From Cinnamomum chago (taxonomy: Eukaryota > Streptophyta > Magnoliopsida > Laurales > Lauraceae), in assembly GCA_038049695.1 (NCBI GenBank), contig CP142452.1:75400501-75464500 (forward strand): 64,000 nucleotides of DNA, in the 5' to 3' direction. Below are positions 1 through 64,000 of the stretch, one piece after another. Made by a program: the position numbers and the translations under genes. Every line of letters begins with the position of its first letter. The stretch's first letter is position 1. Below the pieces are notes generated by a model. That model searched no databases. It saw only the letters and a program-made list of their open reading frames with translations, and had not been told where the DNA came from.

Positions 1-85
1 ACAGTGAGCATGATATCAGATTAAAACTTTTGCATTAAACCATTTCTCCATAGAAACCGAATATTTGAACATACAATCATCTTGC

Positions 86-3000
86 CTCAAAGAAATAGCG
101 TCTTGGGGAAGCTGATGCAACATCCATTGTCAATTCCACAAAAGTTCTCAATTTGATAGGGTTCTCCAAATTAGGTCTCTCAACACCTTTAGGTTGAACC
201 TGAAACATAATTGAGTGTCTACTTTTCATCAACAAAATGATTTATTGAGTAATGCTAGAGAATATTATTTAATATATAGAATATTTGCAGACTAAAAATC
301 TATTTCTTCTTGGTGGAGACTACAAAGATTTGCATCAGACTACAATGTTCAACACAGCAATACGCCAAACAAAATGAGTGCCTCAGCTGCACATATGAAT
401 TTCAAAATTCATTTCAATATGCATTAGTGTCTTTAACAGTATAAGTTCCTACCTTTATCCCTAATTCCCTATCAGTTGTCGAGTTCTTACTATAAAAGGG
501 GGCTTTCAATTTTTTCAGTCTGAACAGAAGGCCATCTGTCTTTGGGGCTCTACAGTCTATCACAAGATTTCACAACCATTTGGTGATGTATGTATTCTAT
601 GTCGCAACCACGATTGGCCTGTCAAAATCATAAATTTCATTCAATGTACTCAATATAATTTCTTTAATAGTAATTCAATCTACAATCAATAAAATGTTAA
701 TTTGATCTATTTATAGCCATTTGGACTAAGCCTTATGATTCATTAACCAGTTTCTCAAACTATCAAAGGCCATGGTCATTCAATTTTTTCAGCCTAAACA
801 GAACAGTTTCTATGTGGGTGTAGAGTCTACAACAAGAATTCCCAATCATTCTATAATATATTCCATGTCGCAAACCCTGTCATAATCATTAATTTCATTC
901 AATCTACTCTTTGCATATATATATATATATAATATTAATTCAATCTATCTATTGCTACAGGTTAGCTTGGATTAAGCCTTTTCATTCATTAAATTGTTTT
1001 ATTGAGCTCTCAAAGGCCTTATCCAGTTAGATTCTTTGAAAGTTTTTGTAATCCTTAAGCCAGTTCTGTACAGCTAAAAGCATAGGTGCTTACCAACAAC
1101 AACCCTCCACAGAAGGTTTTCAAACAATGTTTATTCCTCCAGAAGACAGAGAAACTACTTAATGATATGGTTTAAACATCCATAATTTAGCTCTAAACTC
1201 ATTTCTGTGAGTTGGCCCTTAGTTGGCCAAGGACTCTGCGCCACAGGAAGCGGAGAGGTCTTGTGTTCGACACCTACCTCCGTTGGCCACCTCCCATAGT
1301 TTTATCTGGTGCATGTGGATAGGAGGGTTTGTATGTGCCCCTAGGGATTAGTTCTCGGCTGTCCGGAATCGAGTGATCCTCGGGGTCAAGGCCAAATGCT
1401 CCTAGGTTGGGCTGGGCGGGAGATAACCTGGGTTATCAAAAAAAAAAAAAAAACTCATTTCTGTGAGTGTTTAATGGGACTCGTTCAATCAAATCAGAAA
1501 CTCAGTTGCATTTGGGATGCTGCCAGAAATAGGAATAACTGAATTGACTTGTTGAGTCGTTAAGACTGCTTTACCTATAGGTTATTTCAATTTTTTAAAG
1601 ATTTTTATTAGTTTATTTATACTTCTAAATGTCAATAACTTCTGGAATGGATCTTCCAAGCCTGGTCTGAACTCAGATATCTGAGTTTTCTTTGAACCAA
1701 CAGGGCCAGAAACTCAGTTGCATTTGGGATCCAACCAGAAGTAGGAGTAATTGAATCGACTTGTTGAATCATTGATTTAGATATTAGATATTTCACTGTT
1801 TTAGATTTTTATATACTTCTAAAAATGTCAATAACTTCCAGAATGGATCTTATGAGCCTGGTCTGAAATCCCTTGGGCCAACAGGACCATAGACTTTCAA
1901 GTCGATTTCATTTTTCTAAAATATTTCCTACTGTTTCAAAAACGCTCTAAGATGGACAAATCACCCAACTTCCATGCCAAAGTCAAAACCAAAAGAAATC
2001 ATGTCAACAAAACATTATTTAGCATATTATTTTAGTAAGAATTATGAAGCCAGTTATTACAGATAAAAAATGTACAATTAAAAAAGGGACAGAACTTTGC
2101 ATATGGATGTACCCATTTATTGTGACCGTGCATGTAATGTGTCCTTCAACTATATAAATGTGAAGATGCTCCTCTGTGACCAACACAATTACTAAGAGGA
2201 AAGAGTTACATACTGTAATATATGACTCAGGATTCAGATTGCAACGTTTTATGAAAGCATCCACGGCAGCAGGATTTTGACTGGGAAGAACCTCAAGAAC
2301 ATCACCTACTTGATAGTCAATAACCTGAGAAGATCAATGGCTCAAATGACCATTACAAGGCATACTGGGTTGAAAATTGAAACAGGACTGGTGCGGAAAA
2401 TATATTATAGATTTGAATTTTTCTTTCTCACATAAATAGCCCCTGTATTTTCCAACATCCTCAAAGCACTGTGCTTTCAGTTTTTACTAAAACCGCCCTT
2501 GACTCGACAGTCAATTGCCAACCTTTAGCCTCCCTTGCAAACGAAAAAATGCCAATGGCTTGACAACTGATGAACAAATCCACTAATCCCACGAGGATAA
2601 CCAATAATAAAATAAGTCTATTTCCTATTTTCCAGCTATTGGCATGTCCACATAATAAAATGTCAACTGTCCATTTGTTTAGCCTTAATGTTGGGGGACA
2701 GATCAAAAGTCAAGTTTACAATTATTGCATAAAAAATTCAAGATTAAATTTTAAAATGATTAGACGAAGATGCACGGTTAAAATTTCATTGACATGACCC
2801 CCATATCCTATAGTAAAGTAGGAAGATAAAATTGAACATCTGAGTGGCAAGCCATAAACTGGTGGTACTTTACCAACATTAAATGAGAACAAAATGGATA
2901 TTTACATTTGCAGTATAAACAATAAACTTATAACTCATGGCGTTAAGTTAAGGGAAAACTTGTTGTGCATTCAAAAGTCTAACACAGAAAGAGAAATCAT

Positions 3001-6000
3001 AGATAGAAAACTTCTTTTGGGTGACTTGACAAAGAGACAAGGAGCATTTTAGTAAAAATGAGAAACACAGACCTTCTGGAGGTTGACTGAAAATACAGGG
3101 GCCTTTATTAAAAAAAAAAAAAAAAAAAAACATACTGAGTTTTACAACAGGATTAATACTCATTCTAGACAGGAAAGAAATAACAAATATTACTACATAC
3201 TGATGAAAGAGCTTCAAATTCAAAATGCCGAACATCTCTGCCACTGCCCACTTTCGTTAAAAGTTGATTTTTCGTCTGAAAAAAAGATAGCCACAGGGGT
3301 ACAAAATTTGGATACAACAGACCTGAAGCTAATGAATATATCTGATATATATTTTATTGATAACATGACTTGAAAGCACAACCTCAAGGTTTCAAAAATG
3401 AGCACCTTCCACTGTGCCCCAGCTCTTGTCAATAAATATCTATTTTTGAAAAGTATTTGGAATTTTACTAAATTGAAAAGAAACCATATGGGACGTAGGA
3501 CATTTTCCAAGGAGGATACCAACCCACACTGAAAACCAGACAAACTGAAAGAAGCAATTGCATAAGGTGAGCCAACAATTTCAAATTGAGAAAAAGAACA
3601 CAAGATATCATCCCTTGCAAGAGAATCGGATATTTCCACCCTCGACAAATGGGATAAGGCAGCTTCCCTGTTGGCTAGCAATCCCCTTCAGCTCATCTAA
3701 CCACAACCCAGTCCTCCATCGCCCAGAGCTCTTTTCCTTCATCCAGTTAACTATATACACCAGATCTCTATCACCAAGGGAAGAAAATCCCAGGTTGTAA
3801 GCTTACTTCATGCCCATCAATGAGGCAAGTTAGCTTTATCAATGGTTCTATACCCTTTGGCCCAGAGAAAGACCTCATGACATTCCTCTTGTTGTCATGG
3901 ATACCAGTATCAATTGGATTATCACAGGCATCAAGAAACCATTTAGGAGCTCTAGGGGTTCAGCACATCTCTTATCACCTCAAGGAAATTTCTATTCAAG
4001 ACAACCAAAGACAGTCCTGCAAAATGCTGAAAGAGAAAGCCCCAAGATATGACCATCCAGATGAGGGATATTAATTATTAATCCATCGGTAGACATCTTT
4101 TGCTTCTTTCTTTTAAAAGAGACCAGAGATAACCCACATAGGATAGCTGCCAAAGAATTATGTCCCTCTGTAAGAAAAATCCATAGAGCCGTGACTTGGA
4201 ATGGATAGTGATGTCCTGTGCTCATTGACAATGATTCTTTGTCTACCATACAAATGGTTCATGGTCAAAATGCTATCTTGAGTAGCCACCCGACTAAATT
4301 CAGAGACTTTTGAAGGAGTTGGGTAGAGACCAAATATGAGACAGAGAGCTTCTTATGTCATCACTATCGTGCAACTGAGAATAAAAGGATTTCACATTGA
4401 AACATCCTCAAACCTATCCCATCCATACACAGTACTCTTCCTCAGATAGAGGCATTCCCAAATAGGAGGAAGGAAGATGATCAATCTCGCAACCCATATT
4501 GTTACTGTCTTGGCGAGCTCCAGCAGATTGGACTCATCAAGTCTATCACCAATAAGTTCACTTTTAGCAAAATTAATTTTCAAACTAGAAATTGCCTTGA
4601 AGCACCTCAAAACCACCTTGACATTTTGAACTTGTGCCCCACTAGCATCACAGTAGACCAAGCATGAATTGAAGGTGAGATATTGTAAATTGATCGTTCA
4701 CACAGGAGAATCCTTTGAATATATGAGTTGGCATAGCACTTTCCAACATTCTACAAAGAGCTTCCCTAACTGAGTTAAGGAGGAATGATGAAAGAGGGTC
4801 CCCCCTGTCTAAGACCCTTGGCAGCTTGGAAGAAACCTCTTAGTGATCTGGTCATCAATATTGAAAATGTAGCTTGACCCACACAATCGCTCATCCACCT
4901 TCTCCTTCTAATGTCAAAGCCCAAGTGACGAAGGATATACAACAGAAAATCCTAATCCATTTATTATAAACCGTTTTGAGATCAAACTTGCAAATAATAA
5001 TGGGTCTTACACCGCTGATTTGCTTCGCACCCTCTTTTTAAGGGATGAGAGCAAAACTAAATTTTTAGATATGCGATGATGGAATTCATTGATAAATTCC
5101 ATCAGATCATGCTTAATATCTCACAAAAAAAAAATCTTACCAAAAAACCCATTGGAAATCCATCTGGGTCAGGAGCTCTCACCAACCATAAAGACCTCAA
5201 GTTTGATTTCCCTCTCAAAGCCAATGGATTAAATTCCAGGTTATCCAAACTTAGATTGATCACCATAGAGGTGTTATGGGGAAAAACAAAAATAGCTTCA
5301 AAGATATTCCCTTGTCCATAAGGATCACGCCTCTCTCCATAATGGAGCCACTATGGTTAGATTGCTGACAAGCTGAAGCCATCTGTGAAAGAACTTGGTA
5401 TTATTGTTACCCTCTTTAATCATTTATTCCTAGACGTTTGATGCCATTTAATTTCTTCAAATAACAAGCACTTGTAAGTTTCGTGGAGTTCATCCCCAAC
5501 AAACCTCAAAGCATTGGAAATGCGACAACATTTGTCCTCCCTATCGATATTATGAAATATTTTTTAATGGATCGATATTACGAATTTTAGCCAAGATTAT
5601 TTGTTTGATAGCTTCTAAAACGACATTATGATGAATGACCCACTCCTTGATTCTACTCTGCTAAAGACCCCTCCCTCTCTCTTTCCACCAATCCATTGAT
5701 CAGCTCCCGGAAGCCAGTAACTTAAAAAACCACAGAAACTCGGGCATGAATGGGCAAGGGCCACAATTATCCCCTTTTGAATCCAATGATATGGACAGTG
5801 AACTGAAATTGGCTTGGTAATGCACGTGAAGCGACCTCGGGAAACAGTCTATCCATTCCTCGGTAGCCAAGAATTTGTTCGATCTACACATAGATGGAGG
5901 CCCTCGGTAATTAAATCATGCCAACTACTACTAGAGGAAAAGTCTACCTGAGTGAGGGGATTGATCGTCCACAGGAAGCCTTGCATTGCACTAAACACGG

Positions 6001-9000
6001 GGCAGCCTATCACTGGAGAATGAATGACAATAAAGTCACCATCGATACACCAAGGACCTATACATTCCCTTTTGACTGAATCTAATTCTGCCCAAAAATC
6101 ACCTCTTAAACTTGTATCATTCGACAAAACATTTGTTAGAATCCACTGACAGGTATGAGCTAGACCCATCAGTCCCACAGAAATTGAGAAACTACCATTG
6201 GGAGTTCACCAAAGTCAAAAGGTTCATAATTCCATAAAATCAACACACTCCTCGTTGTCACGGACATAGCGAATTCCCTCAAATTGAGCTCGTGCAGCAC
6301 TCAATTTCACCCCGTGCACTATTGAGTTAGCATCCCCATTATCGGTCTTGCCACTAGACCAAAACTCACACCAAGGATACTCACACACCAAAGACAGAAC
6401 TTCCATTGCTTTCTCAACCTTGCTCAGTTACAAACGAATGGAATCTACAGCAATTTATAGTTCTACTCGGTACAATGAATGGCTAAGATTATGACACATG
6501 ACGCTCATCCAACGGATAAGAACATTCCAGAAACTACTCCAGATTCAGAAACTTCCACACAACTGTATCTAATCCTAGACTTATCCTCTATATTCTAGAA
6601 CACCCAACACATCTCTACAACTATCAATAATATACACAGTTTAAGACTATCCTAGAGTCTTCTAGAATCTTCTGGACCCTTCATGATCCCCGTCGATCAA
6701 TTTGTATCCTTCTGTCTATCTGATCACATGTGCATCCCACCAATCAGATGCTCACGATGCTAGGTGACTCTAGGAAGCCTTTGACCCCACCCTGTGATGG
6801 GGCATGTAACATTGTCCGCATAAAGAGCTGCCCATCAAGTATGGGACTTGGGACAAACGCATTTGACTGAAGTTGTGTCCATCACAGCTAGCTCCATTTC
6901 TTACAAGATGGCAAGATTAGCTTTGCAACTCTTAATTGTACTGTTAATTGCTGCCCCTTTTTATCTACCACCACTAAACCTCTCAAATTCTGCGAAAGAT
7001 GATCAGGCTGAACTATTCATCTTTTCCCCACCCGTGTTTGAACCAACCGGGTTATTGACCACCTTATCTGAGTTCGGAACATCTTCATCTTTACACCAAG
7101 TAAGAAAGTACAAATTTTCAGAGAAAGAAATTGGAGCACCACTCAGAATCTGCCCACCTATCATTGAGATGCAGGGTAGGGGTTAATACTAGAGACTATG
7201 AACTCACTGTCTAGGGAATTAATAGGCAACAAGGTAATGGCACAAGAGCTTTTGCTTGAGTACTAGAAACAACCCAATTCTTGGATCTCACTTCTAGTAG
7301 AGATCCAACCACTCATTGGAGTAAAGCCACCATCCTCGCACTTGATTGCAACTTTACGTACTATTCTCCTCAGTATCATTCAACTAAAATGTAGAATTCA
7401 GCAAATGGAAATTATAGCCCTCATGAGGGTCTTAACGTACCGAAGATTCCCCCGTCAATAGTCTCAAGCTTACACTTCTCTAGACATCATTGATGTCATC
7501 CTGACAATTGATAGTCACAACTTCCAACCTTCCTTTCACTTGCTTCACTGATTCTCTAGAGCCACTAGAGACCCAATCAAGCTCTGAAATTGCTTGCTTT
7601 AGGGTCACCTGTTCATTCAAACTCAAGCTGCAAATCACAATGGTCTCCCCAACAATGGGATTTAAATATTTGTTTGCAATGCTCCCATGTACCAAAGAAG
7701 CGCAACAATCCTCATATGAGATAAATGGGTTACCAACTTACCTTTGCCTTGGCTCTTTTTTTTTTATCGGTAACAAAGGAATTGTATTAAAGAAGAGATG
7801 ATTACAAAACAACTAAAACAGCCAAAAGAACAACTAACAAAGTATTGCCAGTACAAGAGAAATGTACCAGCCACAAACTACAAAATAAAGGCACCTTTGC
7901 CTTGGCTCTAATTAACTGGCTGTTACGAAGAATAGTATTGTTAAGATGGGATTGGCCTATATTAGTACTCCCAACAAAACGCCCCACCCTCCACTGCCCT
8001 GCTCCTTTCTAAAGGGTTTGCGATTGCTTTTGAAATTCAAAACGTGCCCGTCACTTTTTGTGAAACCTCCATATAAGAGAGCTTGAAGGCCCTATGGTCC
8101 ATGACCTCCAAGGAAATATCCTCTGGTCCAAGAACAAAATTGTAGCGAAGACCCTACCCCTGCCATATCATCAAGCTTGCATTTGCCCCTTCAATCTTGC
8201 ATCCTTGCTTCAACAACTGAATCTTGGATGTGTTCCTTGTCACCCCGAACTCATCCATTTCCTTAAGAATTATGAATATTAAGTCTCCAAAGTCCAGCCC
8301 ATAGATCAATGGCTTGAGGGACAGACGCCCCCTTGAGGAATGAGGACCTTCACCCTACCAAAACTCATTTCCTCAGTCGAGGCTTTGGAGTCAACCTAGA
8401 CATCTGATCCAAAACAAGAAGCAATTGTCAAGAAAATCTCCTGATGCAAAAGCACCCTAATCCAATAATGTTCTGGAGGAATACCTAGTATCTCCTTCCA
8501 TCTCTCTAGCATTGCATTCGTTTGCATTTAGTTGGGACTATTGCAAGTTGATTTGTTTCCTTGCCTCCAAGATTGAGGACCAAAGTGAATTATGTGCAAC
8601 TGGATCTATCTGTCACCCCCCGTGAAGGTCCAGTTGCCAAGTCTATAGCTCGCTCCTTAAGACGGCTAAAAATCTCGCAAATGCAAAACCCCTCGAGTAC
8701 CTTGTAGATGACTAATTAGAAATGAAGATTTTTATGATTTGTCCTATGCGCAAAACTATCACTTGCAACTCAGCCTTCGATCTCACATCAGAAAGGTTGG
8801 AGACAAATACTATGATGGACAGGTGTTTAATGCCTCCATGTTCAATTTGATTGGTTTCATCTTTCTCAAGACATGATCTCTTCTCCAGGATTAATATCAA
8901 TTATGATAATAACACTCGGTTTTAGTCTTTTCTAGAAACCAATAAAGGTAATGCTATGGATAAACATAGTTGTTAGATGATATACACAAATCTAATGTTA

Positions 9001-11344
9001 TATACAATTATACCATTTGTAGAAAGCAACGAGGCCTATTGTCAGTATGATGTAATATTCCAGGGGACATCGAACGAGCTTTCACAATTTGCATCTCAAT
9101 GAGCTTCAAATCTGGAAAACAACAAGGGCTGTTATTTATTTATATTTTATCTACATGTGAACATCATATAGAAAAAATAAGATAATTAAGTTTCAGCAAT
9201 AATAAATTGCTTGAAAAGGCCAATTAATTGGACACCATTTGTAGCAATAACTCACACTGGCAATATCATAATACTTTTCAGTGGCAAGAAAACTAAATTC
9301 TCAAATTCATGGAATGTACTGAGTCAATGTCCACTGAGCTTTGCTTTTGTATTCATCATTATCATGTAAGCTTGTAGTTTTGATAATAGTGCACATATGA
9401 CGACAGTAACTACATACATTTAAAACCAGTGCACAAAATTAATTAAAAAAATATGAATTCCATCAATTAAAAATCTTACACAGAATGCTGTGCATCTTGT
9501 TGTTTGTAGTGTTTTCTTGTGTTTGCTATCAGTAAATGTCTCTTGTACTGGACCGCTGGTTAGTGCTCTTTAATAAAGTTAAGTTGCCATTAAAACAAAA
9601 AACAAAAAAAAAAAAAAAAAAAAAACATTCAGAGAAGACAGTACCTGAGGAAGTTGAAAAGAGTGGTTGCATCATGTCAATATTGTGATATATAATTTGA
9701 TATTTGGGGCTGTCCACAGTTTTCAAATCAGGATCCAAAACCTGTAAATTTATTGAGAAAATGGGAATTTGTTTGATCATATTCCACAAAGAAGACAACC
9801 ACGGATCAAGAGCACCCTCATACCTAGCACAGAAGAAAGACAAGTTAAAATTACAAAGATTGTCACTGTAAACAACTCAAATGAAAAGAACACAGTTCAT
9901 GAACTTTTGTATAAAGGAAAGAAAACATTTCAAAACGAAGTTCCTCAATCATACAATCTCACATGAGAAGATAAACTAAAAAAAACCCTAGTAAAGGGCA
10001 TCTCATCTCACCACCAGTGTCAGGGATTGACCCTTGGCACTTGCAAATGAGAAGGTCCTATCGTGGAGCACTACAGCGGGCGTACACTGGCAGAGCACAG
10101 TTGAGGAGGCCCCTGTAGCATAAGCACAGCAGAAGTATGGATATGGAGCACCCTAGAGACGATCCCTAGGATTTAGATAGTTCACCATTCCTCCCATGTG
10201 CAAGGAAAAAATAAGTGGGTTATTTGAAATGTTAGAAATGAAACTAGTAAGCCTATATAACTTTTTTCTTTAAAACAAAGGCAACAGTATCTCTATGTTG
10301 AATTCAATATGTAATTTGAGCATGTGTAGTCCTCAAACATCACCAATTCATATCAACTTCATCATTGCCGTAATCATCATCAAAGCTCCCATCCATATAA
10401 AGGCCTAGGGGACTGAGGTGTTGAATGGTAAGTTCAAAGCAGTTTCTTATAAATTGGCACCAAGTTGTTAAGAAGGAAGGTGAAAGTTGACATATGGCAA
10501 GGATTATCAGCTTATCATTTAATGAACTGAAGTTTTCACCTCTTGGTAGAATCAAATTTCTCTCTGCTTCAAGTCATTGTATAAAGGTCCCAAGGATATC
10601 TTGCATACAGGGATGGACGAGGCCCCTATAATCTATATACATAGCATACAGGCACTTAAACAACTAAGCCACTCGCATGAGTAAGAGCCTCCTTTCGATA
10701 CCCGGTTTTTCCAGTCCACCCATTACCTTACTTTCCTTTTGCGCCATTTGGTGTCCCTAAAACAGCTGAGCTACAATCCCAGGACACATCCCCTCCCTCA
10801 TTTCCTTCTCTTGAAAAAAAAAAAAAAAAAGGTTAAAGAGTAATAAAAGCCTTTTCTCCCTTTGAGGTTTATTTTACTCTTTTTTGAGAGTCCCTACGAG
10901 ACCCAATTTCATGCTTCAGCACTTCTATCCATCCCAATCAAGCCCTCTCCAGAAGGTTTGCATCATGGAATACAATGCCCTAGCTGTGCAAGCTACCTCT
11001 TATTTTCGTTCAAGATATAGAAAAACCTACAAGGATCCTCCCCCTTTGCAACTCACCCAAGAAATAGCAATCCATGAGTAGGGTTGTAAAATGAGCCCAA
11101 AGGGATGTAATAATTAGCGAGTAACAGAGCCAAGCTTACACAGATTGAACATGGCTTGAACATAACAAGCTAGCTTGAGCTCAAGCCAAGGAGTTCACCC
11201 AAGCTTAAGCTTTGCATGAATATTAAACAGTACAGCTTGAGCTCAACTTGACAATATTGAACCAGCTGGAGTGCAGGTTTGATTGGAAATCAAGCCAAGC
11301 TAATCCAGGCTTAATCGATGCAGATCATGAGGCCCATTCATGTA

Positions 11345-11376
<32 letters not shown>

Positions 11377-14300
11377 ATTTGTCCTATTTCATCAGATCAA
11401 TATCATGCCCCTTTTGACGTTCCCAAAATACCCAGAATGTTAGTTGTTTTCCCTTTGTTTAGTCAAGTCCTTTTTAGCAATTTTTAAATTACTTTCATAT
11501 ATGTATATATACGCAATGAAGAGCCTTCAAGAATTAGTTTTTGAAATGGTTTAATTGAGATTTACTCATCCTTTTTCTGTTGACTGTTTTCCACCATCCT
11601 TAAGCAAGCAATTGGTTTGCAAGTGTCGGGTTGGGGTTTCTCCAAGTTAACGAACCCTACACAATCACCTCCACTTTCTTTTTTTGAAAGGTCAATCTCC
11701 TCCACTGTCACCACAATGAGAAATTAGGATATTTCATCTTTTTTTTTTTCTACATTTTGCCTTTTTTTGACAAACGCGCAACCTCGTGGTTGTGACAATG
11801 AGAACCTTTCCATTTTGCTTATAATTTACAAATATGTTCTGAGAGTTTGATTCATTGCAGATCAATGTGGCAACCCTAGAGACTGTATCATATAAAAAAA
11901 CATAACAATGCATAATCTATTTAACCAGTAAAAGTGCATAATGATGCTCATCAAGTAGACTGTAAGATTCATACAACTATGCTCTTACAGGCATCCTAGA
12001 CTGGAAATAAGAGCATACCCTGAAGGGTGCTGATCATCTCCCAGACCTCGCTCAATTATTGGCCTTGCTCCAAGATCAGCAAGCCTTTTGTCAAGCTTCT
12101 TCGCAACAAACTGCAATTAGAATAATTAATTGATTTGAGCTTGGTATACATGTAAAATTACAAACATATTTGATTTCAGTTTCACAGTGGCAGATATATA
12201 ATTAGAAAGCGCTAACTATTTTTTAACGATATCTTCAAAACATAATATACTTTATGAATGACATCATAGAAAATAAAGAAGGCAATGACTGCCAAACTCA
12301 ACCAGTCCCCAAATTTAAAATCTAAACTACTATTCACCTGCAACCTTCAAACAAAAAAAGCCAAATCAAAAACCATTTCTAACAGAAAAAAAAAAAACAC
12401 ACTCAAATTAATATTCTTTATCACCTAATTTCCTCAACCCAAAACCAAACCCTAATCCATAATCCGCATTGTTAGACAGGACCATAACCATGCTCTACGT
12501 CTTTGTGGTAAACAGCACCATGAACCTTCATCTTTGCCGCCCAAAAATTGTTATTCAATTCCATGTTTTCAGATTCAAACTTTGAGCACCAAAACTGCTA
12601 GAAACCACGCTGCTGATCCCCTTAGCAGAAATTACCACCATTCTTCCATCTTAGAGCCCTTTAACAAAAGGGGAAAAAATCCAAATTCCTATCCCCTGCT
12701 GTGGATTATTCAATCCAAAAAATTTTAGATCCAAAGCTACGATCACCCAAATTTTAAGTCCGAGCACATCCCTGCATCACCCAGATTTTACCCCTCATTA
12801 TGACCAGATCAGATATCAGTTTCACTTCAGAAACCAGATCAGATCCCTTCATTGCAAGCCAGTGGATCTAAGTTCCAGATCAAGGAATTTGGGACCAACG
12901 CTTTTTCTAAGAGCCACTAAGAAATCACAGTCAATAACACTAAGTGCCTAATCATTTACTAGAATTCCAGGAATTCTTGTATGGGGAATTCTTGAATTCC
13001 TAGACAAGGTGGAATTCCTAAATCCTCCTAAGGGCATGAGCATTTAAGAATTCCACCAAAATGCAAAGAAGGTGGAATTCCTGAATTCCTAAAGGCTAAT
13101 TGGGACTTATCATGTGCTGGAAGTCATAAATTCTTATCAAGAAACAAGGAATAAGATTCAATCCAGAAAACCACCAAAATCCAACCCCATAACCGCTTTC
13201 AGATTCAACTCCCACCCAAAGTTTAGCATTGTCGGAAAGAGGGTACTTTCTTGTCATCCGAAAATTTGATGCTAGGCTAGAATAGAAAATCATCATGGGA
13301 GGTCAGCTCGAACATCAAATTTTCATCCAAGCTTGGATGTTGTCTACCTTTTGTCAGTCACATTTGATCACCACCATTGGAAGTTTAGAACGGAATCGTG
13401 GTAAGACCTTTTTGTCAGTGAGACATTCAATGCTAAGCGATATTCACTGTCAAAACTAAAGAGGCCTTCGCCACAGGGGGAATTTAGCGTGCTTTCCCAT
13501 TCTTCTTCTTCCCCTCTCCTCTTCATCAGGTTGGAAGAAGAGGGCCTTAGCTCTTTTTTTTTTTTTTTTTTTTCATTTTGAAGTGGAGAAGCTGGAAAAA
13601 AATCACAAAATACAAAGCCCCTCTCCGATCACCAAGTTCCACAATATATTAATGAATTTATATGTCCCAAACCCCCTCCTTCACTAGACCCCATGAACCC
13701 ACACACATGCACACCTACATGAGATCATCTTCTAAAATGTCTACTCAAAGATAAGGAAAAATAGAAGATACGTGGATTTCAGAAAAAATAAAGCACATAA
13801 AAGAGAGAGAATGAGCTTTGCCGAGTTTCACAAAGTTCATGTAAAAAGAGAAAAATAATAAACTGTAACATGTAAAAATATGACAACAGTTACATTATAT
13901 TTTTGGTAACTAGAATCACCCAGACCAAACACGGCATAGTGAACTTCTTCCAACCACTGGCAATTTAGATTTCTTTGCAACAGGAACCTCCAAAATACCT
14001 ACAGAAGTACAGAAGGAAAATGAGAAGCCATACACACAAGGATGCATGAAAAGAAAACTCCCATAGAACAAATAAGAAGAAGCCGGTTAAGAAAAAAAAT
14101 TGAAGAAATCAACCTTCATGGAATCTGGTGTATCCCCCTGCCCTGTGGTAGAAACGATAAAAATTACAGTGCCCTCATGTGGTAAGAAGCTCTGCAAGAA
14201 AAAGTAAGCCATAATATTAAATAATATTTTGAGAGGCAACGATAAAACGACAAAATGCTTAGAATTTTAAATTTTAGGGTTTATATGCCATAGGAAACTT

Positions 14301-15177
14301 TGAAGAAATTATTTCTTAATAGAATAGGCTTCAACAAACACACTTTCTTTAGATGCATAGGATTAAAAAAGTGCTTAGGCTAAGAACTGCCACATGAAGA
14401 GATGACAGGATGGCTTGGTCATTTTTGTTAGATAATAGATGAAAGTGGCCTTTATTTGGAGTTGTAGAGAGTAGGAAATTCCAGATACACAGACAGGTTT
14501 TCGGATTTCAGGTTATAGTGGTATTCTTCAAGCCTACTATGAAAAATGGCATAAGGCTTCCTTGCCATTGAATCATTAAATGAGTGTAGAATACCAAATC
14601 TCATCTTCTATTACAGAGATAGGTTTATTGTTTTCATGGAGTTTTAGTATGTATAAGCATCACTGTTCCCAAAAGAATATTATTTTGTACAACCTCTGAT
14701 TCAAAACAGAATTTGATGCAGGTTTACTAAATTAAGCCACAGATTGAACATCTGAAATAGCATGTTTAACTTCATTATGTCCCCCCACCCACCCACTTTT
14801 CACTTTTTTTCTTCTTTTTTGTCGCTGGGTCATTCATTATGACACCCACCCAATGAAAGTTCAACATTTAGCAATCATACAACCAATGTTTGATTATGAA
14901 TTATAGAAATACAAAAGCTTTACTGAAACCATACCTAACCCATACTAATATCTGTACTCTTTTTTAGTCTCTTGAATAACCAATCCAAGAAGTGAATTGT
15001 AAAAAAGAAAAAAAGGAAGAGATGGTGTGGGGTTCTTACCGCATTATAATCATCCATGGAAAGGACAACAGCACGACAGGCCCTGCGTTCCGCTTCGCGA
15101 CCAACGCACTCTGCAGCATCCATCGCATTTCCTGTCTGCGACGCATACAATACCAACAAACGCGGCTTATCCTCCAT
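86..15177 (-). CDS. ATR3: NADPH-dependent diflavin oxidoreductase 1 (ATR3/TAH18 family), 5' part, spliced, continues past left edge
   Basis: The family passes electrons from NADPH through FAD and FMN to DRE2 in cytosolic Fe-S cluster assembly. Coding exons seen on the minus strand: 15177-15040 (starts MEDKPRLLVLYASQTGNA, the flavodoxin FMN P-loop), 14191-14114 (VSTTGQGDTPDS), 13998-13894 (YAVFGLGDSSYQKYN), 12110-12019 (FVAKKLDKRL, ends in GLGDDQHPSG), 9823-9645 (YEGALDPWLSSLW), 9111-9014 (ARSMSPG, ends CFLQM), 2324-2214 (VIDYQVGDVLEVLPSQNP, start of the FAD domain) and 199-86 (VELTMDVASASPRRYFFE). Phases agree across every junction seen. Internal junctions are GT-AG except the last donor, which is GC. 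A short exon of about 20-25 codons (family motif LTK..KDVRHFEF) expected between CFLQM and VIDYQ was not found. The FAD/NADPH-binding C-terminus lies outside the window. The ATG at 15177 matches the usual family N-terminus. Confidence 0.93.
1212..1450 (+). mobile_element. tRNA-derived SINE with poly-A tail
   Basis: A 239-bp body begins with a tRNA-like head: an A-box-like TTGGCCAAGG near 1223 and a B-box-like TGTTCGACACC near 1263, about 40 bp apart as in pol III promoters. It ends in a run of A. Perfect 17-bp target-site duplications (aaactcatttctgtgag) flank it at 1195-1211 and 1451-1467. It sits in the ATR3 intron between the last two visible exons, antisense to the gene. The intact duplications argue for a fairly young insertion. 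Confidence 0.9.
3600..8900 (-). mobile_element. Old L1-type LINE in an ATR3 intron
   Basis: Broken reading frames on the minus strand match plant L1 proteins in the expected order. Near 8900-8650 is an RRM-like ORF1 piece (SIIVFVSNLSDV, then RGFAFARF). At 6178-5849 is the endonuclease (FWAEL, then PWCIDGDFIVI). At 5180-4390 is reverse transcriptase (GDPLSSFLLNSV, then LKINFAKSELI). Downstream to about 3600 is a poorly kept C-terminal part. Many stops and shifts mark it as old. It lies between ATR3 exons ending at 9014 and starting at 2324 and is co-oriented with the gene. No tail or target-site duplication was recognised, so both limits are approximate; 6410-6840 may be a later insertion. Confidence 0.75.
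7756..7892 (-). mobile_element. 5'-truncated LINE tail nested in the older L1
   Basis: A 137-bp insert starts on the plus strand with a T-run (7756-7765), the complement of a poly-A tail, followed by sequence typical of plant L1 3' ends (tatcggtaacaaaggaattg). Perfect 16-bp target-site duplications, acctttgccttggctc, flank it at 7740-7755 and 7893-7908. It interrupts the older L1 and is therefore younger. Confidence 0.85.
9500..9624 (+). mobile_element. 5'-truncated LINE 3' end with poly-A tail
   Basis: Sequence ending in ctctttaataaagttaagt and a 20-plus A-run resembles a plant L1 3' end. It lies antisense to ATR3, with the A-run ending about 20 bp from the 5' splice site of the exon at 9823-9645. 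No clear target-site duplication was found. Confidence 0.6.
10560..10835. repeat. Possible degenerate SINE-like sequence
   Basis: The stretch holds tRNA-like scraps (read on the minus strand: TAGCTCAGCTG, and GGGTATCGAAAGG, loosely like A and B boxes) and an A-run at about 10814-10830. Orientation and limits are unclear and no target-site duplication was seen. Confidence 0.25.
11348..11374 (+). repeat. Poly(C) tract of 27 bases
   Basis: An uninterrupted run of 27 C lies inside an ATR3 intron, so it is a 27-G run on the gene's sense strand. Long homopolymers are prone to length error in assemblies. Confidence 0.95.
12960..13130. repeat. Dispersed GAATTCC-rich fold-back repeat, copy 1
   Basis: The block is dense in ggaattcc/gaattcct words arranged so that it can fold on itself. 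A diverged relative lies at about 53505-53650, sharing the order of gtggaattc, gcatgagcat-like and ccaaaatgcaaag words. It looks like a short non-autonomous element; exact ends were not found. Confidence 0.5.
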
Positions 15178-15600
15178 ACCCTGCGATGCTTTTCCCAAAA
15201 TCCGTCAACACCAATGTTCGATAATCAGATACTTCAAGTTCCAAAATACAATGAAACAAGCGGAAGGTTATGAATAAGCAGAGATAAGATTGTAATTTGA
15301 AGAAGATTATCACATATAAACAACGAGAATTTAAATCTTAACAGTTGTTCTTGTCAATCATTTTATGATAGAAGAATGAAGAAATCAGTTATCAGAGCTT
15401 GACAGATTCAAGGGGTAAAAAGGAAGAAGAAGAAAGGAAGAGGTGAACCAGATGGCTGAGACGGCAGATGACGGTGGCGACGGGGTGCCGCTTTATGGCG
15501 GCGATTGTTGAAGGAAGTGAAAACTGCAAGAGCTAAGGGCAGAAATAGAATTAGATATGTCTGGTGTTCGCCAGCTGTTTCCTGTTTCCTTATTGTGTTC
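15178..15600 (-). promoter_or_regulatory. Probable 5' leader and promoter region of ATR3
   Basis: This stretch lies directly upstream of the ATR3 start codon. A short GC-richer block near 15450-15510 stands out from the AT-rich surroundings and would suit a leader or core promoter. No clear TATA box was picked out, and the transcription start cannot be fixed from sequence alone. Confidence 0.4.
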
Positions 15601-16229
15601 TTTTATACAAGCGGACAATAGTACTTGGGCTTGTTTGGGACGGGTAATAACCGAGGCCTATCCTAGGCCTTGTCTGGCAAGTATTTAATTGTCTAAAATA
15701 GATCTATTGAAATATACCTGTTTCAAATACGCCATAAATAATAGCTTATTACATGGGCATTTCTTGTCGTTTCTTATAACGGGTAACTTTTAAGAGATTA
15801 GAGGAACTTAATGCAACATTCATTATAAAAATAAGGATTATTTAAAACTCATAAAATGAAATTTAGATGTCATAAGATGATGTTATGTGTTAAATACAAT
15901 GTGACACAAGCTAATCTGGTCATTTTCACCACACAAATGGCCAAGTACGTCAATTTTCATCGTCAAAAGGCGTTTTACAAATAGGGACAATGCAAGATTT
16001 AAGTTACTTGGAGTCCTTTATATAAAAAATAAACGAAAAATATAATTCAACAACATCATTCTTGAATGAGGGCATCTACCATTGCATCTCTAACTAATGG
16101 CATTTCCATTTGTTCTTCACTATTCACAGTTCTATCGGCTTAGGAGGTATTGCTATCATCATTATTATTTGCCTCCAAAGTTATGTCTTCATTCTCGTAT
16201 TGGTGAAAGAGTGCATCTGCGATATCTTC

Positions 16230-16765
16230 TTTTCTAATAAAGTTGTGCATTCTCACAGTAGTAACTACTATACTTCCTTGTATAAGGTATGGACAGGGAA
16301 GCATCTTTTTTAAAATTGGAAATGAGATTTAAATACCAAAAGAATGCTCTATCACATTCATCAACGATGAATGAACATCCTACAAAATGCAAAATGATAT
16401 TACCTTTAGGTATTCCTCCCATCTCTCAAGCTTCATTGTAATTGTGTGGGTTACTCCATTGTACTTGCCACATAATGTTGTCCAAGCATTGTACTGTTCT
16501 CTCATTAAATCTCATTGATTCTTTAATTGTTTTTCTATTTCATATAAGATCCCAATTTTCTCCATAGTGATTGCGTTTTTAAATTTGACCCCGGTCATCC
16601 ACCCCACAATCTTCTTCAATGCATAGGTCTAGGAAATTTTTTCTTCATATCATCTGACCAAACAGCCCTACTTGTCTCAACCTTCTCCTTACCTTTATGA
16701 GATAGAGCCTTTGTATCGGCTATCTCAACTTCCCCAAAGGATTTTATGAATTTAAAAAAAAAAAA
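16230..16765 (-). pseudogene. Decayed Myb/SANT-like transposon ORF1
   Basis: The minus strand encodes, across broken frames, SRAVWSDDMKKKF, an LDLCIEED-like block, EKQLKNQ, REQYNAWTTLCGKYNGVTHT and then MKLERWEEYLK. This is the order of the Myb/SANT-like DNA-binding domain found in PIF/Harbinger ORF1 proteins and related plant proteins (WSDxxxxxFLDLCIEE...QLKNRWD...W..L). Several stops and shifts interrupt it, so it is a fossil. No matching DDE transposase was found nearby. Assignment to Harbinger rather than a host trihelix-like gene is inference. Confidence 0.6.
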
Positions 16766-17351
16766 AAAAGAATATATCATATTCAGATCCATCATGGAAC
16801 CCATCCAAATCATGTCAATTGTCAGAACCTACTTACAACTTTACCAAAAGAAACCAAAACAGAGATCAATCATTTTACCAGACCATTCTTCTTTTTAAAG
16901 GGAAATCCATTATTTTACCATGCCATCATTATTGATGCTACTAGATTAGCTCAGAACATCTATCATGTAATGCAAATATAGAAAGAATGAGACAAGTATA
17001 ATCCAACTCATGACACAAGTTTCTTCTTAGAGCATGTTTGGATGAAGTGTGGATAGTTTTCTCCACATCCAAACAGGGCATGAATGGACCCTACATACTC
17101 AGGAGAAGCTCAATTTGAAGTATAAGGACAAGAAACCCCATTAAGTAGAACAAAACATGATTATTATTGGATTGACCATTGATTTCAAGTGGGCCATCAT
17201 AATCATAATATTGGTGGCCTCTCTTATTTTCTCAATCTCAGCATTCGGTGAATGAAGACTCCACGAAGAAACAGATACGAAGAAACAGTCTTTGTGCGAT
17301 GAAAAGTCACCTTTAAAAAAAAAAGACTCCTCGGAGAAACAAAAACAACAA

Positions 17352-17358
17352 GATATAT

Positions 17359-17417
<59 letters not shown>
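17352..17417 (+). repeat. Compound (TA)n(GA)n microsatellite
   Basis: About 50 bp of TA repeats (17352-17402, one break) runs straight into GA repeats (17403-17417). Two further loci of the same structure and orientation occur at 28132 and 59157. Confidence 0.95.
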
Positions 17418-18729
17418 GTGAATGCCGGTGTATCATGGATATGGTCAGATGGCCGGAATTCCACATGGCTCCTTCAAATATAAACAGATAACTATTTTAA
17501 AATGAGGATGCTTAATTTGTTATATTGTTTTGGAGCCTTGTCTGCATAACTCAACGTAAGTGTTGTTTTCAATTGGGCCATGTGAGTGCAACCCAACATA
17601 TGTTTCTTAGTCTAGCACTTTGTTTTGTTTATCTCATCCATTTGCTCCCTTGCTCTATTATGCATTATGTTTTACACTCTTATTGCAACACCCATCCAAG
17701 TCCAAAGAAAGGGGAAATGTGGCTCTGGGCTAATTCTTATATTTGTCATTTAGCTTGGAAATTGAAAGTTGTTGTCTCCTACCTCCACTTGAACTCCCCT
17801 TAATTGATCAAAAGGGGCATATCAATCCTAGGTGTTGGTTGTTCGTCTGTGATGCACTTTATCCAAAATATGTCATCGTATACATTTTTTTAGTTTGGTT
17901 TGAAGTGATGCCTTAGTGCACTTTATCCATACGCATTGCCCTGAAAAATAAGCCTGATCTGTATCAGTAATCAGACAGACCCATTGTCACCCTTAATTCA
18001 ACGATAGGTTCCGGATCCTAACATAAATCAATATGGTCGTGGATGGATAATGATGATGATTTGGCTGGTCGGTCCTAACTGATATCTGACTGACCCGTTT
18101 CGCCCTTTTTTTTTTGTGTGTTTGGCACAATGTGATGGTCCCCAAACACTGTAACCGTTGCAATCAGTGAAATTAATATGATTGCTTCTGGAACCCAATT
18201 GATAATAACTGGTAATCATTCATTAAAACAAAATTAGGTCAAGAGAGCTGAATAGGTATGGAGTAGTATTTCAATTTAGAAGACATGGTTTCTATCAACT
18301 TAGCAAGGAAAACATTAAATTAGATACAGTTTAATGATGTGTGAAGGAGAGGAGGAAGGTGCACCTAGTGCCGCAGTACGCCGGAGCTGGGAGCCTCTGT
18401 CGCAGACGTAGGAGATGCTGTCGGCCTCGGTCGTCCTCCTCCACCTCCCCACCCACCGCAGCTGGACTACAATACAGGCAAGCCTCCCCTTCTTCTTCTT
18501 TTTTTATTTTTTTATTTATTTTGGCAAAGTGGGGAGGGTTAAAACCTAAGAAATAATTGATGAGGGTGTTGCAATTGACAAGACCAACAGTCGCGTACAA
18601 AGAGCGGTGGAGGGTTTCTGGCACCGGGGATTTTTATACAATAATAAAGGGCTTTTTATAAGAAGCTTCAAATAGCCTTGGCCCTCTAAAATCACCCCTT
18701 GAATACATGTAAGGTCTAAAATCACCTTA

Positions 18730-19743
18730 GGGCTTGTTTGGCATTATTCCTAGGTTGTTCCGAATTTTGTGCTGAGATCAGGTTGTGGTGAGACCAGTTG
18801 TGCTGAGATGATGCTGTGCAGAACTTGTTTGGCAACATTTGTTCTGCTCAGAATATTCTGTGTGGATCATGTTTGGCAATATTGTTGAACTTAAATCTAT
18901 TATTGTTGTAATGGGACATAAAATCCACCATTTGGGTAATTTTGAAGATTTTATGAGGTCTTTTCATCCAAAATACTTATAAATATTGCATTGTACATAT
19001 CCATCTGCCTGCATATATTATATTTCTAATGTTGAGGCTAAATTTTAAATATGTGAGTAAAATAAAAAAAAATAAAAAACACATTACAGGTTTGCCAAAT
19101 ATTTTGCAGCCAAAGAATATAAAAACTGAAAGAAGGGACCAAATTTACCGAAAAAAAAATATTGATGCAGAAAATAATATTTAACAGACAATTTTGATAG
19201 CTCACTAAAAAACGACGACGACAACTAATCGTGGGAGATGGAAGAATACCTCTCGTGAGAGAGATGATAGAGAGATATGCAGGGATGGGTGGTTGAGGTT
19301 AAAGAAGAGACAGAATTACAGGGAGAAAGATCCAGGGGTGAATGGGTGAGGTTGGAGAAGAGATGAATTTACAGGGAAAGTGGGTCAGACGGGGGGAGGC
19401 AGGGACAGGTTGGGTCATAGGTGAGGTTGGTGAAGAGAGAGTAGAATGGAGAGGCAGTTGGAGGGAGAGAGTGAGAGAGATGCAGGGACGGGTGGGTGAG
19501 GTTGGAGAAGAGAGGAGAGAGTTGCGGGGATGAGGGGGCTGCCGATTGTGCCCAAGAGTTGGTTTTTATAAAAAAACGAATATTTTTCGTTCTGCGTTTC
19601 TTGTCCAGTGGGTCGAGATTTCTGGGATCGTTCCAGCAAAATTAAAACTAAAAACGGTGATTGATGTCTACCAAACACGTTTTTTGTGATCCTATCTCAC
19701 GGGAACATAGGAACGCCTCAATGGCACAATGCCAAACAGGCCC
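18730..19743. mobile_element. Tourist/Harbinger-type non-autonomous DNA element
   Basis: The left end reads gggcttgtttggcatt and the right end, reverse-complemented, gggcctgtttggcatt, giving terminal inverted repeats of about 16 bp with one mismatch. Both sides carry TTA (18727-18729 and 19744-19746), the target duplication of PIF/Harbinger elements. The 1014-bp body encodes no transposase. Its right half (about 19240-19530) is GA-rich and holds several copies of a word like gcagggacgggtgggtgagg followed by ttggagaagaga. Confidence 0.85.
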
Positions 19744-20305
19744 TTATATAACGAAACTTTTATCTTTTTAGGCTGAATTGCCCTTAACTTTATCTATGGC
19801 GGCATCAAGACTAAGGGCATGTTGAAGTATTCACAACTCATTACTTTTTATTTACGGATTTTTACCTAAAAAGTATTTATAAACCTGTATTACACAGATT
19901 CAATTACAAATACAATAAAACATCCATCTGGCTTTTCGTACAAGCCCCCCCCCCCGCCCCCCAACATAATGCGGATGATATCGTTTTCTATGACTAATGA
20001 CCACAGTGTTTTTTTTATCACAATCTCCTTTGCCTTTTGCCTCTCTTCCATCCGAACGATTTCATCGCCCTTGTCCTTTGATTCTCCTTTCTTCCCCACT
20101 CTGTCAATGCTTCTCTTCTTCCCTCTTCCCTGTTCATCTCTTTGGCGCTAAAATTTCTATAATCAATTTGTTTGCCATCGCATTCGATCCTCCTCGAAAG
20201 CTTCAATCTCTTATCGTCTCGTCTCTGCAAATTACATTATAAGAAGCGCTATATCTCTCACTTCAAACCCTAGTTTCTCCCACCTCGAGGACATCATCAT
20301 CAATA

Positions 20306-21563
20306 ATGGCGAAAGATGCAGTTAGGGTTCTCGTCACAGGAGCTGCTGGTAATCTCTCTCTCTCTCTCTCGATTTCAGTCTCGATTTGATCTATCACTCT
20401 CTCTCTCTCTCTATTTCAGTTTCGATTTGATCTATCACCTTTTGTTTTGATTCTATGCTTGATTTCTTTGTTTTCTCAATAAGGAAGGAAGGTATTTTTG
20501 CTTTAGATTCTTGGATTCTAATCAATGTTAAAAGGCATTTTGTTGAATTTGAAATGGTGTGCATTTTGGGATTGTTATTGTTATTGTCGTAGTTGATTGT
20601 GCTGAGAGTCGATTTAGTCTTGATATCTGATGGCATACGTTGGAATGCTGAGGAAAAAATTCTTCTCTACATCACCTCGCAATGTGTTTTCCGTTGGATA
20701 TTTGGACATTTGATGAGTTTTGTTGTAGAAGAAAAAATGCATGTTAGGGTCTTGGTGACTAGTGCAGCAGGCATGTGGAAATCCCATCTTTTACAGAGAT
20801 CAAAGATTGGATTTTTCCCCACAAGGAATTGTGTTTCTTGTATTCCTGGGGTGTGGGGTTGTTAATATATCATTTTTTTTCCTTCATAAGTTGTTACTGA
20901 AACTTATGGAGGTATCCCTTGATGGAATTTGCATAGGCTTTTGTCTAAATTTGCATAGGATTTTTTTTTTCGTGTTTGGGTTTGGGGGTGGTGGGGGGTG
21001 TTTAGTATATTTGATATGTAAAAGGTTTCCCATTTTTTTTTAATGGAGCACAAATAAAATCAAATGATTTTGTATTATTAGAGATCTCCAAAGGTGTGTT
21101 TTTATATTGCTCAATAAAGGCTTTTCCACTAAATCCAAGGTTTACACTGCTCATCAGTTGATACCCATTTGTTCTACAGGCCAAATAAGCTATGCTCCTA
21201 TCCCAATGATGGCCTAAGGAGCAATGTTGGGTCCTAATCCGCCTATGATTATGCATATGCTTGATATCCCTCTTGTTGTAGAAGCCTTGAATGGGGTGAA
21301 AATGGAGTTAATTGATCTAGTAAAATTCCTTTCTTTGTCTTTGCATTCAATCACATTTCACATGCATGACTTTTATTTGTCCTAGATTGTATGCCTTTTT
21401 TTTTTGTCTCTAATGAATATATGGTTCAATAGGTGTGGTCGCCATCACAGATGTTGTTGAAGCTTGCACTGATGTGAATATAGCAGTTACGGTTGGAGGA
21501 TTTCCCAAGAAGGAGGGAATGGAAAGGAAGGATGTCATGTCTAAAAATGTATCCATTTACAAG
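20306..21563 (+). pseudogene. Captured cytosolic malate dehydrogenase fragment, exons 1-3
   Basis: Exon 1 (20306-20348) encodes MAKDAVRVLVTGAAG, the start of plant cytosolic NAD-malate dehydrogenase with its Rossmann glycine motif. Exon 2 starts at 21180 and encodes GQISYAPIPMMA, then an in-frame TAA at 21215-21217 where the family has ARG, then [20 protein letters not shown]; its 3' end is degraded. Exon 3 (21433-21563) encodes [19 protein letters not shown], continues to [16 protein letters not shown], and keeps good splice sites. The rest of the enzyme, including the catalytic histidine region, is absent. The fragment and its leader lie wholly inside the Pack-MULE, so it is a transduplicated copy rather than the host locus. 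Confidence 0.92.
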
Positions 21564-21650
21564 GTGGTCATCCTGGATTGCATTTTATGTTCCGCCCACA
21601 CGATCCACAACAGATGATAGCCTCAGTTGCAGCTCTGGAGAGCTAATCCC

Positions 21651-21678
<28 letters not shown>

Positions 21679-21682
<4 letters not shown>

Positions 21683-21848
21683 AATGTTCAAGTGCATCCA
21701 TCCCTCACCATAGGGTGAGGGATGCTTCCCTTTTTTGCACATGAATCCTCCTTTTGTACTTCACCCCATGTACTTGAAATCCCCCTTTTGTACTTGAAAA
21801 ATTCCATTTATGGAAGCATCCCTCACCATAGCACTTGAAACTTTCCCT
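21679..21848. mobile_element. Short fold-back MITE inside a TA microsatellite
   Basis: The left arm (gaaatgttcaagtg, then ggtgagggatgcttcc) is inverted at the right (ggaagcatccctcacc, then cacttgaaactttccc). TA repeats abut both ends, as if the element entered a (TA)n tract with TA target duplication, a Stowaway/mariner-like habit. Family assignment is inference. Confidence 0.6.
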
Positions 21849-23089
21849 ATATATATATATATAAGTTGAAAGAAGCAAAAACATTAAACAAGAATTGGTG
21901 GATGTGTTCATGTGCTTACTAACATCTGAGATAATCGAGGCAACATGGGATGAGAAGAAAAAAAATTGTTTTCATGATGAAACCTAAAAAATTATAAACA
22001 TTTTCGCTTTTTAACACTTGTTTCCACACAAAGTAAAAAAAAGAATTCAGATTCATCACACCAAAATGCTCCTAAAAAATCCAATTCCAACACAAAATAG
22101 CCATAACTGCAAATGGTGTTGATTGGAATGTGCAAGTCAGGGTTTAACTTCCACAAGTGCAATTCAGTCAATCAAAATCCACCTTAGTACTTTTACAAGG
22201 CATCCTTTTGTAAATCTATCTTAATCAAACCCAACACCTGTGATTGGCATTTATATGAATCCAAGTAAGATATTGATACATTGAACATGTCAAAAAAATG
22301 CAATTGACTCCACAAGTTGAAACTTTAACATGTCAAATAGCTGCACAAATATCTCAATTGTCCTAATAGCAATGGAGAGATCTTGTAATTAAGGATGTAA
22401 AAGGATATCTGATTCTAGGAAAATTCAACCTTATTTTCAATGACTATTATTTAATAACAAGGTTCATAAATCTATATTTATAATTTGGGCGATTGAGATG
22501 TGGATTCACTACATGAAAAACCACGAAAAACAATTGTAGGATCCAAATGGGTAGTCAGTAAACCAACGTCTTCAGCATCAAGATATGGGGTATTTGACGA
22601 AGTGATTCACGAATAAACGATTCAAATGTTCTTCTGATTTGGAATAGACTATTATACTAACAAAAGAAAATATTTCTACTTGATTTACTGGCGTGAAAAT
22701 AAATGGAATGAGAAATCAAATTTGTGATTTTGAAAGATAATCATTTCTCCACTAAAATTGAGGGTCATGGTATCACTAGATCTTGAACTTACTAGTGGAA
22801 CTACCTTTCTAGGCACATAAACAACCCAATTTATTAGGTGCAACAAAGCCCTAATTAAAGCATCTTAGCACAAGGAAAGGGAAAAACACACATTACACCA
22901 CAAATCCCCAATTCCGGAGAGAGAAATCATTGATCATATACAATGTTTTAGAAAATCTTACAGGAAATATGAAGAATATGAAGAAATTTGACAAATGAAG
23001 CAAAACAAGATGTTGCTGGACGATAGGAGAGAATAGAACAATTAAAGGAAAAATAGAAGAGATCATTAGAGAAAGATAATGGAAAGGGG

Positions 23090-23300
23090 ATCATACCTCT
23101 GTTTTGAAGGCCGGACGTTTCATTGGGAGGGAGAGCAAGAGGAAGAGATGAGGTTCTCAATTCGGTATGGGCTGCTGTGTCCATTTTGGTCGGAGATTGT
23201 AGTGCTTTAGATCAGTTCAATTTTCACCAAGAGGGAGAGCAAGAGAAAGATGAAGAGGAGAAGCTCTCACTTTTCTATTTTAAGGCGGTGCATGAGAAGA
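23090..23300 (-). other. Possible second captured 5' gene end in the Pack-MULE
   Basis: Read on the minus strand, a pyrimidine-rich leader-like stretch leads to an ATG at about 23184 (MDTAAHTELRTSSLPLALPP) and then to AG|GTATGA, a plausible 5' splice site near 23096. No product is recognised. It faces the malate dehydrogenase fragment, so if real the element would carry two converging gene starts. Confidence 0.3.
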
Positions 23301-24725
23301 AGAAGAACTGAAAAGGAACGGAGAGGAGAGGAAACATCAAGAGATTTTTTTTTTAAGCAGGAGGATCCAACCAGGAGGATACATGAGGAGGAGTATCATA
23401 CGCATCATGTGGGGGCATAATTGTCCAGAAAATGTGTACGAACACCCATATGGATGTTTTAATGCATTTGTAACCGAATCTGTGTAATACAGGTTTAGAA
23501 ACACTTATTTGGTAAAAATCCATTTTATTTAACTCTTGAACTCACTAGTTAATTCTAAACATCATGAGTAATTAATGTTTATTTTAGATTCATATGGTAA
23601 AGTGAGAAATGTGAAGGAAAACATCATCAACTTTGTGGCCAATCCTCTACAAACTTAGTTAAAAGTAGGGTTACGAATAAGGAATGGAGAGGAACGCAAT
23701 GTTTTTGTTAAATGAAATGATTGATTTTTTTAGCAAAATATCCACAAATTGTACTGAGAGAAAGGTCGCAGTGAGTACATTCACTATTGAACAAACTCAC
23801 AGTGGAATGATTCAATTTATACATTCACATAAATCATTACTTCGGCTTCAGAATTGTTAGTCATACCTAATGCACTTGTATGCGTACTATTTGGAAAAAC
23901 TTTAACTATTGAACTTGCGAGTTTTTTCTCGACATAACAAGTTGATTCTTGACATCGTCAATCTCTTTTCAACATCATGAGCTGATACTCAACATCGTGA
24001 GTTGATTTTTGATATCGTGACTTAATCATGTTAATGTCCAATTCATATCCAGAAGAGGAAAAAATGGGGAGAGCATACTAGACTTTAGAGAAAATTCTCC
24101 ACAAATTGTACTAAAGTACGGTCAGAATGAGTACATTAATGGTTAAACAAAATCACGATGAGTTTATTCAACTCCGACTTCATAGATTCTTGAGCTTGAA
24201 ATGACAGTCATATCCCTTGAAAAGTTTCAGGTGAGTCTATGCTAGATTCCTATAAGTTTGAGCTAATTTTTATACTAATTGTAATAACAGTACATTTAGA
24301 ATACGGAAATTATTAGAGTTCATAAAAAAAAATATAAATTAGTCTAACATTATATAGAAGCTCAATGAATGCTCAGGAGTGATGCTGGTGAACGGAATTG
24401 AAAAGAAGTAGAAAATCCAAGCTAGCAAATAATGACTAAATTATGAGATCACGAGTGTTCTGTCTCGAACTCGCGAGTCATGTCTCAATCTTGCAAGTAT
24501 TATGTATCGAATTGTCGAGAGATAATGTGAAGGGTAATTTGGTCTTAAAAAAATAAAGCCTATGGCATGAGATACTTTTGGGCATTACATGTATTTGAGG
24601 ATGATTTGGGAGGTATAGGGATATTTGAGGCTTCTTTGGATTAAAAAAAAAACCCTATTATATTTAATTTTATGTTGCACCTAAAAACATTACAAAACTT
24701 GAGCGGCAATAATTTAGTTATTCTC

Positions 24726-25035
24726 TTATTTTTAAACTAGGCTGCCAACCGTGGAGACTCACTAGTGGGTCCTCTAATATGACAAAGGAGAATGGATTTT
24801 AGACGCGTGCCTAGAGATTGGAGGTGGTCTGGGGAAGTAACTTTGGCCACAAAATGTCACTTTTTTGAAAAAGTCTACGGACCTCGGGGTCCGGTCGGGG
24901 TAAAAATCCCGGGGTCCGTAGCATTATTGCACTTTTTTTTTATCTTTTAAGTAGATTAGTAGTGTCCTACAGCGATGTATAGCTAACTAAATGGTGTAGG
25001 CTGACATGGGAATAAGCGGGACTGTGGGAGCCCCT
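24726..25035 (+). repeat. Dispersed repeat family, copy at 24.7 kb
   Basis: The run containing gtgggtcctctaatatg, the gcctagaga words and gggaagtaact matches 49846-50075 in order and spacing. It represents the right-hand part of the family whose left part is duplicated at 48.4 and 52.1 kb. Confidence 0.7.
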
Positions 25036-25844
25036 ATTTTCTTACCAAGGATCAAGAGTACAAGGAATATTCTTGCAACTGCTACCATTGAGAGAGGCTT
25101 TCCCCACAGTCACCTTGGGTCAAAAGCTGCATAGGAGCCCAATTCTATTTGAAGAAAGGTATTCAAATGAGAGTTAGGATCCTTCGATACTTTTTTCCAT
25201 AGTGACCACGAGTGGATCCATCACGGCCCGCTGTGTCAGTGGGCAAGCATCCCCTTGTGACTGTGAGTAACTTAGTGACGTGGTAGACCATGATTGATCT
25301 ATTCACGGTCACCGTGGATCAAATGCTTGGCAGGCATCCCAGTGACATGGTGGACCACGATTAGTCGACTCACTATCACCGTGAGTCAAAAGCCTTAGAG
25401 GATCCTGGATATTCAAATGACCCTTGACCTTACGAATAGGGAATGAGGCGTGCAATGGGGCACGGTGGTGGATATGATGCCAACATATTGAAAGAAAGGA
25501 TAGATATCTGTCCAACTCAATGCATAAATATCATTAACAGTTGGAACATGTGATGAATCATTAGCATTGATCTAAGCATACATGCAATCCCAAAGAGGAC
25601 TCTTATGATCTTGAGGAATGTGATGACTCCCATGACATGACCTTAGCCAACTCCAAAATAAGACTAACCCGGGCTTATTTGGTATCTCCACTTCTTTTTT
25701 TTTGACAAAACAATTCAAAATAGAGCAATTAAAAAAAGACCCATAAAAAAGACTAGAATAATAAAAAAAAACATGTTTTGTAATGCAATAATCTATTTTA
25801 AATAGACATTTTTAAATCAACAAATGAAAGTTTTTTACAAATTT

Positions 25845-26430
25845 CTCAAGATCAACAAGGTATCAAGCTTTGAAAATTAATCTCATAGTTGTCTTTAGCC
25901 TTCCAAATAGATTTAACGGTTTGGATATTGTGTTGGGGGCCCACAGATTTCAAAAAATAATATTAAATAATTTATATCTTTCTACACATATCTCAAGGTT
26001 GATTATGATCCAATGGCTGAAATTTGGATCCACAACAATGTTTGACCTTCTATTAAAACTTTTCAACGGTTTGGATTGTGATTTGCTATCCCTAAAAATA
26101 ATAAGAAAAACAAGATTGTCTATGGACTAATCTAAAATTAAGCATGTTACATCAAAGGTTGATATTTGTTTGCCGATTTCTAGATATCCATAGGACATCG
26201 AGTCTTGAAAATTGACCTACAGTTATGTTCAGCCTTCCAAAAAGACCTAACGGTTGAGATCTTGTGTTTTGGGCCCACAGAATCCAAAAAATAATATCTA
26301 ATGACTTACTTTTTTTGCAAATATCTTGAGATTGGTGCTGATCCAACTGTTGAAATTTGACCTTATAGTTGTGAACATTTTCAACAGTTTGGGTATTGAT
26401 TTACTCTCTCAAATAAAATAAAATAAAAAA
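25845..26430 (+). repeat. Imperfect tandem duplication of about 300 bp
   Basis: Two successive copies share the order gccttccaaa, taacggtt, gggcccacaga, aaaaaataatat, then tgatccaa and tgaaatttg. The second copy begins about 26175. Nothing coding is seen in either. Confidence 0.65.
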
Positions 26431-26839
26431 ACACTAAAAACCCGGACTAGGGTGTTATGGACTTGAGAGTATTGTTCATCCACCTCTTTTTTTCCCCTCT
26501 ACTTTTCAAGTGCATCTATAAAAGGTCTACGGTTTTAAGAGGCTTTGCCGATACTTTTCTAAAGTGGGCAGTGTAGAAATGATTGCAAATCGCTCTTTAT
26601 TTTCTGAACCTCTGTCTGCTTTAAACATTTAGACAAATAGAGCCGGGAAATAGAGATGCAAAAACATGAGCCTAGTGTACGATGAATCAGAGGAGGAGTT
26701 GGAAATGAATAATATCAATCAAGCTAAGCGCATTCACATGATGAAGCGGCCTAGGTTAATTTGTTCAGTAATTGTAGATCTGAATGTCACTTCTTCTAAT
26801 AAATTCTTGCACTACCCTCTCAATCAAAGCCCTAATAGC

Positions 26840-27085
26840 AGTGGTTGTGGATTATCTTGGACGAAGTGTAGATGATCCAAAGCAACCGCTGCTATTAGAA
26901 AAATTAAAATTAAAATGTGTAAAGAATATAAACCAGGCTTTATTATTCTTTCAGAAACCAATGCCAATGCTAAAGAAACTGTTCTATTAGCTAATGAGAT
27001 TAAATTTGACAAAATAGCTGTTGTGCCGGCCGTTGGATCTGTTGGGGGCATTGCACTTTTTTGGCATAACTCGTGCAACATGAAT
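26840..27085 (+). mobile_element. L1 endonuclease fragment, unit A copy
   Basis: A plus-strand frame reads MCKEYKPGFIILSETNANAK, then GGIALFWHNS, the N-terminal part of the L1 endonuclease (KP.II...ET, GGLALFW). Only this piece is present. The matching copy in unit B (55330-55525) shows that it predates the duplication. Confidence 0.75.
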
Positions 27086-28132
27086 GTTTTTTTTCTTTAG
27101 AACATTTTATTCACTGCTCCATTGATGTTCACAATCTGGAGAAAATTTGGTGAGCTTGCACCCATGCCATATTTGAAACAGAAACATTGTCAAGGTGACC
27201 TGAGTCATGTTCAAAGGGTGGTTTGAATTATCTAAGTCAGCTTAGATCAACTTGAAATGTGAAATTTTCTCATGAATGAAGATATAATATGAACACTATT
27301 GCATGTTCCTTCCCCAACAAATAAAAAGGGTTTAGATGTGTAATAAGCTAGAAAGCCCCATTAGACCTGCTACTGAACATTAGTCAAGTTTTGCTGTTGA
27401 TGAAGTGAGCTGACTTCCACAAAATAATCATTAGACAATGTTGCCCTTCCCTAGCCCCATGTTCCACCTTGGACCCATTGGTGTTTCTTTCCCTTTGTCT
27501 CCCTAGCCCCATCTCTAACAAGTTGGATAAAGCATTATATTAAAGGAAAGATAAGCTCCACTACCACCAGTCTCATGGTTGAAAACCCACTCAGATCAAG
27601 AAGATCTTGATCTCATTACACAATCAGAACAGGGTTGCATCTTTGACATGCTATGAATAGTACGCATAGATGAGACATTTTCAGGATGACAATTAACTTA
27701 TCCCATCCAAATGGGTTCTCTAACCGCTTTCTACTCATGCATTACGAAGAGTCAAGGTTATAAAGATTATAACTACAAAATTAGTTAAAATATAAAGATC
27801 ATAACAACAAGATTAGTTAAACATATGATGATGAAATGAATTGTAGCTTTATATAATTTTCATCCATTCGTACTAATAAGAAACTTTGTTGCATGACAAA
27901 GTTCCAGGTTCATAGAATACACCTTGAATCACTGACTGGATGTTTATGTACTTCACAAACATACATCCTGTCATCTCATCCAATATTAGAATCCAAACCA
28001 CCAAAAAGCCTGCACTTTCATATATTGTTCTATTTTCTACGCAAACATATTCATCTCAAGATAGAACAGGGGTATAAGGCAACGACAGTAGATGAATACG
28101 AGCTTTTGGTATAGGCAATAATGGCAAAATGC

Positions 28133-28173
<41 letters not shown>

Positions 28174-29639
28174 ACATTATCACCGTCATCAACTCTACCA
28201 TGGAATAGTTATTTGGATGAAGAGAAAGAGTACTAGGAAAAAGACAATCAGGAGTGGGTTCGTATTATACAACTCAGAAAAATACAAACAAAAAACATTG
28301 AAACAAAAATAGAGATCATATCCAATGGCATATCATAAAATCTCTCATTTGCACATATTTCAGTCTACAAACCCAGCAATAGAAACAGAGATCCAATAAC
28401 CAAAATAATTGAAAGGTAATATTCCTTAAAAAAAAAAAAACTGATTTACTCATCACCATCATTATAAAAGCCTTGCCCAAACTATATTGGGGTCTGTTAC
28501 ATGAATTCTGTTTCTCCAATCCGATGTATCTTGAGCAAAATCCTTAGATAAATTGCACTTCTTTATATATGTTTTTACCCCCTCCATCCGTCCACGGCCT
28601 CTTCAGTCTACCCCTTCCTCTCGGTGGGCCATCAACTTGCAGAGCCAAACTTTTCCTTACCGGCTCCGTTACCAATCTGCAATGGACATGCCAAACCATC
28701 TCAAATGGAAAACTAAAGGAGAATTGACCTGATTCAGCTTACTGGATGGGTAATTAGCAATAAAGAATATGGTTCATGAAATCTGAAATAGAATATAAAA
28801 ACCACATTCATTCTTTTTGTAGAGGGAGAGGGGGGGGGGATAACACATACCTTAGAGTAGAACGGGAGGAGAACCAATATTTAGCCTGAGGGATTTTCCT
28901 TGCAGAGAAAATGTGGGTTTTCCTTCCAAGGATATCATCATTTATACATGCATGAGATTTGGCAAAAATTGAATTCCGCCTAGGGGTGCATAGAAAATCC
29001 AAATTTCTTGTATGTAAGAAATTTGTAGCCGAACGACCCTTAATTGCTTACTGTAGAAGTTGAACAGTTTTTTAGCGAAAAATACCTATGAAAGAAGAAA
29101 AAAGAAGAAGAATATAATTGTTTCATTTTGAATTAGTTGATTGGAAGAAGGAACAGAATTTACAACATTAAACTCAACAAGATAGTGATGGGAATTTTAT
29201 AGAAAGAAAAAGATTCATTTCATTTTTAATCAGTTGATTCGAAGATATAACAAAATTCACAAAAAAAAAAAAAAAATTGAATGGTAACTTTCATTAAAAG
29301 AGAGAAAAACAGTACAAAAAAAATTATACTGCCAACCACACCACAACAACAAAATTTACAAAATTAAAGAAGCATCCTCCTGAATCATATGCTTTTCAAG
29401 TGGCCATCCTTCAAACTATTATCAGTTTCAAGATTAATACCCAAGTTTCTCATCTCTTGTTTGAAATTTCTTCCAAGCAGATTCGTCACCTTCATCCCTC
29501 CTTTGCTCCATTATCACTGATAGGAATTACATGATAAATAATATAATAAATTCAATAAAAAAGTTTTTCAAAATAGAAAATAAAAGAGAGAGGTAGAAAA
29601 GTGAAAAGCCTAACCATCATCTAATGATCAACTTTGCAG
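27086..29639. other. Non-coding part of unit A
   Basis: No exon is recognised. The interval 28320-29050 is related to the 3' flank of the intact NLR genes (compare 30680-30940), which suggests an older tandem NLR duplication. A (TA)n(GA)n microsatellite lies at 28132-28173. Confidence 0.5.
28132..28173 (+). repeat. Compound (TA)n(GA)n microsatellite in unit A
   Basis: The tract is absent from the matching place in unit B (about 56540), so it grew after the duplication. Confidence 0.9.
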
Positions 29640-29990
29640 TTACTTTCTGATGCCCATTGGTAGATATTGCAATATGAGGGATGTGATGTATCTTGTGCCA
29701 ATCCTCACCCATGTTCTTCTCGCACATGTTTGATAGGGAGCAAGCTTTCGAGTGCGGTCAGTTGTTGTAGCAAGGATTCCATCTTATAGCAACGGTAAAT
29801 GGATAGAAAGAAGTCATGTTAGATTTCCAAAACTCCTCTCTGGTAGACTTTTTAAATATACACAACTTATTAATTTAAAAACTTGGAGACTGCTACACAT
29901 GAAAGATAACTCACTTGGCAAACCTATCCACCTATTGCATTTTTTATTTTCAATTTCTTAAAAAGACTAGTCTGTCACAAGAAGCAATGG
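29640..29990 (-). pseudogene. Decayed NLR 3' (LRR) fragment, unit A
   Basis: On the minus strand this matches the last LRR codons of the intact NLRs (compare 36280-36480): the shared order includes gtgatgtatcttgtgccaat, cgagtgcggt and gttagatttcc. The frame is broken and only the C-terminal LRR end survives. It sits just beyond the flank of the intact NLR, as the leftover of an older tandem NLR copy. Confidence 0.8.
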
Positions 29991-31579
29991 TTAGATCTCA
30001 AGCCACAGTTACAATTTGCAATTTTCAAATATGTTTTTTGAAAAAGCATTGAGTTAGTCACATTAAAAAATTAAAAAACTAATAATTATATGAAAAATGA
30101 GATTGATGCAAATGAACGTCAGGCCACATGTGTATGGCCCAAATAGATTTAGAATATTTTATTTGGAAATTATATGCCATTAGTTTCTTATTTAATTTAG
30201 GGAATTGTAATTAGGACATGATTCTTATCTTATTTCCTAGCATGATTAGTTTCTTAGTTTGTTAGATTTGTTAGCCCCTATTTATATGTCATTGTAGAAT
30301 ATTATTTTTAGAGAGTTCATTAATGAAAATTTGATTTTCCCATTGAGCTGCTCCCAGTTATCATCTCTGCATAGACTTGTTGAAGTGTTTATGGACATGC
30401 GCTTCGACACTTTCATGCTAGCCCTAACCCCATGGCTTGCATCAGTCAGATTAATAATCTCAGATTTGGAGTCAATAAAATTTCCCTCGTTGTTTTATTG
30501 TGGAGAGTGTTTTCTTCGTGTGATTGTTTCTGCGGAAACCTCTAATTGTGTTTGCTTTGTGATCCTAACCTTTGGATTGCATCATAGATCCAAAAAGCAA
30601 AAAAAGAAAAAAAAAACTGGAGTGATTACTCCCAAACAAAGAGGAATAAGTCACTTACAGATAGAGAGAGGTAGAACATATACTTGATAATAGACCGCCA
30701 GAGGAGAGCCAAATTTCAGCCCAATGGATTTTTCTTGCACATAAAAGTGGGTCTCCTTGCCGACACGAGAGAAATCTGTAGAAATCGTAATTCGATAGGG
30801 GAACATCGAAAATCAAAATTACCTTTAAGAAAATTGGAGCCAGTTTTCTCATGAATTCATTGCATTGAACCGAATGACCCTCAAGTTGATTGCCATGGCC
30901 AACACATGCAAATAGACCCATCACCTTCATCTTGCTTCGTTCACTACTAGAAAAACCACTTTTAGCGACCGCCAAAAGCCGTCGCTAAAAGTGGTCTGGT
31001 GGTCGCTAATACTCTTTAATGACCGCTCAGTGACAGCCAAGAGAGCGACGCGGATACTTCGTCGCTGTCGCTAATGTTTTTGCGACGGCAAGGTGGTGGT
31101 CGTTAAAAATTTTAAAAAAAAATTGGAAGCATTAGCGGCCGCCATAGCGGTCGCTAATACTGCAAACAACGGTCGCTAATACACTATTTTTTTGATTTTT
31201 TTGATTTTTTTTAATTTTTCAAGTATTAGCGGCCGCTAAAAGTAATAGTTTTTTTTTTAAACGTCCTGTTTTTTCTCAATTCTTTTCCTTCTTTTTTATA
31301 CATGTACCTGATATATTATCAATTAAAATTACAAATACTACCATCAATTAAAATTACAAATAACAAAAGAAAGTCTTATATTAATTACATTCAAAACATT
31401 ACAAAAGTTTCAACAAATTATATCCATTACAATTACAGAAAAAAAAAGTCCGTGCGGGGTGCTGTGGTAGATCCATTGCTCTTAAACCCGAACAGAAAAA
31501 GGAAAATAAATATTAATAGTTAACTATAAAATTTGACAATTTATATTAAATATAAAAAAAATTAAGAATTAAAATTAAA

Positions 31580-33010
31580 ATTTAAACCTATGTTTTAACT
31601 GTACGAGCAATCCGGGAGTCGGAATCTTGTTCCGTCAGTTTCTACAAGTTATGAATGACTAGGGACCCGTGCCCGTCAAGTTTCACGGGCAACGGAGTCC
31701 TTTTGCTCATTTTGGGTGCTCGGAGGCTCGTTTTCTAAGTTTTAAGTTAACGTTCTAACTTAAATCTACGTTTCAACTGTACGAGCAATCTGGGAGTCGG
31801 AATCTCGTTCCGTCAGTTTCTGCAAGTCATGAATGACTAGGGGCCCGTGCCCGTCAAGTTTCACGGGTAACGGAGCTCGTTTACTAGTTTTGGGAGCTCG
31901 GAGGCTCGTTTTCTAAATTTTAAGTTAACGTTCTAACATAAACCTACATTTCAACTGTACGAGCAATCCGGGATTCGGAATCTCGTTCCGTCAGTTCCTA
32001 CAAGTCATGAATGACTAGGGGCCCATGCCCGTCAAGTTTCATGGGCAACGGACTCCGTTTGCTCATTTTGGGTGCCCGGAGGCTCGTTTTCTAAGTTTTA
32101 AGTTAACGTTCTAACTTAAACTTACGTTTCAATTGTACGAGCAATTCGGGAGTCGGAATCTCGTTTCGTCAGTTCCTGTAAGTCATAAATGACTAGGGAC
32201 CCGTGCTCGTCAAGTTTCACGGGTAACGGAGCCCGGCTGCTCGTTTTGGTGCCCGGAGGCTCGTTTTCTAAATTTTAAGTTAACGTTCGAACTTAAACCT
32301 ACGTTTCAACTGTACGGGCAATTCGGTAGTCGGATTCTCGTTCCGTCAGTTCCTACAAGTCATGAATGACTAAGGGGCTGTGCTCGTCAAGTTTCAAGGG
32401 CAACGGAGCCCGTTTCCTCATTTTGGGCGCTTGGAGGCTTATTTTCTAAGTTTTAAGTTAATGTTTCAACTTAAACCTACATTTCAACTTTACGAGCAAT
32501 CCGGGAGTCGGATTCTCATTCCGTCAGTTCCTGCAAGTTAAGAATGACTTTGGGCCCATGCCCGTCAAGCTTCACGGGCAACAGAGCCCGGCTACTCATT
32601 TTGGGCATCCGGAGGCTCATTTTCTAAGTTTTAAGTTAACGTTCTAACTTAAACCTACTTTTCAACTGTACGAACAATTCGGGAGTCAGATTCTCGTTCC
32701 GTCAGTTCCTGCAAGTCATGAATGACTAGGGGCCCTTGCCTGTCAAGTTTCATGGGCAACGGAGTCCGTTTGCTCGTTTTGGGTGCTCAGAGGCTCGTTT
32801 TCTAAGTTTTAAGTTAGTTTCTAGGTTAAATCTACGTTTCAACTGTACGAGCAATCCGGGAGTCGGAATCTCGTTCCGTCAGTTCCTGCAAGTCAGGAAT
32901 GACTACGGGCCCGTGCCCGTCAAGTTTCAAGGGTACCGGAGCCCGATTGCTCGTTTTGGGCGCTCGGAGGCTCGTTTTCTAAGTTTTAAGTTAAGGTTTT
33001 AACTTAAATG
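31580..33010. repeat. Eight-copy tandem array, 177-178 bp unit, inside the CACTA element
   Basis: The word gtacgagcaa or a variant recurs at 31601, 31779, 31957, 32135, 32312, 32490, 32668 and 32845, a spacing of 177 or 178 bp. Each unit also carries tcgttccgtcagt, gaatgactag, cccgtcaagtttca and ggaggctcgttttctaa. Units look about 85-90% alike. The array lies between the end of the TNPA-like gene and the left subterminal zone. Open frames within it are by-products of the repeat. Confidence 0.95.
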
Positions 33011-33039
33011 TTGAAATCTTGAATTAAAAAAAATAATTT

Positions 33040-34910
33040 TACCTGGTCAGGATCAGTCGAGCCTGCTAAATCATGACTGCCCTCTCCACCGAAGTCATGT
33101 CTAGCCATGTGGTCGCTGCCAGCGTCTGGTGCCTGTAATTATTTATTATACAGTTAAAAATAATAAAAAAACATAAGTATTAATGCATCAATGACATAAT
33201 TGACAATTTAAACGTACACAATTTTTTTTTCTTACTAACCTGAGTAGTGGGTGGTGGGTCTGAAACGAGCGGGCCGGGACTCTGTGATAGACGAGCCTCA
33301 AGCTCTGCCATCTCCGCTCTCCACTCAGCCCTCATCTCTGCCTTGACCTCATTTGTCACCTCCTCTCTGATCGCTACCTTCATGGACTGCAGTAACTCCT
33401 GAACCTCCTCATCTGTACGGAGGCGTATGCCCTGGGAGGAGCTAGCACCGGATGACTCCGATCGCGCGATGTGCGAGCGTGGAATGCCTGTCCCATACGC
33501 GAACGTGTATCCGTGCTCGTTCCGGCCAACGACGGAGTGGAATATCTCATCCCTCCGCGATGACAAACTGCGCTCCTCCTCGGGTAACTCCTCCAGGCGT
33601 GATTGATACTGGGCCTGCCTGGTTGATTCATTTAGTATCTTATCATGCATAACAAGACATAATAATAGAAAGATAATTTAAACGGTTCAATATAAAAACT
33701 TACGAAGATAGCTGTAACCTCCGGGTGGCGAGGATCTCGAGAACGCATCCAGACGGACATCCTGTCGACCGGAACACCCTCGGAACGCAACTGTTTCGTG
33801 GAGAGTTATATTATTAGTATACTATCATACAGAATGACAAAAACATAAATTACATGTATGATCTAACTTTTTACCTCGTGTCGGACCTGGGTGATGTGTC
33901 GAGTCCCCAACCTGTGTGCGGGACCTTGCATTGCGCGATTCCGCGCATTTGTAGCAGACACTCTCTGTTTTCAATATTTATCAGTCGGAATTTTTGTTAG
34001 TTACGTTAGTCACTAGTAAATTGTTAAAATTAAAATAAAAAAATTACAAGTTTCTCACCTGAACCTCCTCGCTCGTCCAGTACCGGACGAGCTGAGTCCA
34101 CTGAACAGGGAGAACGCCCCTCGGAACTCGCTCAAGTATGTTGGGCGCATCCTGATGTGGCTTCCAGTGTTGCATCTTAACTTTATTTTTATGATCTTTC
34201 CACATCTTCCGGCACTTCGACATGCAAACTGGTCGGAAGAGCTCAGGACATGCCCTCAAATTGTTCTGAAAAGGATAAATAGTTTTTCATTAAGTTATGG
34301 TTTAAATTGACACATCCTGAGGAGAAATGTTAAATTATTACCTTGACCTACTGACAGGTACGATCTAGTGTATCGGCCGAGAATGCCTCCCAATCAAGTG
34401 TAGTCAAAGGGAATGCATATGGATCCCGGACCATATGTCCAAACTGGCTGATGAGCTGGCGAGCATGCGGACCCACCGGATGGTATGTCTCATCAAACTC
34501 CACGTCTATGGGATGATCGGAATTCCACGTCCGGATCCCTCTAGCAGGGCCTCTCCCCCTGCTGGAAGATGGGCCCGTGGTCGTAGCACCTGTTCAAATT
34601 AGAGATAATTTAATTAAATTGAAATAAAATAATTTTTAAGAATTAATATGTTTTAATTAAATAAACTTATACCGGTCTGTGTATCGGCCGATGCAAGCCG
34701 AGATGGTGGAGCTGAAGAAGTCGACGCCGAAGCATCTACTGGGGTGGATGGACTCGGATGAGACGTCGATGGCCTACTCGGTGGGGCCATCGAACTAGAC
34801 TGGGCGGCATCCGGTGCCGGTCTAGGCTCCCTAGATGACATGCTGGCCTGGGCCTGGCGTAGCAGCTCGTCCATCGTGAGCGGACGATCTCTCCTCTTTA
34901 GTCCTGACAT
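33040..34910 (-). pseudogene. TNPA-like gene of the CACTA element (plant transposase Ptta/En/Spm family)
   Basis: Minus-strand exons in order: about 34910-34672 (MSGLKRRDRPLTMDELLRQA, then a Ser/Pro-rich stretch), 34590-34340 (GIRTWNSDHPIDVEFDETYH, ending DTLDRTCQ), 34266-34060 (LRACPELFRPVCMSKCRKMW), 33970-33870 (RVSATNARNRAMQGPAHRLG), 33790-33700 (VPVDRMSVWMRSRDPRHPEV), 33652-33240 (RLEELPEEERSLSSRRDEIF, then a coiled-coil-like KAEMRAEWRAEMAELEARL) and about 33135-33040. This is the usual layout of the accessory CACTA protein that binds subterminal repeats. The second block has an in-frame TAG after DRTCQ, so the gene may be inactive unless splicing avoids it. Exon limits are approximate. 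Confidence 0.75.
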
Positions 34911-34979
34911 ATCTGTTCAAATGTTTGTAAGATAAATTTCATTAAATGAGATAATTGAAATTAACATTTAAAAATTATT

Positions 34980-35835
34980 TACACTAAAATTTAACATTAG
35001 TGAATTAGTTCCCAACCGTTCATTGGTCATGTAAGTCAACTGTATCTCCTTCAATGGTTTCCCGAACCCAATTAATATCTTCATCATGTTGAACAACTGC
35101 ATTCTGGTCAAGAACTTGTTGGGCGAATGCATCAATATCTGGCTCATCACATTCAATCTGATACACTCCCCTCCTTGACATTTTAACTGCAACCTGCCAG
35201 TTAGGATCTTTCGGATCTCTAACATAGTAAACTTGCTCCGCCATTGATGACAGTATGTACGGTTCGGCACTTATTCGATCATCACGATGTAACAAATTGT
35301 TAAAATTTACCAATGTAAACTAATAATTATCTGTTTTCACCCCTCGGATGGGATCCACCCAATCACACTTAAACAATAGAAACTTTAACCCGTGATTATA
35401 TACAACTTCAACAATATCTTTCAACCGGCCATAGTAGTAACCAGCATCGACAGATGGACAACCGAGCCCACTATTTTGTGTCGCTCGTTTCTCATCTACA
35501 TCCTTAATGCGAAATCGAAAACCGTTGACACACAAGTTGTGTAACGTCGGGCCGTTATAAAGGGGCCATCAGCTAACTGGTTCATTTCATCGGTCAAATA
35601 CGGATCGTTGGTTCTTCGTAAGCTACACACCTACGCAACGCATGTAATCACTGAATATCACTACATGAAAGTAATATGACAATAACAAGTGAAACTACTC
35701 ATAATGATTGAATACATACGTGATTCTTGAACCATTCGTGAAATGAATGGTAATGAGACTGATGAATTTCATTCTCTGTAGCACGAGGCATGTCCCGTTT
35801 CAGCTCATCGATGTGTGTCCTGCGATGCATAACAC
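34980..35835 (-). pseudogene. C-terminal remnant of TNPD (TNP2-like) CACTA transposase
   Basis: Minus-strand frames carry IDELKRDMP, then HYHSFHEWFKNHV, GFRFRIKDVDEKRATQNSGL, YYYGRLKDIVEVVY, LFKCDWVDPIRG, then MVNFNNLLHRDDR and EQVYYVRDPKDPNWQVAVKM. These are the conserved blocks of the DUF4216-type C-terminus of TNP2-like transposases. The catalytic Transposase_21 region is absent; the right subterminal zone and a (GA)n tract at 35877-35902 follow directly upstream. At least one stop interrupts the part near 35570. Confidence 0.8.
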
Positions 35836-36187
35836 GTGTTAGGACAAGTATGATAATTTAGGCAAAAAACGCAGGGAGAGAGAGAGAGAGAGAGAGAGAG
35901 CGAGGCGAGACGCGTGGAGATGCAGAGGAGAAGGAGATGCAGAGAGCGCGGGAGCAGGGGAAAAAAGAAGTGGGAAGGAAAAAGAGGGTTTGGCGGATTA
36001 TAATGGGCTTTAGCGACCGCCGTTTTGCCTATTAGGCGGTCGCTAATGGGCCTTTTGCGACCGCCCACTTTTTCATGAGCAAAAGGGCAAATTTCTAGTA
36101 GTGGTTACTGCAGACAAGAATTGCATGAGATATAAATAAGAGATGCAAAGAAAAAAGTTTTTTTTTTAAATAAAAAAGAAGAATAGG

Positions 36188-39100
36188 CTAGAAGTATATA
36201 GAAAGACTAACCAATCTCTCAGCCAACTTCACTTCTTGTCTCCGATACCGATCAACATCAGGAAACTCACTGATACAAAGATGAGGGATGTGTTGTATCT
36301 TGTGCCAATCCTCGCCAATGTTTGTCTCACATCGTCCGGCTAATACAGGACAATGTAAGATAAATAAGGATTTGAGTGCGGTGAGGCGTTGTAGCTCTTT
36401 TGGCAATGATGTTATCTTATGGCAGCTCTCAATGGATAGATGATGAAGTGATGTTAGATTTCCCAACCTCTCTGGTAGGCTTTCCAACTTATGACACCAT
36501 ATTAACTTCAGAACTTGGAGACCGGTAAGAAATGATATCTCATTTGGTAAAGTTGTCAACGTAAAGCAGCCTTCTATTTTTAAACTTTTAAGGAGAGAGA
36601 TGTGATGAAGCTCTTTGCTGAAAGAAATTAGTCTGTCACCAGAATCAATTGTCAGTTCTTGAAGAGAGATCAAGCCTCTCATCTCCTCAACTGGAAAGGA
36701 CAGAAGATTACACGCTTTTAGACTCAGAGATTTTAGAGTGGTGAGGTTTTGCAATCCCATGTGCACATCTTCAAGCTGGGTACAATCTGCAATTTTTAGA
36801 TGTGTGAGATTTTGTAGCATCCCTTGCCACAAAGGCTCTGCACCCGACACTGGCGAAGAACCAATAGTCAAATGCTCAGAAGATGGAAATAATATGATTT
36901 TAGTTAGCATGAGGCAGTCATATATTTTCAACTTGACAAGCCTAGGGAATATCCGCCCACTCCTCCATCCTGACCATATTCTCAATTTTCCCATACCTCT
37001 TATAGTAAGTTCTTCTAATGATGGGAATCCTGCTGACACCTCATTACCATAGACTTCATCGCCAATGTACTCCACATTTTGCAATCTTATAAGTTCTAAG
37101 ACTTTGAGCGAAGGTAATTGGCCAAGTGGTGGCAAGTGGTTCAATCTTACACAATTAGATAACTTGATTTTTTGTAGTCTGGCAAGAGTGGTGTCCATCA
37201 TCCAACTAGGAAATTGGATGCCCCAATAGTTGGATAACACCAACACCTCCAGATTTCCATGTGGCTGGAGGCCTTGGAGAATCTGCTCTTCAATTGTTCC
37301 TTCATTAATTCTCATGTTCTCAGGATCAGAAAGACCAAGACGTGTCCAATTTAGTGCAAGAGAAGTAAGATTTGGTTTGCCGATGAGATTAGCTTTTTCA
37401 ACATCAATGGGATTTTTTATATTCTCAAGGTGTTCAATGATCAACCTTCCTCTAAGGTTTAAACTTTGTAACTCTCCTATGCCACTACATTCAATGTGCT
37501 TGCTCACAATAAAACGTGTTAATTCTTGGAGGCATGTCAATCGCCCCATCCTTGGAGGCATATGAGTTAGCATAGGACAACCTCTTATGTCCAAATGTCT
37601 AAGGTTGGTCAAGTACCTCAGGCCAATGGGTAACATATAAAGTCGTCGACACATAGTTAGTATTAAAGTCTGTAAATAATATAGACTAGTCAACGATTCA
37701 GGTAACATAACAATATTGGATCTGGAGAGGTCGAGGTACCTTATATGTTTCAAGCTGTCTGGCCGTTTTAGCAATTGCAATTGCTGGACAGCAGGAGGGT
37801 TCCTTAAATCCAACACTCTCAAACATTTAAATTTGCTCACGTGAGAAGGCAAGTGCAGCCCATCGCCATAATTGATACATGTGCGTAGCATTTGAGGTTC
37901 AATTGAGGAGTCACGAAGCATTTCTGATGATGTTAAGTCAAAACATGAGACATGACGAACCCTTTTGGAGATTTTCACAAATTTGCCGTCCTTTGCGACA
38001 CAACATTCATTTCCCATAACAGATCGTGCAAGATCATGAAAGAGGTCATGCATACTGAAGAAAGTTATTTTGTCCACTAACAATCTCCATCTAGGATCGT
38101 AGAATGTTGTAAAGTCTTCCTTGACGTCCTTGACGTCTTGGAAGAAAGATTTCATAACCAACTCATTGAAAATCTCATTGCCAATATCTTCCAACTCCAT
38201 TCCTATTTTGGAAGGAATAAAACCATTGCCCATCCATAACTTAATCAGTCTTTCCTTCCCTATCTTAAAATTTTTAGGGAAAATAGCGCAAAAGGCAAAA
38301 CATTGCTTCACATGTGACTTTAGATGGTTATAGCTCAACCTCAAAGCAGGCAATATTCCATACTCATTTTCATTGGCTACATTCCATATTTCACTGTCCC
38401 TTACATATGCCCATCTGGCTTCATCTGTCTCGCAATACAAAAGGCCTCCTAGAGTTAGCACTGCGAGTGGGTTGCCCTTGCATTTCTTCACAATCTCACG
38501 TCCAATTGACACCAAGTTAACTTGATGTGTTTCTCCCTCCTCTCTTAGATTTCCAAGTCCTGGTTGGCTGAACAAAGACCAGCAATGATCATCTGGCAAA
38601 CCCTCCAAAACAATTGGACTGATTGTGCTCATTATGGATGCAACCTTTCTTATGCGCGTAGTTACAACAATTCTACTTCCTCGTCCTCCGCAAATCAACA
38701 GTTCTCTCAGCCTTGCCCACTTGTCCAGTTTTTCATTCCAGACATCATCCAACACAAGCAGGAATCTCTTCTCACTCAGCGCTTCTCGGAGGCGATGCTG
38801 CAATTCCTCCACATCGAATTTCTTCACATTGCTGGGTCCAGGTCCTCCAGGATAATCACCAGCTGCCAAGTAAAATGTGCTCGCACTGCTGGGTCCAGGT
38901 CCACCACGAAGACCACGAGTTGCACGTTCAATGATCTTATTTTGAAGCCTTATAACATCAAAATCATCAGAGACACATATCCACATTTTCAGCTTAAAAT
39001 GATCGTCCACATCTTCATGGTTGTAGGCAAACTGAGCTAGCGTTGTTTTGCCAATGCCTCCCATGCCCACAATTGGAATGACTAAAACACCCTGAGGAGG

Positions 39101-39640
39101 TGACAGCAACAAACTGAGTAGCTTCGCTTTCTCTTCTTCTCTTCCAAGTACTCGAGATTTGTTTACGTATGAGCCGGTCTCCCTCTGCTCCTTAAACTTG
39201 CACTCCCAATTTTTAACCGTCTCTTTCAACTGAAACTTATCACTCTCTGCTTTAACAGCTTCGAGTCTCTCGCTAACATCTTTGAGTTCCGAGGCTAAGT
39301 TTGGACGGTTAAAAACTGCGGGGATGAGATTGCGTACCTTCTTTTGGGGAGGCTCCTGGCTCTGTCTCCGGTCCTCGATCTCATACTCTTCCAGTAGGTC
39401 CTCAGCATCGTAAGCAGCATCTTTGATCCTTTCCAGCAACTCCATCAGCTTTGGATCCAACACAGGGCTCCCTTCTGCTATTTCGATGAAACCACGAATT
39501 TCTGTTAGGGAAACCTTAATCTTCTCCAGCTCCAGCTCCAGCTCCTTTTGATCACCCAAGAAGTTTGACAAGTAGGACACGACCTTATCCAGTACTAGAT
39601 TAACTAGGTAGGAGATTGCCGTTTGTTCTACAGTATCCAT
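36188..39640 (-). CDS. CNL-type disease resistance protein (unit A), single exon, 1150 aa
   Basis: An intracellular immune receptor of the CC-NB-ARC-LRR class. Rx-type N-terminal coiled coil about residues 1-140 with the EDVID-like YDAEDLLEEYE (77-87). NB-ARC: P-loop GMGGIGKTT 192-200, RNBS-A to about 228, kinase 2 LLVLDDVW 294-301, RNBS-B GSRIVVTTR 321-329, GNPLA (GLPL) 389-393, RNBS-D CFAFCAIFPK 447-456, MHD 530-532. Leucine-rich repeats fill about 560-1120. All nucleotide-binding motifs look intact, so it is probably functional. Odd: a 38-residue insert (239-276) of two 19-residue GGPGPS repeats lies between RNBS-A and kinase 2. The start MDTVEQTA aligns with its paralogue. A GTTAGT just before the stop could be a 5' splice site. 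Confidence 0.95.
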   Translation of the reverse strand: MDTVEQTAISYLVNLVLDKVVSYLSNFLGDQKELELELEKIKVSLTEIRGFIEIAEGSPVLDPKLMELLERIKDAAYDAEDLLEEYEIEDRRQSQEPPQKKVRNLIPAVFNRPNLASELKDVSERLEAVKAESDKFQLKETVKNWECKFKEQRETGSYVNKSRVLGREEEKAKLLSLLLSPPQGVLVIPIVGMGGIGKTTLAQFAYNHEDVDDHFKLKMWICVSDDFDVIRLQNKIIERATRGLRGGPGPSSASTFYLAAGDYPGGPGPSNVKKFDVEELQHRLREALSEKRFLLVLDDVWNEKLDKWARLRELLICGGRGSRIVVTTRIRKVASIMSTISPIVLEGLPDDHCWSLFSQPGLGNLREEGETHQVNLVSIGREIVKKCKGNPLAVLTLGGLLYCETDEARWAYVRDSEIWNVANENEYGILPALRLSYNHLKSHVKQCFAFCAIFPKNFKIGKERLIKLWMGNGFIPSKIGMELEDIGNEIFNELVMKSFFQDVKDVKEDFTTFYDPRWRLLVDKITFFSMHDLFHDLARSVMGNECCVAKDGKFVKISKRVRHVSCFDLTSSEMLRDSSIEPQMLRTCINYGDGLHLPSHVSKFKCLRVLDLRNPPAVQQLQLLKRPDSLKHIRYLDLSRSNIVMLPESLTSLYYLQTLILTMCRRLYMLPIGLRYLTNLRHLDIRGCPMLTHMPPRMGRLTCLQELTRFIVSKHIECSGIGELQSLNLRGRLIIEHLENIKNPIDVEKANLIGKPNLTSLALNWTRLGLSDPENMRINEGTIEEQILQGLQPHGNLEVLVLSNYWGIQFPSWMMDTTLARLQKIKLSNCVRLNHLPPLGQLPSLKVLELIRLQNVEYIGDEVYGNEVSAGFPSLEELTIRGMGKLRIWSGWRSGRIFPRLVKLKIYDCLMLTKIILFPSSEHLTIGSSPVSGAEPLWQGMLQNLTHLKIADCTQLEDVHMGLQNLTTLKSLSLKACNLLSFPVEEMRGLISLQELTIDSGDRLISFSKELHHISLLKSLKIEGCFTLTTLPNEISFLTGLQVLKLIWCHKLESLPERLGNLTSLHHLSIESCHKITSLPKELQRLTALKSLFILHCPVLAGRCETNIGEDWHKIQHIPHLCISEFPDVDRYRRQEVKLAERLVSLSIYF
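38813..38926 (-). repeat. In-frame 57-bp minisatellite in the NB-ARC domain, 2 copies
   Basis: Two units of exactly 57 bp encode RATRGLRGGPGPSSASTFY and LAAGDYPGGPGPSNVKKFD. The unit nearer the N-terminus is diverged. The same locus in the unit B gene has three units. Confidence 0.95.
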
Positions 39641-39802
39641 TCTTCCTTGTTCTTCTTTTTTCTTCTCCTTTCAACCTTGCAGGCAAGAAAGAGATGAGGA
39701 AGAAGAAGTAGATCTCGTTCTCATAGATAGATAACAAAGGTCAAGGTCAAGCCTGATTGGAGGTTTCTATGAAGCTTCCCCCAACCAAACGCGGCCCACA
39801 AG

Positions 39803-40581
39803 GAAAAATAGTCAAGTAATGCTGCCAAAAGAGTAGGTAATCCAGGCCCACACCAGTTGAATGTTAAACCCTGTGTCAGATATTTTTAAAGTATATATAT
39901 AGGGTGCATCTATATACAGATCTACTTTTGCTACATACAGATGCGCAGATTTTTAGGTAAATATTTTTTAAATCCGCCATCACTTCATTGCTATATCCAG
40001 ATCTACTTTTGCTACTTTTGCTACATACTTACAGATGTGCTTCATTCATACAGGTGTCATTACAGATGTACTTCATACATGTCCAACGTCCATCAAATGG
40101 ACAGTCAGTCATATTCGCCGTCAAATCAGTATTTTTCTTTTTCTTGCCATTTATATTTACAAAGTTGACGTGGCGACTCTTTTAGAGGAAGGCACCGTGG
40201 GTTCCACCGTAAAAATAACAAATGAGCACGTATGACATGGTGTCTGTTACATATGTGCACGAATGAGCTACATAATCTAAGTTACGTATGGGCACGAGTG
40301 AGCACGTACTATGTTAAATTTATTAAGGACGCACGCGGGAGGGAGGCCGTAAAATCATATAATATGATCTTTTAATTTTTTTTAAATAGTAAAATCAAAA
40401 TTTTTAATTTTTTTATTAAATGTTCTTTTACTTTATATTTTTTTTATTTTTATGGTCCGATTAAATTTTTGTACTTTATATATTTTTATATTTTTTGTTT
40501 AAATCTTTGTTTAAATAATTTTTTTTTGTACTTTATATTTTTTAATTTTTTTGTGTACTTCATTGAATCAATGAAATAATA
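39803..40581. other. Spacer between the unit A NLR and the minisatellite
   Basis: No gene is seen. At 39826-39890 is sequence whose reverse complement recurs near 63600-63770. A tatatata word at about 39892 lies some 250 bp upstream of the NLR start codon and could serve as its TATA box. Local repeats of gatctacttttgctac lie at 39920-40030, and 40360-40560 is very T/A-rich. Confidence 0.5.
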
Positions 40582-41134
40582 AGGCCTCCCATACCCTACA
40601 TAGGCCTCCCATGCCTTATGTAGGCAACTCATTATACCTTACATAGGCATCCAATACCCTACATAGGCCTCCCATGCCCTATGTAGGCAACTCATTATAT
40701 CTTACATAGGCATCCAATACCCTACATAGGCCTCTCATACCCTACATAGGCCTCCCCTGCCCTATGTAGGCAACTCATTATACCCTACATAGGCCTCCCA
40801 TACCCTACATAGGTCTCCCATACCCTATGTAGGCCTCCCATGCCCTATGTAGGCAACTCATTATACCCTACATAGGCATCCAATACCCTATGTAGGTCTC
40901 CCATGCCCTATGTAGGCAACTCATTATACCCTACATAGGCCTCCCATACCCTATGTAGGCCTCCCATGCCCTATGTAGGCAACTCATTATACCCTACATA
41001 AGCCTCTCATACCCTACATAGGTCTCTCATACCCTATGTAGGCAACTCATGCCCTACATAGGCCTCTCATACCCTACATAGGCTTCCCATGCCCTATGTA
41101 GGCAACCCATGCCCTATGTAGGCATTCCATACTC
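40582..41134 (+). repeat. Minisatellite of about 27 units with 20/20/23-bp higher-order order
   Basis: Units are of the form aggcctcccataccctacat (20 bp), a variant ending ccctatgt, and a 23-bp form aggcaactcattatacccta plus cat. They often run in the order 20-20-23, giving a 63-bp higher-order period. Each junction makes a small palindrome, cctacatagg or cctatgtagg. The last unit runs into the TATA box of the next gene. Confidence 0.95.
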
Positions 41135-41142
41135 TATATAAA
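41135..41142 (+). promoter_or_regulatory. TATA box of the MULE-OTU gene
   Basis: tatataaa lies 488 bp upstream of the start codon, in ctctatataaacatcac. It aligns with the ccctatgt end of the minisatellite unit, so the box looks like a mutated last repeat. Position relative to a transcription start near 41170 is inferred. Confidence 0.6.
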
Positions 41143-41629
41143 CATCACATGGGATGTTCTCCTCTTCTCATGGAAAGCAACTCTCTAACTTCTCTTCACT
41201 CCATCCTCTCCATTCTCCTCCTCATTATGTTCCTCAAGGAGACTTAGTCCTAAAGCCACACTACTCTCTTAGGATTTCTCATCTAGAAGAGGTTTTCCCA
41301 TCCTAACATGTATTTCTCTATCATTTTTATTTTCCATCTTATGTAAATGAATCTACATGTTAGTTAAAGTTATTTTTTTTAATATTCTTCTTCTTATGGT
41401 TTTATGCTTGATGGTTTATTTATGTTGCTTATGTTTATGCTTGGATTGACAACCCAAGTTTATGATGGCATTAACCTTTTTTGTAGTAGCCTATCTTGAT
41501 CACATACTCTATAAATACTACTTCTTTAGACGAGATTTTTCCAAAAATTATTTATTCTCTTCTCAACTTCTCTAATCTACATTTCTAGTTTTCTCAGTTC
41601 TCTTATATCTTCGGATACTATTCGGTATT

Positions 41630-44600
41630 ATGGACGAACGTATTAAGTTATGGGGCAAAGATTTACGCTTATCAAGTTATTCGACTGAGGTAAATTTTTG
41701 TTTAATATAATATTAATTAATTGTTGACTAAATACTCACTAATTATGCTAGTTAATATGAAACAGAATGATCAATGCGAAGTGATTGCAGTAGCATCAGA
41801 AAATATTCAAGTTCAAACTGATTATACGGAGCAGTTTACAACTAATATGGTATAATTAGATTTTTTATTTCTTAGTCATTTAAATCTGAATAAATACTAA
41901 TTACTTTTTTCATTCTTAGGTATTTAAATGTCGCGAAGAATTAATTCAATGGGCACGAGCAGTTGGGCGTGCAGTTGGATTTATTTTGACAATTGCAAGT
42001 TCAAATCAAGGTGAATTTGGTCAGAAGCCTTACTTGCTTATGCAATGTGAACGAAGTGGACATTATCGGTCGATAAAGACTTCGTCGAAGAAGACCAGTA
42101 CTAGAAAATGCAATTGTCCATTTCGTTTGAAAGGCATTAAATTGGAAGGCGGGAATGATTGGGTATCAATGGTCGTTTGCGGCATCCATAATCACCCTGC
42201 TGCGCATTACATGGAAGGTCATTCGTATGCTGGCAAATTATCAGAGGATGAAACAGGCATTATGATTGATTTGTCCAAAAATTTAGTGAAGCCACGTGAC
42301 ATACTATCCACATTGAAGGGGCGAGATCCACTCAATATGTCTACCATTAAAACCATTTACAATGCTCGTCAAAAACATCGAGTGGCAGAAACTGCAGGGA
42401 GGTCTCAGATGCAACAATTAATGTTTAATCTCAGTAAGCATGATTACATTTCGTGGCATAGAAGTCATGGTGAGTCAAACGAGCTTCAAGATTTATTTTT
42501 TGCTCATCCTTGTTCACTTGATTTGTTACGTGCTTTTCCTCACATACTTCTTATGGACACAACATACAAGACTAACAGGTTCAACATGCCACTTTTTGAA
42601 ATAGTCGGTGTTACATCAACAGAGTTGACTTTTTCTGTTGCATTTGTATTCATCCAGTTCGAGAAAGAGGACAATTTTGCATGGGCATTAAGCTGTTTGC
42701 GTTCTACTATGGACGGGTGTTCATTACCACGAGTGGTGTTGACTGACAGAGATTTAGCATTAATGAATGCTGTGGATCGCGTTTTCCCCGAGTCAACCGC
42801 TTTGCTGTGCAAATGGCATATTGGGAGGAATGTATTAACAAATTGTAAGAAGCTATTCGAAGAAAAGCATGCGTGGGAGAGTTTCTACTCAAAGTGGTGT
42901 TATCTAGTGGATTCTGATACCACCGAAGAGTATTCCAAGAGGTTGCTGACTATTGAGCAATCATTTCGCAGATATCCTAAAGCACTCAATTACATCAAAA
43001 CGATATGGCTGAATAAATATAAGGAGAAATTTGTGCAGGCCTGGACCAACAGATCAATGCATTGCGGTAACAGGACGACGAATCGAGCCGAAAGTCAACA
43101 TGCAAGGTTGAAAAGGCATTTATGTAATTCAATGGGCAATTTTGAGTCCGTGTGGTTACATGTTCATAATCTATTGGAGGCGCAATTCACATCCATTAAA
43201 GCATCGTTGGAACGAAGTGTCAATCTTGTGCGCCATGATTTCAGGCACTCGTTGTACAACGAACTGAGAGGTTTTGCTTCTTGTGCTGCAATGTATCACA
43301 TTTTAGAAGAAGCAAAACGTTCTCATATTGTTAGGGATGATCTTGAAACTTGTGGTTGTCAAATCCGATTAAGTCACGGTTTGCCATGTGCACATGAAAT
43401 CTATACATATATCTCGGAGGGTCGTCCAATTCCACTATCTTCTATTGATTTGTTCTGGAGGAAGCTGGACTTCATGCCTACCACTAGAGTAGAGAATGAT
43501 GATTTAAGCTGCAATGTTGAGTTAGAATTGTTCGCCGACCAATTCAAAAAAAAGCCTCGGTCAGGTAAACTTCGGTGGTTGCAAAAATTACGTGAAATTA
43601 TTAATCCTTCTACCACTTTACTTGCAGAGCCAGAGGTGAAGAAGAATACTCGTGGACGACCTACTTCAAAGAAAAAAGATATTACATCGACTCGAAGAGA
43701 TCCATCAGGATTTGAATATGCTGAGGCAAATCATTCATTTTTTTTACCGAGCAGGCATAGTTTTGCATCATCTTATGTTCCCCCAGCGCCACAACCTCGA
43801 AGATTTTCTACTGATATGCAGCTGGAGGTTGGTCAGCATAAGAACAGTAATCAGTTTCCTACTATTGTGCATCCTAACTTTGACCAGCATAGTTACGTGG
43901 ACCAGTTGCATACGGATTTGCATCCAGAGTTTGGCTCATGTAGTTATGTTGACCAATTTCCTGTTGAATTGTACTCGGGTTTTGGCTCACATAATTACGT
44001 TGACCAATTTTCTACTGATTTCTATTCAGAGTATGGCTCACATAGTTACGTCCACCAGTTTCCACCTCATTTACATCCGTATATTACATCTGTGACCGAT
44101 GTTATTGCTGATGGGAATTGCAGGTTTCGTAGCGTCGCTATGGCTTTACGTATGGATGAAGGTCAAAATGCATGGGCTATTGTAAGGTATGGTATGTTAA
44201 CTGAGCTGAACAACAATGTTGATGAGTATGCATCCTTGTATGGAAGTTACGAAAGGCTTTCACACATAAGAGAAGCGCTGACATTTTTTGAGACAGATAA
44301 GCCTGCACCATTGCTTCATTGGATGAATATGCCGGACATGGGTCACTTGATTGCGTCATGGTATAATGTGGTTTTCATTTTGATTAGTGAATCACAGAGC
44401 ATGACGTTTCTTCCTCTACGGTCTGCACCACCACCACCACATGAACAACATATAATTTGCATTGGACATGTCAATCAGAACCACTTTGTGGAGGTATCCT
44501 TGGTTCCCAATCCTCCAATGCCCCCTATCATGATCCAATGGGGTGCATACAAACACCAATGTGCAGCACAATGGGCTTTAATTTATGAACAAAACTTTGA

Positions 44601-44667
44601 AGACTACAAGCGGATATGGAATCCATCTACTGTAACCCAACCTACTGTACATTTGGATTCTGATTAG
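41630..44667 (+). CDS. FAR1-like MULE transposase fused to an OTU-like cysteine protease domain
   Basis: Three exons: 41630-41689 (MDERIKLWGKDLRLSSYSTE), 41766-41849 (NDQCEVIAVASEN onward) and 41920-44667, with GT-AG introns and matching phases; 963 aa. FAR1-type zinc-binding region about 50-170 (CNCPF, CGIHNH). MULE DDE transposase: D261 (MDTTYK), D324 (LTDRDLA), E439 (NRAESQH). SWIM zinc finger 526-540 (CGCQIRLSHGLPCAH). Basic linker, then four 17-residue repeats (694-761). C-terminal OTU-like domain with DGNCRFR (C782) and NHFVEV (H903), the expected catalytic Cys and His. The frame is open throughout, so the protein may be made. No terminal inverted repeats or target duplication were found, so it may be a mobile MULE with unseen ends or a domesticated gene. 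Confidence 0.9.
43855..44058 (+). repeat. Four 51-bp in-frame repeats in the MULE-OTU linker
   Basis: Units of exactly 17 residues: FPTIVHPNFDQHSYVDQ, LHTDLHPEFGSCSYVDQ, FPVELYSGFGSHNYVDQ, FSTDFYSEYGSHSYVHQ. A partial fifth (FPPHLHPYI) leads into the OTU domain. Confidence 0.95.
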
Positions 44668-47100
44668 TATTGTTTGAAGACTATTTTGTTGTTGATTCTA
44701 ATTAATATTGTTGGAATCCAATCTAGACCATTCATTCTATGTTTTTCTGTTCTCTGTTTTTTATTTTATTTTATTTAGTAATTTTGGCTGTGTTTGATTT
44801 AGTAATTTTTCCTTTTTCGTTATAAGGGGCCGGACCAAACAGAGAAAGACACATAAGGGGGCGGATGTGGGGGCGGAGGAAAGAGAAAATCTTGGAAACC
44901 ATCCGATAGCAAAAAAAAAAAAAAAAGAAGCAATGGCCAGGCAGTTTGTGGGGCCCATCCGGAGGGATTAGTCCAGCCCAAGGGTTAGGAACCCTCCGAT
45001 AGTGAGAAAAAGCAAAATAAGCAACGGGCAAGTAGCTGGGGACTAGGTACCCCACAAAGAAAGAAAAAAAAAAAACTACTTCTAAATGCCTTGTGGATCT
45101 GTCTGATGAATGGATCTATATACTCCACTAAGTGCCTTTTACATTTTTTTTCCCCAAAACATATGGATCATTGTTATCAGTAATTTTTGTGAGAAGATCA
45201 CAACAGTCCATCTTCAGCAAAAATAAAAAAAATTAAAAAAGACAAAGGATATGGCCATGCAATTCTAAAAAAAACTACCCAAGAGTGGCCCGTCCGCAGC
45301 GGGTCCATCATGCCCGTTTGAATCACTAATCCTTGTGTTGTGCCCCACCATCAACGATGAACCTGGAGTGTGACGGCTGTGATGGATGATGTTGGCACAA
45401 TGCACCGACCACCTTCAGGACGGATGATTTCCTATCACTGTCCTATCACTGCATCTGCAAAATGTCCTATCACTGCAGAAGCAAAAACCCATCTCTGCAT
45501 CTACAAAATGTCCTATCACTCATCTGCAAGTAGCAATAACCCATCTGCAAAATGTCCTATCACTGCTTTTAAGCAAAAACCCATCTCTTGCATCTGCAAA
45601 ATGTCCTATCACTCATCTGCAAGTAGCAATAACCCATCTGCCAATAGAATTTCCCATATATATATGGTCACCATTGAGCTAAAAATGGGCCGGCAAGTGG
45701 GTATTAGCAATCTTTTACCTATCATCACCTTTTTTCTTCTTCACCATTTCTTATAATAGGAAAAAAAAAACCAACTAGTACAGGTTGTAATAGCAGAGTT
45801 TAATTAAGTAAAGAAATCTTTTGTGATGGTTAAAGGCAATGGGAAGAATTAAAATTATTGCAGGGTGAATTTTTGATAGATTATGCAATGCAATGTGTGT
45901 AACAAAGGACTGGATGGATGGATGTATACTCTGCTATGGGTTGATCTTGATGCATCATTTCGATGGGTTCTAATTAGATGATGCTTGGATTGTATGTGAA
46001 CAAAAACTTAAATTTGATGTGAACCAAAGTTTCATATTAATATATCTCGTGGTACATTGTTTTAAGGTGGGGGCATGGGTCTCTATCTTATCCATCCAAT
46101 AGTGGACCCCATGAGTTAAGGATTATAATATGCTTATGTTAGCTGGTAGTCCATGGATCCATGACAGGTAGAGTATTTGTGGATGAGAATGAGATCATCC
46201 TCTCGGACCGGAAAGCTTCTGCTTGGAGTTACACCTGTTGAGAATGAGAGCATCCATCCTCTAGGTTTATTATTATTATTATTATTTTTTTTGGTAGAGG
46301 ATTCTATAATGAGATCGAAGTTGATCACGATTTTTTTTCTCAGATTTCTATTATTCTAACTCTGTTTTTCTATTTTAGTTTTGCTTATCACAAAACTGTA
46401 GCACAAATCTATGAAATGCACTCATGAATCATCACAACTCTGGTTCCCTTTCCAGTGGAAGAAAAACCCCCAAAAACCATTTTCTTCCATTTCTATCAAA
46501 ATACTTTAGAAAAAAAAAAGCATACAACAAGATGAAAGAAAAATATAAAAATAAATCAGGTGAGGAAGAGGAGTTCAGAGGAAGAAGATTACCGGATTTG
46601 ATTTTTGTGCAGTCACATAGAATAGAAGATGACAAATGACCGTTGGGAGAACCGGAGTTCTATCAGAATGCCTAGAGTTGCAAATGAAGTATCCCGGAAT
46701 GGCTAGATTTCTAAATGCTAGAGTAAAGGCTAGCATTTTGGAATTCCACTTTTTCGGAATTTTAAAATGCCACATACCTCAAATGCTGGGAATTCCCATA
46801 AATGAACATGAAATTTCTGACTGGAATTTGGAAATTCCCAAACAACCTGAATTCCTGTCAGAAATTATTGCAAAGAAACAAGCCCTTATCCTTACTTGTC
46901 AGTAGAGCAATCAAAGGTCGCTATGGCCACTTGCAAATAGCCAAAAGAGTGGCCCATGCCAATTGAATACCTATATGACAGTAGGGCAGAAGGCGAGGAC
47001 AGAATTAAAGGGTTTTATATATTTATACTAGCAAAATATCCCAATTCCATCCCATCACCTTGTGTTGATTCATGTGGGGTCCACTTGAGTTGATCGAATT
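44668..47100. other. Gene-free stretch after the MULE-OTU gene
   Basis: AT-rich 3' flank to about 44820, then simple sequence and the tandem repeat at 45420-45650. Around 46690-46860 is another block dense in ggaatt/aattcc words like the fold-back repeats at 12960 and 53505. No coding region is recognised. Confidence 0.5.
45420..45650 (+). repeat. Short tandem repeat, unit about 92 bp
   Basis: The word caaaatgtcctatcact recurs four to five times; a longer unit including catctgcaagtagcaataac occurs twice about 92 bp apart (near 45518 and 45610). The open frame across it is a by-product. Confidence 0.75.
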
Positions 47101-47590
47101 CATTCATATCACTCACTGGTGCCATGACTACCCATTATAGTAATATAATAATATAATCCATTCATATCACTCACTGGTACCATGACTACCCATTAGAGTA
47201 ATATAATAATATAATATTAAGTGGGGCCCACATCTTGCATTTTATTAGACATGTGTGTATTGAAAATGTACTATACTTTACTCTCTTTTATATAAGGGTA
47301 TAGATATATATATATATATATATAGAAGGATGGGCCCCACAACTTAGACTACATCTTTCTCTCTTAAGGGTATATAGATTTAATATATATATTTTAAAAT
47401 ATATATAACAAGGGTGGGCCCCACAACTTGACTACATCTTTCTCTCTTTTATAAGGGTACGCATATAGATTTATTATATATAATAAGAGCGGGCCCCACA
47501 ACTCACATTTTATTGGACATGTGTGGAGTGAAAAAAGTACAATATCTTTATCTCTTTTATAAGGGTAGATAGATAGATATATATATATTC
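47101..47590 (+). repeat. Two adjoining tandem repeats
   Basis: A 58-bp unit starting cattcatatcactcactggt occurs twice (47101 and 47159). It is followed by three to four variable units built from gggccccacaact, acatctttctctctt, ttataagggta and a TA-rich stretch. Confidence 0.75.
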
Positions 47591-48427
47591 CCCTAAGTTT
47601 TCTAATATTTATAAATATGCCCGAAGTTTTAGTATTTGTAAATAGGCCTATGCATTTTTATTTTAATACATTGCATGTCCCCAAAATCAATATTTCCAAC
47701 GAGAAAGGACAACCACCGTGAGGTTTATGTTGGATTTTTAAAGAAATGACAGATTTGCCTTTAGATCCATTCAACAAAAATAAGTATATTATTATTTACA
47801 AAAACATCATTATTTTATCGTAGTCCCAATGGTTTCTCTCAATAACTCTCTCATGCACATGAAGCCTAATCATATGTTTTGAAACTTTTATTAATCCAAT
47901 GGTGACTCATGTATGGGGTGGACCCATAGCATAATTATATGGGGTGGCCGCCCCGGGTGGAATCCAAATTTTCTTTTAAAATTCGTAATGGGCCTTAGCC
48001 CATATCCCACTTATTTCAAAACCACAGCCCCATCCTAAAACATCCTTTCTTTGCTATAGAAAAGGATCCCCAGATCCCTCACCCCTTTATTTTCCCACAT
48101 CCGAAGGTTGTAAAAAATCCTCTTTGCCACCGATCACTCAGCTCTCAAAAGCTTCTCCTCGTTTGTAACGTTCAATCGTTTTTCGCGTTCGTTCTACCTC
48201 TCTAGCTTTCCCTCTCTTCCACTCCCTCCCTCTCTACTTCTTTATTGCCTTGCTTGCGGTCATGACTCAAAGGCATGACTTAAAGTGCATGAGTTAGGAG
48301 ACATGAGTAAAAGGATGCAATGCTGATGTGGTGTATTGATGGTGATGTGGCTCAAGGAAGTAAGAGATTAGAGTATTTTTCCCAAAAGACCCTGCAATTG
48401 TTTTTCAACTTTAAAGAGAGAGAATTT
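47591..48427. other. No recognisable gene
   Basis: A pyrimidine-rich block at 48120-48240 resembles a plant 5' leader, but no reading frame with a known product follows it. Confidence 0.4.
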
Positions 48428-49873
48428 TTGAGCATGTGTGATCCCATATGATTAATCCAACCCATTACACTTGCTATCCCCTGCACATGCCCAAATTTGA
48501 CACTTTTCTAACCATAACTCATTATTGAATTAAAATAAGATAAAATGATGACTTATAAAATAATTAGACTTGAGGACAATAGATCAAGGGATTTAGATGA
48601 TTCATTGGAGTTGATATTTTGGACGCCACTAGGTCTCGCTGAGATTGACATTTTTACTTTTCCCCTCTCCTCTTCATCGTTGGCGTGGCCCCGAGTGCAT
48701 CCTACAAAGTTGTCTTTCACAGCTGGGTTCTCAATTTTTTTATTTTTTTTTGTACAAGCATCGGGCTGATGTTAGGGTTTCACTGTTGTCTCTTATAACT
48801 GTTTTCAGTACAACCCTAATATATAGTTATCATATGTATTAATGATTTAATGTCATGTTTTGCATTGATTCAAGTTTTGATGCACCACCAGGGTTATGAT
48901 AGGAATTTTCTTTTTCTGACGAGGGTGTTTCGCCTCTTCGAGAATCTTGAACCACTGTTGCCTTAGGCACGTGAAGTCCTTGTCTCACCCACACACCAGG
49001 TAAGTTAGGCTTTTGCATCAGCAAGTGGCCCCACAAAGAGAGCGCGAGTTCAAAACAACAACATCTGGTTCCTGAATTGTGATCCTAGCCAATTTGGACA
49101 GGGAGTTTAGAAATGTCAACTTACATTTTCTTTTTTATCCTTATTTATGGAATTGTTAAATTATATTAACAACCAAAATGGGAAAATCCACAATTACAAT
49201 GGGGACAAGGCCAAACTACTTATATCATTTTTCAAACTGATAAAAATACACTTATATCATTTTGCAAACTTTCTCTTTAATAAGTCATTTAAGAAAATTA
49301 TGAAGTCTAACCCAAACGACCTACTGAGGCGTAGTTCACACAAAAAAATGGAAGTGGTCCCTAAGGGAAACTAAGATGCCCTTTATGGTGTAGTTCGCAT
49401 TGTAATTTTTTAGGCAAAATCTTCTATGAAATATCTTTATAACATTTTAAAAATATATTATTATATTTAATTTATGTCCTACGTAGGCCAGTTTGGCAAT
49501 TCACTTGTAAAGTGAATGATCATTTTTTAGGAAAAAAAAAAACCAGAAGAGCGGGGTCTTATCAAAATGTACAAAATTTCAAAGACCACCTCTTCTTTTT
49601 ATTAAAAAAAGTCAAAAAGTCAATCTCTCATCCCACTAAAAAAAAAGCATCTTCTTTTTGTAAAAAAGAAAGTTCATTCAAATGCAACAAAAAGACAAAG
49701 TCATTAAGGTGGATTTTGAAATTTTGTACATTTTGAGAAGACGGCTCCTCGTTCCTTGTCAATTAAAAGTAGCCCATTTCTTTCAATTTATTTTACGAGT
49801 GAATTGCCAAACCGGCCCGCCTTTAGGTGTTCTCTTTGTTTTAAAATAGGTGGCCCACCCTGGAGACTCACTC
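48428..49873 (+). repeat. Large direct repeat, copy 1
   Basis: From gatcccatatgattaatcca to gactcactc this matches 52138-53494 in order and orientation at roughly 85% by eye. After gactcactc copy 1 continues into sequence shared with 24.7 kb and copy 2 does not. Confidence 0.85.
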
Positions 49874-52137
49874 GTGGGTCCTCTAATATGAAAAACGAGA
49901 ATTAATTGGTTTTGGGCGCCTAGAGAATGGAGAAGGTCTTGGGAAGTAACTTTTGACCACAAAATCCCACCTTTTCTCTTTCGTAGATCTGTAGTGTCAT
50001 GTAGTTATGGTTATCTAAATGGTGCAGCACTATAGACTAACATGGGGAAGAAGGGAATAGGTGGGAGTCCGTAACGCAGGCACATCGCAACTCTAAGGCC
50101 TGCTTTATTAGCATTTCTGCCAGGAACTTGTCATGTTAGGAGTTTTATTTTATATGATGTAACATCTTGTCTCCCGGCATTTACACATGTCATGTTTCTT
50201 TACAAGCATTTCAAAATTCTAGCCATATGAAATGTCTAACATGAGACCTCTTCTCATATCCAGCTCTATTGGCAACACCACCACGACCATCCTCTTTTCA
50301 CTTCCTATCTCCAACCTTTCTTGGCTTTCCCAACTCACCCTACCTCTTGTTTCTTGATGAAACCAGCAGAGATGGAGGGAAGAATCCCTAGCTTTTGGCG
50401 GGGCAAGCTTGTGAGTTGTGAGAATGGGTTTTGGGGGTTCTCAAAATTTTAAAAGAAATTATAATTGGGAATGGTTCGGGTCTCGGGTCCACGAGTCCAA
50501 GCCGAGGCGGTTCTGAAACGGACCCATTTAGGTTCCAGGTCCAAAAAAGGGATCCAAAACCAAACCCATTTACTTATGGGACGACGGGCCTATATGAGGT
50601 TCCAACCCTGGTTTTTCATTGGTCAGAACCTTCGGATAGTTAGAGAATTAGGGACCCATATACATCCCTTGGATTATTCTCTCCCACTGAATGCAATTGT
50701 TAATGTTACCTGCTTTATTAAAAAAAAAAAGTCTAAGCTTTTGAATTATGCAAATAATGATAAAAAAGATGAGCAAAAGTGTCATTTTACTCTGAAAACC
50801 TTTGGTAGTTGGAAGGCTCTTGTTTTGGGGACACAAAAGTTGTTAAAATGAAAATGTAGGAACCTATTTGTAAATATTAAATCCTCAGGGGCCCATTTAC
50901 AAATCCTAAAAACCTTAGGAGTTATATACCAAAAAAACTCTTCAAACAATGTCCAACCTTTCACCAAGTTTGCATCCACGACAAGAATCGGGATCCTTTG
51001 AGCGATTTGACCCACGGTGAGCGTGGGTGGAACAATCACGATTCGCCACGCCACCGTAGGATAAAGGCCTTGCTATGGACACGGGCAGGTTGCCCACGGT
51101 GACATGGTGAACTGTGATTGATCCACCCACGCTCATCGTGGGGTAAACCCTCACCAAATCTGGACTCTCCATGACACCTTCAGCCTTCCACTTCCAGGAC
51201 CCATCTGTGATCCTTAAATTCTCTTATTAAAGATATTGGATTAAGATGATACAAAAGGAGAACATATACACCACATTTATCCAGTAGATTGATCATTAGA
51301 AATGCTATGATATTAGATATACTATAACTATTCAATTACCACCCCCAATCAATCCTACCAAAATTTAGAAGCGGTTTAGCAAAAATATAAAAAAACTTAA
51401 AAAATCTAGAGCCTAAGACACAAACTCGTAACCAATTGGCTTGGATAGAATATTACATTTCCTCTGTTAGCCAATCTTACCAAAACCTTGGTGGATACAG
51501 TGAAATACTTTTCAACAATAAAAGTATAAAATGTAATGATATAAAATCTCAACATAATGACATAAGGTGGTTCGACTCAGGTGAGCCGAATCAAGGGTTT
51601 GTGCCAACTGCAAGTCTGCCACCCAAGGTGACTTCAATAAGAGCCAACCAGATTTTGACTTTGATCTGAGTCGACCAGATGACCCATTTTCCAAATGTGA
51701 CAACCATTAATGAACCCAAACTGTACTTGACCCATGCTAAAGCCTGTGCCAGATATTTTTAAAGCATATAACCAACCAACCCAAACCTTACTTGACCCAT
51801 GGAAAACCCTGGGTCAGATTGATATTTTTTAGAGCATGACCTACCTTACAGTTGAGACCAATTTTATTTTATTTCAACTGGAACCAAAAGAAGTCCAACT
51901 GAATTTAGGTTTTGATCAGGCCAGTTCAGTCATGTTGGGGTTGCCAGGCCAAAGTTACACCCATTATATGTGAAAACGCATTGGTGCGCTGTTGACATTG
52001 GCCAAGATTGTTTCAACAACTGGGGAGCTCATGGGACGGATGGCTAGCTCGAGACCAACCCAAAACCTACCCACATTGCGCTGGACTTGGGCTCTGTTTC
52101 TAGGTCCAGGTAGAAATCCTCAAGTGAGCACTTTTTT
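49874..52137. other. Gene-free stretch between the large direct repeats
   Basis: Holds the rest of the dispersed family to about 50075, repeated cccacggtgacatggtg-like sequence at 50980-51160, and at 51720-52090 sequence that recurs inverted near 63480-63620 and direct near 63840-64000. No exon is recognised. Confidence 0.5.
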
Positions 52138-53494
52138 AAGCATGTGGGATCCCATATGATTAATCCAGCCCATTACACTTACTATCCCCCCTGTACAGGC
52201 CCAAATTTGACACTTGTCTAACTATTACTCATCATTGAATTAAAATCAGATAAAATGATGATTTATAAAACAATTAAACTTGAGGGCAATAGATCAAGGG
52301 GTTTAGATGATTCATTGGAGTTGATATTTTGCACGCCACTAGGATTGAGATTTTTACTTTTCCCTCTCCTCCTCGTGATTGGCGTGGCCCTGAATGCATC
52401 CTACAAAGTTGTCTTTCACGGTTGTCTCTTATAACTTTCTTTTAGTAGAGTACAACCCTTATACATATTTATCATTTGTATTAATGATTTAATGTCATAC
52501 TTTTTGCATTGATGCAAGTTTAGATGCACCACCAGAGTTAGGATAGGATTTTTTTTTTCTTCTAGCGAGGGTGTCTCAGCTCTTTGAGAATCGAGAACCG
52601 ATTGTTCCCCCAGGCACGTGAAGTCCCTCAGGCACGTGAAGTCCCTGTCTCACTCACGCATCAGGTAAGTTAGGCTTCTGCCTCAGCAAGTGGCTCCAGG
52701 GAGAAAGCGTGAGTTCAAAATCACAACCTCTTATTCTTGAATTGTGGCCCTAGCCAATTTGGGCAGGGAGTTTAGAAATGTCAACTTTTATTTTATTTTT
52801 TCTTCTTATTTCTGGAATTGTCAAATTATATTAACAACGTAAATGGGGAAATCCACAAATACAAAGGGGAAAAGGCCAAACTACTTAAGAAAAATGATGA
52901 AGTCTAACCCAAATGACCTACTAGGGCCTATTTCACGCAAAAAAAAAAAAAAAAAGGAAGCAGTCCCCGAGGAAAACTAAAAGGACCTTTTTAGTGTAGT
53001 CTGCATTGTTTATTTTCTAGCAAAATCTTCTATGAAATATCTCTATAATATTTTTAAAATATATTATATATTATATTTAATTTTATGTCCAACGTAGGCC
53101 CGTTTGGCAATTCACTTGTAAAGTGAATTCATAGTGGATGGTCACTTTTTAGAGAAAGAAATAGAAGATGAGTCTTATCAAAATATACAAAATTATAAAA
53201 ACCACCTCTTGTTTTTATTAAAAAAGAAGTAAAAAAGTCAATCTCTCATCCCAATAAAAGACAAAAAGGTATCTTCTTTTCGTGAAAAAAGTTCATTCAA
53301 ATGCCACAATAAGACAAATTCATTAAGGTGGATTTTAAAATTTTATACTTTTTGAGAAGATTCCTCCTCCTTTCTTGTCAATTAAAAGTGACCATTGCTT
53401 TACATTTATTTTACAAGTGAGTTGTCGAACTAACCCGCCTTTAGTTATTCTCTTTATTTTAAAATAGGCGGCCCACCCTAGTGACTCACTCAAG
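52138..53494 (+). repeat. Large direct repeat, copy 2
   Basis: Second copy of the 1.4-kb sequence at 48428-49873, lacking about 50 bp near cactaggtctcgctgag and carrying a small internal duplication of ggcacgtgaagtccct. Confidence 0.85.
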
Positions 53495-53504
53495 AATTTC
53501 TGTT

Positions 53505-53650
53505 TAGGGATTTCCTAAATACACAGACATAGTGGAATTCTTGGATGCTCCTTTGGGCCTGAGCATCCAGGAATTCTACCAAAATGCAAAGGAATGAAAT
53601 TCTTGAATTTTCAAAGGTCATAAGTGACCTTTCACGTGGTTGTAATCCAA
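53505..53650. repeat. Dispersed GAATTCC-rich repeat, copy 2
   Basis: Diverged relative of 12960-13130, sharing gtggaattc, gcctgagcatcc and ccaaaatgcaaag in the same order. Confidence 0.5.
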
Positions 53651-53689
53651 AAATGCTAGTGAAGAAACATGAAATTCAAAAATTGCAGG

Positions 53690-54250
53690 AAATAACATGT
53701 CACATCATGTCCAGAAACTCCTGGACATGGTGAATTCCTTGTAGGAATTCCATAAAAGAAACGAGACCTTAGCAAGTTCATGAACAGAACCATTAAGAGT
53801 TCTTGGGATATGGGAGAAAGCAATGAATCCGGCAAAATAGAATGTATAGACCAATCCATCACCCCATTAATGGCTCGAATCACCTCTCGGGAGTTCGAGC
53901 GTTCGAGAAAAGGTGGATCTTGAGGAATCCCCACTGAAGAGCTTCCTTCAACTCGCATAAGACATCCCTTGCGTTTGACTCATTTGTGGAGGTGACCTTG
54001 ACTTCATTGATCGATCTGCAGGCACCAAACAACAATCAAACCGAATAGCAAAGCCAAATCCCACTTTTCTATCCATGGCTCTAAAGGCAGCATTTGAGAA
54101 AACCTGTGCCATGCCTCTAGAGTTCCTAGAGCTAAAATCCTGATAATGTCTTGAGTGCCCTCAACTTTCATTTTTTGTGTTACCCATAAGTCAACAATCA
54201 TATTCCTTGCATATATTGTTGTACTAAGAGGCTTTTATGATTGTTCCCCT
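53690..54250 (-). mobile_element. LINE RNase H fragment
   Basis: Minus-strand broken frames read GTLEAWHRFSQMLPLEPWIE upstream and SREVIRAINGVMDWSIHSIL downstream, like the plant L1 RNase H domain (...SREVIRAIN....W.I..IL..I). Frame breaks mark it as decayed. No ends or tail were found. Confidence 0.55.
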
Positions 54251-55019
54251 AATGAAGAAGTCATTTCTGCTTTTCCACAAGGCCCACCCATATTGCAAGG
54301 GACCAGGATTTAGCTTAAGCATGGATTGATGGGCTCATTGAATCACACAAGCTTGTAAAAGAAGTCCACCAATCTTTGATCGGAAGAAGAGCAATGGAAT
54401 GTGTTAGCATTCCTATGTCAGAACCAAGCCAAGTTGCTCTATGGATCTATTACCTTTACCAGAAAAGATAATGGGCCATTTGTATCGATCTCAGCAGAAA
54501 GGTGGCCGCAAAGGCGATTCTTCCTATCTTGAGAAATGTGAGGACTGCCATGATATGACCTTAGCCAACTCGCATGAATCCGGATCGTATGAGGTTTTTC
54601 CCCACGGTGATGTGGCAGAGCCTCTTTGGATTCCTCATGTTCACCATGGGGAAAAGCCTTAGAGGATCCCGATTCAACTCAATTTATACCCTGAGAATGA
54701 CACGAGGTGTTCCGAAATGGTTGAAGTAGTTGAATAGGAGGATCAATATGACTAAAACCCTTGGTAGATTTACCAAAGAAGAAAATGATTTATTTGATAT
54801 TATGAATGACTGGTTAAGGAGGGACCGTTTCATTTTGCTCGGTTGATCTAGTCTATTGCTCTTTCCTTGTGTTTATTTCGCTTTAGGCGGTTGGTTCACA
54901 GGTACTACCTTTGTAACTTCATGGTATACCCATGGATTGACCAATTCCTATTTGGAAGGCTGTAATTTCTTAACCACTGCAGTTTCTACTCCTAAAATAT
55001 AGTTTAGGACATTCTTTGT
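54251..55019. other. Spacer before unit B
   Basis: No gene is recognised. The stretch near 54530-54700 shares ccatgatatgaccttagccaactc-like and agccttagaggatcc words with 25400-25680, upstream of unit A, so related repeats precede both units. Confidence 0.5.
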
Positions 55020-55329
55020 TGGTGTACGATGAATCAAAGGAGTAGTTGGAATGAATAATATCCATCAAGCTGAGCGCATTCACATGATGATGCAGCCCAG
55101 GTCTGTTCAGTAATTGTAGATCTGAATGCCTCTTGTTCTAATAAAGTCTTGCACTGCCCTCTTAATCAAAGCTCTGATAGCTGTGGTTGTGGATTATATC
55201 TTAGACCAAGTGTAGAGGATCCAAAGCAGCTGCTGGGCTGACCCAAGAAATTGAACACGGGTGGGGGTGGGTTGGGGCTTCAGCCTACAGACTTTTATAC
55301 CAGGGTCCACCCCTGTCTACTGCAATTAG

Positions 55330-55525
55330 AACAATTAGAAAAACTAAAAAAAAAAAAAAATACTTAAAGAATATAAACCAGGCTTTATTATTCTTTCAGA
55401 AACCGCAAGGCCAATGCTAAAGAAATTGTTCTATTAGCTAATGAAATTAAATTTGACAAAATAGCTGTTGTGCCGGCCGTTGGACCTGTTGGGGGCATTG
55501 CACTCTTTTTGGCATAACTCGTGCA
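55330..55525 (+). mobile_element. L1 endonuclease fragment, unit B copy
   Basis: Matches 26840-27085. A G/C-rich stretch of about 60 bp (55255-55320) interrupts it relative to unit A, and the frame is more broken. Confidence 0.7.
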
Positions 55526-58050
55526 ACATGAATGTTTTTTTTTTTTTTTTTAAGAACATTTTATTCACTGCTCTGTTGATGTTCACAATCTGAAGAAAAT
55601 TTGGTGAGCTTGCACCAATGACATACTTGAAACAGCAACATTGTTAAGGTGACCTGAGTCATGTTCAGAGGGTGGGCTTGCATTATCTAAGTCAGCTTAG
55701 ACTTGAAATGTGAAATCTTCTCATGAATGATGATATAATATGAACACTACTGCATGTTCCTTCCCCAACAAATAAAAAGGCTTTAGATGTGTAATAAGCT
55801 AGAAAGCCCCATTAGACCTGCTACTGAACATTAATGATCAAGTTTTGCTATTGATGAAGTGACCTGACTTCCACAACATAATCATTAGACAATGCTGCGC
55901 TTCCTTAGCCCCATGTTCCATCTCTAACGAGTTGGATAAAGCGTTGTATTAAAGGAAAGATAAGGTCCACTACCACCAGTCTCATGGTTGAAAACCCACT
56001 CAGATCGAGAAAATCTTGATCTCATTACACAATCAAAACAGGGTTGCATCTTTGACATGCTATGGATAGTACGCATATTAAGCATACATATAGAGATGAG
56101 ACATTTTCAGGATGACCATTGACTTATCCCATCCAAATGGGATCTCTAATTACGAAGAGTCAAGGTTATAAAGATTATATAACTACAAAATTAGTTAAAA
56201 TATAAAGATCATAACAAGAAGATTAGTTAAACATATGATGATGAAATGAATTGTAGCTTTATATTATTTTCATCCATTTGTACTAATGTAAGAAACTTCG
56301 TTGCATCACAAAGCTCCAGGATCACAGAATACACCTTGAATCACACAGACTGGATGTTTATGTACTTCACAAACATACATCATGTCACCTCCTCCAATAT
56401 TAGAATCCAAACCACCGAAAAGACACTTTCATATATTGTTATATTTTCTACGCAAGCATATTCATCTCAAGATAGAACAGGGACATAAGGCAACAGCAGT
56501 AGACGAATAGGAGCTTTTGCTATGGGCAACAATGGCAAAATGCATCTACCGTACATATAGAACAATTAGGAAAAAGAGAATCAGGAGTGGGTTCGTATTA
56601 TACAATCGGGACTCAGAAAAATACAAACAGAAAACCTAGAAACAAAAATAGATATCATATCCAATGGCATATCATAAAATCTCTCCTTTTGCACATATTC
56701 CATTCTACAAACCCGGCAATAGAAACAAAGATCCAATACCCAAAATAAATAAAAGGTATTCCTTAAAAAAAAAAATACATAGATCAAACCCAAGTTTTGT
56801 CCAATCCCATGAATTATGTCAATCCTCAAAACCTTACATCATGAAAGCCACAACCCAACTATATTGGGGTCGGCTACATGAATTTTGTTTCTTCAGTATG
56901 ATGTATCCTATATCCTGAGCTTAATATTTAGATAAATTACACTTCTTTATATTTATTTTCACCACCTCTATCCACATCCTCTTCGTCCTCCCACTTCTCC
57001 TCGTGGGCCATCAACTTGCAGCGCCAAACTCTCTCTTACTGGCGCCGTTACCAACCTGCATTAAACATGCCCAAACCATCTCAAATAAAAACCTAAAGCA
57101 GAATCAACCGGGTTCGGCTTACTGGGGGGTGGCTGATTAGCAACAAAGAATATGGTTCAAAAAATCCGAAATAGAATATCCAAAACCACATTCATTCTTT
57201 TTGCACAGAGAGGGGGAGAACACATACCTTAGAGCAGAGAGAACCAGAGAATAACCAATATTTAGCCTGATGGGTTTTCCTTGCAGAGAAAATGTGGGTT
57301 TCCTTGCAAGGATATCGTCATCTATACAAGCATGAGACAAAATATACAAAAATTGAATTCCGCTGGGGGTGCATCAAAAATCCATATTGCCTGTATGTAA
57401 GATATTTGTATCTGAATGACTCTCAATTGCTTGCCGTAGAAGTTGAACAATTTTTTAGCGAAAATGCCTACAGAAATAAGAGCTTAAAATTCAACAAGAG
57501 AGTGATGGGTAATTTATAGAATATGATAGAAGAAAAAAGAAGAAGAATATAATTGTTTCATTTTGAATTAGTTGATTGGAAGAAGGAACATAATTTACAA
57601 CATTAAACTCAACAACATAGTGATAGGAATTTTATAGAATGAAAAAGACTTATTTCATTTTTAATCAGTTGATTCAAAGATATAACAAAATTTACAAAAA
57701 AAAAAAAATTTGAAGGGTTACTTTAATTAAAAGAGAGAAAAACGATACAAGAAAATTTTACTGCCAACCACACCACAACAACAAAATTTACAAAATTAAA
57801 GAAGCATCCTCATGAATCATATGTTTTTCAAGTGGACATCCTTCAAACTATAATCAGTTTCAAGAATAATACCCAAGTTTCTCATCTCTTGTTTGAAATT
57901 TCTTCCAAGCAGATTCTTCACCTTCATCCCTCCTTTGCTCCATTATCGCTGATAGGAATTACATGACAAATAAATAATAAATGCAATAAAAAAGTTTTTC
58001 AAAATAGTAAATAAAAGAGAGGTAGAAAAGTGGAAAGACTAACCATCATC
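55526..58050. other. Non-coding part of unit B
   Basis: Counterpart of 27086-29639. No exon is recognised. The (TA)n(GA)n tract of unit A is missing here. Confidence 0.5.
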
Positions 58051-58450
58051 TAATGATCAACTTTGCAGTTTCTTTCTGATGCCCATTGGTAGATAATATT
58101 GCAATATGAGGGATGTGATGTATCTTGTGCCAATCCTCACCCATGTTCTTCTCGCACAGCATGTTTGATACGGAGCAAGCTTTCGAGTGCGGTGAGTTGT
58201 TGTAGCCCTTCTGGCAAGGATGCCATCTTATAGCAAAGGTAAATGGATAGAAATTGAAGTGATGTTAGATTTCCAAAACTCCTCTCTGGTAGACTTTTTA
58301 AGAACTAGGAGACTGCTACACAACTTATTACTTTAAGAACTTGGAGACTGCTAAACAAAGGTAACTCACTCGGCAAACCTATCCGCCTATTGCATTTTTT
58401 TAATTTCAATTTCTTAAAAAGACTAGTCTGTCACAAGAACCAAAGGTTAG
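58051..58450 (-). pseudogene. Decayed NLR 3' (LRR) fragment, unit B
   Basis: Counterpart of 29640-29990 and similar to the end of the intact NLRs (compare 59660-59870). It keeps slightly more LRR sequence than the unit A copy (cccttctggcaaggatgcca). The frame is broken. Confidence 0.8.
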
Positions 58451-59156
58451 ATCTCAAGCCACAATTACAATTTGCAATTTTCAAATATGTTTTCTGAAAA
58501 AACATTGAGTTAGTCACATTAAAAATATTAAAAAACTAATAATTATATGAAAAATGAGATTGATGCAAATGAACCTCAGGCCACATCTATAAGGTCCAAA
58601 TAGATTTAGAATATTTTATTAGCTAATTATATGCCATTAGTTTCTTATTTAATTTAGGGAATTGTAATTAGGATAGGATTCTTATCTTATTTCCTAGCTT
58701 GATTAGTTTCTTAGTTTGTTAGGTTTATTAGCCCCTATTTATATGTCATTGTAGAAGATTATTTTTAATGAGTTCATTAATGAAAATTGGATTTCTCCAT
58801 TGAGATGCTCCTTGTTATCATCTCTGCATAGACTTATTAAAGTATCTACGGACATACACTTCGGCACTTTCATGCTAGCCCTAACCCTAGAGCCTGCATC
58901 AGTCAGATTGATAATTTCGGATTTGGAGTGAATAAAATTCCCCTCGTTGTTTTATTTTGTGGAGAGTGTTCACTTCGTGTGATTATTTTTGCGGAAACCT
59001 CTAATTGTGTCTGCCCTGCGATCCTAACATTTGGATTGCATAAAAGATCCATTCAGAAAAAAAAAACCTTGCATAGAGATCCAAAAATCGAAAAAAGGAG
59101 GAAAAAAAAAAAAGAACACGGAGTGATTGTTCCTAGACAAAGAGGAATAAGTCAGT

Positions 59157-59209
<53 letters not shown>
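59157..59209 (+). repeat. Compound (TA)n(GA)n microsatellite in unit B
   Basis: TA repeats at 59157-59180 join GA repeats at 59181-59209. The matching place in unit A (about 30657) has only a few GA repeats, so the tract grew in unit B. Confidence 0.9.
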
Positions 59210-59210
<1 letters not shown>

Positions 59211-59563
59211 ATATACTTGAGAATAGACAGAGCCAGAGGAGAGCCAAATTTCAGCTCCATCGATTTTTCTTGCAGGGAAAAGTGGGTTTCCTTGCCGACA
59301 CGAGAGAAATCTGTAGAAATCGCCGATAGGGGAACATCAAAAAATCAAAATTGCCTCTAGGAAAACTGGAGCCAGTTTTCTCAGAAATTCATTGCATTGA
59401 ACCGAATGACCCTCAAGTTGATTGCCATGGCCAACACATGCAAATAGACCCATCACCTTCATCTTGCTTCGTTACTGGCTTACTGCAGACAAGAATTGCA
59501 TGAGAAATAAATAAGAGATGCAAAGAAAAAAGATTTTTTTTTTAAATAAAAAAGAAGAATAGG

Positions 59564-62500
59564 CTAGAAGTATATAGAAAGACTAACCAATCTCTCAATG
59601 AACTTCACTTGTTGTCTCCGATGCCGATTAGCAACAGAAAGCTCACTGATATAAATATGTGGGATGTGTTGTATCTTGTGCCAATCCTCGCCAATGTTTG
59701 TCTCACATCGTCCGGCTAATACAGGACAATCTAAGATAAATAAAGCTTTGAGTGCAGGGAGGCGTTGTAGCTCTTTTGGCAATGATGTTATCTTATGGCA
59801 GCTCTCAATGGATAGATGGTGAAGTGACGTTAGATTTTCCAACCTCTCTGGTAGGATTTCCAAACCACACCAAATTAACTTCAGAACTTGGAGACCGGTA
59901 AGAAATGATATCTCATTTGGTAAAGTTGTCAACATAAGGCAGCCTTCTATTTTTAAACTTTTAAGGAGAGAGATGTGATGAAGCTCTTTGCTGAAAGAAA
60001 TTAGTCTGTCACCAGAATCAATTGTCAGTTCTTGAAGAGAGATCAAGCCTCTCATCTCCTCAACTGGAAAGGACAGAAGATCGCACTTTTTTAGACTCAG
60101 AGACTTTAGAGTGGTGAGGTTTTGCAATCCCATGTGCACATCTTTAAGCAGGGTACAATTTGCAATTTTTAGATGTGTGAGATTTGGTAGCATCCCTTGG
60201 CACGGAGGCTCTGCAACCGACACTAGCGAAGAATCAATAGTCAAATGCTCAGAATATGGAAATAATATGACTTTAGTTAGCATGGGGCAGTCATAAATTT
60301 TCAACTTGACAAGCCTAGGGAATATCCGCCCACTCTTCCATCCTGACCATATTCTCAATTTTCCCATACCGCTTATAGTAAGTTCTTCTAATGATGGGAA
60401 TCCTGCTGACACCTCATTTCCATAGATTTCATCGCCAATGTGCTCCACATTTTGCAATCTTCTAATTTCTAAGACTTTGAGCGAAGGTAATTGGCCAAGT
60501 GGTGGCAAGTGGTCCAATCTAAAACAATTAGATAACTTGATTTTTTGTAGTGTAGCAAGAGTTGTGTCCATCATCCAACTAGGAAATTGGATGCCCCCAT
60601 AGTCGGATAACATCAACGCCTCCAGATTTCCATGTGGCTGGAGGCCTTGGAGAATCTGCTCTTCAATTTTTACTTCATTTATTATCATGTTCTCAAAAAC
60701 ACAAAGACCAATATGTGTCCACTTTAGTGCAAGAGAAGTAAGATTTGGTTTGCCGATGAGTTTAGCTTGTTCAACATCAGTAGGATTTTTTATGTTCTCA
60801 AGGTGTTCAATGATCAACCTTCCTCTAAGGTTTAAACTTTGTAACTCTCCTATGCCACTACATTCAATGTGCTTGCTCACAATGAAACGTGTTAATTCTT
60901 GGAGGCATGTCAATTGCCCCATCCCTGGAGGCATATGAGTTAGCATACGACAACCTCTTATGTCCAAATGTCTAAGGTTGGTCAAGTACCTCAGGCCAAT
61001 GGGTAAGTTACGAAGATTTTCACACATAGTTAGTATCAAAGTCTGCAAATAATATAGACTAGTCAACGATTCAGGTAACATACCAATACTGGATCTGGAG
61101 AGGTCGAGGTACCTTATATGTCCCAGGTTGTCTAGCAGCCTTGGGACGGCACCAAATTCTAGAGACATGAAAGTACTCAAATCCAGCACTCTCGAAAATC
61201 TGAAATGTTCCACCTCAGAATGCAAGTGCAGCCCATCGCCACAAAAACTGATAAATGAGCGAAGCATTCGACCTTCAAATAAGGAGACAGGAAGCATTTC
61301 TGATGATGTTAAGTCAAAACATGAGTAATGACGAACCCTTTTGGAGATTTTCATAGATTTGCCAACGACTGCGACACAACATTCGTTTCCCATAACAGAT
61401 TGTGCAAGATCATGAAAGAGATCATGCATACCGAATAAAGTTAATTTGTCCGCGAACATTAATGTCCGTCTAAAACCCCCTCCAACACGGGAGTATGTTG
61501 TACTGTATTCCTTGACGCCTTGGAAGAAAGACTTCATAACCAACTCATTAAAAATCTCATTGCCAATATCTTCCAACTCCATTCCTATTTTGGAAGGAAT
61601 AAAACCATTGGCCATCCATAACTTAATTAGTTTTTCCTTCTCAATCTCATAATTTTTAGGGAAAATAGCACAGAAGGCAAAACATTGCTTCACATGTGAC
61701 TTTAGATGGTTATAGCTCAACCTCAAAGCAGGCAATATTCCATACTCATTTTCATTGGCTATGTTGCATATTTCACTGTCCCTTACATATGCCCATCTGG
61801 CTTCATCTGTCTCGCAACACAAAAGGCCTCCTAGAGTCAGCACTGCGAGTGGGTTGCCCTTGCATTTCTTCACAATCTCACGACCAATTGACACCAAGCT
61901 AACTTGATGTGTTTCTCCCTCCTCTCTTTGATTTCCAAGTCCTCGTTGAGTGAACAAAGACCAGCAATGGTCGTCTGGCAAACCCTCTAAAACAATTGGA
62001 TTGATTGTGCTCATTATGGATGCAACCTTTCTTATGCGCGTGGTTACAATAATTCTACTTCCTCGTCCTCCGCAAATCAACAGATCTCTCAGCCTTTCCC
62101 ACTTTTCCAGTTCTTCATTCCAGACATCATCCAACACAAGCAGGAATCTCTTCTCACCCAGCGCTTTTCGAAGGCACTGCTGCAGTACCTCCACATCGAA
62201 ATTCTTCACATTGCTGGGTCCAGGTCCTCCAGGATAACCACCAGCTGTCCGTTTGAATTTCTTCACATTGCTAGGTCCAGGTCCTCCAGGATAGCCACCA
62301 GCTGCACGTTTGAATTTCTTGACATTGCTAGGTCCAGGTCCTCCAGGATGAGCACCAGCTGCACGTTCAATGATCTTATTTTGAAGCTTTATAAAATCAA
62401 AATCATCAGAGACGCATATCCACAGTTTCAGCTTAAAATGATCGTCCACATCTTCATGGTTGTAGGCAAACTGAGCTAGCGTTGTTTTGCCAATGCCTCC

Positions 62501-63073
62501 CATGCCCACAATTGGAATGACTAAAACATCCTCATGAGGTGACAGCAACAAACTGAGTAGCTTCGTTTTCGCTTCTTCTCTTCCAAGTACTTGAGATTTG
62601 ATTACGAATGAGTGGGTCTCCCTCTGCTTCTTAAACTTGCTCTCCCAATTTGCAACCGTCTTTATCAACTGAAACTTTTCACTCTCTGCTTTAATAGCTT
62701 TGAGTCTCTCACTAACATCTTTGAGTTCCAATGCTAGTTTTGGACGGTTAAATACTTCAGGGACGAGATTGCGTACCTTCTTTCGGGGAGGCTCCTGGCT
62801 CCGTCTCCGGTCCTCGATCTCATACTCTTCCAGTAGGTCTTCAGCATCGTAAGTAGCATCTTTGATCCTTTCCAGCAATTCCATCAGCTTTGGATCCAAC
62901 ACAGGGCTCCCTTCTGCTATTTCGATGAAACCACGAATATCTGTTAGGGAAACCTTAATCTTCTCCAGCTCCTTTCGATCACCCAAGAAGTTTGACCAGT
63001 AGGACATGACCTTCTCCAGTGCTAGATTAACTAGGTAGGAGACTGCTGTTTGATTTACAGTATCGAGCGCCAT
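59564..63073 (-). CDS. CNL-type disease resistance protein (unit B), single exon, 1169 aa
   Basis: Paralogue of the NLR at 36188-39640, roughly 85% alike by eye, with the same domain order: Rx-type coiled coil with YDAEDLLEEYE, P-loop GMGGIGKTT, kinase 2 LLVLDDVW, RNBS-B GSRIIVTTR, GNPLA, RNBS-D CFAFCAIFPK, MHD (FGMHDLFHDLAQ) and leucine-rich repeats. The frame stays open to 63127, but the start chosen is MALDTVNQ at 63073, which aligns with the paralogue's MDTVEQ; the upstream codons come from an A-rich leader. Three 19-residue GGPGPS units (residues 237-293) sit between RNBS-A and kinase 2. Differences from unit A cluster around the MHD-LRR junction and first LRRs (STTYSRVGGGFRRTLMFADK). 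Probably functional. Confidence 0.95.
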   Translation of the reverse strand: MALDTVNQTAVSYLVNLALEKVMSYWSNFLGDRKELEKIKVSLTDIRGFIEIAEGSPVLDPKLMELLERIKDATYDAEDLLEEYEIEDRRRSQEPPRKKVRNLVPEVFNRPKLALELKDVSERLKAIKAESEKFQLIKTVANWESKFKKQRETHSFVIKSQVLGREEAKTKLLSLLLSPHEDVLVIPIVGMGGIGKTTLAQFAYNHEDVDDHFKLKLWICVSDDFDFIKLQNKIIERAAGAHPGGPGPSNVKKFKRAAGGYPGGPGPSNVKKFKRTAGGYPGGPGPSNVKNFDVEVLQQCLRKALGEKRFLLVLDDVWNEELEKWERLRDLLICGGRGSRIIVTTRIRKVASIMSTINPIVLEGLPDDHCWSLFTQRGLGNQREEGETHQVSLVSIGREIVKKCKGNPLAVLTLGGLLCCETDEARWAYVRDSEICNIANENEYGILPALRLSYNHLKSHVKQCFAFCAIFPKNYEIEKEKLIKLWMANGFIPSKIGMELEDIGNEIFNELVMKSFFQGVKEYSTTYSRVGGGFRRTLMFADKLTLFGMHDLFHDLAQSVMGNECCVAVVGKSMKISKRVRHYSCFDLTSSEMLPVSLFEGRMLRSFISFCGDGLHLHSEVEHFRFSRVLDLSTFMSLEFGAVPRLLDNLGHIRYLDLSRSSIGMLPESLTSLYYLQTLILTMCENLRNLPIGLRYLTNLRHLDIRGCRMLTHMPPGMGQLTCLQELTRFIVSKHIECSGIGELQSLNLRGRLIIEHLENIKNPTDVEQAKLIGKPNLTSLALKWTHIGLCVFENMIINEVKIEEQILQGLQPHGNLEALMLSDYGGIQFPSWMMDTTLATLQKIKLSNCFRLDHLPPLGQLPSLKVLEIRRLQNVEHIGDEIYGNEVSAGFPSLEELTISGMGKLRIWSGWKSGRIFPRLVKLKIYDCPMLTKVILFPYSEHLTIDSSLVSVAEPPCQGMLPNLTHLKIANCTLLKDVHMGLQNLTTLKSLSLKKCDLLSFPVEEMRGLISLQELTIDSGDRLISFSKELHHISLLKSLKIEGCLMLTTLPNEISFLTGLQVLKLIWCGLEILPERLENLTSLHHLSIESCHKITSLPKELQRLPALKALFILDCPVLAGRCETNIGEDWHKIQHIPHIYISELSVANRHRRQQVKFIERLVSLSIYF
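62195..62365 (-). repeat. In-frame 57-bp minisatellite in the NB-ARC domain, 3 copies
   Basis: Three units of exactly 57 bp encode RAAGAHPGGPGPSNVKKFK, RAAGGYPGGPGPSNVKKFK and RTAGGYPGGPGPSNVKNFD. They are far more alike than the two units in the unit A gene, which suggests recent expansion or homogenisation. Confidence 0.95.
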
Positions 63074-63245
63074 TATTCCTTGTTCTTCTGGTTTTTTTTT
63101 TTTCTTCTCCTTCAACTTTTCAGGCAAGAAAGAGATGAGGAAGGAGTGGCTCTCGTTCTCATTCTTACAGATAACAAAGAGTCAAGGTCACAAGGTCAAG
63201 CATGATTGGAGGTTTCCATGAAGGTTCCCTCAACCAAACGCGGCC

Positions 63246-64000
63246 CACACGGCAGCACTAGTAGCCCCTCTTGCAAATGGAAAAGTACATATAGACCGAA
63301 TGAGGACCGAATTCTCCGGTCCCGTCCCCATGAGGACCGTTGGATCTCAGTCCCTTTTGGACTGGGCGGGGGGGGGGGGGGGGTGGAAATTCGAGTCCAG
63401 TCCCTCATCGAAATCTAATTCGGTTGGGCTTCCTTTAGTTCGAGTGGGAATAAAAGAAAAAATGGTCTCATCAACCGTAAAAGTCGAATAAAGGTCGGTC
63501 ATGCTCTAAAAAAAAGAATCAATCTGACCCAGGGTTTACCAATTCCATGGTGGGTCGAGTCAGGTTGGTGTTGGTTGGTTATTGCTTTAAAAATATCTGA
63601 CACAGGGTTTACCATTGTGTGGACATGGCTTTAAAAATATCTGACACAAAAGTTTGTCCAAGTAGCATTACTCTTACCATTGTGTGGACATGGTTTACAT
63701 CTGTCCTCGCCTTCTGTCATTTATTCAACTGGTGTGGGCCTGTGTTACCTACTCTTTCGGCAGCATTACTTCCCCCAGCCATGGTACCTGGACCGAATGG
63801 GGACCGAATTCAGGTATGTGGGCCGTGTGGGCCGTGTGGGCCGCGTTTGGTTTTGATGAGACCAGTTCAGGCATGTTAGGGTTGCGCCAGTTCAGTCAGG
63901 TGGTGTGCGGTTGACATTGGCCAAGATTTTTTCAACAACTAGGGGGTTTCATGGGACGAATGTCTAGCTCGAGACCATGCCAAAATCTACCCACATTGAG
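63246..64000. other. Right-edge repeats, no gene
   Basis: A 16-G run lies at 63368-63383. At 63480-63770 is sequence inverted relative to 51740-51850 and 39826-39890 (tgacccagggttt, aaaaatatctgacacagg). At 63840-64000 is a direct copy of 51900-52090 (gttgacattggccaagat, tagctcgagacca). Confidence 0.6.

Follow-up and report, generated by a model that had tools for sequence, protein, structure and literature searches.

A 57-bp tandem repeat lies in frame inside the NB-ARC domain of two neighbouring NLR genes of Cinnamomum chago, between the RNBS-A and kinase-2 motifs. Most probably the units multiplied by successive in-frame tandem duplications within a tolerant linker between two helices, and they would have persisted there because they do little harm. 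Two lines of evidence carry this reading: the linker varies in length far more than the other NB-ARC intervals measured, and further NLR genes of the same genome carry in-frame linker duplications built from unrelated units.

Three tandem NLR paralogues

The window, a stretch of 64,000 nucleotides (G000:C2:75400501-75464500), comes from a single assembly of a 1.06-Gb genome in 14 contigs. It contains two single-ORF genes on the reverse strand, N1 (36188..39640), which encodes a CC-NB-ARC-LRR (CNL) protein of the R13L1/DRL21 type with 1150 aa and two repeat units, and N2 (59564..63073), which encodes a CNL protein of 1169 aa with three. The start of N2 was placed at the ATG aligned with that of the third paralogue, N3, the ORF list beginning at a TTG 54 bases upstream (59564-63127). 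Pfam matches above the cut-off to Rx_N, NB-ARC, WH_DRP and LRR_R13L1-DRL21 were obtained for both proteins, in the CNL domain order Rx_N, NB-ARC, winged helix, LRR. N3 itself was found by a whole-genome search with a segment of N2; it lies on the same strand about 23 kb past the end of the window (G000:C2:75487847-75491317), has one unit, and is open for 1156 codons from its first ATG or 1124 from the ATG aligned with that of N2.

The P-loop, RNBS-A, kinase 2 ending in W, RNBS-B and MHD are intact in all three genes and GLPL reads GNPL, as it also does in three of five relatives checked (L034, L036 and L040), which bears out the earlier note's statement that the motifs around the repeat are kept. 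In the winged-helix part, the alignment shows a second stretch, from MKSFF to MHD, in which N1-N3 differ in length and sequence.

N1 and N2 are tandem paralogues in one orientation, with about 81% protein identity. The duplicated segments that hold them comprise the genes themselves and the sequence at 26.7-30.9 kb versus 55.0-59.5 kb; by self-comparison, pieces of 26675..30945 are 80-92% identical to their counterpart at 55022..59476, so this flank is a duplicated block accompanying the NLR gene. The two genes had been described as paired, which does not apply in the sensor/helper sense: they share a strand rather than standing head to head, and are similar copies in a duplicated segment.

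Several other features of the window were recorded. Each duplicated segment has one short LRR fragment of the same NLR family on the reverse strand (29593-29921 and 58049-58376), perhaps the leftovers of further gene copies. Eight tandem 178-bp copies with 86% matches occupy 31582-33008, in extra sequence that separates N1 from the duplicated flank; at the matching point no gap is seen in the N2 segment. On the forward strand, 41986-44667 is a MULE transposase-like ORF of 893 aa (Pfam MULE, E 6e-26), whose C-terminal part contains about 3.5 in-frame 51-bp repeats (43888-44063) followed by the stretch DVIADGNCRFRSVA; this stretch has no Pfam match and presumably resembles the start of an OTU protease. 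Near the MULE-like gene, an array at 40582-41140 is built of a diverged 20-bp sequence present about 27 times, with higher-order periods of 63 and 83 bp.

The 57-bp repeat units

The N1 array (114 bp, 38813-38926, reverse strand) consists of two in-frame 57-bp units and the N2 array (171 bp, 62195-62365, reverse strand) of three, both between RNBS-A and kinase 2, so that the coordinates and copy numbers given earlier are right in the 57-bp register. Read along the reverse strand, N1 has unit a (38870..38926, RATRGLRGGPGPSSASTFY, diverged) and unit b (38813..38869, LAAGDYPGGPGPSNVKKFD), while N2 has unit a (62309..62365, RAAGAHPGGPGPSNVKKFK), unit b (62252..62308, RAAGGYPGGPGPSNVKKFK) and unit c (62195..62251, RTAGGYPGGPGPSNVKNFD). 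The single unit of N3 is RAAAGHPGGPGPSNVKKLD. A length-variable in-frame repeat inside the NB-ARC, as the earlier note had proposed, is thus present, and the paralogues N3, N1 and N2 carry one, two and three units.

Contrary to the earlier claim, the copies are not exact. The two units of N1 agree at 39/57 bases and 8/19 residues; in N2, unit b is nearest to unit a (53/57), followed by b and c (50/57) and a and c (48/57). Nor is the peptide GGPGPSNVKKF constant: its core GGPGPSNVK is identical in four of the five units within the window, and in five of six when N3 is included, whereas the first unit of N1 has GGPGPSSASTFY in place of GGPGPSNVKKF. Tandem Repeats Finder reported the N2 array only. 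The N1 pair is nevertheless unlikely to be due to chance, since a single round of codon shuffling in each of the 125 NB-ARC regions described below produced no tandem pair of at least 68% identity.

A search of the 1.06 Gb with the pattern GGPGPSNVKK, allowing up to three mismatches, gave 13 matches, five exact and eight with three mismatches, while the reversed-pattern control gave 5 in total. The exact matches fall in N1 (one), N2 (three) and N3 (one), N1 unit a being too diverged for this search. A DNA search led to the same three places only, and a genome-wide dispersed motif was therefore rejected. The N2 array matched no Pfam family up to E = 10, and no credible PDB match was found for the repeat (best E 0.3, with an idealised query); with no recognisable foreign domain in the insert by these searches, the idea of an integrated decoy domain received no support either. 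Coding minisatellites are a recognised class, and the head-to-tail, in-frame units of at least 10 bp place the arrays within it. N1-N3 resemble other members in having diverged head-to-tail units, an in-frame period and a copy number that differs between paralogues, but have only 1-3 copies.

Position of the repeat in the NB-ARC fold

ZAR1 (RPP13-like protein 4, PDB 6j5t) and other solved CNLs have a homologous NB-ARC, which puts the insertion site within a known fold. The alignment of N1 to 6j5t skips the repeat, breaking off at residue 234 and continuing from 245; that of N3 starts at this residue 245 as well. This break indicates that the repeat lies in a helix-to-helix linker of the NBD, the helices on either side being those that we assume from the ZAR1 fold. 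Between the aligned parts ZAR1 has 10 residues, free of repeats, and N1 has 38. CNL proteins had been said to go straight from the helix after RNBS-A to kinase 2; in fact these are separated by a linker plus another stretch, which in N1 is VEELQHRLREALSEKR. A model predicted for the NB-ARC of N2 from an alignment with N1 alone was of very low confidence (pLDDT 29.1, pTM 0.19) and carries no weight here.

Length of the linker across sampled NLRs

Two queries, which gave 627 and 367 candidates, supplied the NLR loci surveyed in this one genome; the best-matching ones were taken, and some are close relatives of each other. The 137 loci comprise 57 from the best matches and 80 added later, the latter as pieces of 480-567 bases ending soon after kinase 2. 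Motif rules allowed the interval to be read in 122 of the 137; N1-N3 were added and duplicates dropped, which took the set from 127 to 125 regions (L035 and L059 overlap within the survey).

From RNBS-A to kinase 2 there are 46-59 residues in 116 of the 122 loci other than N1-N3, and 63-73 in the other six (L006, L155, L040, L012, L117 and L048). N3, with 55, is ordinary; N1 (74) and N2 (93) have the two longest intervals, followed by L048 (73). Over the 125 regions sampled this interval ranges from 46 to 93 with an s.d. of 6.49, as compared with 1.21 for P-loop to RNBS-A and 1.29 for kinase 2 to RNBS-B. The interval from RNBS-B to GLPL, readable in 56 regions only, has an s.d. of 1.93, and in those same regions RNBS-A to kinase 2 has 7.94. 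The linker is by far the most length-variable among the four NB-ARC intervals measured.

In-frame tandem duplications in other genes

The 125 regions (86037 bases) were scanned for head-to-tail pairs with periods of 24-120 bp and at least 75% identity. All six arrays detected, in five of the 125 regions, are inside the linker, which accounts for 9489 of the 86037 bases (11%); every period is divisible by 3, and one codon shuffle per region yielded none. Two of these arrays are in N2 and the others in L012, L117, L155 and L048, four genes with unrelated units. L012 (G000:C1:104133404-104137180) has EAVPDGINKMEGG, 13 residues, twice in its linker, L117 (G000:C5:21390893-21391372) has 16 residues twice and L155 (G000:C12:20119488-20119988) has 15 residues twice. 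These three share with N1 and N2 an in-frame linker duplication, here in two copies each, and differ from them in unit sequence and in lying on other contigs (C1, C5 and C12). The array of L048 has a Lys/Glu-rich 9-residue unit, of low complexity and near simple sequence. By eye, L013 has one unit where L012 has two, the sequence being near-identical on both sides. The five array-bearing genes have open frames of 905-1205 aa, stop-free inside the match.

At a threshold of at least 68%, 12 arrays were found, 10 in the linker (N1 included) and 2 behind it. At 65% there were 15, with 11 in the linker and 4 outside, a level that is noisy, as the shuffles gave 6. Five loci chosen afterwards and kept outside the counts (L158-L162) showed no tandem copy in the linker by eye (5/5); among them L158, a long NB-ARC match (C5:6993885) considered as a possible duplicated linker, turned out to have an ordinary one. 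Eight of the 15 loci without a readable interval (L106, L107, L132, L157, L024, L049, L104 and L133), likewise outside the counts, had no tandem copy there; L049 and L133 have a stop in the P-loop.

Among the matches listed, the nearest relatives of N1-N3 belong to an R13L1-type CNL cluster on the same contig (C2, 14-22 Mb; L034 and others). Its members share the linker position and lack the GGPGPSNVKKF unit; their linkers read, for example, ATGHNPSLSNVEELQ or, in L040 and L048, are expanded with Lys/Glu-rich sequence. Unrelated in-frame duplications in the linker of four other NLRs, together with the length variance, argue against the 57-bp repeat being special in itself.

History of the copies

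At column 16 of the unit, the first units (N1a, N2a and N3) have C and the later ones (N1b, N2b and N2c) have T, which suggests either one doubling inherited by N1 and N2 or sequence exchange. Columns 55 and 57 have G and T, respectively, in all the last units (N1b, N2c and N3). The unit of N3 thus begins like a first unit and ends like a last one, a pattern that would suit contraction, although an ancestral single unit would look alike.

N2a and N2c differ at nine columns, of which N2b follows a at 3, 4, 36, 51, 55 and 57 and c at 14, 16 and 45. This alternation rules out N2b as a clean one-breakpoint chimera; a single unequal crossover would require later changes in a and c. Slippage or exchange copying mostly unit a would fit these columns best.

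With L034 as the outgroup, site patterns joined N2 with N3 at 25 sites, N1 with N3 at 22 and N1 with N2 at 11. Up to alignment column 507, just behind the linker, 14/19 patterns join N2 and N3; beyond it, 20/39 join N1 and N3. A tree of the NBD and neighbouring codons placed N1 with N3, with a support of 73 only. On these patterns the three genes read as mosaics.

The unit of N3 contains a 15-bp near-duplication, AATGTGAAGAAATTA-GATGTGGAGAAATTG (NVKKL-DVEKL; 12/15 by eye), at a point where its relative L034 has AATGTGGAGGAATTG (NVEEL) once. The linker therefore seems to have grown in steps.

Discussion

On the explanation that we consider most probable, the linker between the helix after RNBS-A and the helix before the kinase-2 strand would grow stepwise by in-frame duplication, additions being tolerated because linker length is not fixed among the CNLs sampled here. 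Small duplications such as the 15-bp pair NVKKL-DVEKL may have come first, the 57-bp unit may then have been duplicated, and N2 may finally have gained its third unit by slippage or unequal exchange that mostly copied the first; this order is the one that we infer. The added Gly/Pro-rich segment is probably flexible and solvent-exposed and would leave the ATPase switch largely untouched, and most changes in linker length are expected to be near neutral.

A selected length rheostat is unlikely. Here additional Gly/Pro units would change how the two helices ahead of kinase 2 pack, and nucleotide exchange or contacts in the oligomer would be tuned as a result. Its appeal lies in the position of the repeat, flanked within the NBD by two motifs that influence how ATP is handled, and in the autoactivity of I-2 and Rht13 that results from a point mutation in RNBS-A (PMC9860330). 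The GGPGPSNVK core, retained in five of six units, also counts in its favour and could reflect constraint, though little time has elapsed, whereas N1 unit a has lost half of that core and length varies widely at this place among NLRs with open frames. That the repeat tunes switching, as suggested earlier, is possible but unsupported, and its supposed closeness to the nucleotide pocket is likewise unsupported.

We regard as somewhat less likely still a more general proposal, that the linker is a dedicated evolvable element of the NB-ARC, a hotspot in which in-frame tandem duplications recur across unrelated NLR lineages and are retained since the length of the linker sets the activation threshold. 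If this were true, graded sensitivity would be expected among paralogues and perhaps among individuals.

Gene decay, with the repeat as a symptom of relaxed constraint, is improbable. By the Nei-Gojobori method, whole-gene dN/dS for the three pairs is near 1 (0.90, 1.08 and 0.75), as decay would predict, and constraint on the genes is thus not strongly shown. Against this, three frames remain open for more than 1100 codons with their motifs kept, and dN/dS is 0.42-0.61 behind the linker, from NBD to WHD, versus 0.99-1.30 in the LRR; low values in the NBD and high ones in the LRR are what a functional NLR whose LRR is diversifying would be expected to show. For residues 151-238 the values (4.04, 1.52 and 0.80) derive from only 1-2 synonymous changes, numbers too small for these ratios to be used.

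It is scarcely credible that the repeat is a spliced intron or results from an assembly error: each unit has a length divisible by 3 and no stop, and the units have diverged from one another, which makes collapse or expansion errors unlikely, the G+C content of the arrays (0.535 and 0.515, versus 0.42 in the coding sequences and 0.38 in the window) is the opposite of that of AT-rich plant introns, and the single 57-bp unit of N3 would be a very short plant intron.

Serial duplication in a permissive linker thus remains our preferred reading. Among the open-access titles and abstract openings that searches listed, none concerned repeated or duplicated sequence in this linker. Nor is the linker a topic in passages from PMC2262081, PMC9860330, PMC3017797 and PMC12576433.

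In the NLRs sampled, our results point to one NB-ARC stretch of loosely fixed length that has been enlarged by in-frame duplication in several genes. Common accounts make the NB-ARC the conserved motor of plant immune receptors and the LRR the seat of their variation. That the linker is a recurrent site of duplication is a more useful finding than the repeat itself: it suggests a site that could take inserted tags at little cost, and length markers between paralogues. The one-, two- and three-unit paralogues would offer a clean test of loop length against receptor sensitivity.
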